Position numbers and translations under genes: made by a program. 64,000 nt of DNA from NCBI RefSeq assembly GCF_900114035.1, contig NZ_FORP01000009.1, positions 1 to 64,000 on the forward strand, read 5' to 3'. The stretch comes from Amycolatopsis sacchari. Its GTDB lineage: Bacteria; Actinomycetota; Actinomycetes; Mycobacteriales; Pseudonocardiaceae. Each line of letters opens with the position of its first letter. The first letter of the stretch is position 1. The notes beneath the pieces are model-generated. The model did no database searches, was not told the origin of the DNA, and saw only the letters and a list, made by a program, of their open reading frames with translations. This document shows, one piece after another, positions 1-64,000 of the stretch.

Positions 1-90
1 CTCCGCACTGAACGCCGAGCCGATGTCCACCAGGCCATCCTCAGCGTGGCCTGCTCAATCATCTGCCTACGCAAGCTCATTCTGAACTGA
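1..90 (+). mobile_element. 3' end of an IS5/IS427-like transposase gene (partial)
   Basis: Frame 1 is open from the window edge to a TGA at 88-90, giving about 29 residues that begin LRTERRADVHQAIL and end CLRKLILN. The ERRAD...H.A.L...C..IC..RL pattern is what I recall for the extreme C-terminus of IS5-family (IS427 group) DDE transposases, so this is read as the tail of an insertion sequence whose body lies left of the window. The short AT-rich stretch after the stop (about 88-104, ATCTCTTATAGCTC) may be the right terminal inverted repeat, but the left copy is not visible to confirm it. Family assignment rests on a short tail and is moderate only. Confidence 0.5.
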
Positions 91-151
91 TCTCTTATAG
101 CTCGTAGCCAAGGCCACCCCGTATGCGGGATGCGAAAGATAGGTCAGCACT

Positions 152-517
152 GTGGTCGGAACGAACCTCCAACGCGTCGCTCGCGTGGACGAGATTCCCG
201 AGACCGGCTCCCTCGTTGTCACCGTGAACGGTACCGAGATCGGCATTTTTCGGGTCGGCTCGGAGCTAGTCGCCTGGCGAAACGTGTGTCCACACTTCGC
301 CGCTCCGGTCTGCAAGGGCACCGTTGCAGGCACGACGCTGCCGTCGGGGGTATACCAGTACGAATACGGGCGAGATGGCGAGATTTTGCAGTGCCCCTGG
401 CACGGGTGGGAGTTCGATCTGCGGACAGGGGAACACTTGGCTGTCGGTTCACGTGCCCGGCTGAGGCAGTACTCGGTCGAGATTCACGGCGATGACGTTT
501 ACGTCGCTGCGCGTTGA
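152..517 (+). CDS. Rieske [2Fe-2S] domain protein (stand-alone, ferredoxin-like)
   Basis: A 121-residue protein made of one Rieske domain. The cluster ligands are visible as C46-P-H48 and C81-P-W-H84, the latter in CPWHGWEFD, the form typical of ring-hydroxylating oxygenase Rieske domains. No catalytic oxygenase domain follows, so it probably shuttles electrons, in the cytoplasm, to an oxygenase not encoded here. The segment between the two ligand pairs is 32 residues, about twice the usual length. The GTG start is preceded by AGGT seven bases upstream. It lies 30 bp ahead of a flavin/[2Fe-2S] reductase that would be its natural electron donor. An alternative is that it is a small non-haem oxygenase subunit; I consider this less likely at this length. 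Confidence 0.8.
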   Translation: MVGTNLQRVARVDEIPETGSLVVTVNGTEIGIFRVGSELVAWRNVCPHFAAPVCKGTVAGTTLPSGVYQYEYGRDGEILQCPWHGWEFDLRTGEHLAVGSRARLRQYSVEIHGDDVYVAAR

Positions 518-547
518 ACAGCCCCAACCGGCAGCGAGAAGCAGGCT

Positions 548-1501
548 ATGACTGGACACTCGAATTCTTTTTTCGACACCGTAGTCAGCGAACGACGGCA
601 AGAGGCAGAAAATGTTATTTCTTTAGCGCTTTCTCCCGCAAGTGATGCTGCACTGCCCCCATGGGCACCCGGCGCTCACATCGACGTCAGGCTACCATCG
701 GGCGTCATCCGCCAATATTCGCTCTGCGGCACAGGCGAGAATAATTACACCATTGCGGTATTGCGAGATCCGAATAGCCGCGGCGGCTCCATAGAGATAC
801 ATGACGCGGTTCCCGTGGGAACAGTCCTCGCGATACGCCACCCGCGCAACAAGTTCCCGCTCGTCGAAGCGAGCGACTATGTATTTTTAGCCGGTGGTAT
901 CGGAATCACACCAATACTCTCCATGGTACGCCACTTGGATGCAATAAGGAAACCATGGACGTTGCACTACGGCGGCCGCTCCAGATCAACGATGGCGTTT
1001 CTCGGCGAACTGGAACGTATGAACGGAACTACCCTGATCGTTCCTGAAGACGAGTGCGGTCTCCTCGATCTTCCTACCATTCTCTCCTCCACCGCTCACG
1101 AAACCGCCATCTACTGCTGCGGCCCTGCAGGCCTGATCCAGGCCGTCAATGAACTATGCAACCACTTCTCAAGGAAAGATAACCTGTACACGGAACGATT
1201 CACCGCGAGCGGGTTCCCTACATCGGACAGCTCGAGTACTTTCGAGGTCCGACTGGCAAGGAGCGGATTCTCCGTATTCGTGCGCCCTGAACAAAGCATA
1301 CTCGAAGCGGTGCGCGAGGTTGTAGCAGATGTGCCATCCTCTTGCGAGGACGGGTACTGCGGCACCTGCGAAACTCGAGTTCTCGAAGGTGTGCCCGACC
1401 ATCACGACGATTATTTGTCCGATGAAGAACGCGCAAGCAACGAGCGCATGATGATCTGCGTTGGACGCGCAAAGACACCCCTGATCGTCCTGGACATATA
1501 G
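548..1501 (+). CDS. PDR/VanB-type oxidoreductase (FMN/NAD(P)H and plant-type [2Fe-2S] reductase)
   Basis: 317 residues with the domain order of phthalate dioxygenase reductase/vanillate demethylase reductase. An N-terminal flavin-binding barrel carries RQYSLCG, a central NAD-binding domain has GGIGITPILSM and a CCGPAGL segment, and a C-terminal plant-type ferredoxin has ligands in CEDGYCGTCETRV with the fourth Cys in MMICVG. It takes electrons from NAD(P)H and passes them through its own iron-sulphur cluster to a Rieske partner, presumably the protein encoded immediately upstream. Codon use is distinctly AT-richer (many AAT, ATT, ATA, TTA) than in the genes after 3.2 kb, suggesting recent acquisition together with its neighbours and the adjacent IS end. 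The oxygenase it serves is not in the window. Confidence 0.88.
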   Translation: MTGHSNSFFDTVVSERRQEAENVISLALSPASDAALPPWAPGAHIDVRLPSGVIRQYSLCGTGENNYTIAVLRDPNSRGGSIEIHDAVPVGTVLAIRHPRNKFPLVEASDYVFLAGGIGITPILSMVRHLDAIRKPWTLHYGGRSRSTMAFLGELERMNGTTLIVPEDECGLLDLPTILSSTAHETAIYCCGPAGLIQAVNELCNHFSRKDNLYTERFTASGFPTSDSSSTFEVRLARSGFSVFVRPEQSILEAVREVVADVPSSCEDGYCGTCETRVLEGVPDHHDDYLSDEERASNERMMICVGRAKTPLIVLDI

Positions 1502-1542
1502 AATTACCTGTCGTTCAGACAATCCCATTGGAGGCACGAGGC

Positions 1543-2688
1543 ATGCCCGCAGAAGCAGCAACGAACCTGTTGATCGACACCGATGTGCATCCTCATCTCG
1601 GCGACCTCTCCGCATATTTGCCCAGAGTATGGGGTGAACGATGGAAACGAATAGCTATGGGAGTAGGCGCTGCGCACGAAGGAAATCCTCGAGGCGTCCC
1701 GCGACGTGACGCTTGGACACCAGATGGACGATTACCTGGAAGCGACCCAGAATTCATGGTAACGGACCATCTCGACCGGTATGATATCGATTACGCGATA
1801 CTGTTGCCACCTGTTCTTCCAATGATTCCGGATCCAGACTACGCGAACGCGCTCGCGTCCGCGTACAACGATTGTCTACTGGATTCGTGGTTACCTGTGT
1901 CCGCACGCTTCAAAGGATCTGTAGCCGTCAACTCGAACGACCCAGAGGCAGCGGCTCGCGAAATTCGTCGCGTTGGCTCGCACCCTGACATGGTTCAGGT
2001 GCTGATGAGCAGCGTGTCCCGCGCGCCATACGGGCAGCGCCAGTACCATGCAATATACGAGGCCGCAGCCGAGTTCGACTTGCCGGTAGCCGTCCACCCG
2101 GGCACGGAGGGCGCCGGCACAGCGTGGCCCCCCACTCCTGTCGGTTACCCGTCACGCTATCTGGAGTGGCACAACATCCTTCCGATAACCTATATGGCAC
2201 AAATTAACAGTTTGATATGCGAAGGCGTCTTCGAGAAGTTCCCAACCCTCAAGTTCGTCGGCGTCGAAGGAGGCCTGGCTTGGCTACCCCACCTCATGTG
2301 GCGCATGGATAAAAACTACAAAGCGCTTCGTGATACGACTCCTTGGCTTAAACGCCTTCCTTCCGAGTATATCGTTGAACACATTCGATTTACTACCCAG
2401 CCTATCGAAGAACCCGCAAAGCCAGCGGAGCTTGAACAAATCTTGTCGATGATCTCAGCCGAAAAGACTGTCATGTTCTCGTCGGACTACCCCCATTGGG
2501 ACAACGACGATCCCAGACTCGTTCTGCGGCGCCTTGATCCAGCTATGCGAGCCAGGATTTTCGGAGGCACTGCCGCCGAGTTATATCAGTTGCACACCGC
2601 GCCAGCGCGCACTGAACCAACTTGGCAGCGGACAAAGAAAACCGAAAGTAAGGACGACAGTACGTCCTATGCCACGGTTATCGAATGA
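1543..2688 (+). CDS. Amidohydrolase-2 family (ACMSD-like) metal-dependent hydrolase/decarboxylase
   Basis: 381-residue TIM-barrel amidohydrolase. The N-terminal metal motif is degenerate (DTDVHPH), and AVHPG, a GVEGG strand and the C-terminal FSSDYPHWDND metal/catalytic Asp strand are all present. The family (PF04909) includes aminocarboxymuconate-semialdehyde decarboxylase and resorcylate decarboxylases, so it may decarboxylate or hydrolyse a ring-cleavage or aromatic acid product made by the neighbouring Rieske system (inference). I chose ATG 1543 because GGAGG lies at 1530-1534, eight bases ahead; a TTG at 1528 would overlap that site. A polar tail after GTAAELYQL (about 35 residues) is not part of the barrel. 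Codon use is AT-rich like the reductase, and the three genes look like one transferred operon. Confidence 0.8.
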   Translation: MPAEAATNLLIDTDVHPHLGDLSAYLPRVWGERWKRIAMGVGAAHEGNPRGVPRRDAWTPDGRLPGSDPEFMVTDHLDRYDIDYAILLPPVLPMIPDPDYANALASAYNDCLLDSWLPVSARFKGSVAVNSNDPEAAAREIRRVGSHPDMVQVLMSSVSRAPYGQRQYHAIYEAAAEFDLPVAVHPGTEGAGTAWPPTPVGYPSRYLEWHNILPITYMAQINSLICEGVFEKFPTLKFVGVEGGLAWLPHLMWRMDKNYKALRDTTPWLKRLPSEYIVEHIRFTTQPIEEPAKPAELEQILSMISAEKTVMFSSDYPHWDNDDPRLVLRRLDPAMRARIFGGTAAELYQLHTAPARTEPTWQRTKKTESKDDSTSYATVIE

Positions 2689-3245
2689 TTGTTTTCAACC
2701 GGCTTAAGTGCTGGGCTTGTTCTCGTCCGGTCGTCTACCACTTTCTACTCCCGACTTGTACCCGCTCGCAAACAAAACGCTGGGTGCAAACTGAAGCTGC
2801 AGTAGGGGCAACCGCACCCAAGCCCGAAGAACGCCGATGCGACCTCAAGAAGTCGTGCCCACGGAGGTTTCCGTGTGACGGTCGCGGCAGGTCGAACAGG
2901 CAGGAGGGCAGGTGCCATGACTCTGGCCGTGTGGGCCTTGCGCCGTCGGGCCCGGTAGCGGTCCCGAGTGTGCGCCACCCTTGAGGTCGGCGAAACCGTT
3001 GTCTGGACGCTGGTGGCCGGCGTGGCACGCTCGCGGACCACCTTTGCTCGTCGAACGCACCGACACGAGCTGCCAGCAGGGACAGCGTCGGGCCATAACC
3101 ACAGCCTGGGGCGCCACCTGCGGTGTCGCTGCTCCCGGTGACCGGCACAGGCACGACGGACGGCTACCTCAAGGCAAAGCCGCATCGGGGAGCACCTCGT
3201 ATTCCTCCCGTCGGGGCTTCGCCAGTGTGCAGCGGCACCGCGGGG
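2689..3245. other. Intergenic stretch without a recognisable gene
   Basis: About 560 bp separate the AT-richer amidohydrolase module from the high-GC MFS gene. Short reading frames exist on both strands but none has a ribosome-binding site, a known motif or consistent third-position GC. Composition shifts from mixed to GC-rich across it, so it probably contains the junction between acquired DNA and the resident backbone. No tRNA, repeat or attachment site could be seen. Confidence 0.5.
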
Positions 3246-4466
3246 TCACTCGCGCAGCGCCGGTGTCCGCCACGCGACCAGCGCGACCGCCAGCACGCAC
3301 AGCACCCCGCCCGTCACGAGGGCCACCGCGCCGGAGGTGGCATCCGCGACGAGGCCCGCCCGCAGGTTCCCCACGTCGGGACCCGCCAGGCCCACGATCT
3401 GCTCCGCCGCCCCGACTCTGCCCAGCATCGAGTTCGGGGTGTTCAACTGGACCACCGTGCCGCGCGACACGACGGACACGGTGTCTGCCGCGCCCGCCAG
3501 CACGAGGCAGCCCAGCCCGAGCCACGCGTTCGGCACGAGCCCGAACACCACGAGCGCGACACCCCAGCCCGCCGAGCCCGCGAGCATCACCGGTCCCGGC
3601 CGCAGGCGCGTGAACGTGCCCGAGAACACCGACGCCAGCACACCGCCCAGTGCGATCGCGCTCATGAACAGGCCCAGGGTGTGCGGGTTGCCGCCGAAGC
3701 GTTCCTCGTTGATCAGCGGGAACAGGCTTGTCGGCATCGACAGCACCATCGCGGCCAGGTCCGTCAGCAGCGCACCCCGCACCGCTGGTTCCCGCACCAG
3801 GAACGCCAGCCCGTCGGCCACCCCGCGCAACCCCGGCCGCGACGGCTCCCCGTCGGGACGCATCGGGGGCAGCCCGAAAACGCCGTAGAACGCCAGGAGG
3901 AACGTGCCGGCGTCCACGGCGTAGCAGCCGCCGACGCCCGCCCAGCCGAGGACGACACCGGCCAGCGCGGGCCCCAGCAACATCGCCCCCTGGAAGGAGA
4001 TGCGGTTCAGCGCGAGCCCGGCGCCGACCTGCGTGCGGGGCAGCAGGCTCGGCGCGAACGTCCGCGCGGCGGGCCCGCCGCCCGCGACGAAAGTGGACTG
4101 GACCACTACCACCGCGAGCAGCACCGGCACCGGCAGCTGCCCGGCGAACCCCTGCACCGCGAGCACCACCGAGCAGACGAGTTGTCCCGTCAGCGTGCAC
4201 AGGTAGTACTTCCGCCGGTCGACGCGGTCCACGAGGGTGCCGGCGAACAGCCCGAACGCGAGGATCGGCACCGCCTGCGCGAGCGCCGCCGCCCCCGTCC
4301 ACACGGTGCTGTGCGTCGACTCCCACACCTGGTACAGCACCGCGACGAGCGTCATCTGGCTGCCGAAACCGGAGAACGTGCGGCCGGTCCACCACCGGCG
4401 GAACGGGCGGGAGGTGCGCAACGGCGCCAGGTCGAGCAGCACCGGGTCACCCTGCCAGCCGATCAT
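3246..4466 (-). CDS. MFS transporter (DHA3/enterobactin-exporter-like)
   Basis: 406-residue polytopic membrane protein with about 12 hydrophobic segments. The loop-2/3 signature LVDRVDRRKYY matches the MFS motif-A position, and the N-terminal SFRRWWTGRTFSGFG-like region (RPFRRWWTG..FSGFGS) is typical of the MFS_3/DHA3 group of proton-driven exporters. The substrate cannot be predicted. Translation is taken from ATG 4466 (MIGWQGDP); the reading frame stays open upstream but runs into the divergent NAD kinase promoter. It is transcribed divergently from NAD kinase with only about 40 bp between start codons and has no same-strand partner. Confidence 0.85.
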   Translation of the reverse strand: MIGWQGDPVLLDLAPLRTSRPFRRWWTGRTFSGFGSQMTLVAVLYQVWESTHSTVWTGAAALAQAVPILAFGLFAGTLVDRVDRRKYYLCTLTGQLVCSVVLAVQGFAGQLPVPVLLAVVVVQSTFVAGGGPAARTFAPSLLPRTQVGAGLALNRISFQGAMLLGPALAGVVLGWAGVGGCYAVDAGTFLLAFYGVFGLPPMRPDGEPSRPGLRGVADGLAFLVREPAVRGALLTDLAAMVLSMPTSLFPLINEERFGGNPHTLGLFMSAIALGGVLASVFSGTFTRLRPGPVMLAGSAGWGVALVVFGLVPNAWLGLGCLVLAGAADTVSVVSRGTVVQLNTPNSMLGRVGAAEQIVGLAGPDVGNLRAGLVADATSGAVALVTGGVLCVLAVALVAWRTPALRE

Positions 4467-4492
4467 GGCGGCCGCCAGGGGTTTTCGGCGCC

Positions 4493-4498
4493 TATAGT
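4493..4498 (+). promoter_or_regulatory. Candidate -10 element TATAGT for NAD kinase
   Basis: TATAGT lies seven bases before the GTG at 4506, the usual -10 to transcription-start distance, implying a leaderless mRNA starting at or next to the GTG. No convincing -35 is visible. Confidence 0.45.
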
Positions 4499-4505
4499 CG
4501 CCGTC

Positions 4506-5429
4506 GTGGGGATGGGAACGATCGGGCTCGTGGTGCACCCGAGCAAACCGGTCCAGTCGTCGGTGCACACGATCCTCCGCTACGCCCGCGCACACGGCTC
4601 GCGCGTGCTGGTCCAGGCCTCCCAGGCGGCGCTGGTGCCGGAGGCCGAAGCGGTGCCCGACGAGGAGCTCGCCGAACAGGCGGACGGGATCATCAGCCTC
4701 GGCGGTGACGGCACGATGCTCGGCGCGCTGCGGCTGGTCGTCGGCAGACCGGTGCCGGTGCTCGGCGTCAACCACGGCAACCTCGGCTTCCTCGTCGAGA
4801 TCCCGCCGGACGGGCTGGCGGCCGCGCTGGAACAGCTGGTGCGTGAGGAGTTCACGATCGAACCGCACAGCTGCCTGGTCACCACCGAACCGGCCGAGCA
4901 CGCCGCCTTCAACGACCTCGTGCTGGCCCGGCGCGGCCGGGGCGCGCTGTCGGTGGACCTGACCGTCAACGGTCAGCGGTTCGGCTACTACCGCTGTGAC
5001 GCCGTGGTGGTCGCGACGCCCACCGGCTCGACGGCCTACAACTACGCGGCGGGCGGCCCGGTGCTCTCGCCGTCCGCGCCCGCGCTCGTGGTCACCCCGG
5101 TCGCGCCGATGGCGGGCGTGAGCCGCCCGATCGTGCTGGGCCCGAGCGACGAGGTCCGGCTGCACGTCGCCCCGGACAGCGCGACCGCCGGGCTGGAGGT
5201 CGACGGCACGGAGGCGGGGTCGCTGGCCGTGGACGGCGTGCTCACCGCGCACCTGCTCCAGGACGCGGCGAGGGTCGTGCGGCTCTCCGCCGGTGAGCAC
5301 GCGAGCCGCAGCCGCGTCAAGCTGAGCCTGCTCGACCTGCCGCTGCGGCCGGACCAGCTGCTCGACCTCGTGCCCGAGCACCTGCGCAAACGGCTGGACC
5401 AGGCGCCTCCCGGGAAGTGGAAGTCCTGA
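4506..5429 (+). CDS. nadK: NAD kinase
   Basis: Phosphorylates NAD to NADP in the cytoplasm using ATP or polyphosphate. The diagnostic GGDGT motif occurs in IISLGGDGTML (about residue 66), followed by the NHGNLGFL loop, an FNDLVLAR segment and the TPTGSTAYNYAAGGP substrate loop, all conserved in the family (PF01513). About 307 residues, the normal size. The start is GTG 4506 (leaderless, seven bases after TATAGT) or ATG 4512, two codons on; upstream in-frame sequence belongs to the opposite-strand MFS gene and is not coding. Its 3' end nearly touches the convergent amylase gene (8 bp). The usual actinobacterial neighbours of nadK (recN, tlyA) are absent, suggesting a second, relocated copy; the main one is not in the window. 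Confidence 0.9.
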   Translation: MGMGTIGLVVHPSKPVQSSVHTILRYARAHGSRVLVQASQAALVPEAEAVPDEELAEQADGIISLGGDGTMLGALRLVVGRPVPVLGVNHGNLGFLVEIPPDGLAAALEQLVREEFTIEPHSCLVTTEPAEHAAFNDLVLARRGRGALSVDLTVNGQRFGYYRCDAVVVATPTGSTAYNYAAGGPVLSPSAPALVVTPVAPMAGVSRPIVLGPSDEVRLHVAPDSATAGLEVDGTEAGSLAVDGVLTAHLLQDAARVVRLSAGEHASRSRVKLSLLDLPLRPDQLLDLVPEHLRKRLDQAPPGKWKS

Positions 5430-5437
5430 CCGGCCGG

Positions 5438-6697
5438 CTACCTGCTCCTGCCCAGCACCAGCCAGCCGTGCCCCGGCACGAGCGAACCCGGCCCCTCCCC
5501 CGCTGACGGCGTGGCGATCACCGAGAAGCCCGTGACGTCCAGGGGGAACCGGTACGGCTCGTCGCCGATGTTGAGCAGCGTCAGCACCTCGCCCTCGGGC
5601 GCGGTCGAGCGCAGCGCCAGCGCGCGGTTCGTCAGGTGCTCGACCGACGTGTGCGCCCGCACGAGCCAGGGGTGGCGGCGCCGCATGCCGACGAGCCGCT
5701 GGTGCAGCCGGTAAGTCGGCCAGCCGAACGGCGCCAGCTCGCTCGGGTCGCGCGGGAACGCGGGGCGGATCGCGTCGTCGCCGCCCTCGCGTTCCTCCTT
5801 CAGCCCGCGGAACGCCTGCTCGTCCCCGTAGTAGATGCTCGGCACCCCGGGGAGCGTCATCAGCAGCACGAGCGCGTGCGCGAAGTGCCGCTCGTCGGTG
5901 AGCCGCGTCGCCAGGCGGGTCACGTCGTGGTTGCCGATGAACGTCTGCGGCACGAAGGTGTCCAGCATCGCGACGTGCCGCTTCAGCGCCCAGGCCAGCT
6001 CGAAGAAGTTGCCGTCGTTGAGGGAACTCCAGGTCGCCTTCCACAGCTCGTACTGCGTGACCGAGTCCAGCCCGCTGCGCTCGACGTACGCGGCGTAGTC
6101 GCCGTGCAGCACCTCCCCGAGGAACCACGCGTCGGGATGGCGTTCGCGCACCGGCGGCACGACCTTCGCCCAGAACTCGGGCGGCACGGCGTACGCGGCG
6201 TCGAGCCGCCAACCCGACACGCCCCGGTCGAGCCAGTGGCTGAGCACCCGCGTCACGTACGCCGCCACTTCCGGCCGCTCGTGGTCGAGCGCGACGAGGT
6301 GCCGGTGCCCCTCGAAGACGTCGTACGTCCCGTCGCCGCGACGCCGGAACCAATCGCCGCCCTGCGCGAAGCGGCGGCTGACGTGGTTGAACACCCCGTC
6401 CAGCACGAGGCGCAGCCCCCGCTCCCGCGCGGCGGCGACCAGGCGGTCGAAGTCCTGCTCGTCGCCCAGCCGCGGATCGACGCGGAAGTGGTCGATCGTG
6501 TCGTAGCCGTGGGTTTCGGAGGCGAAGACCGGGCCGAGCAGCAGCCCCGAACAGCCCAGTTCCACCGCGTAGTCCAGCCAGTCGGCGACCCGCCGCAGCC
6601 GGTGCTGGACGGCACCGTCGGCGGCGGCCCGCGGCGCACCGGTGAACCCCAGCGGGTAGACGTGCCACAAGATCGCGTGTTCCGCCCACTGGATCAT
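5438..6697 (-). CDS. Alpha-amylase family glycoside hydrolase (GH13), cytoplasmic
   Basis: 419-residue GH13 enzyme without a signal peptide. Conserved strands appear in order: LVLDGVFNHV (region I), GWRLDAAYAV (region II, nucleophile Asp), FLGEVLHG (region III, acid Glu) and FIGNHDVTR (region IV, transition-state Asp), so it should be active on alpha-1,4-glucans or malto-oligosaccharides. There is a short C-terminal beta domain only. It starts at ATG 6697 and is transcribed away from malQ, sharing a short divergent promoter region. Position next to malQ-glgX-treYZ suggests a role in intracellular glycogen or maltodextrin turnover. Exact specificity (amylase versus oligo-1,6-glucosidase-like) cannot be fixed by eye. 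Confidence 0.85.
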   Translation of the reverse strand: MIQWAEHAILWHVYPLGFTGAPRAAADGAVQHRLRRVADWLDYAVELGCSGLLLGPVFASETHGYDTIDHFRVDPRLGDEQDFDRLVAAARERGLRLVLDGVFNHVSRRFAQGGDWFRRRGDGTYDVFEGHRHLVALDHERPEVAAYVTRVLSHWLDRGVSGWRLDAAYAVPPEFWAKVVPPVRERHPDAWFLGEVLHGDYAAYVERSGLDSVTQYELWKATWSSLNDGNFFELAWALKRHVAMLDTFVPQTFIGNHDVTRLATRLTDERHFAHALVLLMTLPGVPSIYYGDEQAFRGLKEEREGGDDAIRPAFPRDPSELAPFGWPTYRLHQRLVGMRRRHPWLVRAHTSVEHLTNRALALRSTAPEGEVLTLLNIGDEPYRFPLDVTGFSVIATPSAGEGPGSLVPGHGWLVLGRSR

Positions 6698-6759
6698 GCG
6701 TGCTCCTCGTCTCAGACCTATCGGTAGCGCCGTTCGCCGCCGACCGCGATGCTTTACGG

Positions 6760-8697
6760 GTGGATCAGGACCTCGTCTCCCTCGCCGACGCCTACGGGGT
6801 GGCTACCCGTTACGAGAACTCGGAACAACGCGAGGTCGTCGTCGACGCCGATGTCGTGATCGCCGTACTCGCCCAGTTCGGTGTCGACGCTTCGACGCCC
6901 GAGAGCATCGAGCGCGAACTGGCAGCCGTCCGCGAGGCACGAGAACGTACCGCGCTGCCGCCGACGCTCGTACTCCGGGCCGGTACCGAGCACGACGCGG
7001 GTGGCCCGGCGTTACTGCGTTTGGAGGACGGCACCCGCCGCGAAATCGACGGGACGATCCCGGGGGACCTGCCGCTGGGCTGGCACCGGGTGGTCACCGA
7101 GGACCAGGACGTCGTGCTCGCCGTGGTCCCGGACCGGCTGCCCGACGTGCCGCCCGCGTGGGGCTGGATGCTCCAGCTGTACGGGCTGCGCTCGGCCGGG
7201 TCGTGGGGCATGGGCGACTACGGGGACCTCGCCGTGGTGGCCCGTCGTTCGGCGGAGGAGCTGGGCGCCGGCGTGCTCCTGGTGAACCCGGTGCAGGCGA
7301 TCAGCCCGACGCACCCGGTCGAGCGTTCGCCGTACTCCCCGTCCAGCCGCCGCTTCGCGAACCCGCTGTACCTGCGGGTCACGGACACGAAAGCGTTTGC
7401 GGAAGCGGACGAGGCGACCAGGGAACGCGTGCTGGCGCTGAAACCGGACAACGACACCGAGTTGATCGACTACGACGCCGTGTGGGACGCGAAACTCGCC
7501 GCGCTCGAACTCCTGTGGCCACAGGAAACCGCCGAACCGGACCCGGCGCTGCGCGATTTCGCCACCTTCTGCGCGCTGGCCGAGCGGCACGGCCCGGACT
7601 GGCGCGACTGGCCCGCGCCGCTGCGGGACCGCGACAGCGCTGAAGTCGCGAAGGCGCGTGAGGAACTGGCCGAGCGCATCGCCTTCCACGCCTGGCTGCA
7701 GCACCTGTGCCGCGAGCAGCTCGACGCCGCACGGCAGGCGGCCCATGACGGCGGCATGCCGGTCGGCGTGGTGCACGACATGCCCGTCGGCGTGCACCCC
7801 GGTGGCGCCGACACCTGGGCGCTCGGGGACGCCTTCGCCGCGAAGGTCACGGTCGGCGCCCCGCCCGACGCCTTCAGCCAGCAGGGACAGGACTGGAACC
7901 TGCCGCCGTGGCGGCCGGACCGGCTCGCCGAACTCGGTTACGCGCCGTTCCGCGACGTGTTGCGGGGTGTGCTGCAGTATGCGGACGGCGTGCGCATCGA
8001 CCACGTCGCGGGGTTGTGGCGGCTGTGGTGGATCCCGCCGGGCGAGCCGCCGTCTCGCGGCACGTACGTGCATTACGACGCCGAAGCGATGATGGGCATC
8101 CTCGCGCTCGAAGCGCACCGGGCCGGTGCGGTCGTCGTCGGTGAGGACCTCGGCACGGTCGAGGACGAGGTGACCGAGACGATGCACGAACGCGGCATGC
8201 TCTCCTCCGCCGTGCTGTGGTTCCAACGCGACTACGACACGCCGGGACACCCGTTTGTCCCGCCGGGGAAGTGGGACCCTGAGTCCATGGCCAGCATCAC
8301 CACGCACGACCTGCCGACGGTGGCCGGGTGGCTCACGGCCGAGCACGTGCGGGTGCGGGCGGAGCTGGGCCTGCTCGACGGTCCGGCCGAGCGGGAGTAC
8401 TCGGCAGCTGAGGAGGAGCGCACGGATCTGACGAACTTCCTCGTCCAGCAAGGGATTCCGACCGAAGACAGGGTGGCGGCGCTGCACACCCTGCTCGCGT
8501 CGGCGTCCTCCCGCCTGCTGCTGACCGCACCCGCCGACGTCGTCGGCGAGCGCCGCCAGCCCAACCTGCCCGGCACGGTCGATGAATACCCGAACTGGCG
8601 GATACCCTTGCCCGTCACCGTCGACGAGTTCTTCGCCGACCCCGGCGTACGCCGTCTGGTCGCCACCCTGCGGGCCGCGCGCCCGCTGAACCGCTGA
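6760..8697 (+). CDS. malQ: 4-alpha-glucanotransferase (GH77, amylomaltase)
   Basis: Transfers alpha-1,4-glucan segments between maltodextrins, releasing glucose. GH77 features are visible: [18 protein letters not shown] near the start of the barrel, [38 protein letters not shown] (catalytic Asp), [12 protein letters not shown] (catalytic Glu) and [11 protein letters not shown]. The actinobacterial N-terminal extension ([12 protein letters not shown]) begins at GTG 6760, giving 645 residues; the frame remains open to GTG 6700, but the extra 20 residues are unlike family N-termini and lie in the divergent promoter. First gene of malQ-glgX-treY-treZ; glgX follows after 10 bp. It would rescue short oligosaccharides left by GlgX and TreZ. 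Confidence 0.93.
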
Positions 8698-8707
8698 GGA
8701 GACCAAG

Positions 8708-10833
<2,126 letters not shown>

Positions 10834-10837
<4 letters not shown>

Positions 10838-13077
10838 CGCCGCCGAGCTCCACCTACCGGCTGCAGCTGCGGCCCGAGTTCACGTTCACCGACGCCGCGG
10901 CGCAGGTCGGCTACCTGCGCCGCCTGGGGGTCGGCGCGCTCTACGCCTCCCCCGTGCTCGACGCCACCCCGGGCTCCACGCACGGCTACGACGTGGTCGA
11001 CCCGACGCGGGCCCGTCCGGAGCTGGGCGGCGAAGAGGCGCGGAAAGCGCTTGCCGCGAAACTGCGGGAAGCCGGGCTCGGCTTCGTGGTCGACATCGTG
11101 CCCAACCACATGTCGGTCGAGGTCGCCAAGGCGAACCCGTGGTGGTGGGACGTGCTGCGCAACGGCCGCGAGTCGGCGTACGCGGGCCACTTCGACATCG
11201 ACTGGAGCCGCGGCCGCATCCTGCTGCCCGTGCTCGGCGACGACGACGCGGTCGCGGAGCTGAAGGTCGAGGGGGAAGAGCTGGTCTACTACGACCACCG
11301 CTTCCCCATCGCGCGGGGCACCGAGGGCGGCACGCCGCAGGAGGTGCACGACCGGCAGCACTACGAGCTGGTGGGCTGGCGCCGTGGCAACGCGGAGCTG
11401 AACTACCGCCGGTTCTTCGACATCACCACGCTCGCCGCGGTGCGGGTCGAGGTGCCGGAGGTGTTCGCCGACACGCACGGCGAGGTGCTGCGCTGGGTCG
11501 CCGACGGGGATGTGACCGGGTTGCGCGTGGACCACCCGGACGGCCTGGCCGACCCGGGCGGCTACATGCGCAGGCTGCGTGAGGCGGCGCCGGGCGCGTG
11601 GCTCGTGGTGGAGAAGATCCTGCACCCCGGCGAGGACCTGCCGCAGAGCTGGCCGGTGGACGGCACGACGGGGTACGACGCGCTGCGGGAGATCGCCGGG
11701 ATCTTCGTCGATCCCGCCGGGGCGCCGCGGTTCTCGCTGCTCGCCGGTTCGCCCGACTACCGGGCGGTCGAGGAGGAGGCCCGGCGGCTGGTCACGGACA
11801 CGATCCTGGTCGCCGAAATGCGGCGGATCGGTGCGCTGGTCGGCGCGCCCGACGCCCCGGCCGCCGTGGCGGAGCTGATGATCGCGTTCCCGGTGTACCG
11901 GTCGTACCTGCCCGAGGGCGGTGACCACTGGGCGCAGGCCGTGGCGCGGGTCAAGGCGAAGCGGCCCGACCTGGCGTCCACTGTGGACGTCATCGACCGG
12001 CAGGTGCGCGCCGACCCGGACGGTGAGCTGGCGACCCGGTTCCAGCAGACGTCGGGCATGGTCGTCGCGAAGGGCACCGAGGACACGACGTTCTACCGCT
12101 ACACCCGCTTCGCCGCGCTCAACGAGGTCGGCGGCTCGCCGGAGGACTTCGGCACGAGCGTCGAGGAGTTCTACGCCTCCGCCACCGCCCGTGAAGCGGG
12201 CTGGCCGGCCGCGATGACGACGTTGACGACCCACGACACCAAGCGTTCCGAGGACGTCCGCGCGCGGCTGGCGGTGCTGTCGGAGCTGCCGGACGACTTC
12301 GCCGACGCGGTCGAGGAGTGGACGGGCAAGCACGGCATCGACGAGCCGTCGCTGAACCTGCTGGCGTGGCAGACGCTCGTCGGCGCCTGGCCGATCTCCG
12401 CCGACCGCCTGCGGGACTACCTCGACAAGGCCGCGAAGGAAGCCAAGATCCGCACGACGTGGACCGACCACGACGAGGCGTTCGAGGCGGCGGTCGCGGC
12501 GTGGCCCGAGCAGGTGCTCGGCGACACCACGCTGGGCGTCGCGGAGTTCGTCGAGCGGATCAAGGGGCCGGGCTGGTCCAACTCGCTGGGCCAGAAGCTG
12601 ATCCAGCTGACCGCGCCGGGTGTGCCCGACGTGTACCAGGGCACCGAGCTGTGGGACTTCTCGCTGGTGGACCCGGACAACCGGCGTCCCGTGGACTACG
12701 CGTTGCGCCGGGAGGTCCTCGACCGGATCGAGGCGGGCGAGCTCCCCGAGGTCGACGAGACCGGCGCGGCGAAGCTGCTGGTCGTGCACCGGGCGCTCAC
12801 GCTGCGGCGGGACCACCCGGAGCTGTTCCGCGGGTACAAGCGGCTGCACGCCGAAGGCCCCGCGGCCGAACACGCGGTCGCGTTCGAGCGCAACGGCCTG
12901 ATCGTCGTCGCGACGCGGCTGCCGGTCGGGCTCGCGGCGGCGGGCGGCTGGCGCGAAACCGTACTTCCCCTGCCCCCCGGTGAGTGGACCGACGTCCTGA
13001 CGGGTACCGCTGCGGTCGGCGAGCTGTCCGGTTTGCTGTCGCGGTACCCCGTGGCGTTGCTGGTTCGAGGAGACTGA
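10834..13077 (+). CDS. treY: Malto-oligosyltrehalose synthase (GH13_26)
   Basis: Isomerises the reducing-end linkage of maltodextrins to an alpha,alpha-1,1 bond, making maltooligosyl trehalose. 747 residues, with the family N-terminus [49 protein letters not shown] (nucleophile region), [10 protein letters not shown] (acid Glu) and the late [15 protein letters not shown] and [15 protein letters not shown] segments. It starts inside the glgX stop codon context (ATGA overlap) and shares one base with treZ (TGATG), an arrangement that keeps TreY and TreZ synthesis coupled. Together they convert glycogen ends to free trehalose, which TreS, encoded about 8 kb downstream, can turn into maltose. Confidence 0.96.
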
Positions 13078-14792
13078 TGGCTTTCCGCGTGTGGGCACCG
13101 GGACAGGAACGCGTCCGGGTGCGGGTCGACGGTGCCGACCACGAGATGACCCTGCGCGACGGCGACTGGTGGTACTCCGACGTGACGGGCACGGACTACG
13201 CGTTCCTGCTCGGCGACGACGAGGACGCGCTGCCGGACCCGCGCTCGCGGTGGCAGCCGGAAGGCGTGCACGGGCCTTCGCGCGTGTACGACCATTCCGC
13301 GTTCCCGTGGACCGACCGGTCGTGGACGGGGCGGGCGCTGCCGGGCGGGGTGATCTACGAGCTGCACATCGGCACGTTCACCGAGGGCGGCACGTTCGAC
13401 TCGGCGATCGAGCGGCTGGACCACCTCGTCGACCTCGGCATCACGTTCGTCGAGGTCATGCCGGTCAACTCGTTCGACGGCACCGCGGGCTGGGGCTACG
13501 ACGGGGTGCTGTGGGGTGCGGTCCACGAACCGTACGGCGGGCCCGACGGGTTCAAGCGGTTCGTCGACGCGTGCCACGCGCGCGGCCTGGCCGTGGTGCT
13601 CGACGTCGTCTACAACCACCTCGGCCCGTCGGGCGCGTACCTCGACCGGTTCGGCCCGTACTTCGCGGGGCAGAACGACTGGGGTCCTGGTCTGAACCTC
13701 GACGGCGAGGGCTCCGACGAGGTCCGCCGGTACGTGATCGACAACGCGCTGGGCTGGCTGCGGGACTTCCACGTGGACGCGCTGCGGCTCGACGCGGTGC
13801 ACGCGCTGGCCGACCGGCGGGCGACCCACCTGCTGGAGGAGCTGGCCCGTGAGGTGGAAACGCTGTCCGCCGCGGTGTGCCGCCCGCTGACGTTGATCGC
13901 CGAGTCCGACCTCAACGACCCGAAGCTGGTGCTGCCGCGCGAGGCGCACGGGTACGGGCTGCACGCGCAGTGGTCGGACGACCTGCACCACGCGCTGCAC
14001 GTGGCGCTCTCCGGCGAGACGAGCGGGTACTACGCCGATTTCGCCGCGCCCGGCGCACTGGCGCGGACGCTGAAGGAGGTCTTCTTCCACGCCGGGACGT
14101 GGTCGTCGTTCCGCGGCCGGACGCACGGGCGGCCGGTGGACACGCGGACGGTGCCGGGCCACCGGTTCCTGGCGTACCTGCAGAACCACGACCAGATCGG
14201 CAACCGCGCGACGGGCGACCGCCTGTCGGCGACGGTCTCCCCCGGCAGGCTCGCGTGCGGGGCCGCGATCGTCTTCTGCTCCCCGTACACGCCGATGATC
14301 TTCATGGGCGAGGAGTGGGCGGCGAGCACGCCGTGGCTGTTCTTCGCGTCCTTCCCCGACCCGGAACTGGCGGAGGCGGTCCGGACGGGGCGCCGCCGGG
14401 AGTTCTCGCGGCACGGCTGGGGCGAGGCGGAGGTCCCGGACCCGATCGACCCGGCGACGGTCGAGCGTTCGCGGCTGCGCTGGTCCGAGGCGGGCGAGCC
14501 CGGGCACGCGGAGGTGCTGGAGCTGTACCGCTCGCTGATCCGGCTGCGGCGCGAGTGGCCGTCGCTCGCGGATCCGTTCGTCGACCACCTGGAGGTGCGG
14601 GCGGAGGGCTCGTGGCTGCTGCTGTACCGCGGCACGCTGCGGCTGGCGTGCAACCTGGGCCCCGACGCGGTGACCGTCCCGTTGGACGGTGAGACCGCCC
14701 GTGTCCTGCTGTCCTGGGGCGAGGCGAAGGCCACCGGCGGCACGGCCACCCTGCCGCCGGAGACCTTCGCGCTGGTGGAACTGCTCGACTGA
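13077..14792 (+). CDS. treZ: Malto-oligosyltrehalose trehalohydrolase (GH13_10)
   Basis: Cleaves trehalose from the TreY product. 571 residues: an N-terminal CBM48-like domain ([19 protein letters not shown]), then the barrel with VIYELHIGTFT, VEVMPVNSFDG, WGYDGVLW, LDVVYNHLGPSG, nucleophile D239 in ALRLDAVHAL, acid E276 in LIAESDLND and LQNHDQIGNRA. ATG 13077 overlaps the treY TGA by one base and fits the family N-terminus; in-frame sequence upstream is treY in another frame. Last gene of the operon; it converges on the flavin reductase gene with a 10 bp gap. Confidence 0.95.
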   Translation: MAFRVWAPGQERVRVRVDGADHEMTLRDGDWWYSDVTGTDYAFLLGDDEDALPDPRSRWQPEGVHGPSRVYDHSAFPWTDRSWTGRALPGGVIYELHIGTFTEGGTFDSAIERLDHLVDLGITFVEVMPVNSFDGTAGWGYDGVLWGAVHEPYGGPDGFKRFVDACHARGLAVVLDVVYNHLGPSGAYLDRFGPYFAGQNDWGPGLNLDGEGSDEVRRYVIDNALGWLRDFHVDALRLDAVHALADRRATHLLEELAREVETLSAAVCRPLTLIAESDLNDPKLVLPREAHGYGLHAQWSDDLHHALHVALSGETSGYYADFAAPGALARTLKEVFFHAGTWSSFRGRTHGRPVDTRTVPGHRFLAYLQNHDQIGNRATGDRLSATVSPGRLACGAAIVFCSPYTPMIFMGEEWAASTPWLFFASFPDPELAEAVRTGRRREFSRHGWGEAEVPDPIDPATVERSRLRWSEAGEPGHAEVLELYRSLIRLRREWPSLADPFVDHLEVRAEGSWLLLYRGTLRLACNLGPDAVTVPLDGETARVLLSWGEAKATGGTATLPPETFALVELLD

Positions 14793-14802
14793 GCCGGGTG
14801 CC

Positions 14803-15273
14803 TCAGGCGAGCCGCCGGAAGCGGCTGCCGTGGAACACCAGCGGCGGGACGGAGGGCCGGAACTCGACCGCCGTGACCGCCAGCAGGGCGAGCACGTGGT
14901 CACCCGCGGGCACCTCCTGGTGCAGGGTGCAGTCGAACCGGGCGGTCGCGCCGCCGATCAGGACCGCCCCCGATTCCGCGGCGGTCCAGTCCACTCCCGC
15001 GAACCGGTCCCCCGGCCCGGACAACCGCCTGCCCAGCTCCCCGTGGTCCTCGGCCAGCACGCTCACCCCCAGTGCGGCGGCCCCACGCAGGAGCGGCCAC
15101 GTGGTGGACGTCCGCTGGATCGAGGCGGCGATCAGCGGCGGTTCGAGGGAGATCGAGGCGAAGGAACTCACCGCCATCCCCACCGGCCTGCCGCCGACCA
15201 GCCCGGCGATGGCGGTGACCCCGCTGGGAAAACACGCGAAGGCGGCACGCAGCACGCCGGCATCGATGTTCAC
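14803..15273 (-). CDS. Flavin reductase domain protein (NAD(P)H:FMN/FAD reductase component)
   Basis: 156-residue split-barrel protein of the flavin_reduct family (PF01613): RAAFACFPSGVTAIAG, GMAVSSFASISLEPPLI, TTWPLLRGA and a late DHVLALLAVTAVE strand with PPLVFHGSRFRRL at the C-terminus. It should reduce free flavin with NAD(P)H for the monooxygenase encoded just upstream. The GTG start at 15273 overlaps that gene's TGA (GTGA), strong evidence for stoichiometric co-translation of the two components. Size and motif set match HsaB/DszD-type partners. Flavin and nicotinamide preferences cannot be read from sequence. Confidence 0.85.
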   Translation of the reverse strand: MNIDAGVLRAAFACFPSGVTAIAGLVGGRPVGMAVSSFASISLEPPLIAASIQRTSTTWPLLRGAAALGVSVLAEDHGELGRRLSGPGDRFAGVDWTAAESGAVLIGGATARFDCTLHQEVPAGDHVLALLAVTAVEFRPSVPPLVFHGSRFRRLA

Positions 15274-16478
15274 AGCCGGAAGTAGTCGAGGACGTTCGGC
15301 AGCTCGCCCGACAGCTCGTACGCCCCGATCAGCGCGTTCTTCGCGTCGATCGAGTCGTGCGTGGCGAAGGTCCTGGCGTTGCGCCAGAACCGGTCGAAGC
15401 GGTAGCGGTTGGCGGTGCTGCGGGCGCCGGTGAGGTCGTGGATCCGCCCGGTCACCTCCAGGCTCACCCGGTTGCTCGCGACCTTCGACCGGAACCCGTG
15501 GATCGTGAGCTCCCGCGGATCGACCTCCGGTTCCTCCAGCCACGCCGCCACGCTCAGCAGGTACGCGCGGGCGGCGGCCAGCTCGCTCGACATCTCACCC
15601 AGCTGGCGGTGCATCAACGGGTCCTCCAGCGCGGTGGGGAACTTCGGCATGCTCCCGCGGTTCAGCGTGCGGAGGTAGCCGACGGCCGCGTCGAACGCGC
15701 CCTCGCCGATGCCCTGCATCAGCGCCGCGTGGACCAGCATGCCCGCGCCGAACGCGTTCGGGTCGGTCAGCGTCGACGCGAAGTGCCACCCGTCGGGGAC
15801 GAACACGTCCTCGTAGGTGATGGTCTGGCTGTGGGTGCCGCGCTGGCCCATGTTGTCCCAGTCGTGCGCCTGCCGCACCCCCGGCGCGTCCAGCCGGACC
15901 AGCGCTTCGTGCCTCGTCGCGGTCGCGAGGTCCGCGTCGGGCCCGAGCAGCGCGAACCCGACCACGAGGAGGTCCCGGCCGCCGCCACCGCTGTTGGTGT
16001 TGAACGTCTTGGTGCCGCTGACCACGATCCCGCCCGGCACGCGCCTGCCGGTCACCGGTCCCCTGGCGCCCGCCTCGGAGTTGGAGGAGACCAGGCGCCT
16101 GCCGTCGTTGACCAGCTCGTCGGCCAGCTGTTCCTTGGTTTCGTCCGGCAGCTCGGCGGTGAACAGGCGGCGGGGGTGGATCGCGTTGTTGGTCCAGCAC
16201 ATGCCGGTCGAGCCGTCGGCGGCGGAGATCTCCACCAGCGCCTCGATCGTGTCACGCCAGCCGCTCCACATGCCACCGCTCCACAAACCGCCGTACTCGG
16301 CCGGCACGCTGAGCCGGTTCACGCCCGTCTCGCGGAGCAGCTCCATGTTCTCCGCGACGTCGATGCCCTCGGCGTCGACGCGGACGCCGTTCTCGCTCAT
16401 TTCGGGACGCACGGCGCGCACGCGCGCCAGCACCTCCGCGCGGCCCTTGGCCAGGTCTTCTCGTTCGAGAGTGGTCAT
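15270..16478 (-). CDS. Flavin-dependent monooxygenase of the acyl-CoA dehydrogenase fold (DszC/SfnB-like)
   Basis: 402 residues with acyl-CoA dehydrogenase topology but monooxygenase-type features: an N-terminal helical domain (LRETGVNRLSVPAEYGG), SSNSEAGARGPVTG and GGIVVSGTKTFNTNS in the beta domain, and the C-terminal FDRFWRNARTFATHDSIDAKN typical of DszC/SfnB/HsaA relatives rather than of true dehydrogenases, which use a catalytic Glu. Paired by a GTGA overlap with a flavin reductase, it should use reduced flavin and O2 to oxidise a small organosulphur, sulphone or aromatic substrate. The substrate is unknown. It lies 87 bp downstream of a TetR-family gene on the same strand, its likely regulator. 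The module sits between two trehalose/glycogen operons but has no evident link to them. Confidence 0.82.
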   Translation of the reverse strand: MTTLEREDLAKGRAEVLARVRAVRPEMSENGVRVDAEGIDVAENMELLRETGVNRLSVPAEYGGLWSGGMWSGWRDTIEALVEISAADGSTGMCWTNNAIHPRRLFTAELPDETKEQLADELVNDGRRLVSSNSEAGARGPVTGRRVPGGIVVSGTKTFNTNSGGGGRDLLVVGFALLGPDADLATATRHEALVRLDAPGVRQAHDWDNMGQRGTHSQTITYEDVFVPDGWHFASTLTDPNAFGAGMLVHAALMQGIGEGAFDAAVGYLRTLNRGSMPKFPTALEDPLMHRQLGEMSSELAAARAYLLSVAAWLEEPEVDPRELTIHGFRSKVASNRVSLEVTGRIHDLTGARSTANRYRFDRFWRNARTFATHDSIDAKNALIGAYELSGELPNVLDYFRL

Positions 16479-16565
16479 GGGGAAAACGCTAATCGCGTGA
16501 CGACGCGGATCCGGCCGATCGGGAAGAAGCGAGAAACGCGCGCGCGGGAGCTTCTCGCCTTCCGG

Positions 16566-17126
16566 TCAGCCGAACTCGACGCCCAGCAGCGAGACCGGCA
16601 CCGGCGCGGGCAGCGGGGCGGTGCGGGCGGAGAACGACTGCAGGAGGTAGGCGACCAGGCGCCGCGCCGCGGCCGGGGAAGCGGCGCTGTCGCTGGCCTG
16701 GACCAGCAGGGCGAGATCGGCCGTCATGAAGTCGGCACGCAGGGCTCCGGCCTCCTGGGCCCGGCGCACCAGCTCGGTGACGTTGCCCAGGATCCGCTCC
16801 CGCGCCCCCGTGTCCGGGAAGTCCGGCGGAAAGCCCCGCTTGCCGTGGTGACCGGAAACGGCCTGGTCCACCACCACTCGCAGCGCCCGCCACGGGTCGG
16901 GATCGGCGAGCGCCTCCTCGGTCAGCCGGTCACAGTGCGCCAGCTCCTGCTCGAAGGCCGCGGCGATGAGCGCCTCCCTGGTGGGGAAGTGCCGGTAGAG
17001 GGTGGCGACCCCGACCCCGGACCGCCGGGCGATCGCGCGCATCGTGACGTCGGGCCCCGTGGCGGCGAAGAGCTCTCGCGCGGCCTCCAGGATGCGGCTG
17101 CGGTTGCGGCTCGCGTCGGTGCGCAC
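16566..17126 (-). CDS. TetR/AcrR family transcriptional regulator
   Basis: 186-residue regulator. The N-terminal helix-turn-helix is plain: RILEAARELFAATGPDVTMRAIA followed by SGVGVATLYRHFPTREALI, the TetR recognition helix signature. The C-terminal ligand domain is less conserved, with a TetR_C_33-like end (about residues 80-180). GTG 17126 is chosen because GGAGG lies seven bases upstream and the longer frame has no such site. It probably represses the monooxygenase/flavin reductase pair immediately downstream on the same strand and may read out their substrate. Confidence 0.88.
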   Translation of the reverse strand: MRTDASRNRSRILEAARELFAATGPDVTMRAIARRSGVGVATLYRHFPTREALIAAAFEQELAHCDRLTEEALADPDPWRALRVVVDQAVSGHHGKRGFPPDFPDTGARERILGNVTELVRRAQEAGALRADFMTADLALLVQASDSAASPAAARRLVAYLLQSFSARTAPLPAPVPVSLLGVEFG

Positions 17127-17254
17127 GGGCTGACCTCCGGTTCCGGACGGCGCGTTCCGGTCCCCAGTCAACCACGGCCGGCTCCACCGCCTCCGAAAAT
17201 AACGCCTGAGCTGCGGATGTGCGGAATGTCGGTGTCGGCTGAGAAGATCGGGAG

Positions 17255-19378
17255 ATGGCCATCCCACCGACCGAAGCCGACACCGGAGTCCTCGCCGGCC
17301 GCCCGTTCCCGCTGGGCGCCCACCCCGAAGGAGGGGGCGTCCGTTTCGCCGTGACCTCCAACGTCGCGGAAGCGGTGGAGGTGTGCCTGATCTCCGACGA
17401 CGGTTCCGAACGCCGCGTGGAGCTGACCGAGCGCACCTTCGGCGTCTGGCACGGCCTCGTCCCCGGCGTCACCTCCGGCCAGAAGTACGGCTACCGCGTC
17501 CACGGCCCGTACGCCCCGCAGCGCGGTCTGCGCTGCAACCCGAACAAGCTGCTCGTCGATCCGTACGCCACCCACATCACCGGAGCGCTGACCGACCTGG
17601 ACGCCGCGCTGGGCTACGTCGGCGACCCGATGCACGGCCGCCCCTCCAAAGTGGACTCGCTGGGCAGCGTCCCGCTGTCGGTCGTCGGCTCGCACGGCGG
17701 ACCGGACACGGGCACCAAGCCCGACGTGCCGTTCGAGGAGTCGGTGATCTACGAGCTGCACGTCAAGGGCTTCACGCAGCAGCACCCGTTCGTCCCCGAG
17801 CACCTGCGCGGCACGTACCTCGGCATCGCGCACCCGGTGGTCATCGAGCACCTCGTGCGCCTGGGCGTCACGGCGGTGGAGCTGCTGCCGGTGCACTGGT
17901 TCACGGAGGAGCCGTACCTGGTCCGCACCGGCCGCCGCAACTACTGGGGCTACTCCCCGCTGGGCTACTTCGCCCCGCACGCGGGGTACGCGAGCGAGCC
18001 CGGCCGCGAGGTCGAGGAGTTCCGCACGATGGTCGCCGCGCTGCACGCGGTCAACATCGAGGTGATCCTCGACGTCGTCTTCAACCACACGTGCGAAGGC
18101 GGCTTCGAAGGGCCGACGCTGAGCTTCCGCGGCCTCGACGCACCGGCGTACTACCTGCACGGCCCGCGCGGCGGCGGGTTCGACCTCACCGGCTGCGGCA
18201 ACACGCTCGAAGCGGGCTCCCCCACCGTGATCAGGCTGGTCACCGACTCGCTGCGCTACTGGGCCACCGAGATGGGCGTCGACGGGTTCCGCTTCGACCT
18301 CGCCAGCACGCTGGGCCGCCCCCACGGCGGCGCCTTCGACCGCGACTCGGCGATGCTCACCGCGATCACCACCGACCCGGTGCTGTCCCGGTGCAAGCTG
18401 ATCGCCGAGCCGTGGGACGTCACCGGCGAGGGCTACCGCGTCGGCGACTTCGGCGCGCAGTGGGCCGAGTGGAACGGCCGCTACCGCGACACGATGCGCG
18501 ACTTCTGGCGCGGCATGCTCCGCGTCGACGACCTCGCGTTCCGCCTGTCCGGCTCGTCCGACCTCTACGACCACAACCTGCGGCGGCCGTGGCAGTCGAT
18601 CAACTTCATCACCGCGCACGACGGTTTCACCCTGCGGGACCTGGTGTCCTACAACGGCAAGCACAACGAGGCCAACGGCGAGGACAACCGCGACGGCAGC
18701 AACGACAACCGCTCGTGGAACTGCGGGGTCGAGGGCCCGACGGACGACCCGGAGGTCAACGCGCTGCGCGCCCGGCAGGCCCGCAACCTGCTCGCCACGC
18801 TCCTGCTGTCCACCGGCACCCCGATGATCGTCGCGGGTGACGACCTGTGGCGCACCCAGCACGGCAACAACAACGCCTACTGCCTCGACGACGAGACGTC
18901 GTGGGTGGACTGGGCGGGCGGCGAGGAGGCCGAGGCGATGCTCGCGTTCGCCCGCCGCGTCATCCACCTGCGCGCGGACAGCCCGGCGCTGCGCCAGCCG
19001 CAGTTCTTCGAAGGCCGCAAGACGCCCACCGGCAAGCCCGACCTGATCTGGCTGCGGCCCGACGGCACGGAGATGACCGAGAAGGACTGGTTCGACGACG
19101 ACCGCCGCACGCTCGGGATGTGGATCGACGGGTCCAACAGCCAGTCCCGCACCCGCGCGGGCGAGCTGATCCCCGACCACTCGTGGCTGCTGTGGCTGCA
19201 CTCCGGTGACGAGCCGGTGGAGATCACCCTGCCCGCCGAGGAGTACGGGCCCTCGTTCAAGCCGACGCTCGACACCAGCCGCGCCGACGGCGCTCCCGCG
19301 CGGGTGGAACCGCTCAAGCCGGGGGACACCCTCACCCTGCCCTCCCGATCGCTGCTCCTGTTGCGCGCACCCCGCTGA
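17255..19378 (+). CDS. glgX: Glycogen debranching enzyme (GH13_11), copy 2
   Basis: 707-residue paralogue of the enzyme at 8708. CBM48 begins at FPLGAHPEGGGVRFAVTS; the barrel carries DVVFNHTCEG, nucleophile D348 in GFRFDLAST, acid E385 in LIAEPWD and TAHDGFTL, and ends with NNNAYCLDDETSWVDW. It differs from copy 1 mainly in the N-terminal module and in a shorter segment after the barrel region I (a PRGGGFDLTGCGNTL version of the loop), which may change branch-length preference. It precedes glgE by about 195 bp, so it may or may not be cotranscribed with glgE-treS-mak-glgB. GlgE-pathway operons in related actinomycetes often carry a glgX, supporting the grouping. Confidence 0.93.
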   Translation: MAIPPTEADTGVLAGRPFPLGAHPEGGGVRFAVTSNVAEAVEVCLISDDGSERRVELTERTFGVWHGLVPGVTSGQKYGYRVHGPYAPQRGLRCNPNKLLVDPYATHITGALTDLDAALGYVGDPMHGRPSKVDSLGSVPLSVVGSHGGPDTGTKPDVPFEESVIYELHVKGFTQQHPFVPEHLRGTYLGIAHPVVIEHLVRLGVTAVELLPVHWFTEEPYLVRTGRRNYWGYSPLGYFAPHAGYASEPGREVEEFRTMVAALHAVNIEVILDVVFNHTCEGGFEGPTLSFRGLDAPAYYLHGPRGGGFDLTGCGNTLEAGSPTVIRLVTDSLRYWATEMGVDGFRFDLASTLGRPHGGAFDRDSAMLTAITTDPVLSRCKLIAEPWDVTGEGYRVGDFGAQWAEWNGRYRDTMRDFWRGMLRVDDLAFRLSGSSDLYDHNLRRPWQSINFITAHDGFTLRDLVSYNGKHNEANGEDNRDGSNDNRSWNCGVEGPTDDPEVNALRARQARNLLATLLLSTGTPMIVAGDDLWRTQHGNNNAYCLDDETSWVDWAGGEEAEAMLAFARRVIHLRADSPALRQPQFFEGRKTPTGKPDLIWLRPDGTEMTEKDWFDDDRRTLGMWIDGSNSQSRTRAGELIPDHSWLLWLHSGDEPVEITLPAEEYGPSFKPTLDTSRADGAPARVEPLKPGDTLTLPSRSLLLLRAPR

Positions 19379-19573
19379 TCGGTGACACCTGGGTTACCAG
19401 TCGCCGGGAGCTCTGGACAGGAGTCGCGCGACGGCAGAAAGTGACACCCGATAGGTTTGCGCTCGTCCGCAGCCGGGTATCGCCTACCGAGGACCTGTTC
19501 CCGGTCCCACCAAGCCTTCCGCGCATGGCTGCGGCTTTGAGCGCACACGCACTTTTGAGGGAGAGGGGCGCCG
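19379..19573 (+). promoter_or_regulatory. Leader/promoter region of the glgE operon
   Basis: 195 bp without a gene. A GAGGGAGAGG ribosome-binding site (19558-19567) precedes glgE. GGTGACACC and GGTTACC lie close together at 19381-19398 as possible half-sites. No confident -10/-35 pair was found. Confidence 0.3.
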
Positions 19574-21553
<1,980 letters not shown>

Positions 21554-21653
21554 CACCACAACGCGAGCAAGTCGAGGTGGGCACCCCCGTGCCGGCGAGG
21601 CGCACGGGGGTGGATGGGACGTACCCGGATTCCAGGTGGGACGAGGTGGAGTG

Positions 21654-23465
21654 ATGGACGAAGAACCCCGGCCCGACGCGGCCCTCGGACTGGAGGGGGT
21701 GCCGCACACCGGTGAGGCACTGACCGAAGAGGGCATGCTGGTCGAGCCGCAGGCCGACGACTTCCAGTCGGCCAGGCAGGCGCCCGCGAACCCCATGTGG
21801 TACAAGGGCGCCGTCTTCTACGAGGTGCTGGTGCGCGCGTTCACCGACTCCAACGGGGACGGCACCGGCGACCTGCGCGGGCTGGCGAGCAGGCTCGACT
21901 ACCTCGAATGGCTCGGGGTGGACTGCCTGTGGCTGCCGCCCTTCTACGCCTCGCCGCTGCGCGACGGCGGTTACGACATCTCCGACTTCCGCGCGGTGCT
22001 GCCCGAGTTCGGCACCGTCGAGGACTTCGTCTTCCTGCTCAACGAGGCGCACAAGCGCGGCATCCGCGTGATCACCGACCTCGTGCTCAACCACACCTCG
22101 GACCTGCACCCGTGGTTCCAGCAGTCCCGCACCGACCCCGACGGCCCGTACGGCGACTTCTACGTGTGGAGCGACGACGACTCCCGCTACGCCGACGCGC
22201 GCATCATCTTCGTCGACACCGAGACCTCGAACTGGACGTACGACCCGGTGCGCGGCCAGTTCTACTGGCACCGCTTCTTCAGCCACCAGCCCGACCTCAA
22301 ATACGAGAACCCCGCCGTGCAGGAGGCGATGCTCGACGTCCTGCGGTTCTGGCTCAACCTCGGCATCGACGGGTTCCGCCTGGACGCCGTGCCCTACCTG
22401 TTCGAGCAGGAGGGCACCAACTGCGAGAACCTCCCCCGCACGCACGAGTTCCTCAAGCGCTGCCGCAAGGTCGTCGACGACGAGTACCCGGGCCGCGTGC
22501 TGCTCGCCGAGGCCAACCAGTGGCCCTCGGACGTCGTCGAGTACTTCGGTGACCCGGCCACCGGCGGCGACGAGTGCCACATGGCGTTCCACTTCCCGCT
22601 GATGCCGCGCATCTTCATGGCGGTGCGCCGCGAGTCGCGCTTCCCGATCTCGGAGATCCTGGCCCAGACGCCGAAGATCCCCGACAACTGCCAGTGGGGC
22701 ATCTTCCTGCGCAACCACGACGAGCTGACGCTCGAGATGGTCAGCGACGAAGAACGCGACTACATGTACTCCGAGTACGCCAAGGACCCGCGGATGAAGG
22801 CCAACATCGGCATCCGCAGACGCCTCGCCCCGCTGCTGGAGAACGACCGGAACCAGCTCGAGTTGTTCACGGCCCTGTTGCTTTCCCTCCCGGGCTCGCC
22901 CGTCCTGTACTACGGTGACGAGATCGGCATGGGCGACAACATCTGGCTGGGTGACCGCGACGCGGTCCGCACGCCCATGCAGTGGACCCCGGACCGGAAC
23001 GCGGGCTTCTCCTCCTGCGACCCGGGCCGGATCTACCTGCCCGTCATCATGGACCCCATCTACGGCTACCAGGCCATCAACGTGGAGGCGCAGCGTGACA
23101 GCGCTTCCTCGCTGCTCAACTGGACCCGCCGGATGATCGAGGTGCGCAAGCAGCACCACGCGTTCGCCGAGGGCGAGTTCGTCGAACTCGGCGGGTCCAA
23201 CCCGAGCGTGCTGGCCTACAAGCGGACGTGGGTGCGGCCGGACGGACGGCAGGACGTGGTGCTGTGCGTCAACAATCTGTCCCGGTTCCCGCAGCCGGTG
23301 GAGCTGAACCTGGCCGAGCACGAGGGCTGCACGCCGATGGAACTCACCGGTGGTGTGTTGTTCCCCGACATCGGGGAACTGCCTTACCTGCTGACGCTGC
23401 CAGGGCACGGCTTCTACTGGTTCCAGCTGCTGGACGAGGACGCGAAGGCGAGGCGAGGTGACTGA
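21654..23465 (+). CDS. treS: Trehalose synthase/maltose isomerase (GH13_16)
   Basis: Interconverts trehalose and maltose. About 603 residues; the first 45 are an acidic leader typical of actinobacterial TreS, followed by [47 protein letters not shown], nucleophile D244 in [12 protein letters not shown], acid E286 in LLAEANQWP and [12 protein letters not shown]. The 42-residue spacing of the two acids matches the mycobacterial enzyme (D230/E272). ATG 21654 is preferred, behind AGGTGGAG; GTG codons at 21651 and 21636 are alternatives and would add one to six residues. It lies 100 bp after glgE and 2 bp before the maltokinase gene. TreS is known to form a complex with Mak in mycobacteria, consistent with the tight spacing here. 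Confidence 0.96.
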
Positions 23466-23467
23466 CG

Positions 23468-24853
23468 GTGAGCGATCCGGCTGAACTGATCGACCCCCTG
23501 GTGAGCGAACTCCCGACGTGGCTGCCCGGGCAGCGGTGGTTCGGCGGCAAGGACCGGCCGATTTCGTCGGTGCACCCGCTGGGCACGACCGTGCTGCAGG
23601 AAGGCGATCCCCTGCTGCTGCACATGATCGTCGAGGTGCGGCAGGACGACCGGGTCACCCCGTACCAGCTGCTGGTGGCGAGCAGGGAGAAGCTGCCGGA
23701 GTACCTGGGGTCCAGCTGGATCGGCACCGAGCGCGGCCGGCCCTGCTACGAGGCGACGGGCGACGCGGACGTCACGGGGCGGCTGCTCGACCTCATCGCC
23801 GAGGGGGCGGACGTGGGGTCGATGCAGTTCCGCCACGAGCCGGGCGCCGAGGTGCGGGGCGGATTGCGGGGCCGCCCCATCACCTCCGAACAGAGCAACA
23901 CGTCGCTGGTCTACGGCGGCACCTACATCCTCAAGCTGTTCCGCAAGGTCGCGCCGGGCGAGAACCCGGACCTGCGGCTGCACCGCGCGTTGCAGGAGCA
24001 GGGGTGCGAGCACATCGCGCCCCTGCTGGGCAGCATCACCGGTGACCTGCACGGCGAGCCCGCCACGCTGGGCATGCTGCAGCGGTTCATCTCCGACGCG
24101 GTGGACGGCTGGGCGATGGCGACCACGAGCGTCCGGGACCTGATGGCCGACCCGGAGCTGCCGCCGGACCAGGTGGGTGGCGATTTCGCGGGCGAGTCGC
24201 AGCGGCTGGGGCAGGCCGTCGCGAACGTCCACAACGACCTGCGCCGCGCGCTGGGCGAGCAGGTGGCCGACGCCGAGCACATCGACCGCGTGGTCAAGGC
24301 GATGCACAGCAGGCTCGACACGGTGGTGGCCGCTGTGCCGCAGCTGGCCGAGCACGCCCCGGCGTTGCGTGCCGCCTTCGACAGGCTGCGTGAGCTCGAC
24401 GCCCCGGTCCCCATGCAGTTCATCCACGGCGACCTGCACCTGGGCCAGGTGCTCCGCACCGTGACCGGCTGGCTGCTGCTCGACTTCGAGGGCGAGCCCG
24501 CGGCGACGCTCGCGGAGCGGTCGGCGTTGCGCTCGCCGTTGCGTGACGTGGCGGGCATGCTGCGGTCTTTCGACTACGCCGCGCACCAGATGCTGCTGGG
24601 TGAGCAGGGCGAGGACCCGAAGCTCACCGAACGGGCCCTGGAGTGGGCGCGGCGCAACCGCGCGGCGTTCTGCGAGGGCTACGCGAAAGCCGCCGCGGAT
24701 TCCCTCGGCGACCCCCGCTCGCACGGCGATCTGCTGCGCGCGCTGGAACTGGACAAGGCGGTCTACGAGGTCGCCTACGAACACGCGAACCGGCCGGAAT
24801 GGCTCGGCGTGCCGCTCGCGTCGATCGCCCGGATCAGCTCAGGAGGCGAGTAA
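23468..24853 (+). CDS. mak: Maltokinase (Mak/Pep2)
   Basis: Phosphorylates maltose with ATP to maltose-1-phosphate, the GlgE donor. 461 residues with the aminoglycoside-phosphotransferase-like fold: an N-terminal cap (LPTWLPGQRWFGGKDRPI), EQSNTSLVYGGTYILKLFRKV (nucleotide-binding Lys), the catalytic-loop FIHGDLHLGQVL and metal-binding LLLDFEGEP. The GTG start at 23468 sits two bases after the treS stop, and glgB begins four bases after this stop, so the three are one translation unit. In some actinomycetes treS and mak are fused; here they are separate but adjacent. Confidence 0.95.
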   Translation: MSDPAELIDPLVSELPTWLPGQRWFGGKDRPISSVHPLGTTVLQEGDPLLLHMIVEVRQDDRVTPYQLLVASREKLPEYLGSSWIGTERGRPCYEATGDADVTGRLLDLIAEGADVGSMQFRHEPGAEVRGGLRGRPITSEQSNTSLVYGGTYILKLFRKVAPGENPDLRLHRALQEQGCEHIAPLLGSITGDLHGEPATLGMLQRFISDAVDGWAMATTSVRDLMADPELPPDQVGGDFAGESQRLGQAVANVHNDLRRALGEQVADAEHIDRVVKAMHSRLDTVVAAVPQLAEHAPALRAAFDRLRELDAPVPMQFIHGDLHLGQVLRTVTGWLLLDFEGEPAATLAERSALRSPLRDVAGMLRSFDYAAHQMLLGEQGEDPKLTERALEWARRNRAAFCEGYAKAAADSLGDPRSHGDLLRALELDKAVYEVAYEHANRPEWLGVPLASIARISSGGE

Positions 24854-24856
24854 CCC

Positions 24857-27028
24857 GTGACCGAACTGCCCGCCGGCGCCCCGGCCCCCGCGGACATCGA
24901 CCGGCTGCTGGACGGATCGCACCACGATCCGCATTCGGTCCTCGGCGTGCACACGGTCGGGGACGAGGTGGTGGTGCGCGCGTTGCAGCCGCACGCGCGA
25001 GCCGTGACCGTGGTGGCGGCCGACCACAAGTTCGAGCTGACGCGGGTGGTGGACGGCCTGTTCTCCGGCACGGTGCCGGAGAACCCCGGTGACTACCGCC
25101 TGGAGGTCGATTTCGACGGGCACGTCGTGGAGATCGACGATCCGTACCGTTGGCTGCCCACCGTCGGCGAGCTGGATCGCCACCTGATCGGCGAGGGCAG
25201 GCACGAGCGGCTGTGGGATGTGCTGGGTGCGCACGTGCGCCGGTACGACACGCCGCACGGGACCGTCGAGGGCGTGTCGTTCGCGGTGTGGGCGCCGACC
25301 GCGCGCGGGGTGCGCGTGATCGGTGATTTCAACGGCTGGGACGGGCGGGCGCACATGATGCGTTCGCTGGGGTCGTCCGGTGTGTGGGAGATCTTCGTCC
25401 CGGGGCTCGGGGCGGGGATCTGTTACAAGTACCGGATCCTGGGCGCGGACGGGCACTGGCACGAGAAGGCGGATCCGCTGGCGTTCGCGACGGAGCGCCC
25501 GCCGAAGACCGCGTCGGTCGTGGCCGAGTCGTCGTACGAGTGGGGTGACGACGAGTGGCTGGCCCAGCGGGCGGCGACGAACTGGGCGAACGCGCCGATG
25601 AGCATCTACGAGGTGCACCTGGGTTCGTGGCGGCAGGGGCTGGGGTACCGCGAGCTGGCGGATGAGCTGGCGGACTACGTCGAGGAGACGGGTTTCACGC
25701 ACGTCGAGTTGCTGCCGATCGCGGAGCACCCGTTCGGTGGTTCGTGGGGTTACCAGGTTACGTCGTACTACGCGCCGACGGCCCGGTTCGGTTCGCCGGA
25801 CGATTTCCGGTATTTCGTGGACAGGTTGCACCAGCGCGGGATCGGTGTGCTGGTGGACTGGGTGCCGGCGCATTTCCCGAAGGACAGCTGGGCACTGGCG
25901 CGGTTCGACGGGACGCCGTTGTACGAGCACGCGGATCCCCGGAGGGGTGAGCAGCCGGACTGGGGCACGTACGTGTTCGACTTCGGGCGCAACGAGGTGC
26001 GGAACTTCCTGGTGGCCAACGCGCTGTACTGGCTGGAGGAGTTCCACCTCGACGGGCTGCGCGTGGACGCGGTGGCGTCGATGTTGTACCTGGACTACTC
26101 GCGGCCGGAGGGCCAGTGGGTGCCGAACGAGTACGGGGGCCGGGAGAACCTCGACGCGGTGCGGTTCCTGCAGGAGCTGAACGCGACTGTCTACAAGCGA
26201 CACCCGGGTGCCGTGATGGTGGCGGAGGAGTCGACGGCCTGGCCGGGCGTGTCGAGGCCGACCCACCTGGGTGGGCTCGGGTTCGGGTTCAAGTGGAACA
26301 TGGGCTGGATGCACGACACGCTGCACTATTTGCAGCACGATCCGGTGCACCGCATGTACCACCACAACGAGATGACGTTTTCATTGGTGTACGCCTGGAG
26401 CGAGAATTTCGTGCTGCCGTTGTCGCATGACGAGGTGGTGCACGGCAAGGGTTCGCTGTGGGGCCGCATGCCGGGTGATGACTGGAACAAGGCGGCGGGC
26501 GTGCGTTCGTTGCTGGCGTTCATGTGGGCGCATCCGGGGAAGCAGTTGTTGTTCATGGGCGGGGAGTTCGGGCAGGAGCAGGAGTGGTCGGAGGAGCGTT
26601 CGCTGGACTGGTACCTGCTGGACCAGCCCCTGCACGCCGGCGTCCGGCGGCTCCTGGCGGATCTGAACGGGGTTTACCGTCAGACGCCGGCCCTGTACAG
26701 CACGGACACGAAGCCGGAAGGCTTCCAGTGGATCGACGCCAACGACGCGAACAACAATGTCGTGAGCTTCCTCCGCATCGGTGAGGATGGTTCACAGCTG
26801 GCCTGCGTGGCCAACTTCGCGGGCATGCCCCACCACGACTACCGCGTAGGCCTGCCCAAAGCAGGCCGCTGGCGCGAGCTGGTGAACACAGACGCCGAGA
26901 CGTATGGCGGTTCCGGCGTGGGCAACTACGGCACAGTCGAAGCGGCGGAGGAGCCGTGGCACGGCATGCCCGCGTCCGCGGTGCTGCAGCTCCCCCCGGC
27001 GGGGGTTCTCTGGCTCACGCCGGAGTGA
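24857..27028 (+). CDS. glgB: 1,4-alpha-glucan branching enzyme (GH13_9)
   Basis: Introduces alpha-1,6 branches into the GlgE product. 723 residues: an N1 domain ([12 protein letters not shown]), a CBM48 ([21 protein letters not shown]), the barrel with [35 protein letters not shown], nucleophile D404 in [11 protein letters not shown], acid E457 in [10 protein letters not shown] and [15 protein letters not shown], and a C-terminal beta domain. The D404/E457 spacing equals E. coli GlgB (D405/E458). GTG start follows AGGAGG four codons upstream. Last gene of the glgE string. Its last eight codons and stop (GVLWLTPE*) seed the reiterated array that follows. Confidence 0.96.
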
Positions 27029-27298
27029 TCCGGGAGGGGTTCTCGGGTCACGCCGGAGTGACCCCGGGGAGGGGGGTTCTCTGGCTCGCCCCGGAGTGAC
27101 CCCGGGCCCGGGTTTCCTGGCCACGCCGGAGTCATCCGGGGCAGGGATTTTCGGTTCGCTCCGGAGTCGCTGCCGCAGGGGGTTGGTCGCGGGCGGGGGT
27201 TTCCTGGCCACGCTGGAGTTGCCGCCGCGGGGGTCGGTCGCGGGCAGGGGTTTCCGGGTCGCTCCGGAGTCGCTGCCGCCTCGCGGGGGTCGTGGGCA
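27001..27298 (+). repeat. Tandem array of reiterated glgB 3'-end sequence
   Basis: The glgB terminus GGGGTTCTCTGGCTCACGCC + GGAGTGA is repeated with decay. Copies begin at about 27001 (the gene's own end), 27036, 27071, 27110, 27144, 27195 and 27247. The core is a G-run, then TTCTC or TTTCC, then (T)GGCTCACGCC or (G)GGTCGCTCC, then GGAGT. The first four copies have a period of about 35 bp; the last three are about 51 bp and share an extra CGCTGCCGC..GGTCG(C/T)GGGC segment. Copies 2 and 3 keep GGAGTGA, so they repeat the in-frame stop signal. Positions are by eye. Confidence 0.75.
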
Positions 27299-27635
27299 GG
27301 CCTCCTACGGCCACTCGGCGGTGGTCGCGGCTCGAGGTCCTCTGCGCACCGCACACCGATCACCGCCAGGGAGCCCTGGCGGCCCCGCGATGGTCGCAGC
27401 CAGTCCTCCTGCGGCCGCCCCGCGGTGGTCGGCAGCAGCCGGGCTGCGGCCGCTAACAACTCGCCCGCCCCACCCAACTGGCATGCCCGCCCCCTGCCGG
27501 AAATGCTGGAAAGCCGCCATGCCGCAACCCGCTCATCCCGGCACGTAGCCGCGCGACCGATAGCGCCGCGAGATCACATTCCGCCCAGGGCAATCCCGGG
27601 CCACCGCCACCGCCACCGACGATGCCGCAACTACC
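27299..27635. other. Non-coding GC-rich stretch with short degenerate repeats
   Basis: Contains three related blocks: CTCCTACGGCCACTCGGCGGTGG near 27302, a CCTGGCGGCCCCGCGATGG block near 27374 and CTCCTGCGGCCGCCCCGCGGTGG near 27405, each followed by TCG(C/G)(G/C)GC-like sequence. No reading frame has a ribosome-binding site or recognisable motif. It continues the repeat-rich tail of glgB up to the 3' end of the convergent kinase gene. Confidence 0.5.
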
Positions 27636-28982
27636 TCAGGACGCGTCGCACGAAACCGTGGGTCGCCCCGGCGCACTTCCGGACATCGCCGCGACGAACC
27701 CGAACGAGGTGGTGCCGTTCGGCGAAACGACCGCGTTGTAGCTCGCGTTCGTCACCGTCACCGCGCCGCCCTCACGGACCAGCGTGCCGTTCCACAGGTT
27801 GTTGATGCTCTCGCCCGAAGGCAATTGCCAGCGCACGGCCCAGCCGGTCAACCCGCGACCACCGTCAGCGCGAACGGTCACCTCGACCTGGTACCCGTTC
27901 GGCCAGGAGTTCGTGACCCGGTAGTCCGCGACACAGCCGGAATCGGGCGTGGGCGAAGTACTGGCTGGCGCCGGTGGTGGCACAGCGGAAACAGGTTGTC
28001 CCGATGCCGCAGTCGTATCATCTCCCCCTCTGAGCAAGCTGCCGACAACCCCGCCTATCCCTAGCAGCGCCACGGCACCTACTCCTGCGAAGACCAGTCG
28101 CCGTGACGGTTTTCGCCGCGCGGGCAACAGCAAGGTCGGATCTCGGGGCGGCGGAGCAGGCCTGCCCTCCGCGACCGCGTTCAGCGCCTCTTCCACCTCC
28201 TCCATCCTCGGCCGCTCGTGCGGCTCAGACCGCAGCATCCGGCTCAGCACATCCGTCAGTGGCCCCGCCTGCCGTGGTGGCACCACCTCACCCCGCGCCG
28301 CGCGCTGCAACAACGCGTACGGGTTCTCGTCGCGCCCGAACGGTGGTGCTCCTTCGACCGCGAAGTACAGGGTCGCGCCGAGCGAGAAGACGTCCGACGC
28401 GAACACCGCCTCACCACCGCCCGCGACCTCCGGCGCGAGGAACGCGGGAGTCCCGGCTATGACCCCACCACCCGTGACCGTGCCTTCGCCGACAGCGCGT
28501 GAAATCCCGAAGTCGGCCAGCTTCGCCGTGCCGTCTGGAGTGATGAGCACGTTCCCCGGCGTGACGTCCCGGTGCACGATCCCCTCGACGTGGGCCGCGG
28601 CGAGAGCCGACGCCACTTGCCTCCCGATACCCGCCACATAGGCGGGCTCCAAAGGCCCTCGCTCGGCGCTGAGCGCGGCCAAGCTTCGCGACGGCAAGTA
28701 CTCCAGCACCAGGCACGGTTTTCCGTCGTGTTCGACCACGTCGTGCACGGTGATGGCGTGCGGGTGCCGCAACCTCGCCGCAACCCGGCCTTCCCGAATC
28801 GCCCGGCGTACCGCCTGCTCCGCGGTCTCCGCATCGACAGTCTCGTCAAGCACCAGCTGCTTCACAGCGACGGTCCGGTCGAGGCGCTCGTCCCGCGCCT
28901 GCCACACCACACCCATCGAGCCACGGCCGATCCGGGACACCAGCCGGTACCGTCCTGCGATCAACTCGCCTTCGGCGGTCAC
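27636..28982 (-). CDS. Transmembrane Ser/Thr protein kinase with extracellular CBM2 carbohydrate-binding module
   Basis: 448 residues. The cytoplasmic kinase domain (about 1-260) has RIGRGSMGVVW, VAVKQL, HRDVTPGNVL and LADFGISRA followed by GTPAFLAPE; the usual Lys of HRDxKxxN is Thr, a variant I have seen in actinobacterial kinases. A Lys/Arg-flanked hydrophobic segment (about 296-317, LVFAGVGAVALLGIGGVVGS) is followed by a Pro/Ser/Thr linker and a CBM2-like domain (about 350-445) with the three conserved Trp in NSWPNGY, GWAVRW and NNLWNG, and VTNASYNAVVSPNG. Such modules bind cellulose or related glucans outside the cell. GTG 28982 is chosen for its GGAGGAG site; ATG 29015 lies inside the likely -10. 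It converges on the glgB repeat tail. It may sense extracellular polysaccharide; substrates unknown. Confidence 0.88.
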   Translation of the reverse strand: MTAEGELIAGRYRLVSRIGRGSMGVVWQARDERLDRTVAVKQLVLDETVDAETAEQAVRRAIREGRVAARLRHPHAITVHDVVEHDGKPCLVLEYLPSRSLAALSAERGPLEPAYVAGIGRQVASALAAAHVEGIVHRDVTPGNVLITPDGTAKLADFGISRAVGEGTVTGGGVIAGTPAFLAPEVAGGGEAVFASDVFSLGATLYFAVEGAPPFGRDENPYALLQRAARGEVVPPRQAGPLTDVLSRMLRSEPHERPRMEEVEEALNAVAEGRPAPPPRDPTLLLPARRKPSRRLVFAGVGAVALLGIGGVVGSLLRGGDDTTAASGQPVSAVPPPAPASTSPTPDSGCVADYRVTNSWPNGYQVEVTVRADGGRGLTGWAVRWQLPSGESINNLWNGTLVREGGAVTVTNASYNAVVSPNGTTSFGFVAAMSGSAPGRPTVSCDAS

Positions 28983-29013
28983 GTCTCCTCCGGTCCCACG
29001 GTTCCGAACGGTC

Positions 29014-29019
29014 ATTCTA
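29014..29019 (-). promoter_or_regulatory. Candidate -10 element TAGAAT for the CBM2 kinase
   Basis: Reading on the minus strand, TAGAAT ends about 30 bp before the GTG at 28982 and GGAGGAG lies between them. It overlaps the alternative upstream ATG, arguing against that start. No clear -35. Confidence 0.4.
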
Positions 29020-29140
29020 GGTATCCACCGTTCAGAGAACGTGAACCGTCATCGGGCTTCCTCGCTCACCTCGTCTTCCTTCTCCTCCTCGGCCCCACTA
29101 CTGGCCGCTCGTTGTGCCACTTGTGCCCATCCCGCTGTCC

Positions 29141-29557
29141 TCAGCCGGACCGGCGCGGCGGGGATCGTGGCCGAACCGCACACGCACAACGGACACGGCC
29201 GAAGGCGTATGCCTGTTCGCTGTCGCCGGCTCGCAGTCGGCCGCCGTCGCTCGCCGGCAACGCAGGAGGCCCGGCGACGAGTACCGGCATCTCCACGCGC
29301 GCCCTCCACAGGGCCCAGCCCGACGGCGCGAGCCGGGACCGTGCCTGCCGCCCGTCAGCATGTCCACGCGCTTCCCCTTCAAAGCCTGCCCGCAGCTTGC
29401 GGGAATCGCTGCAGCGTCCCGACGCCACGACCTCCAGCGCCGTTTCGCCTAGGCGTTCGATCAAGGCGGGAGCACGTCGAAGAAGCAGCCGGAAAACGCT
29501 GCCACCAAGCAACTTCCGGCACGGCTCAAGCAAACCGTCCACTATGGACTCGATCAT
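29141..29557 (-). CDS. Hypothetical protein of uncertain reality
   Basis: A 138-codon frame starts at an ATG preceded by GAGGGGGA five bases upstream, a good ribosome-binding site, and its first 45 residues (MIESIVDGLLEPCRKLLGG...) look like an amphipathic or weakly hydrophobic start. The second half loses plausible composition (Arg/Pro/Cys-rich) and a parallel frame ending at 29049 reads as well there, so the gene may be frameshifted, shorter or absent. I recognise no domain. It is the only candidate in the 640 bp between the kinase and the glycosyltransferase; the remainder shows only a 12-bp palindrome at 29619-29630. Confidence 0.3.
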   Translation of the reverse strand: MIESIVDGLLEPCRKLLGGSVFRLLLRRAPALIERLGETALEVVASGRCSDSRKLRAGFEGEARGHADGRQARSRLAPSGWALWRARVEMPVLVAGPPALPASDGGRLRAGDSEQAYAFGRVRCACAVRPRSPPRRSG

Positions 29558-29618
29558 GATTATCCCCCTCGTTTCGCGATTGACACCACTATGGATGCGA
29601 CCACCGACAAAAACGGGG

Positions 29619-29630
29619 GTTTCCGGAAAC
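29619..29630. promoter_or_regulatory. Perfect 12-bp palindrome GTTTCCGGAAAC
   Basis: Self-complementary site 31 bp beyond the end of the glycosyltransferase gene and 62 bp upstream of the ATG at 29557. It could be an operator for the kinase side or part of a terminator for the nitrilase operon. Function is inferred only from symmetry. Confidence 0.3.
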
Positions 29631-29660
29631 GTTCACCAGATAGGTTGAAAGAGGTTGCGC

Positions 29661-30743
29661 TCAGAACGTCAGCGAGTGGTACAGCTTGATATGCGACCGC
29701 GCCGCCGCACTCCACGTGTAGCGGGCGGCCAGGGCTTCACCCGCCGCCTTCCGCGCCGGGTCCGGTTCTGCGAGTGCCCGCGCCAGCTCACGCGCCAAAC
29801 CCGCCGCATCGGACCCGAAGCCCGCCACACCACCGAAAACCTCACGCATCACCGGAAGATCGCTCGTCACCAGGGGGACTCCGGCCGCGACGGCTTCCAT
29901 CGCCGCCAGGCCGAAACCCTCCTTGATCGACGGGAAGGCGAACACTCCCGCAGCTGCCACCAGGAAAGGAAGCTCGTCATGAGCCACAGGTCCCAGTACG
30001 ACCGGCGACACGCCCAGCTCCGCCGCGCGCTGCTCCCACCGCGTGCGGTAGTCGCGGTAGTCGAACAGCGTCTCGCCGCCCGCGATCACCAACCGCACGT
30101 CCGGCTCGGCAAGGCGGGCAAAGGCTTCCAGCAGCTCGAGCGAGCCCTTTCGGGGCTCGATACCGCCCACCGAGAGCACATACCGGCCCAGGCGCTCCCG
30201 CCACCGCTGCCGAGCGGGGGCCGACTCGGGAGAGGCGGCGGCAGCGAATCGTCCTGCTTCCACACCGTTGGGGATCACCGTGGCCTTGATACCCCAGCCG
30301 GTGGCCAGTTCATCGGCCACGGCCGCCGACACGCACACGTGAGCGTAGGGACGAACGATCGCCCGTTCATGGCAGGCGGCCAGCTCCGGTGTCGTGAAGT
30401 GGTCGATGTGGTGCACCGTGCGAACACACCGGTCCACCGCGTTCGCGCTGATGCAGTCCTGGGCGTGCACGATGTCATAGCCCGCGGGGTCGAAGGCGTC
30501 GCGAAGCGCGTCGATCGAGCGAAGGATGCGAGGGCCCACTCCCTCACCGTCCACGTCCGGAAACGGCACGACGCGCACTGTCACCGCCGGGTCGACAGGT
30601 CGGAAGAAGCCGCTGTCCCCACCGCGGCCCAGCGTCCAGACCGTGACGTCCTGCCCCTCCGCCGCGAGTGCCTCGGCGAGCGCGAGCGTGTGCACCACTC
30701 CCCCGCGCGGTTTCGTCGAGTAGCTCAGCAGGGCAATCCTCAT
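29661..30743 (-). CDS. Glycosyltransferase family 4 (MSMEG_0565 family)
   Basis: 360-residue GT-B enzyme: N-terminal Rossmann half with MRIALLSYSTKPRGGVVHT and AEALAAEGQDVTVWTLG, then VIPNGVEAGRFAA at the domain boundary and the donor-binding EGFGLAAMEAVAAGVPLVTSD of the C-terminal half (the E-x7-E element). The sequence pattern, including HAQDCISANAV and RTVHHIDHFT, matches what I know of the glycosyltransferase that accompanies actinobacterial Nit1C nitrilase clusters (MSMEG_0565). Sugar donor and acceptor are unknown. Last gene of the operon running from 36368; it starts 30 bp after the preceding stop. Why a nitrilase cluster needs a glycosyltransferase is unexplained. Confidence 0.85.
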   Translation of the reverse strand: MRIALLSYSTKPRGGVVHTLALAEALAAEGQDVTVWTLGRGGDSGFFRPVDPAVTVRVVPFPDVDGEGVGPRILRSIDALRDAFDPAGYDIVHAQDCISANAVDRCVRTVHHIDHFTTPELAACHERAIVRPYAHVCVSAAVADELATGWGIKATVIPNGVEAGRFAAAASPESAPARQRWRERLGRYVLSVGGIEPRKGSLELLEAFARLAEPDVRLVIAGGETLFDYRDYRTRWEQRAAELGVSPVVLGPVAHDELPFLVAAAGVFAFPSIKEGFGLAAMEAVAAGVPLVTSDLPVMREVFGGVAGFGSDAAGLARELARALAEPDPARKAAGEALAARYTWSAAARSHIKLYHSLTF

Positions 30744-30773
30744 GCCGTTCCCTCGTTCCGGAAGCGCCGGCAG

Positions 30774-31613
30774 TCAACTCCGCCGGGCTCCCACGTAAAC
30801 CTCTGGCTTGCGCTCATCCAGGTGCTTGAGAACGCGGCGGGCCGTGGCGATCTCGGCCTGGACGTCGAGTTCGGCCACCGCGATCCCCGCCTTCGCCCAG
30901 GTCCGCGCGAGGATGTCACCGCCGGGCCCGACCACCTTCGCCTGGCCGAGGAACCGCATCCCGCCCATGGCGCCGGTCTGGTTCGAAGAGGCCAGCACCA
31001 CCTGGTTCTCGGCAGCCCTCGCCTGGTCGTACAGGTCGAACAGCCGGGACTGCCGGTCCTGCGCCATGCGCGGCGCGCGGTTGGTGATGCTGGTCGGCCA
31101 GGCCGACAGGCAGGCGAGTACTTCGGCACCGTCGATGGCCAACGTGCGGGCCGACTCGGGGAACGTCTTGTCGTAGTCGATGAGCATCCCCAGACGGCCG
31201 ATCGGGGTGTCGAACGCGGCGAAGCGCTCGCCCGGCGCGTACGCGGCCGATTCGCCCGCCGGCTGGTGCACCTTCCGGTGCCGGCCCAGTACTCCGTCAC
31301 CGGTGACGCAGACCGCGGAGTTGTACCTCGACTCGCCCTCCGCCTCGCAGAACCCGAGACACACCACCATTTCAGCGGCCAGTGCGGCGACTTTCGCGAT
31401 CTCCGGTCCCTCGATTTCGAGCGCCGGCGGCAGAGCCTCCGGGTCGGGATGCCGCAGATCGGCGAGGTACCCACCCAGCGCCGCGTCCGGCAGGACCAGC
31501 AACGAGACGCCGGAACTGCGGGCGTGCTCGATCAGCGTCGCGATGCGCTGCAGGTCGAAGTCCAGGTCGCGGCCGAAATGCGCGGCCACCGCACCGATCC
31601 GGATGAGGCCCAT
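30774..31613 (-). CDS. Nitrilase-fold protein with degenerate catalytic triad (probable pseudoenzyme)
   Basis: 279-residue paralogue of the adjacent nitrilase, recognisable by RHRKVHQP, FAAFDTPIGRLGML and FPESARTLAIDGAEV. In the nitrilase superfamily catalysis needs Glu-Lys-Cys. Here the Glu position is D43 (LVLPDAALGGYL), Lys is kept (K114) and the nucleophilic Cys is D146 (MLIDYDKTFPE). Reading the codons directly gives GAC at both changed sites, with no frameshift and normal codon use, so this looks like a maintained protein, not a decayed gene. It starts five bases after the stop of the intact copy, evidently by tandem duplication. It may act as a structural or regulatory partner of the active nitrilase, whose family forms oligomers or spirals, or have an altered activity (inference). 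Confidence 0.85.
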   Translation of the reverse strand: MGLIRIGAVAAHFGRDLDFDLQRIATLIEHARSSGVSLLVLPDAALGGYLADLRHPDPEALPPALEIEGPEIAKVAALAAEMVVCLGFCEAEGESRYNSAVCVTGDGVLGRHRKVHQPAGESAAYAPGERFAAFDTPIGRLGMLIDYDKTFPESARTLAIDGAEVLACLSAWPTSITNRAPRMAQDRQSRLFDLYDQARAAENQVVLASSNQTGAMGGMRFLGQAKVVGPGGDILARTWAKAGIAVAELDVQAEIATARRVLKHLDERKPEVYVGARRS

Positions 31614-31618
31614 GAGCC

Positions 31619-32476
31619 CTAGTATCTCGTCCCGGCGAATTCTTCCTCGACGCCCAGCCCGGGATAGGCCTCTGGCCTGCGGTCCCGTAGGTGGCCCATC
31701 GAACGCCGGGCGGTCTCCAGTGCCTCCTTGACGTCCAGTTCGGTCACGGCCATGCCCTCGGCGACGCCCGTGTCGGACAGAATTTCGCCACCAGGGTCGA
31801 CCACCTTCGCACTGGCCACGAACCTGAGCGAGCCGAAGGTGCCGGACTGGTTCGCCGAAAGCCACACGATCTGGTTTTCGAGCGCCCTGGCCCGGTCGAA
31901 CAGGTCGAACCGGCGTTTCCACCGGTCCTGCGCGAGATCCGCGGCAGGATTCGTACGGCTGCCCGGCCAAGCCGAGATGCACACCCCGATCTCGGCGCCG
32001 TCGAGCGCGAGGGCACGCGCGGACTCGGGAAACGCCTTGTCGTAGCAGATCATGGTGCCGAGGCGGCCGACCGGTGTGTCGAAGGCGGCGAACGACTGGC
32101 CCGCACCATAGCTGGCGTCCTCCGACAGCGGCTGGTGCACCTTGCGGTGGTTGCCGAGCACTCCGTCTCCGTGCACGCACACGGCGCTGTTGTAGAGGCG
32201 GTCACCCGAGTCCTCGCAGTACCCGGCCACCACCACCATGTCACCGGCCAGCTTGCGGAGGCGTTCGATCTCGGGGCCGTCGAGACGCAGGGGTGGTGGT
32301 CCCTCGGCACCGCCGTCGAGGTTGGCGAGGTAGCCACCCAGGCAAGCCTCGGGCAGGGCAAGCAGGCCGACGCCCTCGGCGCGAGCCTTCTCGACGAGAT
32401 GGCGGATCCGCGCGAAGTCCTCGTCCAAGTCCCGATCGAAAGGAGCCGCCACAGCGGCCATGCGCAAGGTCGTCAT
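31619..32476 (-). CDS. nitC: Nitrilase of the Nit1C / Sll0784-MSMEG_0566 group
   Basis: 285-residue nitrilase-superfamily enzyme with all catalytic residues: E43 (LALPEACLGGYL), K112 (NHRKVHQP) and C144 (TMICYDKAFPE). Neighbourhood and sequence fit the group linked in other bacteria to the Nit1C cluster, required for assimilating cyanide nitrogen in Pseudomonas; the true nitrile substrate in actinomycetes is unresolved. ATG 32476 overlaps the stop of the GNAT-AIR gene (ATGA), so the two are coupled. Its immediate downstream neighbour is a near-copy lacking the catalytic Cys and Glu. The product should release ammonia and a carboxylate from a nitrile, or formamide/formate from a cyanide adduct. 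Confidence 0.88.
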   Translation of the reverse strand: MTTLRMAAVAAPFDRDLDEDFARIRHLVEKARAEGVGLLALPEACLGGYLANLDGGAEGPPPLRLDGPEIERLRKLAGDMVVVAGYCEDSGDRLYNSAVCVHGDGVLGNHRKVHQPLSEDASYGAGQSFAAFDTPVGRLGTMICYDKAFPESARALALDGAEIGVCISAWPGSRTNPAADLAQDRWKRRFDLFDRARALENQIVWLSANQSGTFGSLRFVASAKVVDPGGEILSDTGVAEGMAVTELDVKEALETARRSMGHLRDRRPEAYPGLGVEEEFAGTRY

Positions 32477-33858
32477 GCCCTTCCCAATCCAGTCACGCCC
32501 CCGGTGAGCACTTCCGTACGTTCCCCGTCCGGCCAGCACAGCGCCACGCCTCGGCCAGGGATCAACCGTCCACATGGGACGGACGCTGCGGGGCCGGCGT
32601 CGAGCGCGCCGGCGCCCGGTTCGTCCGTCGTCAGCATCGCGAACCCCGGAAAGCAGGTGAGCCAATCGCCCATACTCGTCCCGTTCGGCCTCGGTATCCG
32701 TGCCAGGTCGAGCTCGGCACCGCAGCCGCTGGCTTCGGCGAGCATGCCGAGCGTCCCGGCAACGCCCGCCATCGACACGTCCTTCGCCGCCGCTGGACGG
32801 GCTCGGCTAACGGCGCCGAGCATGGCGCGCAGCTCCGGCGTGCGGCGGAAGCTGCTCGAGTCCCACTGTCGTCCGGCGTATCCCGGGCGCCACCGGCCGT
32901 CCAGGTCGGCGGTGAGACGCACCTCGTGCCCGGGACGGCCGCCTCCCCCAGGCACCGGGTGAACCGTGCGGCCCAGGGCGGTGACGGACAGGGCCGCGGG
33001 GACCCCGAACTGGGTGTGGCCTCCGAGCACGGGAACTCCGTAGGCGTCGCTGGCCCGGCGCAGTCCGGTGAGTACCCGGCTTGCGAAGGACCTGTCACGG
33101 GCGCCTAGCGCGTCGAGCAGGCCGACGGGTTCCGCGCCCATGGCCGCGAGGTCGTTGACGTTGACCAGCACCGAGCACCATCCGGCCCACTCCGGATCGC
33201 GTTCGACCATCGACGGGACGATCGCATCGCACGCGGCGACGAGGTCGCTGCCAGGCACGGGGACCCCGTCATCACCGACGAAGCCGGGGACGCCGGTGAG
33301 TCCGGTGAGCAGCGGGCCGAGGTCACGCTTGGTGGCGTCGGCCAGGGCCTGGATGCGGCCGACGGGCCACCGCATGAGGACGTGCGGTGCGCCGGCGACC
33401 GTGACGCGTCGAACGGCACGCCAGCCGAGCCGGGTGAACAGCGGTTCGTTGCGAAGCTGCACGGTCGCTTCGAAGCGCAACACCCCGGCGTCCTCGGCAC
33501 GGGCACAGGCGGCACGGACGAGGGCAGGGCCGACGCTGCCGCGGCTGGCCGGTGCGACGACCAGGCGGCCGCCGTACCACCAGCCGAGATCCGGGCCGTC
33601 AAGCTGCGCGGGGCCGAGCCGGACGCCGCCGATGACGGCGCCCTCCCGGTCACGGGCGACGAGGACGACGGTGCGTGGGTCCTCGTCGTGCTCGTCGAGG
33701 TCGTGGTCCTCGAACAGGCCCTGTTCCTCGACGAACACCTGGCGGCGCAGGGCGTGGTACGCCGCAATGGTCACCGCGTCCGCCGCCTGCTCGATGTGGA
33801 AGGCGGGCTGGCGTTCGAGGCTGACGGGATCGCCGAGGATGGCCAGAACGTCGCGCAT
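32473..33858 (-). CDS. GNAT acetyltransferase fused to AIR-synthase-like domain (MSMEG_0567 type, NitE-NitF)
   Basis: 461-residue two-domain protein. Residues about 20-165 form a GNAT domain (FVEEQGLF, VVLVARDREGAVIGGVRLG, GGRLVVAPASRGSVGPALV for acetyl-CoA binding, RLGWRAV). Residues about 175-461 form a PurM/AIR-synthase-like ATP-binding domain (DAIVPSMV, VLVNVNDLAAMGAEPVGLLDALG, VLGGHTQFG). In Pseudomonas and Synechocystis these are separate nitE and nitF genes; the fusion, known in mycobacteria, implies they work on the same metabolite, perhaps acetyl and phosphate activation of an amine or amide (inference). It starts one base after the radical SAM gene stop and overlaps the nitrilase start by four bases. 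Confidence 0.87.
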   Translation of the reverse strand: MRDVLAILGDPVSLERQPAFHIEQAADAVTIAAYHALRRQVFVEEQGLFEDHDLDEHDEDPRTVVLVARDREGAVIGGVRLGPAQLDGPDLGWWYGGRLVVAPASRGSVGPALVRAACARAEDAGVLRFEATVQLRNEPLFTRLGWRAVRRVTVAGAPHVLMRWPVGRIQALADATKRDLGPLLTGLTGVPGFVGDDGVPVPGSDLVAACDAIVPSMVERDPEWAGWCSVLVNVNDLAAMGAEPVGLLDALGARDRSFASRVLTGLRRASDAYGVPVLGGHTQFGVPAALSVTALGRTVHPVPGGGGRPGHEVRLTADLDGRWRPGYAGRQWDSSSFRRTPELRAMLGAVSRARPAAAKDVSMAGVAGTLGMLAEASGCGAELDLARIPRPNGTSMGDWLTCFPGFAMLTTDEPGAGALDAGPAASVPCGRLIPGRGVALCWPDGERTEVLTGGVTGLGRA

Positions 33859-33859
33859 G

Positions 33860-34996
33860 TCAGCCTCCTGCCGTGCTCAAGGCACCGCACGCGCCGCAGG
33901 CGGCACAGCCGGCTTCCTGGTCCGAGCCCTTCATGCCGGCTGCCCGGAGCAGGGCCGCGACGCGCTCGGTGACGTCACGGACCAGGGCAGGTGACGGCGC
34001 CTTGGCACCGTCCCGGCGGGCGAGGGTGCCCGCCATCGGACGCATGGGCACGACGAACGGATAGACGCCACGCTCGATCAACCCTGCCGCCCCGGCGACG
34101 AGTTCGTCCGGGTTCTCACCCAAACCGACAAGGAGGTACGTCGACACTCGATTCCGACCGAACACGCGCACGGCCTCGTCCCAGGCCGCTTCGTACTCGC
34201 TCATCGGGACCGTGGACTTGCCCGGCATCCAGCGCCGGCGTACGTCGTCGTCCAAGGACTCCACGTGGATGCCGATAGAGGTCGCACCGGCTTCTCGCAG
34301 CTCGGTGAGTACTGCGAGGTCTCCCGGCGGTTCGATCTGCACCTGGATCGGCAGACCGGGCACCGCGGCGAGCACCGCCCGCACACAGCGAACGAGATGC
34401 CGGGCACCGCGGTCGGGTCCCGCGGTGGTGCCGGTGGTCATGACCATCTGCCGGACGCCGTCGAGCCGGACGGCCGCCTCCGCGACCTCGGCCAGCTGCG
34501 CGGGGGTTTTCGCGGCGATGGTCGAGCCCGCGTGCAGCGACTCCTCGATCGTGCAGAACCGGCAACGCTGGTCCTCGGCATAGCGGATGCAGGTCTGCAC
34601 GACCGTGGTCGCGAGGACGTCTCGTCCGTGCAGCAGCGCGATCTTGCGGTAGGGCACGCCGTCGGCCGTGGTCAGGTCGTAGAACTTCGGGCGGGCCACC
34701 GGTTCCACGGACAACCCGAGATCGATGCGGCCTTCATAGACCCGTCCGCCGCGGAGGGTGTACGGGCTCGCGGGGTTGAGGGGCAGCGCAGCGTTGGCAC
34801 CGTCGACGAGCAGGTGACCGTCGTCGCTCGGGCCCGCGCCCTTGCTGCGCTGCACGGGCGCGTCCCAGCGGACGCCCCGCACCGCGAGGTCCACCCTCAC
34901 CCGGACGGGGTCCAGGTCCGGGCCTGGGTGTCGAGCGTCTTCGCCGACGACAGGGGATGACGGCATGGCCGGTTCGCCTTCGGTGCCAACGCGCAC
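33860..34996 (-). CDS. Radical SAM protein, MSMEG_0568 family (NitD-like), with CX8CX2C cluster motif
   Basis: 378 residues. The cluster-binding cysteines appear as C136-x8-C145-x2-C148 (CIRYAEDQRCRFC), longer than the standard CX3CX2C, followed by a radical SAM barrel with MVMTTGTTAGPD, IQVQIEPPGDL and IGIHVESLDDDV. A second Cys set ends the protein (CAACGACG), possibly an auxiliary cluster or metal site. It should make a 5'-deoxyadenosyl radical and act on an unknown intermediate of the nitrilase pathway. GTG 34996 is fixed by AGGAGG five bases upstream. The upstream stop TAG overlaps that ribosome-binding site, and the downstream GNAT-AIR gene follows after one base. Confidence 0.86.
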   Translation of the reverse strand: MRVGTEGEPAMPSSPVVGEDARHPGPDLDPVRVRVDLAVRGVRWDAPVQRSKGAGPSDDGHLLVDGANAALPLNPASPYTLRGGRVYEGRIDLGLSVEPVARPKFYDLTTADGVPYRKIALLHGRDVLATTVVQTCIRYAEDQRCRFCTIEESLHAGSTIAAKTPAQLAEVAEAAVRLDGVRQMVMTTGTTAGPDRGARHLVRCVRAVLAAVPGLPIQVQIEPPGDLAVLTELREAGATSIGIHVESLDDDVRRRWMPGKSTVPMSEYEAAWDEAVRVFGRNRVSTYLLVGLGENPDELVAGAAGLIERGVYPFVVPMRPMAGTLARRDGAKAPSPALVRDVTERVAALLRAAGMKGSDQEAGCAACGACGALSTAGG

Positions 34997-35005
34997 TGCG
35001 GCCTC

Positions 35006-35518
35006 CTAGAACATGTAGGTCGAGTTGATGACGGCGCCCTTGCGGGCGTAATGGATCAAGGCGTCCTGCACGTCCAGCGGGTGCGTGGGGATGACGCCCT
35101 CGATCAGGTCCTCCTCCCGGGCGCCGTGCAGCGACAGCCCGAACCGGCAGCAGTACACCTTGCCGCCTTCGGCGATGAACGTCTTGAGCTGATCGTTGAT
35201 GTTCATCTCACCGGGGAAGGCCGCGTTTCCGGTCGTCGGGAAACCACGCGTTGCCAGGCAGTTCAGCGATCCCGGGCCGTAGAAGTAGATCGCGGTCTCG
35301 AATCCCTTGCGCAGCGCTCGGGTCGCCTGCAGGATCGCCACGAAACTCACCGACGACTCGTGGGCGATACCGTGCACGAGGGTGAAGTAGCTCTCGCCGT
35401 TTTCCGCCTTGTAGTCGGGAAAAACCTTCGTCCCGCCGTACAGGCTAGATCCTTCGGGGAGGGAGGGGTGCGGAACCTCTTCGAGGCTCTTCTGCTCCAG
35501 GTCGGTCAGCTCGGGCAT
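35006..35518 (-). CDS. MSMEG_0572/Sll0783 family protein (NitB-like)
   Basis: 170-residue soluble protein of the family named for nitrogen-starvation response in Synechocystis (Sll0783). Visible features: EEVPHPSLPEGSSLYGGTKVFPDYK, FYGPGSLNCLATRGFP, KVYCCRFGLSLHG and a closing GAVINSTYMF. The DsrE/TusD-like alternation of hydrophobic strands and two conserved Cys in YCCRFG suggest a DsrE-like fold, but biochemical function is unknown. ATG 35518 is chosen because AAGGAG lies five bases ahead. It is the second gene of the operon and its stop abuts the ribosome-binding site of the radical SAM gene, so it is almost certainly cotranscribed. Confidence 0.83.
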   Translation of the reverse strand: MPELTDLEQKSLEEVPHPSLPEGSSLYGGTKVFPDYKAENGESYFTLVHGIAHESSVSFVAILQATRALRKGFETAIYFYGPGSLNCLATRGFPTTGNAAFPGEMNINDQLKTFIAEGGKVYCCRFGLSLHGAREEDLIEGVIPTHPLDVQDALIHYARKGAVINSTYMF

Positions 35519-35552
35519 ACCAGCTCCTTTTGTTCCTTCGATTTCTTCGTGA

Positions 35553-36368
35553 TCAGCCGTAGAGTTTTTCGAAGTTCTCCCGGAACACCAGTCCGGAGAG
35601 CTCACCGTCACCGGTGGCCGCCCGCATGCGGGCGTACTCCCCTTCCCGGTCGCCCCAGGGCTCGTCGCTCGCGAAGAGGATCCGGTCGTGACCGATGCCG
35701 CGCCGGGAAACCTCTTCCGCCAGCCATCGGGGCGCGAACCCGATGGCCCACGACAAGTCCGTGTAGACCCGCTTTCCCGCTTCGATCCAGTCGAAGAACC
35801 GGGAACCGGCGAGCTTGATGTGACCGCTCATACCGCCGCCGAAGTGCACCAGGTGAACGGCGACGTGATCCCCGTACCACTCGACGAGGTTGCCGACCTC
35901 GTCGATGTCGGACGCAGCACCCGGCGACGTGTGCACGTGCACCACCAGATCACGCTCGCGGGCGACGGCAAAGATCCGGTCGAGCATCGGTCGGCAGCTC
36001 GGGTCGCTCGCGCGGCCACCGAGCAGGAAGCTGAGTTTGAGCGCCTTAACCCCCTGCTCCGCCGCCAGTGCGAGCGCGGCCTCCGTGCGTTCCAAGTCGC
36101 TCGGCAGCGGTGAAACCCACAGCGCGGCACGGATCCGGTCGTCGGTCTGGGCCGCTTCGACGCACAACTCGTTGAAGGCGAACGAAACTCCGGGGCTCGG
36201 CACGCCGTAGTTGGGGATGACGAGCGCGCGTTCGGTGCCTTCGGCGTCGAGGTCGGCGATCAGTTCGGCGATCGTCGCCCGGGCTTTCGTGTCGGGGTTG
36301 ACGGCGGGGCCGCCGTAGAACGGGTACGCCGGCAGCACGCCGAGGTGGCGATGCGCGTCGAATACCAT
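35553..36368 (-). CDS. Amidohydrolase-2 family protein of the Nit1C cluster
   Basis: 271-residue TIM-barrel hydrolase: an N-terminal metal motif variant (DAHRHLG), a central VVHVHTSPG strand and the C-terminal FASDEPWGD with the catalytic Asp. It is short for the family but complete. It is the first gene of the run 36368 to 29661, separated by 34 bp from the Sll0783-family gene, and its start has TAGGA about nine bases upstream. In mycobacteria an amidohydrolase occupies the same place, as far as I recall. It may cleave an amide, imine or carbamoyl adduct feeding or leaving the nitrilase step (inference). Confidence 0.83.
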   Translation of the reverse strand: MVFDAHRHLGVLPAYPFYGGPAVNPDTKARATIAELIADLDAEGTERALVIPNYGVPSPGVSFAFNELCVEAAQTDDRIRAALWVSPLPSDLERTEAALALAAEQGVKALKLSFLLGGRASDPSCRPMLDRIFAVARERDLVVHVHTSPGAASDIDEVGNLVEWYGDHVAVHLVHFGGGMSGHIKLAGSRFFDWIEAGKRVYTDLSWAIGFAPRWLAEEVSRRGIGHDRILFASDEPWGDREGEYARMRAATGDGELSGLVFRENFEKLYG

Positions 36369-36570
36369 GATCGATTTCCTAGGGTCGGGAGCCGGGATGT
36401 GAAGTTCGGTCGGGGTGTGGCGTATTTCGGTTGGTGGGTGGCGGGGCGCGGCGGGGACGGCCCGGATTCACGTGGCGGTGGGTCGGCGACGTGACACGGT
36501 CGAGGTAGCGCTGCCGGAGGAGTCAGGACGAGACGGCGGTCCGGCGGAGACCGCGGAATCCGCCGAGGAT

Positions 36571-36616
36571 GGGGATGGGGCTGGGGCCGGGGCTGGGGCC
36601 GGAGCCGGGGCTGGGG
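36571..36616 (+). repeat. G-quadruplex-like run (seven G4 tracts)
   Basis: GGGG tracts at 36571, 36577, 36583, 36589, 36595, 36607 and 36613, separated by 2-3 bases, or by CCGGAGCC once. Single-strand G-quadruplex formation on the plus strand is chemically expected. It lies about 200 bp upstream of the nitrilase operon start and could affect transcription or replication there. Confidence 0.65.
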
Positions 36617-36739
36617 CGAGTAGGGATTGGGCGAGGGTGTCGGTGCCTGTCAGGTTGGGGGCGGCGTGCGTGCCTTCCCTGCAGGGCGTTCACCTGCGGA
36701 GCCAGGCGGGTAGCCGTGCAAGAGGATGCGCCGGGACAG

Positions 36740-37115
36740 CCGGGCAGCCCACGTGACCCGGCCGGGCCGAGCGGCACCCAACCGAACCGAGCCGCGCCGA
36801 CCTCGCCGAGCGCCTGGGTGCGCCGTGCGGCCCACCGCGGCACCCAGCCAAACCGAGCGGCGCCAGCCTCGCCGAGCGTCGGGGCGTGCTGCGGCCCATC
36901 GCTGCGCCGACCTCGCCGAGCACCGGGGCATGCCGCGCGGCCCACCCGAACCGACCAACCGAGCCGCGCCAACCCAGCCGAACGCCGGGGCGTGCCGAGC
37001 GGCACCGGCCCAGCCAAGCCCGGGGGGCGGCCCACCGCAGCCGACCAACCGAGCGGCACCGGCCCAGCCAAGCCCCGGGGGGCGTCCCGCGCAGCCCGAA
37101 CCGACCCAACCGGGC
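36740..37115. repeat. Degenerate tandem repeat array
   Basis: Units of about 30-60 bp share the words GCGGCCCACC, CAACCGAGC(C/G)GC, ACCTCGCCGAGC and CCGGGGCGTGC; the best-preserved pair is GAGCGGCACCGGCCCAGCCA, seen near 36992 and again near 37051 followed by AGCCC(C)GGGGGGCG. No conserved reading frame runs through it. It starts 12 bp beyond the flavoprotein stop. Unit borders are by eye. Confidence 0.6.
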
Positions 37116-37127
37116 CACAGCAGCCGC

Positions 37128-38453
37128 TCATGCGACTGTCCGTGGGGCGACCCAGTCGTCGCTTTCGTAGGTTCCGGGTGGCGATCCCGCTAGCCAGCGG
37201 ACTTCTGAGCTTCGGCCGCCTCGGTGGAGCAGTTCGATCCGGCCTGCCAAGAACTCCGCGTCGGCGGCGACGCCGCAGAAGCGGCCCGAGCCCCACGTGT
37301 ACTGCCACGGGAGACCCAGGAAATACAAGCCCTCACAACTCGTCACGCCTCTGTCGTGCGTGGGGTAGCCTCTGCCGTCGAAGATGGGGACGTCTATCCA
37401 GCGGTGGTCCCGGCCGAAACCTGTGCACCAGACCACCGACGTGATCCCCGACAGGGCCAGCTCCGTGGGCTCGACAGACGGCTGCCACACCGGGACGTAG
37501 CGGGCCTCCGACGGGGCATCTATGCCGTGCGACGAGATGTACGCGTCGATCGAGTCCTTGATTCCCTCGGACACCGCGTCCGCGGCGTCCAGGTTCTTGC
37601 GCAGGTCCTGGTCGAAAGTGAACGCGCCCGACGAGAAACCACGAAGCCTGCCGTACAAGCGCATTCCCTCGCGGGCGAAGGCGCGCAAATCGATGTCATG
37701 ACCACCGTCGCGGCCTGTGACGTAGTGGTTGGCCCGGAAACGCACCGCATCCGCGTCGGCGAATTCGTCTATTCCCCTTCGGTAATAGCCCATCTCGTCC
37801 AGCCACGCCACCACGTCCCGGCCGCGGTACCGGCGCGCCACCCGCGGCGCGCTGCCCACCGCCAGGTGCACGCGACGCCCCGCCAGGTGCAGATCCTCCG
37901 CGATCTGGCAGCCCGACTGGCCCGTGCCGACCACCAGAACCTCGCCCGGCGGCAACCCGTCCGGATTCCGGTACTGCGAGGAATGCAGCTGCACCAACGA
38001 CTCCGGCAGCCGCTCGGCCATCCTCGGGATCAGCGGCACCTGGTACGGCCCCGTCGCGAGCACGACCTGCTCCGCTGTCACGTCCCCCTGCGACGTGCGG
38101 ACCAGGAAACCGTGTGGCGTCAACCGCAGGCGCGTCGCCTCCACACCCTCGATCACCGGCAGCTCGAACGTCTTCGCGTACTCCCGCACATACGAGACGA
38201 TCTCGGCGCGCCCCATGAAACCGTCGGGATCCGGTCCGCGGTAAGGAAAACCCGGCAACTGACACTGCCAGTTCGGCGTCACGAGACAAAACGTGTCCCA
38301 GCGCCGGTCCCGCCACTCGTGGCCGATCTCGTCCCGCTCGAGGACCACGTGATCGATCCCGCGGCCCCGCAGGCAGTGGCTCATCGACAGCCCCGCCTGC
38401 CCACCGCCGATCACGACCACGGAGTGATGACGGCCATGTAGTGGATGAGACAC
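37128..38453 (-). CDS. FAD-dependent oxidoreductase, MSMEG_0569 family (NitH-like)
   Basis: 441 residues with two dinucleotide-binding motifs: [18 protein letters not shown] at the N-terminus for FAD and [17 protein letters not shown] centrally for NADPH, plus the FMO-like [11 protein letters not shown] and a closing [18 protein letters not shown]. It resembles flavin-containing monooxygenases and is one of the core Nit1C proteins, possibly N-oxygenating an amine or oxime intermediate (inference). GTG 38453 follows GGAGG by seven bases. It is on the same strand as, and upstream of, the rest of the cluster but is separated from it by 760 bp of repeats, so it may have its own transcript. Confidence 0.87.
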
Positions 38454-38561
38454 CGAACGTCCTCCTCGCGAGTACCGTCGCTGATGACGACCAGTACAGC
38501 CAGGAGCCATTGCCGAACGGTTTCATCCGGAACAACTGCGTGTTACGCGCGGCCCGCTTTG

Positions 38562-40280
38562 TTACCGCTGCAGCACAAGGGAAAGCGCTCTCCGCAACTC
38601 CTCCGTGTGCCCGTCCGCCGATTTCGGACCACGCCACGCGATGTACCCGTCGGGCCGGACGAGGAGGCACTCCTCCTCCGCCATGCCGGACACACGGACC
38701 CACTCGCCGTACGCGTCGCGGGCCTCCGCCGCGCCTATGCGGACGAACCCGACCCCCGCGTCACGGACCGCCGGTTCCCACGCTCCGCCCGCGAGACCCG
38801 TGACGAGCGTGAACCGGCCGCCACCCACGAGGTCCAGAGTGGACACTCGCTCGCCGCGCTCGTTCACCAGCCACGCATGGGGCAGCTTCGCGCCGGGACG
38901 CGTGCTGGGCTGGTGGTACAGCTCCGGGTCGCGCGCCCACTCCTCCGCCGGACCGCCGTCGTCGAGGACCGCGGCCGACGCGTAACGCTGGTTCAGCTCG
39001 ACGCCGTGCGCGTTGAACTCGTAGTTCTTCAGCTGGATCGCCTCGTCGAGCGCCTGCCGCCGCTTGACGCCCTCCGGCGCCCGGCACGCCGCCAGACCCG
39101 CGACGATCCCCTCGTCGTCAGTGCCGCCCGCGATGCCGAGCGCTTCGAAGATCGGGCCGAACTGGTCGCGGCTGAGGTTCGCGCGGTCGACGACCTGCTT
39201 GCCCACCGGCGCCCGCTCCGCGCTGTACGTGTCGAGCAGGCCGGGACCCGCTTCCCCGCGCAGCACCATCGCCAGCTTCCACGCCAGGTTGTAGGCGTCC
39301 TGGACGGACGTGTTCGAGCCCAGGCCGTTCGACGGCGGGTGCCGGTGCACGGCGTCGCCCGCGCAGAAGACCCGGCCGGCCGAATACTCCGTGGCGTAGC
39401 TGTGGTTGACCGTCCACAGCGAGGTCGACGTGATCTCCACCGGGATCGACGGGTCGCCGATCAGGTCGTGCACGATCCGCGTCGCCTCCGCGTCGTCGAC
39501 CTCCGGTGGCGGCTGCGAGATGTCGTAGCCCCACGTCAGCAGCCATTCGTGCCACGGCCGCACCATCCGCACCAGCCCCATGCCGATGCCGCCCAGGTGC
39601 GCGCCGGGTCGCATCACCCAGTACAGCACGCTCGGCCGGTGCGCCACGTACTGCGACAGGTCGGCCTTGAACACGATGTTCATGCTGCCCGCCTTGCCGC
39701 TCTGCCCCGCGAACGGCAGGCCTGCCTGCTCCGCGACCAGGCTCCGGCCACCGTCGGCACCGATCAGGTAGCGAGCGCGCACCGTGTACTCGTCGCCGCG
39801 GACCCGGTCGAACAACCGTGCTGTCACGCCTTCCGAGTCCTGTTCCAGGGACAGGAACTCCGTGTCGAACCGGACCTTCGCGCCCCGCGCCGCGGCGTTG
39901 CTGACCAGGATCGGTTCCAGGTACGTCTGCGGCAGGTCGATCATGCCGCACGGACTGGCCGTCGCGTACTCGCTCAGCGACGCCGGGCCGGTACCCCACG
40001 TGCGGATCCGGCCGATCTCCTCCCCCGCGAGCGCCGTGCACAGCACCGTGTCGCCCATCAGCTCCTGCGGGGTGCCGGCCGCGAGCGCCTCCTGCTCCAC
40101 GCCGAGATCACGCAGCACCTCCAGCGTCCGCTGGTTCGTGATGTGCGCGCGGGGCGTGTTGGCCACCCAGCCGTACTTGCTCACGAGCAGCGTCCGCACG
40201 CCGTAGGTGGCGAGCAGCAGCGCGGCGGACCCGCCGGCGGGGCCGCTGCCGACGACCAGGACGTCGGTGTCGTAGGTCAT
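38562..40280 (-). CDS. FAD-dependent phenol-type hydroxylase (TfdB/PheA family; probable resorcinol hydroxylase)
   Basis: 572-residue class A flavoprotein monooxygenase: FAD motif VLVVGSGPAGGSAALLL, the DG-type YLIGADGGRSLVAEQAGL, and the GD motif with helix in FCAGDAVHRHPPSNGLGSN, followed by a C-terminal thioredoxin-like domain. The family hydroxylates phenols ortho to the OH group. Coupling to a hydroxyquinol dioxygenase gene (ATGA overlap at 40277-40280) suggests it converts resorcinol or a related phenol to hydroxyquinol. Start ATG 40280 gives the canonical N-terminus MTYDTDVLVVGSG. Other phenolic substrates, such as chlorophenols, cannot be excluded. Confidence 0.87.
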   Translation of the reverse strand: MTYDTDVLVVGSGPAGGSAALLLATYGVRTLLVSKYGWVANTPRAHITNQRTLEVLRDLGVEQEALAAGTPQELMGDTVLCTALAGEEIGRIRTWGTGPASLSEYATASPCGMIDLPQTYLEPILVSNAAARGAKVRFDTEFLSLEQDSEGVTARLFDRVRGDEYTVRARYLIGADGGRSLVAEQAGLPFAGQSGKAGSMNIVFKADLSQYVAHRPSVLYWVMRPGAHLGGIGMGLVRMVRPWHEWLLTWGYDISQPPPEVDDAEATRIVHDLIGDPSIPVEITSTSLWTVNHSYATEYSAGRVFCAGDAVHRHPPSNGLGSNTSVQDAYNLAWKLAMVLRGEAGPGLLDTYSAERAPVGKQVVDRANLSRDQFGPIFEALGIAGGTDDEGIVAGLAACRAPEGVKRRQALDEAIQLKNYEFNAHGVELNQRYASAAVLDDGGPAEEWARDPELYHQPSTRPGAKLPHAWLVNERGERVSTLDLVGGGRFTLVTGLAGGAWEPAVRDAGVGFVRIGAAEARDAYGEWVRVSGMAEEECLLVRPDGYIAWRGPKSADGHTEELRRALSLVLQR

Positions 40281-42205
40281 GGGATCTCCCGGGCGATCTT
40301 GAACGTGAAGTCGAGCCTGCGCCACTCGCCGTCGAGCGGGCGGCCGTCGGGCGCCGGGCCGTGCTGCGGGGCGAAGTCGACGACGAGATCCTCCTTGACG
40401 CCGAAGACCGTGTCACCTCGGCCGCCCTCGGTGTCGAGGTACGGGCCGCCGCGCACGAACAACTGTGTGATGAGCTGTGTGTACCCGGGCTTGAAGATCA
40501 TGAAGTGCAGGTGCGGCGCCCGCCACGGGTGCCGTCCCGTCGCCGCCAGCATCTGCCCCACCGGGCCGTCGTCGGGGATCGGGTACTCGCTGGGCAGGAT
40601 CGACCAGAACCGCAACCTGCCGCCGGCGTCGGTGGTGAACCTCGCGCGCAGGACCGGGCCGTCGAGGTCGGGCAGCTGGACGTCGTAGAAACCGTCCTCA
40701 TTGGACTGCCACACGTCGACCGTCGCGTCCGGGACCGGTTCGCCGTGGGTGTCGGTGACGGACACGTCGACCCACAGCGGTGTGCCGGGCAGGCCCTGCG
40801 CGATGTCGCTGCCGTGCTCGGCGGCGGGCGGCCCCTCGACGTAGAACGGGCCGAGGACCGCGGAGGCGGTGGTGTCCGGCGTGCGCGAGTTCGTCAGCAC
40901 GTCGACCGCGCTGGAGACGCCCAGCACGTCCGACAGCAGCACGAACTCCTGCCGCGTGTCCGTGGTGATGTGCCCGGCGCGAGTCAGGAACTCGATGGCG
41001 TACTGCCATTCGGGCTGGGTGACGTCGTTGCGCGTGACGTAGGAGTGGAGGTGCCGGACGAGGTCGGTGAGCAGCTGCCGCACCCGCGCGTCCGGCGCCC
41101 GGTCGAAGCTCGCGACCACCTGGTCGGTCAGCCAGCCGAGATCCGGCACGGTGCGCCCGCCGCCAGGACGCTCGCCGCGCCACGCCCCGTGAAGCAGCTC
41201 CTCGATGCCGTCACGGGTCAGCTCCCGCGGGTTCGGATACGGCGAGGCGGTGGCCAGCTCGGCAGCACGAGCGAGATCGGATTCCGCCATTCCCAGCGAG
41301 CGCAGCGAAGTCGGACCGTCCACCCGGACCACGAGGTCGAACACCCCGCTGGGCGCGTCGGCAGCGCCGAGGGCGTCCGCGATCCTGGCCATCGCCTGCC
41401 CAGCAGCGGGCGCGTTGTAGGCCATCGCGTGCGGCAGCATGACAGTGTGCGTCTCGGCATGGGGCAGGTCGAAGGAGCCGCCGAGGGTGTGGCACAGCTT
41501 GTGGTGCAGCCCCATGCCGACCCCGGCCAGGCACATCCCACCCAGCCACGCGGCTTCCAGCAGCTCGGCGCGGACGTCGAGCGCGGAGGGGTCGTCGGCC
41601 AGCCGGGGCAGGAACCGCGCGATCTTGCGGATCGCCTCCAGCGCCATGCCGTCCACGACGGGGTTCGACTCGGGCGAGTACAGCGCTTCGACCGCGTGGG
41701 CCATGGCGTTGACGGCGCTGGTGACCGAAACCGGCACGGGCAGCGACCGGGTCAGCTCGACGCCGTAAAGCACCGTCTCGGGCAGGATCGCGTCGGAGGA
41801 ACGCGTCGTCTTGCGACCGTGCTCGGTCTCGCCGAGCACCGGCGTGACCTCCGAGCCCGCGTAGGTCGTCGGCAGGATCACCTGCGGCAGGTCCGTGCGC
41901 ACGGCGAGCGCCTTCGACAGCCCGGTGACCGAGCCGCCGCCGACCGCGACGAGGCAGTCCGCGCCGTGTTCCTTCAGCACCTGCAGCGCCCGCTCGGTCA
42001 CCTCGACGGGCGTGTGCATCACGGCCCCGTCGAACTCGGCCGCCAGCAGCGGGCCCAGCGCCGACCGGACCGCCCCGGCGTCGGCCGAGCGGCTGGACAA
42101 CAACAGCACGCGCCGCCCGCCCAGCCGCTCGACCTCGTCCCGGACCTGGCTCGCCTGCCCGAACACCACCCGGCCGGCCCGGGCCGAGTACCCGAAGTTC
42201 CGCAT
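40277..42205 (-). CDS. Maleylacetate reductase-hydroxyquinol 1,2-dioxygenase fusion
   Basis: 642 residues carrying two consecutive steps of one pathway. Residues 1 to about 350 are an iron-alcohol-dehydrogenase-type maleylacetate reductase (VAVGGGSVTGLSKALA, PTTYAGSEVTPV, NAMAHAVEAL, HHKLCHTLGG). The rest is an intradiol dioxygenase with an N-terminal helical linker, VLGPFYVEGPP, iron ligands in GFYDVQ, SEYPIP and WRAPHLHF. It cleaves hydroxyquinol to maleylacetate and reduces that to 3-oxoadipate. The reaction order is opposite to the domain order. The fusion type is known in actinomycetes. ATG 42205 follows AAGGGAG by eight bases. No dedicated regulator is adjacent. Confidence 0.92.
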   Translation of the reverse strand: MRNFGYSARAGRVVFGQASQVRDEVERLGGRRVLLLSSRSADAGAVRSALGPLLAAEFDGAVMHTPVEVTERALQVLKEHGADCLVAVGGGSVTGLSKALAVRTDLPQVILPTTYAGSEVTPVLGETEHGRKTTRSSDAILPETVLYGVELTRSLPVPVSVTSAVNAMAHAVEALYSPESNPVVDGMALEAIRKIARFLPRLADDPSALDVRAELLEAAWLGGMCLAGVGMGLHHKLCHTLGGSFDLPHAETHTVMLPHAMAYNAPAAGQAMARIADALGAADAPSGVFDLVVRVDGPTSLRSLGMAESDLARAAELATASPYPNPRELTRDGIEELLHGAWRGERPGGGRTVPDLGWLTDQVVASFDRAPDARVRQLLTDLVRHLHSYVTRNDVTQPEWQYAIEFLTRAGHITTDTRQEFVLLSDVLGVSSAVDVLTNSRTPDTTASAVLGPFYVEGPPAAEHGSDIAQGLPGTPLWVDVSVTDTHGEPVPDATVDVWQSNEDGFYDVQLPDLDGPVLRARFTTDAGGRLRFWSILPSEYPIPDDGPVGQMLAATGRHPWRAPHLHFMIFKPGYTQLITQLFVRGGPYLDTEGGRGDTVFGVKEDLVVDFAPQHGPAPDGRPLDGEWRRLDFTFKIAREIP

Positions 42206-42247
42206 CGCCCTCACTCCCTTGTGGTCCAAGGGCAGTATCGGGCGGGC

Positions 42248-42280
42248 GGACGCGGGAAAGCCTGCACGTTTCCCGCGTCC
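42248..42280. terminator. 12-bp perfect hairpin between GH92 and hydroxyquinol genes
   Basis: GGACGCGGGAAA (42248-42259) and TTTCCCGCGTCC (42269-42280) pair perfectly around a 9-base loop. It begins 18 bp after the alpha-mannosidase stop, fitting a terminator without a U tract as is common in actinomycetes. It also lies 43 bp before the fusion-gene start and could be an operator. CCTGCACG occurs in the loop and again just outside the stem. Confidence 0.55.
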
Positions 42281-42298
42281 TCCTGCACGAAAAGCGCG

Positions 42299-45259
42299 TC
42301 AGCTCCGGGTGGTGAGCGCGAGGACCTTCAGGTTCGGCACCGCCGTCGTGGTGAACGACGTCAGGGTGCGGGCCGGGTCGGCGGGCAGGGTCACGTGCCA
42401 GATGTGCACGGCGCGGCCGTCCTCGGTGCCGTTGACGTTGTAGCGCGTCGTGGCGCCGAGGACGCTCTCCTCACCGAAGTGGGCGGACGTCGCTGCCCAG
42501 TCGGTGACGGCGAGGTGTGCCGTGGAGGTGGTGCCGTCGCTGTAGGTGAAGGTCACGTCGGTCTGCTGGTCGCCGTTGACCGCCGTGGTCAGCACGTCGA
42601 GCCCGGAGTACTTGCCCGGCGTCAGGTAGACGCGCTGGCCGCGCAGGCTGGTGAAGTTCCCGCTCGTGCCCGTCGTGGGCGGCACCAGGTACGGCACCTG
42701 CGCAAGCGTTTGCACCCCGGGCGCGGGCAGCTGTTCCGCGGGGAAGCTCCAGCCCTTGCCGTCGAGGTTGCCCTGCGCCTTTGCGTCCGCGGTCGCGACG
42801 CCGTCAGTGTCGTACTGCAGGTTCTGCAGGCACGACGTTCCGGCGGGCGTGCACGCGGCGGGCAGGTTCGGCACGGCCGGGGCGGGCAGGACGCGGTCGA
42901 CCGGCGGCGTGCCCCACTTGCTCGGCGTCGACCCCAGGGTGAAGGTCACCTCGCCGCCCCGGTTCACGACCGACTCCGGCAGCCACGACTCCGCGTGCGC
43001 ACGCCCGTCGAGCCGCACGTTCTGCACGTAGATGTTCGACGCCGAAGCGCCGGGCGCGTTGATCGTGATCGTCGGTCCGCCGTCCCGCTTGACCCACGCC
43101 TTCGGGAACATCGGGCTCGACAGCAGCATTTCCGCACGACTCGGCGTCTGCGGGTACATCCCGAGCGCGGCGAAGACGTACCACGCGGACATCGTGCCGA
43201 GGTCGTCGTTGCCGGGCAGCCCGCCGGGGCCGGTCTTGTACACCAGCGAAGCCATGGCGCGCACGGTTTCCTGCGTCTTCCACGGCTGCCCGAGCGCGTT
43301 GTACAGCCACGGCGTGTGGATGCCGGGCTCGTTCGTCGGGTCGTAGCGGAAGCCGTCGCCGCCCGTGGCCCACGAACCGTCGGGGCGGTGGAAGAACGCG
43401 TCGAGGCGTTGTGCCGCAACGTCCTTGCCGCCCATCGCCGCCGCGAGACCGGACACGTCGTGCTGCACCATCCACGTGTACGTCGCACTGGTGCCCTGCG
43501 CGAAGCCGAGGTCGGAGGTCGAGGAGAACGGCCAGACCCAGCTGCCGTCGGAGTTGCGGGCCTGCTGGTAGCCGCCCTCCGGGCCGGCGGAGGGGTTGAA
43601 CGTGTTCCGCCACCAGCTCGCGCGCGGCAGCATCTCGTTGTAGACCTTGCGGTCGCCGAGGCGCTGCGCCCAGTCCGCGAGCGCGAAGTCGGCGGCGGAG
43701 TCCTCCAGCGTCTCGGCCGCGCCACCCCAGCAGTGGCACACGTCCTGGGGCGCATAACCGAGTTTCAGGTACTCGGCGAGGTTCGGGCGCTGGCCCTCGC
43801 ACTGCCCGGGGCAGCCCTTGTCCGACAGCCCGGCCGGGTTCGGCACCGTCGCCTGGCGGTACAACGACTCGAACGCGCCACGGACGTCGAAGTTGCGCAC
43901 GCCCATCGCGTAGAAGCCGGCCACTGTGGGCGCCGACGGGTCACCGGTCATCACGTGCGTCGGGCCGTTGACGTGCACCCACCGGTCCCACACGCCGCCG
44001 TTCTGCTGCGCCAGGTTGTACAGCGACTGCGCGAAGTCCCCGGCGATGCCGGGTTCCAGCAACGCGAGCAGCTGCGTGTGCGCGCGGTACTGGTCCCAGC
44101 CGGAGAAGTTGCCGTACTGCGCGCGCTGGCCGCGCGCGAGCCGGTGCACCTTCTGGTCGCTGCCGAGGTACGTGCCCTCGACGTCGCTGGCGATGTTCGG
44201 TTCCAGGAACGAGTGGTACAGCGCGGTGTAGAAGGTGGTGAGCTGGTCGGGAGAACCACCCGCGACCTCGATGGAGCGCAGCTGCTTGTTCCACTCCTGC
44301 CGCGCGTCCGCCGCGACGGAGTCGACCGTGTCCTTCGGCTTCACCTCGGCGGCGAGGTTGTGCCGCGCCGCGTCGAGGCTCGTGTAGGAGATGCCGACCT
44401 TCATCCGCACGTTGGTGTCGGCGAAGGTGACGTACCCGCCGGACCCCTTCCCGGCGCGGTTGGCCCCGGTCAGGTAGCCCTCGCCGCCGTGCGCGGTGGT
44501 CGAACCGGGCTCGAGCTGGTCGTTCACCCACGTGCCGTTGCCGGCGAACGCGCGGTCGAACGAGGCCACGAAGTACAGCCGGTAGTAGGTCTTGCGGTTG
44601 TTCTCGCCGCCGTTGGCGCGGCGGCCGCAGAAAGCGCCCGTCAGCACGGAACCGGTGACGGTCCGCGTCGCCGGGTCGATCTTGATCTCCGCGTCCTCGC
44701 TGCCGTTGAGCGAGTTGGACACGCGGAACAACAGGTTCGCGGGCGAGCCGGCCGGGAAGGTGAACTCACCGACGCCCGCGCGCGTGGTGACGGACAGGTC
44801 GGCCTTCACCCCGGAGTCGAGCGTGACCGTGTAGCGGCCCGGCTGCGCGTTTTCGTTGTCGTGGCTGAAGTTGCTCGCGTACACCGCGTCCGTGGTGTCC
44901 GCCGTCGGTGAGGACGTGACGGCACCGGCGAACGGCAGGATCGGCACGTCACCGGCCGCGCCGGGGTGGCAGCCCGCGCCGTTCACGTGCGTCAGCGCGA
45001 ACCCGCGGGTGCGGGGCGTGGCGTAGGAGTAGCCGTTCGCACCGGCGGCGTTGGTCTGGTCCCCCGCGGTGTTGGTGGGACTCCACGAGATCATGCCGAA
45101 CGGGCGCACCGCGCCCGGGTAGGTGTTGCCGCCGTTGGCGGAACCGATGAGCGGATCGACGTAGCGGACCGGGTCGGCGACCTTGGCGGGTGCGGCGTCC
45201 GCCGGGAGGGCGGGCAGGAGCGCACCGGCCAGTGCGACCGCGAGCAGGGATCTGATCAC
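42299..45259 (-). CDS. Secreted GH92 alpha-1,2-mannosidase family protein
   Basis: 986 residues with an N-terminal signal peptide (MIRSLLAVALAGALLPALPADA) and the GH92 start VRYVDPLIGSANGGNTYPGAVRPFGM. Further family blocks are GFALTHVNGAGC, WDQYRAHTQLLALLEPG, GCWGG-like CHCWGGAAETLEDS and GGLPGNDDLGTMSAWYVFAALGMYP; the acidic cluster in the last block provides the calcium-dependent catalytic machinery. A C-terminal region after about 770 (LDGKGWSFPAEQL... YTLTPGKY-like jelly roll) resembles an NPCBM/galactose-binding module. It should trim mannose from fungal or plant mannans or glycoproteins outside the cell. It lies upstream of the hydroxyquinol genes on the same strand but is separated by a strong hairpin. 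An AraC regulator precedes it by 67 bp. Confidence 0.9.
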   Translation of the reverse strand: MIRSLLAVALAGALLPALPADAAPAKVADPVRYVDPLIGSANGGNTYPGAVRPFGMISWSPTNTAGDQTNAAGANGYSYATPRTRGFALTHVNGAGCHPGAAGDVPILPFAGAVTSSPTADTTDAVYASNFSHDNENAQPGRYTVTLDSGVKADLSVTTRAGVGEFTFPAGSPANLLFRVSNSLNGSEDAEIKIDPATRTVTGSVLTGAFCGRRANGGENNRKTYYRLYFVASFDRAFAGNGTWVNDQLEPGSTTAHGGEGYLTGANRAGKGSGGYVTFADTNVRMKVGISYTSLDAARHNLAAEVKPKDTVDSVAADARQEWNKQLRSIEVAGGSPDQLTTFYTALYHSFLEPNIASDVEGTYLGSDQKVHRLARGQRAQYGNFSGWDQYRAHTQLLALLEPGIAGDFAQSLYNLAQQNGGVWDRWVHVNGPTHVMTGDPSAPTVAGFYAMGVRNFDVRGAFESLYRQATVPNPAGLSDKGCPGQCEGQRPNLAEYLKLGYAPQDVCHCWGGAAETLEDSAADFALADWAQRLGDRKVYNEMLPRASWWRNTFNPSAGPEGGYQQARNSDGSWVWPFSSTSDLGFAQGTSATYTWMVQHDVSGLAAAMGGKDVAAQRLDAFFHRPDGSWATGGDGFRYDPTNEPGIHTPWLYNALGQPWKTQETVRAMASLVYKTGPGGLPGNDDLGTMSAWYVFAALGMYPQTPSRAEMLLSSPMFPKAWVKRDGGPTITINAPGASASNIYVQNVRLDGRAHAESWLPESVVNRGGEVTFTLGSTPSKWGTPPVDRVLPAPAVPNLPAACTPAGTSCLQNLQYDTDGVATADAKAQGNLDGKGWSFPAEQLPAPGVQTLAQVPYLVPPTTGTSGNFTSLRGQRVYLTPGKYSGLDVLTTAVNGDQQTDVTFTYSDGTTSTAHLAVTDWAATSAHFGEESVLGATTRYNVNGTEDGRAVHIWHVTLPADPARTLTSFTTTAVPNLKVLALTTRS

Positions 45260-45326
45260 CCGCCGATCCCAGCCGCCGGTTCCGTCCGGTGCGTGAACAT
45301 CCGTGAACGGCCGGGGGTCGCCAAGG

Positions 45327-46160
45327 TCAACTTCCCTTCCGGTAGGCGGCGGGGGTGGTGTCGAGGCGGGCGCGCATCACGCGCGTCAGGTGCTCCTGGT
45401 GCGAAAAACCGCACCGCACGGCGATTTCGGGGATGCTCAGCGTGTCGGCGCGCAGCATCCGGCAAGCGTGCTCGACGCGCAGGCGCATGAGATAACGGTG
45501 CGGGGTTTCGCCGGTCGCGGCCTTGAAGCGGCGGGTGAACTGGCTGACGCTGAGCGACGCGGCATCCGCCAGGTCGGCGAGCGGGATCGGCTCGGCGAGC
45601 CGGGCGAGCATGAGTTCCTTCGCGGCGGCGAGCTGCTTTTCCGACAGCGCACCGTTGTCGGCGCGGACGCGGGCTCGGGTGTAGCGGTGGGCCAGGTGAG
45701 CGGCGAACAGGCCGGACAGGTGGTCGACGTAGGTCCTGGCCGCGGGTTCCCACTGCCGGACCAGGCCGTCGAGCGCGAGCATGAGCTGCTCGACGAGCGG
45801 GTCGGCGACGCCGAGTTCCTCGTTGAGTTCCGCGGGAAGGGCGTCCGCGGGCAGGTAGGCGTGCACGGTGTCGAGCGGCCCGCCGAGTTCGACGGTCAGC
45901 TCCCGGCCCGCGGGGTGCATGAACAGGCCGCCGGCGGGCACGCGCCGTTCCTGCGTCCGGCCGCGGCGGACGGTGACCGGCCCGCCGAGGTGCAGGATGA
46001 CCAGGTGCGTGCCCGCGGCGTCGAAGCGGGCGCGGTAAGGGCTTTCCGACTGGGTGGAGACGTAGAGCCCGGGCCAGCCGAGCCCGGCGCTGGACCGCGC
46101 AGGCCGCACCGACGGCAGGCGGAGGATGCCGTTGGTGTCGGCCAGGCCCAGCTCGGCCAC
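45327..46160 (-). CDS. AraC family transcriptional regulator
   Basis: 277 residues. The N-terminal half is a cupin-like sensor (THLVILHLGGPVTVRRG, GGLFMHPAGRELTVEL). The C-terminal 100 residues contain two helix-turn-helix units: IPLADLADAASLSVSQFTRRF and the AraC signature segment SIPEIAVRCGFSHQEHLTRV, ending AYRKGS. GTG 46160 follows GGAGGGAGG. Directly upstream of the GH92 gene on the same strand, it is the obvious candidate activator of the mannosidase, responding to a sugar or related small molecule (inference). Confidence 0.88.
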   Translation of the reverse strand: MAELGLADTNGILRLPSVRPARSSAGLGWPGLYVSTQSESPYRARFDAAGTHLVILHLGGPVTVRRGRTQERRVPAGGLFMHPAGRELTVELGGPLDTVHAYLPADALPAELNEELGVADPLVEQLMLALDGLVRQWEPAARTYVDHLSGLFAAHLAHRYTRARVRADNGALSEKQLAAAKELMLARLAEPIPLADLADAASLSVSQFTRRFKAATGETPHRYLMRLRVEHACRMLRADTLSIPEIAVRCGFSHQEHLTRVMRARLDTTPAAYRKGS

Positions 46161-46193
46161 GCTCGCCTCCCTCCGCCGGTGGAGACCCCGAGT

Positions 46194-46427
46194 CTAGGCG
46201 GCGTGGCGTGAGATGCGGGAGAGTTCGACGCCCCGCGGCTCCGGGACCCGCACTCGGCGCTCCTCCGACGGGGGCAGTCCGCGCAGGTCCTCCGTTATTC
46301 GTGTCAGGTCACGGTCTTCGTGCGGGGAACTGCCGTTCACGCGGGCCGGGCGCTGGCGGCGGTGGTTGCGCTCGATGGCGTAGGCGAGGAGGGCCAGGAT
46401 CGCGAGGAAGAGGATCACGTTTGTCAT
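46194..46427 (-). CDS. Small single-pass membrane protein, hypothetical
   Basis: 77 residues: an N-terminal hydrophobic helix (MTNVILFLAILALLAYAIE) followed by a basic stretch (RNHRRQRPAR) and a charged soluble tail ending in SRISRHAA. The positive-inside rule puts the tail in the cytoplasm. No family recognised. No Shine-Dalgarno sequence is visible before the ATG, so it may be leaderless like its divergent neighbour. It ends 33 bp before the AraC gene start. Codon composition and the clear membrane segment favour a real gene. Confidence 0.55.
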   Translation of the reverse strand: MTNVILFLAILALLAYAIERNHRRQRPARVNGSSPHEDRDLTRITEDLRGLPPSEERRVRVPEPRGVELSRISRHAA

Positions 46428-46454
46428 GACAAGAATTGTTCGCCCAGCTACTTC

Positions 46455-46492
46455 CTGCCAACAGTGGCAGATCTGACGAACTACGCTAAAAT
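46455..46492 (+). promoter_or_regulatory. Inverted repeat and -10 element upstream of the GlxA-type regulator
   Basis: CTGCCA-ACAG-TGGCAG (46455-46470) is a perfect 6-bp inverted repeat, and CTGCCA recurs at 46494-46499 overlapping the start codon. TAAAAT at 46487-46492 is a good -10 whose expected transcript start is the A of ATG 46499, implying a leaderless mRNA. Layout suggests autoregulation. Confidence 0.5.
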
Positions 46493-46498
46493 CCTGCC

Positions 46499-47452
46499 AT
46501 GCTCAAAACCGTTGCGGTGGTGATGATCGAGGGGGTCGCCCCGTTCGAGTTCGGCGTGCTGTGCGAGGTGTTCGGCATCGACCGCAGCGACGACGGGGTG
46601 CCGAAGTTCGACTTCCGCCCGTGCGGCGAACGCCCCGGGCAACCGCTGGCCACGAGCGTGCCCGGCGTCTCCATGACCCCGGCACACGGCCTCGACGGGC
46701 TGATCGGCGCGGACCTCGTCGCCGTACCCGCGGTGAGCACCGACGAGGAGTACCCGCCCGCCGTGATCGAGGCGGTGCGCGCCGCCGCCGACCGCGGCGC
46801 CATGCTGCTGTCCGTCTGCAGCGGCGCCTTCCTGCTCGGCGAGGCCGGGCTGCTCGACGGCCGCCACTGCACCACGCACTGGCACCACGTCGAGGCGTTC
46901 CAGGCCCGCTTCCCCGAGGCGAAGGTCGATCCGGACGTCTTGTTCGTCGACGAGGGCGACATCATCACCAGCGCGGGCACGGCCGCCGGCATCGACGCGT
47001 GCCTGCACCTCGTCCGCCGCGAACTGGGTTCCGCGATCGCGACCACGATCGCGCGCCGGATGGTCGTACCGCCCCAGCGGGACGGCGGGCAGCGGCAGTT
47101 CGTCGCACTGCCCGTGCCCGAGTGCACCGCCGACAGCCTCCAGCCCGTGCTCACGTGGATGCTGGAAAACCTCGCGGAGGACCACTCCGTCGCGACGCTG
47201 GCGAAGCGCGCGCAGATGTCCGAGCGCACCTTCGCACGCCGGTTCGCCGCGGAGACCGGGACGACCCCGCACAAGTGGCTGTCGATGCAGCGGGTCCTGC
47301 ACGCCCGCACGCTGCTGGAGGAGACCCGGCTGGGCATCGAGGAGATCGCCCGCGAGTGCGGGTTCGGCACGGCGGCCCTGCTGCGCCACCACTTCCACCG
47401 CGTCGTCGGCGTCTCCCCGCACGACTACCGCCGGACGTTCGCGCCCGCGTGA
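46499..47452 (+). CDS. GlxA-type transcriptional regulator (DJ-1/PfpI domain plus AraC HTH)
   Basis: 317 residues: residues 1 to about 170 form a DJ-1/PfpI-like sensor domain (TVAVVMIEGVAPFEFGVLCEVFG, the nucleophile-elbow-like LLSVCSGAFLLGEAG, DEGDIITSAGTAAGIDACLHL), and the C-terminus is an AraC DNA-binding domain (HSVATLAKRAQMSERTFARRF, GIEEIARECGFGTAALLRHHF). Family members sense small metabolites, for example choline or carnitine-type compounds; the ligand here is unknown. It probably has a leaderless start at ATG 46499. The gene after it begins three bases later and is likely cotranscribed and perhaps regulated. Confidence 0.9.
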   Translation: MLKTVAVVMIEGVAPFEFGVLCEVFGIDRSDDGVPKFDFRPCGERPGQPLATSVPGVSMTPAHGLDGLIGADLVAVPAVSTDEEYPPAVIEAVRAAADRGAMLLSVCSGAFLLGEAGLLDGRHCTTHWHHVEAFQARFPEAKVDPDVLFVDEGDIITSAGTAAGIDACLHLVRRELGSAIATTIARRMVVPPQRDGGQRQFVALPVPECTADSLQPVLTWMLENLAEDHSVATLAKRAQMSERTFARRFAAETGTTPHKWLSMQRVLHARTLLEETRLGIEEIARECGFGTAALLRHHFHRVVGVSPHDYRRTFAPA

Positions 47453-47455
47453 GGC

Positions 47456-48658
47456 ATGCTGTCAGGCGTGACCTATGACGTGGACGCCGTTCGCAAGCAC
47501 TTCCCCGCGCTCGACGAGGGCGCCGCGCACTTCGACGGGCCGGGTGGCTCGCAGGTCCCGGACGTGGTCGGGCAGGCGGTCGCCGCGACCCTGACCTCCG
47601 CGATCGCCAACCGGGGCACCGTCACCGCCGCCGAACGGCGGGCCGAGGAGGTCGTGCTCACCGCGCGGCAGGCCGCGGCGGATCTCGTCGGCGGCGTGCC
47701 CGAGGGCATCGTCTTCGGCCGCAGCATGACGCAGCTGACGTACGACTTCTCCCGCGCGCTGGCGAAAACCTGGCAGCCCGGCGACGAAGTCGTGGTCACG
47801 CGCCTAGACCACGACGCCAACATCCGGCCGTGGCTCCAGGCCGCCGAGGCACGCGGGATCACCGTGCGGTGGGCCGACTTCGACCCGGCCACCGGCGAAC
47901 TGCCCGCCGACGCCGTTCCCGTCACCGAGCGCACGAAGCTGGTCGCCGTCACCGCGGCGTCCAACCTCCTGGGCACCCGGCCCGATGTGCCCGCGATCGC
48001 GGCGAAGGCCCACGAAGCAGGTGCACTGTGCTATGTGGACGGTGTGCACCTCACCCCGCACGCGCCGGTGGACGTCGCCGCGCTCGGGGCGGACTTCTAC
48101 GGTTGCTCACCGTACAAGTTCCTCGGCCCGCACCTGGGTTTCCTCGCCGCCGCACCGGAACTGCTGGAGACGCTGCACCCGGACAAGCTCGCCCCGTCCA
48201 CGAACGCCGTGCCCGAGCGCTTCGAACTGGGCACCCTCCCGTACGAGCTGCTCGCGGGTACCACCGCCGCCATCGACTTCCTCGCCGGTCTCGTCCCGGG
48301 CGAAGGCACCCGGCGGGAACGCCTGGACGTTTCGATGCGGGCGTTGGAGGAGTACGAAACCGGTCTGCTGCGCACACTCGACGAAGGGCTCGCCGCCATC
48401 CCCGGCGTGACGCGGTACGGCTCCCCCACCCGGCACCGCACCCCGACGGTCCTGTTCACCGTGGACGGTCGCACCCCTGCCGAGGTCTACCGCCACCTCG
48501 CCGCCCACGGCGTGAACGCGCCGGCGGGCAGCTTCTACGCACTGGACTGCGCACGCCACCTGGGCCTCGGCGAAACCGGCGCCGTCCGCGCGGGGATCGC
48601 GCCCTACACCACCGAGGACGACGTGCGGCGGCTGCTGGAGGCTGTGCAGTCCGCATAG
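47456..48658 (+). CDS. Cysteine-desulfurase-like class V aminotransferase
   Basis: 400 residues of the PLP-dependent class V fold: FDGPGGSQVPDVV, FGRSMTQLTYDFSRAL, RLDHDANIRPWLQAA, cofactor pocket YVDGVHLTPHAPVDV (Asp and His) and the Schiff-base Lys in GCSPYKFLGPHLGF. It belongs to the subgroup (VC1184-like) annotated as cysteine desulfurase-like whose mobile catalytic Cys loop is not conserved; the C-terminal CARHLGLGETG segment carries a Cys but in another context. Function may be a lyase or transaminase, not sulphur supply for Fe-S clusters. ATG 47456 lies three bases after the regulator stop; GTG 47468 is an alternative. Confidence 0.82.
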   Translation: MLSGVTYDVDAVRKHFPALDEGAAHFDGPGGSQVPDVVGQAVAATLTSAIANRGTVTAAERRAEEVVLTARQAAADLVGGVPEGIVFGRSMTQLTYDFSRALAKTWQPGDEVVVTRLDHDANIRPWLQAAEARGITVRWADFDPATGELPADAVPVTERTKLVAVTAASNLLGTRPDVPAIAAKAHEAGALCYVDGVHLTPHAPVDVAALGADFYGCSPYKFLGPHLGFLAAAPELLETLHPDKLAPSTNAVPERFELGTLPYELLAGTTAAIDFLAGLVPGEGTRRERLDVSMRALEEYETGLLRTLDEGLAAIPGVTRYGSPTRHRTPTVLFTVDGRTPAEVYRHLAAHGVNAPAGSFYALDCARHLGLGETGAVRAGIAPYTTEDDVRRLLEAVQSA

Positions 48659-48750
48659 CCTCCACCAGGTGACTGTGCACTTCGCACGGTGACGGCCGGG
48701 GAACCCGTGGTTACGGTGATCGGAACTTCTCCCCGGATAAGGAGGTCGGC

Positions 48751-50076
48751 ATGGCCTCGTCTGTCGGTGTCGACGACTACGCCCTCACCAGGGTGCCCCG
48801 CAGCGCCCGTTACTCCTGGTGGTCGGTCGCGGTGCAGCGGTTCGGCCAGGTTTCCGCACTGTCCCAGTTCCTGCTCGGGGCCACCGTGGGCTTCGGGATG
48901 AGCTTCTGGCCCGCGTTCCTCGCGTTCACCCTCGGTTCGGTCATCCTCGAACTGATCACGATCCTGGTCGGCGTGATGGGCATGCGCGAGGGCCTGTCGA
49001 CCTCGCTGATCGCCCGCTGGACCGGCTTCGGCCGGGGCGGCGCGGCGCTCATCGGGCTCGCGATCGGGATCAGCCTCATCGGCTGGTTCGGCATCCAGTC
49101 CGGCGTTTCGGCGCAGGGCCTGACCAGCCTCATCGGTGTGCTGCCCGACTGGGCGTGGGCGCTGGTGTTCGGGCTCGTCGTGACCGCGATCGTGATGCGC
49201 GGGTTCCACTCCATGGCGTGGACCGCCTACCTCATGGTGCCGGCGTTCCTGATCCTCGTCGGCTGGTCGATCATCTCGGAGCTGACCAAGCACGACGTGG
49301 GCGCACTGGTGTCGTCCGCGCCGCCAGGCCCGGAAATGACGCTGCTGCAAGGCACCACGCTCGTCGCGGGCGGGTTCATCGTCGGCGCGGTCATCACGCC
49401 CGACATGGCCCGGTTCAACCGGTCCGGCGGTGACGTCGTGAAGCAGACGCTGGTCGGCATCACGCTCGGCGAGTACGTCATAGGCATGGCGGGCGTGCTG
49501 CTCGCGCACGCCGTGAAGACCTCCGAGATCACCACGATCGTCACCTCTTCGGTCGGCTGGGTCGGCATCCTGGTGATCGTCGCGGGCACCATCAAGATCA
49601 ACGACTGGAACCTGTACTCGTCCGGGCTCGGCGTCGTGAACTTCGTCGGCACCCTCACGGGCAGGCGGCTCAACCGCGCGGTCGTCACGGGCGTGCTCGG
49701 CGTGGTGGGCAGTGTGCTCGCCGCGGCCGGGATCCTCAGCGCCTTCACCGAGTTCCTCACCGTGCTCGGCGTGGCGTTCCCGCCCATCGCGGGGATCATG
49801 GTCGCCGAGTACTTCGTCGTGAAGCGCTGGCGGCCCGAGCTCGACGCGGCCCGCGCGTCCGGCACGCTCCCCGAAACGGCCCCGGTGTGGGTGCCCGCGA
49901 CGATCGTCGTGTGGGTCGCCGCCGCGCTCATCGGCAAGTTCGTCGAATGGGGCCTGCCCAGCATCAACTCCCTCGTCGTCGCGTTCGTGCTCTACGTCGT
50001 GGCGGGCAAGCTCGGCCTCGTCCGCGGGGTCGGCGTGAGCCGCACGGCGGACGCGGAACCGGCTCACGCAGTCTGA
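48751..50076 (+). CDS. Purine-cytosine/hydantoin permease family transporter (NCS1)
   Basis: 441-residue membrane protein with about 12 hydrophobic segments. NCS1 features are seen in RYSWWSVAVQRFGQVSALSQFLLGA-type N-terminus, IGWFGIQSGVSAQGL, GGFIVGAVITPDMARFNRS and INDWNLYSSGLGVVNF. Related carriers take up cytosine, purines, allantoin or hydantoins with a cation. A near-consensus AAGGAGGT at 48739-48746 precedes ATG 48751. First gene of a tight run with hyuA, two DUF917 genes and an SDR, so the substrate is probably the cyclic amide processed by those enzymes (inference). Confidence 0.88.
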   Translation: MASSVGVDDYALTRVPRSARYSWWSVAVQRFGQVSALSQFLLGATVGFGMSFWPAFLAFTLGSVILELITILVGVMGMREGLSTSLIARWTGFGRGGAALIGLAIGISLIGWFGIQSGVSAQGLTSLIGVLPDWAWALVFGLVVTAIVMRGFHSMAWTAYLMVPAFLILVGWSIISELTKHDVGALVSSAPPGPEMTLLQGTTLVAGGFIVGAVITPDMARFNRSGGDVVKQTLVGITLGEYVIGMAGVLLAHAVKTSEITTIVTSSVGWVGILVIVAGTIKINDWNLYSSGLGVVNFVGTLTGRRLNRAVVTGVLGVVGSVLAAAGILSAFTEFLTVLGVAFPPIAGIMVAEYFVVKRWRPELDAARASGTLPETAPVWVPATIVVWVAAALIGKFVEWGLPSINSLVVAFVLYVVAGKLGLVRGVGVSRTADAEPAHAV

Positions 50077-50090
50077 AAAAGGAGAAACCT

Positions 50091-51635
50091 GTGCGCATCG
50101 GCATCGACGTCGGCGGCACCAACACCGACGCGGTCCTGCTCGACGGCCGGGAGGTGCTGGCTTCGACCAAGACCAGCACCACCGCCGACGTCACCTCCGG
50201 CATCGTCGCCGCGATCGACGGCCTGCAACGGCAGCGGGCCTTCGACCCGGCCGCGGTGCAGGCGGTGATGATCGGCACGACCCACTTCATCAACGCGCTG
50301 ATCGAGGCCCACCGGCTGGCGCCGACCGCGGCCGTGCGGCTGAGCCTGCCCGCGGGCGCCTCGCTGCCGCCGATGGTGGACTGGCCGCAGCGGCTCGTCG
50401 ACGCGATCGCCGGGCGCAGCTACCTCGCCCACGGCGGGCACGAGTTCGACGGGCGGCACATCTCGGCGCTCGACGCCGACGAGCTGCGCCGCGCCGCCGA
50501 GGACATGGGCGAGGCCGGGGTGCGCAGCGTCGCGATCACCTCGGTCTTCTCCCCCGTCAACGCCGAGTTCGAGGCGCGGGCGGCGGAGATCATCAGCGCC
50601 GAGCTGCCGGACGTGGCGATCTCGCTGTCGCACGAAATCGGCCGGATCGGCCTGCTGGAGCGTGAGAACGCGACGATCATCAACGCGGCGCTGCGTGAGC
50701 TGGCCGCACACATCGTGGACGGGCTGGCGTCGTCGGTCAGCGGGGCAGGCATCACCGCGCCGCTGTACCTCAGCCAGAACGACGGCACGCTGATGGACGT
50801 CGACTTCGCGCGCCGGTACCCGGTGGCGACGTTCGCGTCCGGCCCGACGAACTCGATGCGCGGCGCCGCCGTTCTGTCCGGTTTGGACACTTGTGCGGTG
50901 GTCGACGTCGGTGGCACGACGAGTGACGTCGGCGTGCTGCGCCAGGGCTTCCCGCGCGAGGCGACGACCGACGTGAGCGTGGCGGGCATCCGCACGAACT
51001 TCCGCATGCCGGACGTGCTGTCCATCGGCATCGGCGGCGGCAGCCGCGTGCGGGACGGTGCGGTCGGCCCGGATTCGGTCGGGTACGAGCTGACGTCGAA
51101 GGCGCTGGTGTTCGGCGGGGACACGCTCACCGCGACGGACATCGCGGTGGCCGCCGGCCGGGCGGAGATCGGCGACCCGTCGCTGGTGGCGCACCTCGAC
51201 CGCGACCTCGTGCAGGCGGCGCTGGACCGGATCGCGAGCGACGTGTCCGACGTCGTGGAGCGGATGCGCACCTCTGCCGAGCCGCTGCCGGTGGTCGCGG
51301 TCGGCGGTGGTTCCGTGCTGCTGCCCGACAAACTGGCCGACTCCGGCGAGGTGCACCGGCCCGACCACTACGCCGTGGCCAACGCCATCGGTGCCGCGAT
51401 CGCGCAGATCGGCGGCGAGGTGGACCGCGTGTACGCGATCGAGCCGGGCCGCCGTGACGCGGTGGTCGACGAGGCCAAGCAGGAGGCGGTGGACCGCGCG
51501 GTCGCCGCCGGTGCCAGCCCGTCCAGTGTGTCCATCGTGGACTTCGACGAGGTCCCCATTCCTTACCTGCCGGGCAATGCGACGCGCATCCGCGTCAAGG
51601 CCGTGGGCGATCTGCAGCTGGGAGCGGCGTCGTGA
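50091..51635 (+). CDS. Hydantoinase/oxoprolinase family protein, short HyuA type
   Basis: 514 residues with the ASKHA-like ATP-binding start MRIGIDVGGTNTDAVLL, GTTHFINALIEA, the HEIGRIGLLERENATIINAAL block and a second nucleotide motif in CAVVDVGGTTSDVGVL and ADIAVAAGR-like DIAVAAGRAEIGDP. Compared with full HyuA/oxoprolinase A subunits (about 690 residues) it lacks the C-terminal domain, and no HyuB gene is nearby. Short HyuA proteins are typically partnered by, or fused to, DUF917, as found directly downstream. GTG 50091 follows AAGGAG. It should open a cyclic imide, lactam or thiohydantoin ring at the cost of ATP. Confidence 0.88.
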   Translation: MRIGIDVGGTNTDAVLLDGREVLASTKTSTTADVTSGIVAAIDGLQRQRAFDPAAVQAVMIGTTHFINALIEAHRLAPTAAVRLSLPAGASLPPMVDWPQRLVDAIAGRSYLAHGGHEFDGRHISALDADELRRAAEDMGEAGVRSVAITSVFSPVNAEFEARAAEIISAELPDVAISLSHEIGRIGLLERENATIINAALRELAAHIVDGLASSVSGAGITAPLYLSQNDGTLMDVDFARRYPVATFASGPTNSMRGAAVLSGLDTCAVVDVGGTTSDVGVLRQGFPREATTDVSVAGIRTNFRMPDVLSIGIGGGSRVRDGAVGPDSVGYELTSKALVFGGDTLTATDIAVAAGRAEIGDPSLVAHLDRDLVQAALDRIASDVSDVVERMRTSAEPLPVVAVGGGSVLLPDKLADSGEVHRPDHYAVANAIGAAIAQIGGEVDRVYAIEPGRRDAVVDEAKQEAVDRAVAAGASPSSVSIVDFDEVPIPYLPGNATRIRVKAVGDLQLGAAS

Positions 51636-52687
51636 AGGAGCTGACCCGTGACGATCTGGACGACGTGGCGCGAGGAGCGGCCATCCTCGGCACCGGCGGT
51701 GGCGGTGACCCGTACATCGGACGGCTCCTCGCCGCTCAGGCGGTGCGCGAGCACGGGCCGGTTCCCCTCGTGGCGCTGGCAGAAGTCCCCGACGACGCGG
51801 TGGTCCTGCCGGTAGCGATGCTCGGCGCGCCCACCGTGATGGTGGAGAAGCTGCCGACCGCCGAGCAGATCGGGCTCGCCGCGAGCACGCTCGCCGGGTA
51901 CCTCGGCAAGGAGCTGACGCACATCGCGTGTGCCGAGGCGGGCGGGGTCAACTCGCTGATCCCGGTGCTCGCCGCGGCGCAGCTGGGCCTGCCGCTGGTG
52001 GACGCCGACGGCATGGGCCGGGCGTTCCCCGAGCTGCAGATGGTGCTGCCGACGCTGTACGGCATCCGCGCGACGCCGATGGCCTACGCCGACGAGAAGG
52101 GCAACCGCGGCATCCTGGACACGGTGGACAACCACTGGGCCGAGCGGCTGGTCCGCTCGGCGGCGATCGACATGGGCTGCTCGTCGGCGATCAGCTCGTT
52201 CGCCATGTCCGGCGCCCAGGCCCGCGAGTCGATGGTGCCGGGCACGCTGAGCCTGTGCGCGGAGCTGGGCGCGCTGGTGCGGGAGACGAAGTCCGTGGCG
52301 GCCGTGGTGGAGCGGCTGCGTGGGCGGATCCTGTTCAGCGGCAAGGTGACCGACGTGGCACGGCGGACCGTCACCGGCTTCGCCCGCGGCGAGGCACGAC
52401 TGTCCGGAATGGACTCCGACACCGGCGGCGAGCTGCTGCTGCGGTTCCAGAACGAGCACCTGATCGCCGAGCGCGACGGCGTCGTGCTGGCGTCGGTGCC
52501 GGACCTGATCTGCACGCTGGACCGGGAAACCGGCGAGGCGGTGACCACGGAGGGCCTGCGGTACGGCCAGCGCCTCACGGTCATCGCCGCACCCGCCGAC
52601 CCGCGCTGGCACAGCGAAGAGGGTGTCGCGCTCGCGGGACCGCGGTACTTCGGTTATGACATCGATCCGGTGGGAGTTCCCGCGTGA
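51632..52687 (+). CDS. DUF917 (PF06032) protein, copy 1
   Basis: 351 residues. Family hallmarks are ILGTGGGGDPYIGRLL near the N-terminus, a GGVNSLIPVLAA helix, LPLVDADGMGRAFPELQM, and a C-terminal beta domain with LLLRFQNEHLIAERDG and VPDLICTLDRETGE. The fold family is associated with HyuA-like proteins, and Pfam now relates it to S-methyl-thiohydantoin desulfurase, as far as I recall. Its GTG start overlaps the hyuA stop and its own stop overlaps the next DUF917 start, so three proteins are coupled. It probably completes the ring hydrolysis started by HyuA. Confidence 0.88.
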   Translation: MKELTRDDLDDVARGAAILGTGGGGDPYIGRLLAAQAVREHGPVPLVALAEVPDDAVVLPVAMLGAPTVMVEKLPTAEQIGLAASTLAGYLGKELTHIACAEAGGVNSLIPVLAAAQLGLPLVDADGMGRAFPELQMVLPTLYGIRATPMAYADEKGNRGILDTVDNHWAERLVRSAAIDMGCSSAISSFAMSGAQARESMVPGTLSLCAELGALVRETKSVAAVVERLRGRILFSGKVTDVARRTVTGFARGEARLSGMDSDTGGELLLRFQNEHLIAERDGVVLASVPDLICTLDRETGEAVTTEGLRYGQRLTVIAAPADPRWHSEEGVALAGPRYFGYDIDPVGVPA

Positions 52688-53766
52688 GCTGGTTGTTGAC
52701 CGAGGAGCACCTCGAAGACCTCGCCCGGGGCGCGGCGGTGCTGGGCACCGGCGGCGGTGGCGACCCGTACGTGGGGCGGCTGCTGGTGCGGCAGGCGATC
52801 CGCGAGCACGGGCCGGTGACGATCCTCGACCCGGACGAGGTCGAGGACGACGCACTGGTGATCCCGACCGCGCAGATGGGTGCGCCGACCGTCGTGTTCG
52901 AGAAGCTGCCCAGCGGGTCCGAGCCGGAGACCGCCTTGGCAGCCTTGGAAAAGCACCTCGGCGCGAAGGCGACCGCCACGATGCCCATCGAGTGCGGCGG
53001 CATCAACTCCATGATCCCGCTCGTCGTCGGCGCCCGCACCGGGCTGCCCGTGGTGGACGCCGACGGCATGGGGCGCGCGTTCCCCGAGCTGCAGATGGAG
53101 ACCTTCGGCGTCTACGGCGTACCGGGTTCGCCGATGGCGGTCGCGGGTGAGGGCGGCGAGGTCACCGTGATCGACACCGGCTCCGACAACCGGCGCATGG
53201 AGTGGATCGCCCGCGGCGTGACGATCCGGCTCGGCGGCGTCGCGCACATCGCCGAGTACTCGATGAGCGGTGCGGACGTGAAGCGCACGGCGATCCCCCG
53301 GACGTTGACGCTCGCGTTGAAGGTGGGCCGGGCGATCCGCGAGGGCCGGTCGAGCGACCCGATCGCACGGCTGGAGGAAGCGCTTTCCGAGACGCTGTAC
53401 TCGAACCTGCGGGTGTTGTTCCGCGGCAAGATCTCCGACGTGGAACGCCGCACCGAAGCCGGGTTCGCCCGGGGCCGGGCGGCGGCGGTGTCGTTCGACG
53501 GCGAGCACGAGCTGGGGATCGAGTTCCAGAACGAGAACCTGGTCGCGGTCGTCGACGGCGAGGTGCGGTGCGTGGTGCCGGACCTGATCTGCGTGCTGGA
53601 CTCCGAGTCCGCGGAGCCGATCACGACGGAGACGTTGCGCTACGGGCAGCGGGTCACGGTGGTGGGCATCTCGACGCCGGACATCATGCGCACCCCGGAG
53701 GCGCTCGCCACGTTCGGTCCGGCGGCGTTCGGGCTGCCGCACGAGTTCCGCCCGGTGGAAGCGTGA
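52684..53766 (+). CDS. DUF917 (PF06032) protein, copy 2
   Basis: 360-residue tandem paralogue of the preceding gene: VLGTGGGGDPYVGRLLV, MPIECGGINSMIPLVVGA, LPVVDADGMGRAFPELQM, EFQNENLVAVVDG and VPDLICVLDSESAEP are all retained, so both copies look functional. Tandem conservation of both proteins suggests a heteromeric enzyme instead of redundancy (inference). The GTG start overlaps the stop of copy 1 by four bases, and its last codons overlap the SDR start (GTGA). Confidence 0.88.
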   Translation: MSWLLTEEHLEDLARGAAVLGTGGGGDPYVGRLLVRQAIREHGPVTILDPDEVEDDALVIPTAQMGAPTVVFEKLPSGSEPETALAALEKHLGAKATATMPIECGGINSMIPLVVGARTGLPVVDADGMGRAFPELQMETFGVYGVPGSPMAVAGEGGEVTVIDTGSDNRRMEWIARGVTIRLGGVAHIAEYSMSGADVKRTAIPRTLTLALKVGRAIREGRSSDPIARLEEALSETLYSNLRVLFRGKISDVERRTEAGFARGRAAAVSFDGEHELGIEFQNENLVAVVDGEVRCVVPDLICVLDSESAEPITTETLRYGQRVTVVGISTPDIMRTPEALATFGPAAFGLPHEFRPVEA

Positions 53767-54470
53767 AGGGGCGCACCGTCGTCCTGATCGGCGGCGGGTC
53801 GGGCATCGGGTTCGAGGTGGCGCGGCGGGTCGTCGAGGCGGGCGGGCACGTCGTGCTCGGCGGCCGCACGCCGGAGAAGCTGGCGGCGGCCGCCGAGTCG
53901 CTGGGCGACGCGGAGTGGCGGATCGTCGACACCGGCGACCAGGAGTCGCTGGCGGCGTTCTTCGCACCACTGTCGCGAGTGGACCACCTGTTCACGACCG
54001 CGGCGACCTACCGGACGGGCCCGATGCGCGAACTCAGCGACGAGGACGCGGAAAGCCCTTTCACGTCCAAGTTCTGGGGGCAGTACCACGCGGTGAAGCA
54101 CGCCGCCCCGAAGCTGGACCCTGGCGGCTCCGTCGTCCTGATGGCCGGGGCCGCCAGTGTCCGCCCACCCGGCCCGGCGCCGGCTTACGTGGCGTGCAAC
54201 GCGGCGATCGAGGGGCTCGGCCGCGGACTCGCCGTGGAGCTGGCGCCGGTGCGGGTCAACGTCGTCTCGCCGGGCACGATCGACGGGAACCTGTGGTCGC
54301 AGCGCCCGGAAGCGGTGCGGGAGGCGGCGTTCGGGCAGTACCGGCGGGACACGCTGCTGCACCGCGTCGGCACGGAGGCCGACGTGGCGCAGGCGGTGTT
54401 CTTCCTGTTCACCAACGAGTTCATGACGGGCTCGACGGTCTACCCCGACGGCGGCTACGGCCTCAGGTAG
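53763..54470 (+). CDS. Short-chain dehydrogenase/reductase-fold protein with altered active site
   Basis: 235 residues. The cofactor motif is intact (VVLIGGGSGIGFEVARRV, G-x3-G-x-G), as are the SDR end strands RVNVVSPGTID and GSTVYPDGGYGLR. The catalytic YxxxK is Y142-V-A-C-N146, with Asn in place of Lys, and no Ser sits 13 residues before Tyr, where Gly is found. A minor group of SDRs shares such changes, so it may bind NAD(P) without classical activity. GTG 53763 overlaps the DUF917 stop, placing it in the permease-HyuA-DUF917 operon. Its 3' end overlaps the opposite peptidase gene by 16 bp. Confidence 0.85.
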   Translation: MKGRTVVLIGGGSGIGFEVARRVVEAGGHVVLGGRTPEKLAAAAESLGDAEWRIVDTGDQESLAAFFAPLSRVDHLFTTAATYRTGPMRELSDEDAESPFTSKFWGQYHAVKHAAPKLDPGGSVVLMAGAASVRPPGPAPAYVACNAAIEGLGRGLAVELAPVRVNVVSPGTIDGNLWSQRPEAVREAAFGQYRRDTLLHRVGTEADVAQAVFFLFTNEFMTGSTVYPDGGYGLR

Positions 54471-55987
54471 CGACCGAACCACTCACGCGTGCGGCGCAGC
54501 AGGTCGAGCTGGTGCGCACGCTCGCGGATCGCGTGGTTCTCCCCCGGGTACACGACGTACTCGTGGGGCACGTCGAAGTGCCGCAGCGCCCGGTGCAGGA
54601 ATTCCGCTTGGGAGGGCGGGACGTTCGTGTCCGCACCCCCGTGCACGATCAGCACGGGGGTGCGGATGCGCGACGCATAGGAGATCGGGCTGACGCGGTC
54701 GTGCGGGTGCGGGCCGGGTCCCTCCCAGCCGGTGCTGCCGCCGAGCGCGGCCTCGGCGCTGCCGTACTCCCCGGTCGCGGCGAGCATCCCCCAGTCGCTG
54801 ATGCCCGCGCCGACGAGCGCGGCCTTGAACCGGTCGGTCCGGGTGACCGCCCAGGCCGCCATGAACCCGCCGTGGCTCCAGCCGCCGATGCCGAGCCGCT
54901 CCGGGTCGGCGACGCCCTCGGCGATCAGCAGGTCGATGCCGGTGAGGATGTCGGTCCACTCCTCCTGACCGACGCGCCCGGCGACGGTCGCGGCGAACTC
55001 GTGCCCGTGGCCCTGCCCACCGCGCGGGTTGGGCAGGAAGACGGCGTGCCCGGCGGTGGCGAGCCACTGCCCGGAGGGGAACCAGCCCAGCCTGAGGCCG
55101 TCGGTGTGCCGGCCGTACGGGCCGCCGTGCACGATCGTGACCAGCGAAAACGGCCCGTCGGCGCGGGTTTTGCCCGGGGGCAGGACCAGCAGCCCGTCGA
55201 GCTCCAGCCCGTCGGCGGCCCGGTAGGACAGCCGCTCCTGCGTGCCCCAGCGGATGCCGCGCAGTTCCGGGCGCGTGTCGGTGATGCGGGTGAACGGCGG
55301 CCCGCACCAGATGTCCGCCGGCTCGTACCGGCTGCTGGCGACGAAGGCGATCCGGTCCCCGCCCGCCGTCAGCGACTCCGCGAGCCCCGGGATGCGCACG
55401 ACCTCCTCACCGTCGATCCTCCGGACGACGGTGTCCAGCCCCTCCGCGACGAGGACGACCGGCTCGTCACCGGCCTGCGCCAGCTCCACCGGGCACGACG
55501 ACGTGCCCGCGGTGAGGTTCCGCGTCTCGCCCGTCGCCAGGTCGCGGTCGAACACCGCGAGCCCGCCGACGAGGCCCGGCGGGGTGCGGGCGAGGTAGAC
55601 CAGGTGCCAGCCGTCCTTCCGCCACCACGTCAGCGACGACGCCTCCGCCTCGACGCGGCCCAGGTCCCGCACAGTGCCGTCCTGCTCCACCAGGTGCAGC
55701 TCCGGCCGCTGCAAACCCGGGTCCAATGTGTCCTCGGCCCACGTCAGCACCGCGAGCGGTCCGCCGTCCGGGCGGCGCACGCTCTCGACCACGTGCCGGT
55801 CCCCCACATCGGGCAGTGCGTCTTCGGCAGGCTCGGTTCTCCGTGGCGACCCACCGCGAGCCGGGACCTGCCACCACTCCTCGCCCAGCCGGTACGTCAC
55901 CTGCCGCCCGTCCGGGGAAAGCCCCAGCTCGCGCGGCACGCCGCCCGCCACCACCAGTTCCGCCGTCAGCTCGTCTACCGTCGTCAT
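54455..55987 (-). CDS. S9 family prolyl oligopeptidase-like serine peptidase
   Basis: 510 residues: a beta-propeller-like N-terminal half with WD-style strands, then an alpha/beta-hydrolase catalytic domain with IVHGGPYGRHTDG, NPRGGQGHGHEFA, the nucleophile elbow GGWSHGGFMAAW, TPVLIVHGGADTNVPP (Asp) and YPGENHAIRERA (His). Members cleave short peptides or acyl-amino compounds. It is cytoplasmic, with no signal peptide. ATG 55987 lies 31 bp from the divergent third DUF917 gene, so both share a control region. Within a cyclic-amide catabolic cluster it could hydrolyse an N-carbamoyl or dipeptide product (inference). Confidence 0.87.
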   Translation of the reverse strand: MTTVDELTAELVVAGGVPRELGLSPDGRQVTYRLGEEWWQVPARGGSPRRTEPAEDALPDVGDRHVVESVRRPDGGPLAVLTWAEDTLDPGLQRPELHLVEQDGTVRDLGRVEAEASSLTWWRKDGWHLVYLARTPPGLVGGLAVFDRDLATGETRNLTAGTSSCPVELAQAGDEPVVLVAEGLDTVVRRIDGEEVVRIPGLAESLTAGGDRIAFVASSRYEPADIWCGPPFTRITDTRPELRGIRWGTQERLSYRAADGLELDGLLVLPPGKTRADGPFSLVTIVHGGPYGRHTDGLRLGWFPSGQWLATAGHAVFLPNPRGGQGHGHEFAATVAGRVGQEEWTDILTGIDLLIAEGVADPERLGIGGWSHGGFMAAWAVTRTDRFKAALVGAGISDWGMLAATGEYGSAEAALGGSTGWEGPGPHPHDRVSPISYASRIRTPVLIVHGGADTNVPPSQAEFLHRALRHFDVPHEYVVYPGENHAIRERAHQLDLLRRTREWFGRYLRP

Positions 55988-56018
55988 AGTTGGCACTCTG
56001 CCAGCGGAAAGGCGGTCC

Positions 56019-57074
56019 ATGAAGATCACGGCCGATGACGTGCCCGCGCTCGAACGGGGCGTCGCGCTGCTCGGGTCCGGCGGAGGTGGCGACACCAGGA
56101 CCGGCGCGACCCTGCTCCGCCACCGCCTGCCCGCCACCGTGACCCCCGTCGCCGACCTGCCGCCCGACGCGAACGTGCTGCCCGTCGGCGTGGTCGGCGC
56201 GACCGCGGTGTTCACCGAGAAGCTCCCCGGCGGCGACGAGGTGCCCACGGCGATCGCGGCGATGGAACGCTGGACGGGCGTCCACGCGGACGCGCTGATC
56301 TCCATCGAGGTCGGCGGGCTCAACGGGCTGATGCCCCTCGTCTCCGCCCACGAGCTCGGACTGTCCGTAGTGGACGCCGACCTCTCCGGCCGCGGCCTGC
56401 CGCGCCTGGACCAGCTGTCGGTCGCGACCGCGGGCCGCGGGCTCGCCCCGGCGGTCGTCGCCGAACCCAGCGGGCAGGTGCTCGTGCTCGCCACGGGCTC
56501 CGACACCACCATCGAACGCACCGCGCGCGCCTTCCTCGCCAGCTCCAGCGGCTGGGCGATGCTCGTGCTCCCCCCGATCCCCGCCGCGGAACTGCCCGGC
56601 TGCGCCGTCCTCGACACGATCAGCGGCGCGCTCGCGCTGGGACGGCGGGTGCTCGCCCTCGGCGAGAGCCCCGACGCGGACCGGCTGGCCGAGGCCGTCG
56701 ACGGTGACGTGCTCGCCACGGGCCGCGTGCTGGAAGTGTCTCGACGCCTCGGGCCCGGGGAGCACGGGCGGCCCGGGTTCGGCCGCGGCAGTGTCACGCT
56801 CATCGACCACCGCGACGGTTCGCTGCTCAGGATCGAGATGGAGAACGAGTACCTGCTGGCCCTGCGGGACGGCCGCCCGGTCGCGTCCACCCCGGACGTG
56901 CTGACCGTCGTCGACCGCCGCACGGCCGTGCCCATCGCGTGCGACACCATCCGCGGCGGCGTCGAGGTGGCCGTGCTGCGGTTGCCCGCCGCGCCGTTCT
57001 GGACCGATCCGCGGCACCTGCCCGTCATCGCACCCCGCGCGTACGGGATCGACACGGAGCCGGTGCTGCCGTGA
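56019..57074 (+). CDS. DUF917 (PF06032) protein, copy 3, diverged
   Basis: 351 residues. It keeps LLGSGGGGDTRTGATLL, EVGGLNGLMPLVSA and the C-terminal RIEMENEYLLALRDG and TPDVLTVVDRRT blocks, but the central DADGMGRAFPELQM of the other copies has become DADLSGRGLPRLDQL, so the presumed active-site segment differs. It is separated from copies 1 and 2 by the SDR and the divergent peptidase gene, and is coupled to the PucR regulator (GTGA overlap). It may have a different substrate or a sensory role with PucR (inference). ATG 56019 is preceded by GGAAAGGCGG. Confidence 0.85.
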   Translation: MKITADDVPALERGVALLGSGGGGDTRTGATLLRHRLPATVTPVADLPPDANVLPVGVVGATAVFTEKLPGGDEVPTAIAAMERWTGVHADALISIEVGGLNGLMPLVSAHELGLSVVDADLSGRGLPRLDQLSVATAGRGLAPAVVAEPSGQVLVLATGSDTTIERTARAFLASSSGWAMLVLPPIPAAELPGCAVLDTISGALALGRRVLALGESPDADRLAEAVDGDVLATGRVLEVSRRLGPGEHGRPGFGRGSVTLIDHRDGSLLRIEMENEYLLALRDGRPVASTPDVLTVVDRRTAVPIACDTIRGGVEVAVLRLPAAPFWTDPRHLPVIAPRAYGIDTEPVLP

Positions 57075-58549
57075 ACCTGCGCCGGTTGCTGGCCGTACCG
57101 GAGTGGGCCGGGTCCGTCCGCGTGCTCGCGGGCGTGACCGGGCTCGACCGTCCACTGCGGACAGTCGTCGCGACGCTGACCCCAGCCCACGAACCCGCAC
57201 GCGACGAACTGGTGGTCGTCGTCGCACCCGTGTCCCCGGCGGACTGGCGGCTCGACGCGCTGGTGCGGCACAGCGCCGACGCCGGGAGCACCGGGATCCT
57301 GCTGCCCGCACTGGAACCGCTGTCCGGCACCCGGCTGCTCGCGGACCGGCTCGGCATCCCCCTGCTGACCAGCACAGCCGATCCGCTGGAGCTGCTCGTC
57401 ACCGCGCGGCTGCACCTCGCCGCCCCCGACCTCGACCGGGCGGAGCTGGTGATGGCCGCCCACCGCGCGCTCGACGACCGGCCCCGCTCGCCCGAGGAGG
57501 TGGTCACGTTGCTCGGCGAACTGCTGCGATCCCCCGTCGCGCTGCTCGACGACCGCGGCCAGCCGCTCGCCGGAGAACTCGCCGAAGCCGGGCTCGTGCG
57601 CGTGGAAGAGCCTGTGGCACAACGGATCAGCGTCGACGATGGCGTGCTGCTCGCCCATCCCGCGCGCGGCCTGTGGGTCGCCACCGTGCTGCGCGGCACC
57701 GCGGCGGCGCGGGCCGACGTGGTGCCGCCCGCGCTCGCCGTCGCCGCGTCGGCGGTGCAACGGTGGTTGCTGGCGAACAGGCTGGAGCTGGAACGCGACG
57801 CGCGCTCGCGCTCCGCCCTGCTCGGTGACCTCCTGCGGCTCGACGACGAGCCCAGCGCGGACCTCCGCCGTCGCGTCGCCGACGCCGGCTGGCGGCTGGG
57901 CGGCTGGCACATCGGGTTCCGCCTCGGTGTGTCGTCCACTGTGGACGTGGTGGCGCGGACGCGGGAGGTGGTGCGGGCGCTGGGCGCCGACGACACCGTG
58001 GTCGTCGAGCACGGCGAGGGCTGGACGGGCTGGCTGACGCTGGACGCCGAGCCGACAGCCGCCCGGGTCCGCAGGCTCGCCGCCCGGCTGCGGGCCGCGC
58101 ACAAGGTGCTCGGCCGGACGCTGGACACGCACATGGGCGTCGGCCGTCCGCACCCCCGCCCCGAGGGCCTGGCGACGACCGTCGCGGAGGCCACCGACGC
58201 CGCCCGGCTGGCCGCGACCAGGCCGGAGACCGGGCACTTCCTGCACGTCGACCAGCTGGGCCTGGCGCAGCTGCTGCTGGAGTGGACGCGCACCGACACG
58301 TTCGAACCGGCGGCCCGCGCGCTGCTGGCCCCGCTGCGGCAGGTGCCCGGCGACCTCGTCCGCACGCTCGCCGCCTACCTGGACGCGGAGTCCTCGCTGG
58401 CCGAGACCGCCGCCGTGCTGGGGGTGCACCGCAACACCGTCGCGGCCCGCATCGCCCGCGTCGAACAACTGCTGGGCGTGGACCTGCGCCGCCGCGACGA
58501 GCGCCTCGCACTGCACCTGGCCTGCCGCACCGTGACACTGGGAGATTGA
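57071..58549 (+). CDS. PucR family transcriptional regulator
   Basis: 492 residues: an N-terminal PucR-type sensor domain (LRRLLAVPEWAGSVRVLAG, DELVVVVAP), a central GGDEF-like/linker region, and the C-terminal PucR HTH (TLAAYLDAESSLAETAAVLGVHRNTVAARIARVEQLLG). Founder PucR of Bacillus activates purine and allantoin catabolic genes, matching a cluster with an NCS1 permease and ring-opening HyuA. GTG 57071 overlaps the DUF917 copy 3 stop. It is the prime candidate regulator of the whole 48.7-58.5 kb cluster. The ligand is unknown, probably the cyclic amide or its breakdown product. Confidence 0.9.
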   Translation: MNLRRLLAVPEWAGSVRVLAGVTGLDRPLRTVVATLTPAHEPARDELVVVVAPVSPADWRLDALVRHSADAGSTGILLPALEPLSGTRLLADRLGIPLLTSTADPLELLVTARLHLAAPDLDRAELVMAAHRALDDRPRSPEEVVTLLGELLRSPVALLDDRGQPLAGELAEAGLVRVEEPVAQRISVDDGVLLAHPARGLWVATVLRGTAAARADVVPPALAVAASAVQRWLLANRLELERDARSRSALLGDLLRLDDEPSADLRRRVADAGWRLGGWHIGFRLGVSSTVDVVARTREVVRALGADDTVVVEHGEGWTGWLTLDAEPTAARVRRLAARLRAAHKVLGRTLDTHMGVGRPHPRPEGLATTVAEATDAARLAATRPETGHFLHVDQLGLAQLLLEWTRTDTFEPAARALLAPLRQVPGDLVRTLAAYLDAESSLAETAAVLGVHRNTVAARIARVEQLLGVDLRRRDERLALHLACRTVTLGD

Positions 58550-58550
58550 C

Positions 58551-59255
58551 GTGACCGACGACCTCTTCGCGCACCCCCGGCTCGCCGCGCTCTACGACGT
58601 GCTGGAGGGCGAACGCGACGACCTCGACGCGTACCTGGCCATGGCGGAGGAGTTCGGCGCGCGGCGCGTGCTCGACATCGGTTGCGGCACAGGCACTTTC
58701 GCGTTGCTGCTCGCCGCTCGCGGTATCGAGGTCACGGGCGTCGAACCGGCACTCGCCTCACTGGACGTCGCACGCGCGAAGGCCGGCGCGGAGCGCGTCC
58801 GCTGGCTGCACGGGGACGCGACCTCCTTGCCACCGATGGAAGTCGACCTCGCCACGATGACCGCGAACGTGGCGCAGGCGATCGTCGACCCCGGCGACTG
58901 GGCGGGCACGCTCGACGGCGCGCGGGAGGCGTTGCGGCCCGGCGGGCATCTGGTGTTCGAGACGCGTGACCCGGCGTACCGCGCGTGGGAGGGCTGGAAC
59001 CGGTCGGCGTCGCACAGCGTGCGGGACGGCGTGGAGAGCTGGGTGGACGTCCTCGACGTGAGCCTGCCGCTCGTGACGTTCCGGTGGACGTACGTTTTCC
59101 CCGACGGTGAGACGCTCACGTCGGACTCGACGCTGCGGTTCCGCGAGCGGGAGGAGGTCGAGGCCGACCTGCGCGCACACGGCTACACGGTCGAGGACGT
59201 GCGCGACGCACCGGACCGGCCCGGGCGGGAGTTCGTGTTCGTCGCCGTCAGGTGA
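58551..59255 (+). CDS. Class I SAM-dependent methyltransferase
   Basis: 234 residues with the Rossmann methyltransferase motifs: RRVLDIGCGTGTFALLLAARG (motif I), VTGVEPA acidic end of strand 2, LHGDATSLPP, VDLATMTANVAQAI (motif IV region) and ALRPGGHLVFETRDP. Methyl acceptor unknown; the small size and lack of extra domains are typical of unassigned Methyltransf_25 proteins. It begins one base after the PucR stop and is probably cotranscribed; the 3' end overlaps the convergent MarR gene by 8 bp. Confidence 0.87.
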   Translation: MTDDLFAHPRLAALYDVLEGERDDLDAYLAMAEEFGARRVLDIGCGTGTFALLLAARGIEVTGVEPALASLDVARAKAGAERVRWLHGDATSLPPMEVDLATMTANVAQAIVDPGDWAGTLDGAREALRPGGHLVFETRDPAYRAWEGWNRSASHSVRDGVESWVDVLDVSLPLVTFRWTYVFPDGETLTSDSTLRFREREEVEADLRAHGYTVEDVRDAPDRPGREFVFVAVR

Positions 59256-59652
59256 GCCGGTCGAGGATGCGGTCCAGTGCCGCGAGGTCCTCCGGCGGCA
59301 ACGCCAGCAGCGACTCCGGCGGCTCCGACAGGATCCGGTTCGCGGTCTCGGCCGCCGCGCGGCCCGCGGCCGTCGGCGTGACGATCTTCGAGCGGCGGTC
59401 CTCCGGGCGCACCGTGCGCTCGACGAGGCCCCGCTGTTCGAGGTCGTCCACCAGCACTGTCGCGTATGGACGGTCGATGAGCAGTTCCTCGGCCAGCTCG
59501 CGCAAGGTCATCGGCCGCGCCGCCAGCCTGCGCAACGCCTTGGTCTTGACGAAGCTCAGGCCCAGCTCGTCGACGACCCGCTTGCGGCGGTCGTGCCGGA
59601 CGGCGACCAGGTCCCACAACCGCTCCCACACCCGCACGGCGTCTTCGCTCAC
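59248..59652 (-). CDS. MarR family transcriptional regulator
   Basis: 134 residues with the winged-helix core: LGLSFVKTKALRRLAARPMTLRELAEELLIDRPYATVLVDDLEQRGLVERTVRPEDRRSKIV, where the wing DxRS(K) element is plain, and a C-terminal dimer helix (LPPEDLAALDRILDRL). GTG 59652 overlaps the stop of the DHA2 transporter gene (GTGA), so regulator and pump are made from one mRNA. The natural operator is the 8-bp-armed inverted repeat at 61085-61119 ahead of that mRNA. It probably represses the pump until a toxic ligand binds (inference). Confidence 0.9.
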   Translation of the reverse strand: MSEDAVRVWERLWDLVAVRHDRRKRVVDELGLSFVKTKALRRLAARPMTLRELAEELLIDRPYATVLVDDLEQRGLVERTVRPEDRRSKIVTPTAAGRAAAETANRILSEPPESLLALPPEDLAALDRILDRLT

Positions 59653-61070
59653 GCGGCGACCCTCTCCTCTTCGACGAACCGCTGGGCCGTACCCCGTGCC
59701 CACGCCCCGGTCGTGACGAACCCGAGCACGAGCACCGCCAGCCCGCACGCGGCCATGATCTCCCACGCGGGCAGGCTCGCGGGCACGAACCCGGTCTCGA
59801 TCGGCCCGCGCACCCGCGAGGTCACCACCGCGCCGAGCACCGCGACCCCGAGCGCCCCGCCGACCACGCGGCTGGTGGACGCGACCGCGGCCGCGACCCC
59901 GGCCTGCTCACGCGGCATCCCCGAGACCGCGGTGTTGGTGATGGGCGGGTTGACCATGCCGAACCCGATCCCGAACACCAGGTACGTCACCACGAGCAAC
60001 CACAGCGGCGAGTGCGCGCCCTGCGTCGTGAGCAGCAGACCGGCCGCGGCGATGCCCACCCCGCCGACCACGAGCGGGAGGCGGGCACCCCAGCTCGCCA
60101 CGATCCGCCCCGACACCGGCGACAACGCGAAGATCATCGCCGCCATCGGCAGGGTCAGCAGGCCCGCGTGCAGCGGCGAGTACCCCCGCACGTTCTGCAG
60201 GTAGATCGCGTTCAGGAAGAGGAAACCGCCGAGGCAGGCGAAGGCGCACATGGCGATGAGGGTCGCCCCCGAGAACGGCGCGCTGGTGAAGAACCGCGGG
60301 TCGATCAGCGGTTCCGCACGGCGCTTCTCGTACGGCACGAGGCACAGCACGGCCGCGACGGCGAGCGCGAAGCAGCCGATGGTCTGCGGCGAGCCCCAGC
60401 CCGCGTGCGGGGCCTCGATGATGGCGTAGGTCAGACCGCCCAGCGCCAGCACGACCAGCAGCTGCCCCACCGGGTCCACCCGGCGGGCCCGCGCCGCCCG
60501 CGACTCCGGCACGAACACCGCGGCCAGCACGAACGCGGCCACACCGATGGGGACGTTGATCCAGAAGATCGAGCGCCAGCCGATCGCGTCCACGAGCGCC
60601 CCGCCGATCACCGGGCCGAGCGCCATGCTGATGCCGAACACCCCGCCCCACACGCCGATCGCCCGCGCCCGCTCCCGCGGGTCGGTGAAGGTGTTCGTGA
60701 CGATCGACATGGCGACCGGGTTGAGCATCGAGCCGCCCACCGCCTGCACCATCCGGAACACGATGAGGAGCCCGACGTTCGGGGCGAGGCTGCACAGCAG
60801 CGAGCCGATCGTGAACACGGCGAGCCCGGTCTGGAAGGTGCGCCGCCGCCCCAGCCGGTCAGCGGTGGAACCGGAGAGCATCAGCAGGCTCGCCAGTACC
60901 AGCGAATACGCGTCCACGGTCCACTGCAGGCTCGACACCCCCGCGGCGAACTCACGCTGGATCGAGGGCAGCGCGAGGTTGACGATCGTGTTGTCCATCG
61001 ACACGACGAACAGGCTCAGACAGCAGATGGCGAGGACCAGCATGCGACGGCGGTAGGTCAGCTCCGGCAA
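59649..61070 (-). CDS. DHA2 family MFS multidrug efflux transporter (EmrB/QacA type)
   Basis: 473 residues with about 14 hydrophobic segments. Signatures are MDNTIVNLALPSIQREF in TM1 (DHA2 motif D1), SGSTADRLGRRRTF (motif A), FRMVQAVGGSMLNPVAM (motif B) and GGVFGISMALGPVIGG (motif C). It exports hydrophobic compounds using the proton gradient. TTG 61070 is preferred because AGGAG sits six bases upstream; TTG 61076 overlaps that site. First gene of a two-gene operon with marR downstream, under the operator described at 61085-61119. Confidence 0.9.
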   Translation of the reverse strand: MPELTYRRRMLVLAICCLSLFVVSMDNTIVNLALPSIQREFAAGVSSLQWTVDAYSLVLASLLMLSGSTADRLGRRRTFQTGLAVFTIGSLLCSLAPNVGLLIVFRMVQAVGGSMLNPVAMSIVTNTFTDPRERARAIGVWGGVFGISMALGPVIGGALVDAIGWRSIFWINVPIGVAAFVLAAVFVPESRAARARRVDPVGQLLVVLALGGLTYAIIEAPHAGWGSPQTIGCFALAVAAVLCLVPYEKRRAEPLIDPRFFTSAPFSGATLIAMCAFACLGGFLFLNAIYLQNVRGYSPLHAGLLTLPMAAMIFALSPVSGRIVASWGARLPLVVGGVGIAAAGLLLTTQGAHSPLWLLVVTYLVFGIGFGMVNPPITNTAVSGMPREQAGVAAAVASTSRVVGGALGVAVLGAVVTSRVRGPIETGFVPASLPAWEIMAACGLAVLVLGFVTTGAWARGTAQRFVEEERVAA

Positions 61071-61084
61071 GAGCAACTCCTGAT

Positions 61085-61119
61085 AGTTGTACGTCTATAA
61101 CAGTTAGTACTGTACAACT
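61085..61119 (-). promoter_or_regulatory. Candidate MarR operator/promoter of the DHA2-marR operon
   Basis: AGTTGTAC (61085-61092) and GTACAACT (61112-61119) form perfect 8-bp inverted arms. Inside, GTT-N10-AAC occurs twice, at 61086-61101 and 61103-61118, suggesting two adjacent dimer sites. On the minus strand TATAGA (61099-61094) is a plausible -10, so a bound repressor would block polymerase. The AT-rich block stands out from its surroundings. Confidence 0.6.
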
Positions 61120-61191
61120 TTTCACCCTGGACAGCCATTCATCCAATGATTTAACGTTTCCTGAGGCTGCTTCGACGGAGAGGATCAGGTC

Positions 61192-62916
61192 GTGACGGGT
61201 GAGAGGCGCAGTGCCGCGTGGTTCGGAGCGACCGGCAGGGCCGGCATGATCTACCGCTCCTGGATGCGCAACCAGGGGTTCGGGCCCGACGTGTTCGACG
61301 GGCGGCCGGTCATCGGCATCGCGACGAGCGCGTCCGAGCTGGCGCCGTGCAACGCCCACCTGCACCGCGTCGCCGAGGCGGTCAAACGCGGCGTGTGGCA
61401 GGCCGGCGGGTTCCCGCTGGAGTTCCCGACGATGGCCACCGGCGAGACGCTCATGCGCCCCACCGCCATGCTGTACCGCAACCTCATGGCGATGGAGGTC
61501 GAGGAGCTGATCCGCGCCAACCCGCTCGACGGCGTGGTCCTGCTCTCCGGCTGCGACAAGACCACCCCGGCGATGCTGATGGCCGCGGCGAGCGTCGACC
61601 TGCCCGCCGTGATGGTCACCGGCGGCCCGATGCTCAACGGCAAGTACCGCGGCACCGACGTGGGCTCCGGCACCCACGTGTGGAAGTTCGAGGAGGAGCT
61701 CAAGGCCGGGCGCATGTCGCAGGAGGAGTGCTTCTTCGCGGAGGGCTGCATGGCCCGCTCCAACGGGCACTGCATGACGATGGGCACCGCCTCCACCATG
61801 GCGTGCATGGCCGAGGCGCTCGGCATGCAGCTGCCCGGCTCGGCGACGTGGCCCGCGGTGGACGCGCGCCGCTTCGAGATCGCCCAGAGCGCGGGGCAGC
61901 GCATCGTGGCGATGGTCGAGGAGGACCTGCGCCCGTCGAAGATCCTCACGCGCGAGGCCTTCGAGAACGCGATCCGCGTCAACGCCGCGATCGGCGGCTC
62001 CACCAACGCGCTCGTCCACCTGCTCGCGATCGCCGGCCGCGCCGAGGTGCCGCTGAAGCTCGAGGACTTCGACGCGCTCGCCCGCGCCGTGCCGACGCTG
62101 GTGAACCTCATGCCGTCGGGCAAGTTCCTGATGGAGGACTTCTGCTACGCGGGCGGGCTGCCCGTGGTGCTCAAGGAGCTGCTGGACCACGACCTGCTGC
62201 ACGCCGGCAGCATCACCGTCACCGGCAAGAGCGTCGCCGACAACGTCGCCGGCGCGGAGAACTACGGCCCCGAGGTGATCACCAGCGTCGCCGAGCCGTT
62301 CCAGGCCCCGGGCACCGGAACCGCGGTGCTGCACGGGAACCTGGCCCCGAACGGGGCGGTGATCAAGCAGTCCGCCGCGTCACCGCACCTGCTCACCCAC
62401 ACCGGTCCGGCGCTCGCGTTCGACACCGTCGAGGACTACCACGCCGTCGCCGACGACCCCGACCTCGACGTCACCCCCGACACGATCCTGGTGATCCGCG
62501 GGGCCGGCCCGAAGGGCTACCCCGGCATGCCGGAAGTGTCCAATGTGGCCTTGCCCGCGAAGCTGCTCAAGGCCGGGATCACGGACATGGTCCGCATCTG
62601 CGACGGGCGGATGAGCGGCACCGGCTACGGCACGGTCGTCCTGCACGTCGCACCGGAATCCGCCGTCGGCGGCCCGCTCGCGCTCGTGCGCAGCGGCGAC
62701 CGGATCACCCTCGACGTGCCGAACCGGTCGCTGACGCTGCACGTGGACGACGAGGAGCTGGCCGCCCGGCGCGCCGCGTGGCAGCCGCCGGAATCCACCA
62801 TCACCAGCGGGTACGCCTGGCTGTACACGCAGCACGTCGGGCAGGCCGACACGGGCGCGGACTTCGACTTCCTGCGCGGGCGGCGCGGCCACACCGTGCC
62901 CCGCGACTCGCACTGA
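61192..62916 (+). CDS. IlvD/Edd family dehydratase (probable sugar-acid dehydratase)
   Basis: 574 residues. Iron-sulphur ligands are visible as the Cys in SELAPCNAHL, in LLSGCDKTTPA and in SNGHCMTMGTASTM, the three-Cys set of [2Fe-2S] sugar-acid dehydratases and dihydroxy-acid dehydratases; AAIGGSTNALVHL and DGRMSGTGYGTVVLHV are family blocks. Members convert 2,3-dihydroxy acids or aldonates such as L-arabonate and D-xylonate to 2-keto acids. Lack of ilv neighbours and the TGYG rather than SGAS-type C-terminal motif favour a sugar-acid substrate (inference). GTG 61192 follows GGAGAGGATCAGG. It is divergent from the DHA2 pump gene and convergent on the F420 oxidoreductase gene. Confidence 0.86.
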   Translation: MTGERRSAAWFGATGRAGMIYRSWMRNQGFGPDVFDGRPVIGIATSASELAPCNAHLHRVAEAVKRGVWQAGGFPLEFPTMATGETLMRPTAMLYRNLMAMEVEELIRANPLDGVVLLSGCDKTTPAMLMAAASVDLPAVMVTGGPMLNGKYRGTDVGSGTHVWKFEEELKAGRMSQEECFFAEGCMARSNGHCMTMGTASTMACMAEALGMQLPGSATWPAVDARRFEIAQSAGQRIVAMVEEDLRPSKILTREAFENAIRVNAAIGGSTNALVHLLAIAGRAEVPLKLEDFDALARAVPTLVNLMPSGKFLMEDFCYAGGLPVVLKELLDHDLLHAGSITVTGKSVADNVAGAENYGPEVITSVAEPFQAPGTGTAVLHGNLAPNGAVIKQSAASPHLLTHTGPALAFDTVEDYHAVADDPDLDVTPDTILVIRGAGPKGYPGMPEVSNVALPAKLLKAGITDMVRICDGRMSGTGYGTVVLHVAPESAVGGPLALVRSGDRITLDVPNRSLTLHVDDEELAARRAAWQPPESTITSGYAWLYTQHVGQADTGADFDFLRGRRGHTVPRDSH

Positions 62917-62918
62917 GG

Positions 62919-63869
62919 TCAGGAGAACCGCGGCAGCACCTCGTCCGACCACGCGCGGAAGAACTTGTCGTGGTCGGCACCGATCTGCTGCACGTACACC
63001 TCGTCGAACCCGGCCTGCTCGAACTCGCGGATCTTGTCCACGTAGACCCCGGCGTCCGGGCCGCACGGGATCTGCTGCGCGACCGCGTCCTCGGTGACGA
63101 GCGAGGACGCGGCCGCGAACTCGCTCGGGATCGGCAGGTTCCGGCCCAGGTTGCCGGGCAGCACGTCGCTGGGCCACTTGCGGTGCGCGGTCTTGCGCGC
63201 CTCCGCTTCCGACTCGCCCCAGCACACCTTGAACCCGCCCTGGACCGGCCCGCGGCCACCCTCGTCCCGGTACCGGCGCACGAGGTCCGCGTCGGGCATC
63301 ACGGTGCACAGCCCGTCGGCGGTCTTCGCGGCGTGCCGCACCGCCTTCGGTCCGAACGCGGACACGTAGATCTTCACCGGTTCCTCGGGCAGCGTGTAGA
63401 TCCGCGCCTGCTCGACCGTGTAGTGCTTGCCGCGGTGCGTCGTCAGCTTGCCGGTGTGCAGCTCGCGGATGACCTCGATCGCCTCGTCGAGCATCTCCAG
63501 CCGCTCGTCCGGCGCCGGCCAGCGGTCGCCCAGCACGTGCTCGTTGAGCGCCTCGCCGCTGCCCACGCCGAGCGTGAACCCGCCGCGGCACTGCACGGCG
63601 GCGGTGGCCGCGGCCTGCGCGACGATCGCCGGGTGGATGCGGATCGTCGGGCACGTCACCGCCGTCGTGATCGGCAGCGACGTCACCTGCGACAACGCGC
63701 CGATGACCGACCACACGAACGGGCTCTGCCCCTGCTCGTCCAGCCACGGGTGGAAGTGGTCGGAGATCCACAACCGCTCGAACCCGGCCTCCTCGGCCAT
63801 TCTCGCCTGCTCGACGAGCTCCCGCGGACCGAACTCCTCACACGAAAGGAAGTAGCCGATGCTCACCAT
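62919..63869 (-). CDS. F420-dependent LLM-class oxidoreductase (FGD-like group)
   Basis: 316-residue luciferase-like TIM barrel: IGYFLSCEEFGPRELVEQARMAEEAGFERLWISDHFHPW, FVWSVIGALSQVT, VTCPTIRIHPAIVAQAAAT and FTLGVGSGEALNEHVLGDRWP, the pattern of the F420-dependent glucose-6-phosphate dehydrogenase-like group. It should transfer hydride between coenzyme F420 and an unidentified substrate. Start ATG 63869 lies immediately after a 23-bp hairpin, with no Shine-Dalgarno sequence visible. Convergent with the dehydratase gene (2 bp gap); upstream on the same strand is a STAS-protein gene. Confidence 0.88.
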   Translation of the reverse strand: MVSIGYFLSCEEFGPRELVEQARMAEEAGFERLWISDHFHPWLDEQGQSPFVWSVIGALSQVTSLPITTAVTCPTIRIHPAIVAQAAATAAVQCRGGFTLGVGSGEALNEHVLGDRWPAPDERLEMLDEAIEVIRELHTGKLTTHRGKHYTVEQARIYTLPEEPVKIYVSAFGPKAVRHAAKTADGLCTVMPDADLVRRYRDEGGRGPVQGGFKVCWGESEAEARKTAHRKWPSDVLPGNLGRNLPIPSEFAAASSLVTEDAVAQQIPCGPDAGVYVDKIREFEQAGFDEVYVQQIGADHDKFFRAWSDEVLPRFS

Positions 63870-63892
63870 GTGGTGCGGCTACCCCGCACCAC
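63870..63892. terminator. 9-bp hairpin after the STAS gene, abutting the LLM gene start
   Basis: GTGGTGCGG (63870-63878) and CCGCACCAC (63884-63892) pair perfectly around a 5-base loop. It begins six bases after the STAS stop (minus strand) and ends next to the ATG of the oxidoreductase. Either a terminator without a U tract or a structure masking the downstream start. Confidence 0.5.
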
Positions 63893-63897
63893 GCGCG

Positions 63898-64000
63898 TCA
63901 ACCGCGGTCGCGCTCCGAAAGCACGCGCGCGACCGGTTCGAGGCCGGACATCTCCACCACGCGGCGGACCGCGGAACTCGGCGGCACCACCAGGTCGAGC
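63898..64000 (-). CDS. STAS-domain anti-sigma factor antagonist-like protein, C-terminal part
   Basis: Incomplete at the window edge: about 33 residues ending in a TGA at 63898-63900. The visible sequence LDLVVPPSSAVRRVVEMSG followed by LEPVARVLSERDRG resembles the last strand and helix of actinobacterial STAS (SpoIIAA-like) proteins, whose C-termini read VPPSS.VRRVLE.SGL. These are substrates of anti-sigma kinases in stress-sigma-factor control. The phosphorylatable Ser lies outside the window, so status is unknown. Confidence 0.55.
   Translation of the reverse strand, partial: LDLVVPPSSAVRRVVEMSGLEPVARVLSERDRG

Follow-up and report, generated by a model that had tools for sequence, protein, structure and literature searches.

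Two described systems come closest to the gene cluster analyzed here. One is Nit1C, whose nitrilase belongs to subfamily 1; the clusters of Burkholderia and Rubrivivax also have a glycosyltransferase gene inserted (PMC1199592). The second is the MSMEG_0565-0572 (gpr) operon of M. smegmatis, which is activated by GlnR; mutants without it become sensitive to peroxide when starved of nitrogen, an effect not assigned to single genes (PMC6039565). Within this operon, MSMEG_0566 appears in publications under the aliphatic amidases (PMC4222082, PMC4617892), and a contribution to nitrogen assimilation has been suggested for it (PMC6039565). The portions of the cited papers on which these accounts are based name no product for the cluster.

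Homologues of enzymes that have lost their catalytic residues are known from other settings. BCG_2279c is an Lnt paralogue in which Cys387 is changed to Ser, and no Lnt function was detected for it (PMC3850990); loss of the nucleophile therefore has a precedent in the superfamily. EryCII, a disabled P450 homologue, is linked to the glycosyltransferase EryCIII, which it activates (PMC3391682).

A gpr-type cluster with two nitrilase-superfamily paralogues

The window, a stretch of 64,000 nucleotides of an Amycolatopsis sacchari contig (NZ_FORP01000009.1), contains an operon-like run of genes on the minus strand, extending from a flavoprotein gene through a glycosyltransferase gene:

37128..38510, minus strand: flavin-dependent oxidoreductase, MSMEG_0569-family (TIGR04046 over cut-off)
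35553..36368, minus strand: Amidohydro_2 protein of the same operon (PF04909 over cut-off)
35006..35611, minus strand: MSMEG_0572/Sll0783-family protein (TIGR04044 over cut-off)
33860..34996, minus strand: radical SAM protein, MSMEG_0568-family (TIGR04043 over cut-off)
32473..33858, minus strand: fusion of GNAT and AIR-synthase-like parts, MSMEG_0567 type (TIGR04045 and TIGR04050 over cut-off)
31619..32476, minus strand: N1, carbon-nitrogen hydrolase with intact Glu43/Lys112/Cys144, 285 aa
30774..31613, minus strand: N2, nitrilase-superfamily paralogue with Asp43/Lys114/Asp146, 279 aa
29661..30743, minus strand: glycosyltransferase, MSMEG_0565-family (TIGR04047, 465.6 bits against a cut-off of 259.85)

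N2 follows N1 after a spacer of 5 nt, and the glycosyltransferase gene begins 30 nt past N2. As the TIGR04044 match begins at residue 45, the true start of the 35006..35611 protein is probably further in. TIGR04049 (the sll0787 form) scored below its cut-off for this cluster.

The cluster shares the radical SAM, GNAT, AIR-synthase-like, MSMEG_0572/Sll0783 and flavoprotein families with Nit1C, but contains two paralogues where Nit1C has one nitrilase. The initial annotation had placed the pair in a Nit1C cluster; this is right for the shared families, but not for the Nit6803-type (subfamily 1) nitrilase, which is absent as judged by TIGR04048, the Nit6803 model (N1 39.3 and N2 27.8 bits against a cut-off of 502.6). 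None of the 396 genomes in a sample of the phylum had a TIGR04048 match over cut-off (best 484.3 bits). The cluster in the window represents the form found in actinobacteria, MSMEG_0565-0572 (gpr). Its families, including the MSMEG_0565 glycosyltransferase (TIGR04047), are like those of the M. smegmatis operon, while the gene order differs, an Amidohydro_2 gene is present, and an MSMEG_0570-like gene is missing (with the Rhodococcus MSMEG_0570 protein as query, nothing in the window fell below E 0.5). Judged by gene order only, MSMEG_0571 would be N1 and MSMEG_0566 would be N2 (PMC6039565).

In M. smegmatis, a selenoprotein uniting N1 and the flavoprotein through read-through has been proposed (PMC6039565). 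As a general feature, such a protein is contradicted by gene order: the flavoprotein gene is the first of the searched genes and N1 is near the end in 69 of 80 loci (the best 80 of 166 GTDB relatives), and on a Rhodococcus plasmid the MSMEG_0570 gene lies between the two.

The accessory genes seem to alternate, with Amidohydro_2 in window-type loci (74 of the 80 scanned, again the best 80 of 166 GTDB relatives) and MSMEG_0570 on the Rhodococcus plasmid, where the latter gene lies at 7435-7740 of the locus (L285) and no Amidohydro_2 gene is annotated. This 502-kb linear mobilizable plasmid of Rhodococcus qingshengii carries the entire cluster, N1 and N2 included (L285, 3456-10930), flanked by IS3 transposase genes; N2 was found in 4 plasmid records. 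In the window itself, the gap between the flavoprotein and Amidohydro_2 genes (36562-37111) is filled with GC-rich imperfect repeats having periods of 6, 18, 90 and 110.

N1 and N2 are 59% identical, and both score well above the PF00795 (CN_hydrolase) cut-off of 23.2 bits (133.7 and 121.1, respectively), while neither reaches the family equivalog cut-offs. The Glu-Lys-Cys (E/K/C) triad is found in N1, encoded by GAG (E43), AAG (K112) and TGC (C144), and is lacking in N2, which has Asp, Lys and Asp (D/K/D):

31485..31487, minus strand: N2 codon 43, GAC, Asp replacing the general-base Glu
31272..31274, minus strand: N2 codon 114, AAG, Lys retained
31176..31178, minus strand: N2 codon 146, GAC, Asp replacing the nucleophile Cys

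Re-reading of the DNA confirmed the coordinates, residues, GAC codons, intact frames and five-base spacing reported in the initial annotation. Its claim that both Glu and Cys are lost from N2 also agrees with the alignment to characterized structures. In a phmmer search of the PDB, D43, K114 and D146 of N2 aligned to the Glu, Lys and Cys of PH0642 (1j31), and since the two sets are in register, the residues have been replaced rather than displaced. Of the cysteines considered as a displaced nucleophile, C89, C102 and C168 are not fixed in N2. The predicted models have a pLDDT of 91.5 (N2) and 87.4 (N1), and the N2 model matches the nitrilase-superfamily amidases 6ypa and 1j31 with a TM of 0.82-0.84 (Foldseek). 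N2 shares its fold, Pfam family and triad Lys with amidases such as PH0642 and N-carbamoylputrescine amidase, but has Asp or His and Asp where the amidases of the superfamily have Glu and Cys. Its current public annotation is carbon-nitrogen hydrolase. BCG_2279c has likewise lost the nucleophile, but carries Ser rather than Asp, belongs to the membrane Lnt branch and lies outside this cluster (PMC3850990). The initial annotation knew of no description of a D/K/D nitrilase pair in Nit1C clusters, and our literature search, in which subscription journals were mostly out of reach, turned up none.

Distribution, conservation and selection

In the family to which the window genome belongs, 31 of 150 genomes matched at E 1e-40, each with two matches. 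Loci were available from 30 of these 31 genomes, the window's included, and had D/K/D in all 30 N2 and E/K/C in all 29 N1; in one genome (G004), the N1-type partner, also E/K/C, is on another contig. Among the best 80 of 166 GTDB relatives, which include Amycolatopsis, Saccharothrix, Streptomyces, Herbidospora and Rhodococcus, N2 was D/K/D in every case, and an intact E/K/C gene lay no more than 150 nt upstream of it in 78; in the other two, N1 was 1380 nt upstream (L134) or broken into three pieces (L110). In the phylum sample, 9 of 396 genomes matched: the window's own, four more with D/K/D, each of which also carries an E/K/C relative, and four with E/K/C only. Finally, in the Mycobacteriaceae-type family to which G223 belongs, 63 of 251 genomes matched at E 1e-60, 61 of them with two or more matches, and N2 was D/K/D in all 30 with a locus. 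The two single-match genomes are G725, with a decayed remnant of N2 and its neighbours, and G749, which is 85% complete and has only N1, on a 3.2-kb contig. The initial annotation had called for a search for the D/K/D paralogue, and the copy proved to be present in many relatives. With D/K/D in 30 of 30, 80 of 80 and 31 of 31 intact N2 from three locus sets, we rejected a pseudogene or sequencing artefact as an explanation of N2.

In G725, the degraded pieces of N2, GNAT/AIR and glycosyltransferase lie together (L241, 8551-10092), as though the whole cluster were decaying together. Three other genomes (G596, G663, G627; L234-L240) have two N1-type genes, one beside N2 and the other beside the flavoprotein gene elsewhere; in G627, the frame of the copy beside N2 is shortened at its N-terminus.

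Once repeated core sequences had been removed, the pooled data comprised 141 distinct N2 and 132 distinct N1 (146 and 134 before removal); the N2 fragment of G725 and rows of fewer than 250 residues were left out, as were 23 deeper E/K/C relatives from the N1 count. Asp146 and Lys114 are present in all 141 N2, while position 43 is Asp in 137 and His in 4, and position 121 is Glu in 134, Val in 6 and Asp in 1. All 132 N1 have Glu43, Lys114, Glu121 and Cys146 (N2 numbering). An alignment of 155 distinct Glu/Lys/Cys relatives has 58 columns with an invariance of 98% or higher, and the majority residue of N2 differs in four of them (43, 69, 146 and 267), two of which are catalytic. This exceeds chance expectation, as the hypergeometric estimate for at least two of the three triad columns being among these four is 0.011, a value that ignores relatedness. 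Residue 85 (31359-31361 in the window) is Cys in 140 of the 141 distinct N2 but varies among N1; it stands early in strand 83-92 of the predicted N2 model and is taken to lie away from the pocket.

The initial annotation held that N2 is maintained by selection and is not decaying. This is borne out by a codon-model omega far below 1 in 15 species of the window's family (0.051 for N2, 0.055 for N1). Nei-Gojobori medians over 105 pairs were 0.20 and 0.23, respectively, and the nonsynonymous difference was lower in N2 than in N1 in 89 of the 105. N2 is under strong purifying selection, and neither of the outcomes that the initial annotation had named as refuting its view (displaced residues, or relaxed selection and absence from relatives) was observed.

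In a tree of 100 rows computed without the triad columns, all 38 N2 rows fell on one side of a branch (SH-aLRT 96); when three distant outgroup rows were added, two N2 rows stood at an unresolved fork. Neither tree, both being quick trees without bootstrap, gave any support to a recent local duplication as the origin of N2. As N2 occupies one side of a branch and the changed invariant columns include the catalytic ones, this looks like one early loss targeted at catalytic residues, and N2 is probably an ancient pseudo-hydrolase of the nitrilase superfamily with a single origin.

Mean pairwise identity over the 66 loci with both genes was computed for sequence-defined segments around the triad:

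Segment 38-53: N2 0.975, N1 0.904
Segment 108-127: N2 0.822, N1 0.838
Segment 138-158: N2 0.936, N1 0.924
Segment 166-203: N2 0.931, N1 0.825
Columns outside these four segments and 206-230: N2 0.787, N1 0.746

Three of the four active-site segments are thus at least as conserved in N2 as in N1. Since a plain scaffold needs no invariant Lys and Asp, we infer ligand binding or chemistry for N2; its pocket, with Lys114 and Asp146, is probably still under selection and binds a small ligand. The same invariant residues, together with Glu121 in 134 of 141 N2 and the high conservation of the active-site segments, could mark an enzyme with new chemistry, whose acid-base or covalent centre would be built from Lys114, Asp146 and the Asp or His of position 43 and would catalyze a reaction other than Cys-dependent hydrolysis. 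We regard this as unlikely: position 43 tolerates Asp or His, Val is possible at position 121, the conservation fits binding equally, and we know of no member of the nitrilase superfamily with an Asp nucleophile.

Candidate partners of N2

The 146 N2 loci comprise 30 from the window's family, the best 80 of 166 GTDB relatives, 4 from the phylum sample and a last set of 32 (31 Mycobacteriaceae-type genomes and G805). All but two of the 146 (29 of 30, 80 of 80, 4 of 4 and 31 of 32, respectively), in every layout seen, have an MSMEG_0565-family glycosyltransferase gene that begins no more than 300 nt downstream of N2, most commonly with an estimated overlap of 4 nt. Linkage of a dead homologue to a glycosyltransferase gene, as in EryCII/EryCIII, is therefore the arrangement at these 144 loci. 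Like N2, EryCII is a disabled enzyme homologue linked to a glycosyltransferase that it could activate, but as a P450 homologue it has a different fold (PMC3391682). The two exceptions are the remnant in G725 and G004, which has an intact N2 and no such glycosyltransferase in the 13 kb downstream.

Upstream of N2, an N1 gene no more than 150 nt away is present in 108 of the 146 loci, the broken L110 copy counted (29 of 30, 79 of 80, 0 of 4 and 0 of 32). Four loci of the last set have N1 as the preceding recognized gene, 342-347 nt from N2; in the remaining loci of the phylum and last sets, it belongs to another locus or is separated from N2 by more than 1.2 kb (up to more than 6 kb). It adjoins the flavoprotein gene in most Mycobacteriaceae-type loci, and in three genomes with a split cluster (G674, G552, G579) it is found in a second locus with the 0572 and flavoprotein genes, N2 staying between GNAT/AIR and the glycosyltransferase.

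These arrangements bear on the proposal in the initial annotation that N2 is a subunit of its live twin, that is, a non-catalytic member of a hetero-oligomer that stabilizes or regulates N1. Nitrilase-superfamily proteins oligomerize, and paralogues sharing an oligomeric fold often mix. Co-occurrence in genomes is near complete, with two matches in all 31 matching genomes of the window's family, two or more in 61 of the 63 Mycobacteriaceae-type genomes, and an N1 gene (one broken) in all 80 loci from the best 80 of 166 GTDB relatives, 38 of which have a 4-nt overlap of the N1 stop and N2 start; a hetero-oligomer is therefore conceivable. Adjacency, however, is not general, as none of the 36 wider-set loci has N1 within 150 nt and three genomes have it in a separate locus, and nine cluster-bearing genomes have N1 without N2. 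The partial correlation between N2 and N1 is, moreover, negative within both subsets of loci. We consider N2 as a subunit of N1 possible but do not favour it, and regard it as doubtful.

The partial distance correlations of N2 with N1, the glycosyltransferase and 0572 were 0.29, 0.10 and 0.30 over 96 loci, -0.15, 0.23 and 0.40 in the GTDB set, and -0.19, 0.33 and 0.39 in the Mycobacteriaceae-type set. These mirror-tree results are mixed and weak, and we give them little weight.

N2 and the glycosyltransferase are also missing together. Eight genomes of family f43 (G249, G270, G972, G990, G952, G931, G904, G898) combine an E/K/C gene with genes for GNAT/AIR and the flavoprotein, and have neither a D/K/D match nor a TIGR04047 match over cut-off. 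A ninth, G867 (family f125), has 0572, radical SAM, GNAT/AIR and N1, with a single match at E 1e-60, of the E/K/C kind, and no TIGR04047 match over cut-off; its assembly is fragmented, and the contig breaks off next to N1. The nine joint absences suggest that N2 and the glycosyltransferase act as a module gained by, or lost from, an N1-bearing core, although the eight in f43 may be one event. Conversely, in 4 of 4 clusters scanned, TIGR04047 glycosyltransferases over cut-off occur without N1 or N2, so this family does not always need N2, which may be required only in clusters that combine the glycosyltransferase with N1.

A bridge binding both N1 and the glycosyltransferase, needed only where one pathway has both, would account for all five clusters of the phylum sample (396) that combine the two and also have N2, as well as for the clusters with N1 alone (G249, G270) or the glycosyltransferase alone that lack it. 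(A radical SAM match over cut-off was found in 22 genomes; the neighbourhoods cover 21, without G400.) The independent events are few, however, and shared ancestry yields the same pattern; such a bridge seems improbable to us.

A third cluster type, seen in other actinobacteria (L174-L184), has radical SAM and separate GNAT and AIR genes, several of these clusters carrying TIGR04047 glycosyltransferases. No CN hydrolase was found in 1350 frames from 15 cluster regions with a home-made HMM, which a very divergent one could escape.

A putative role for N2 and its significance

As the best explanation of these data, we tentatively propose that N2 may be a pseudo-hydrolase that binds a ligand and serves the MSMEG_0565-family glycosyltransferase. 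From the known mechanism, N2, with neither the nucleophile Cys nor the general-base Glu, would be unable to carry out the classical hydrolase reaction. The N2 pocket could then bind an amide- or nitrile-type intermediate of the cluster without hydrolyzing it, and N2 might, through direct contact, present this intermediate to the downstream glycosyltransferase or activate that enzyme, much as EryCII activates EryCIII. The data establish that the residues are replaced and the replacements conserved, where N2 stands in the tree, that it is under purifying selection, and that its gene is linked to that of the glycosyltransferase and missing together with it. Several observations speak against this model: G004, the TIGR04047 clusters without N2, the correlation over 96 loci favouring N1, the concentration of eight of the nine joint absences in one family, the fragmented assembly of G867, and the co-occurrence of N2, in almost all cases, with E/K/C genes. 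As all of the evidence is genomic, our confidence in the mechanism is modest.

Somewhat more likely than not is a broader view, in which N2 is the first of a class of proteins that have the nitrilase fold and a conserved Asp/Lys centre but have lost C-N hydrolysis, acting either as the substrate-presenting partner of the glycosyltransferase or as an enzyme with a new reaction. If this is true, a widespread actinobacterial nitrogen-starvation pathway relies on a hydrolase turned to a new use. Should N2 have no hydrolase activity, the amidase and nitrogen-assimilation reading of MSMEG_0566, which is N2 by gene order, would fail. An N2 that retains its pocket and is unable to turn its ligand over would offer a handle for capturing the pathway intermediate, and the widely retained D/K/D class would provide a clean test case of how and why a pseudoenzyme persists.
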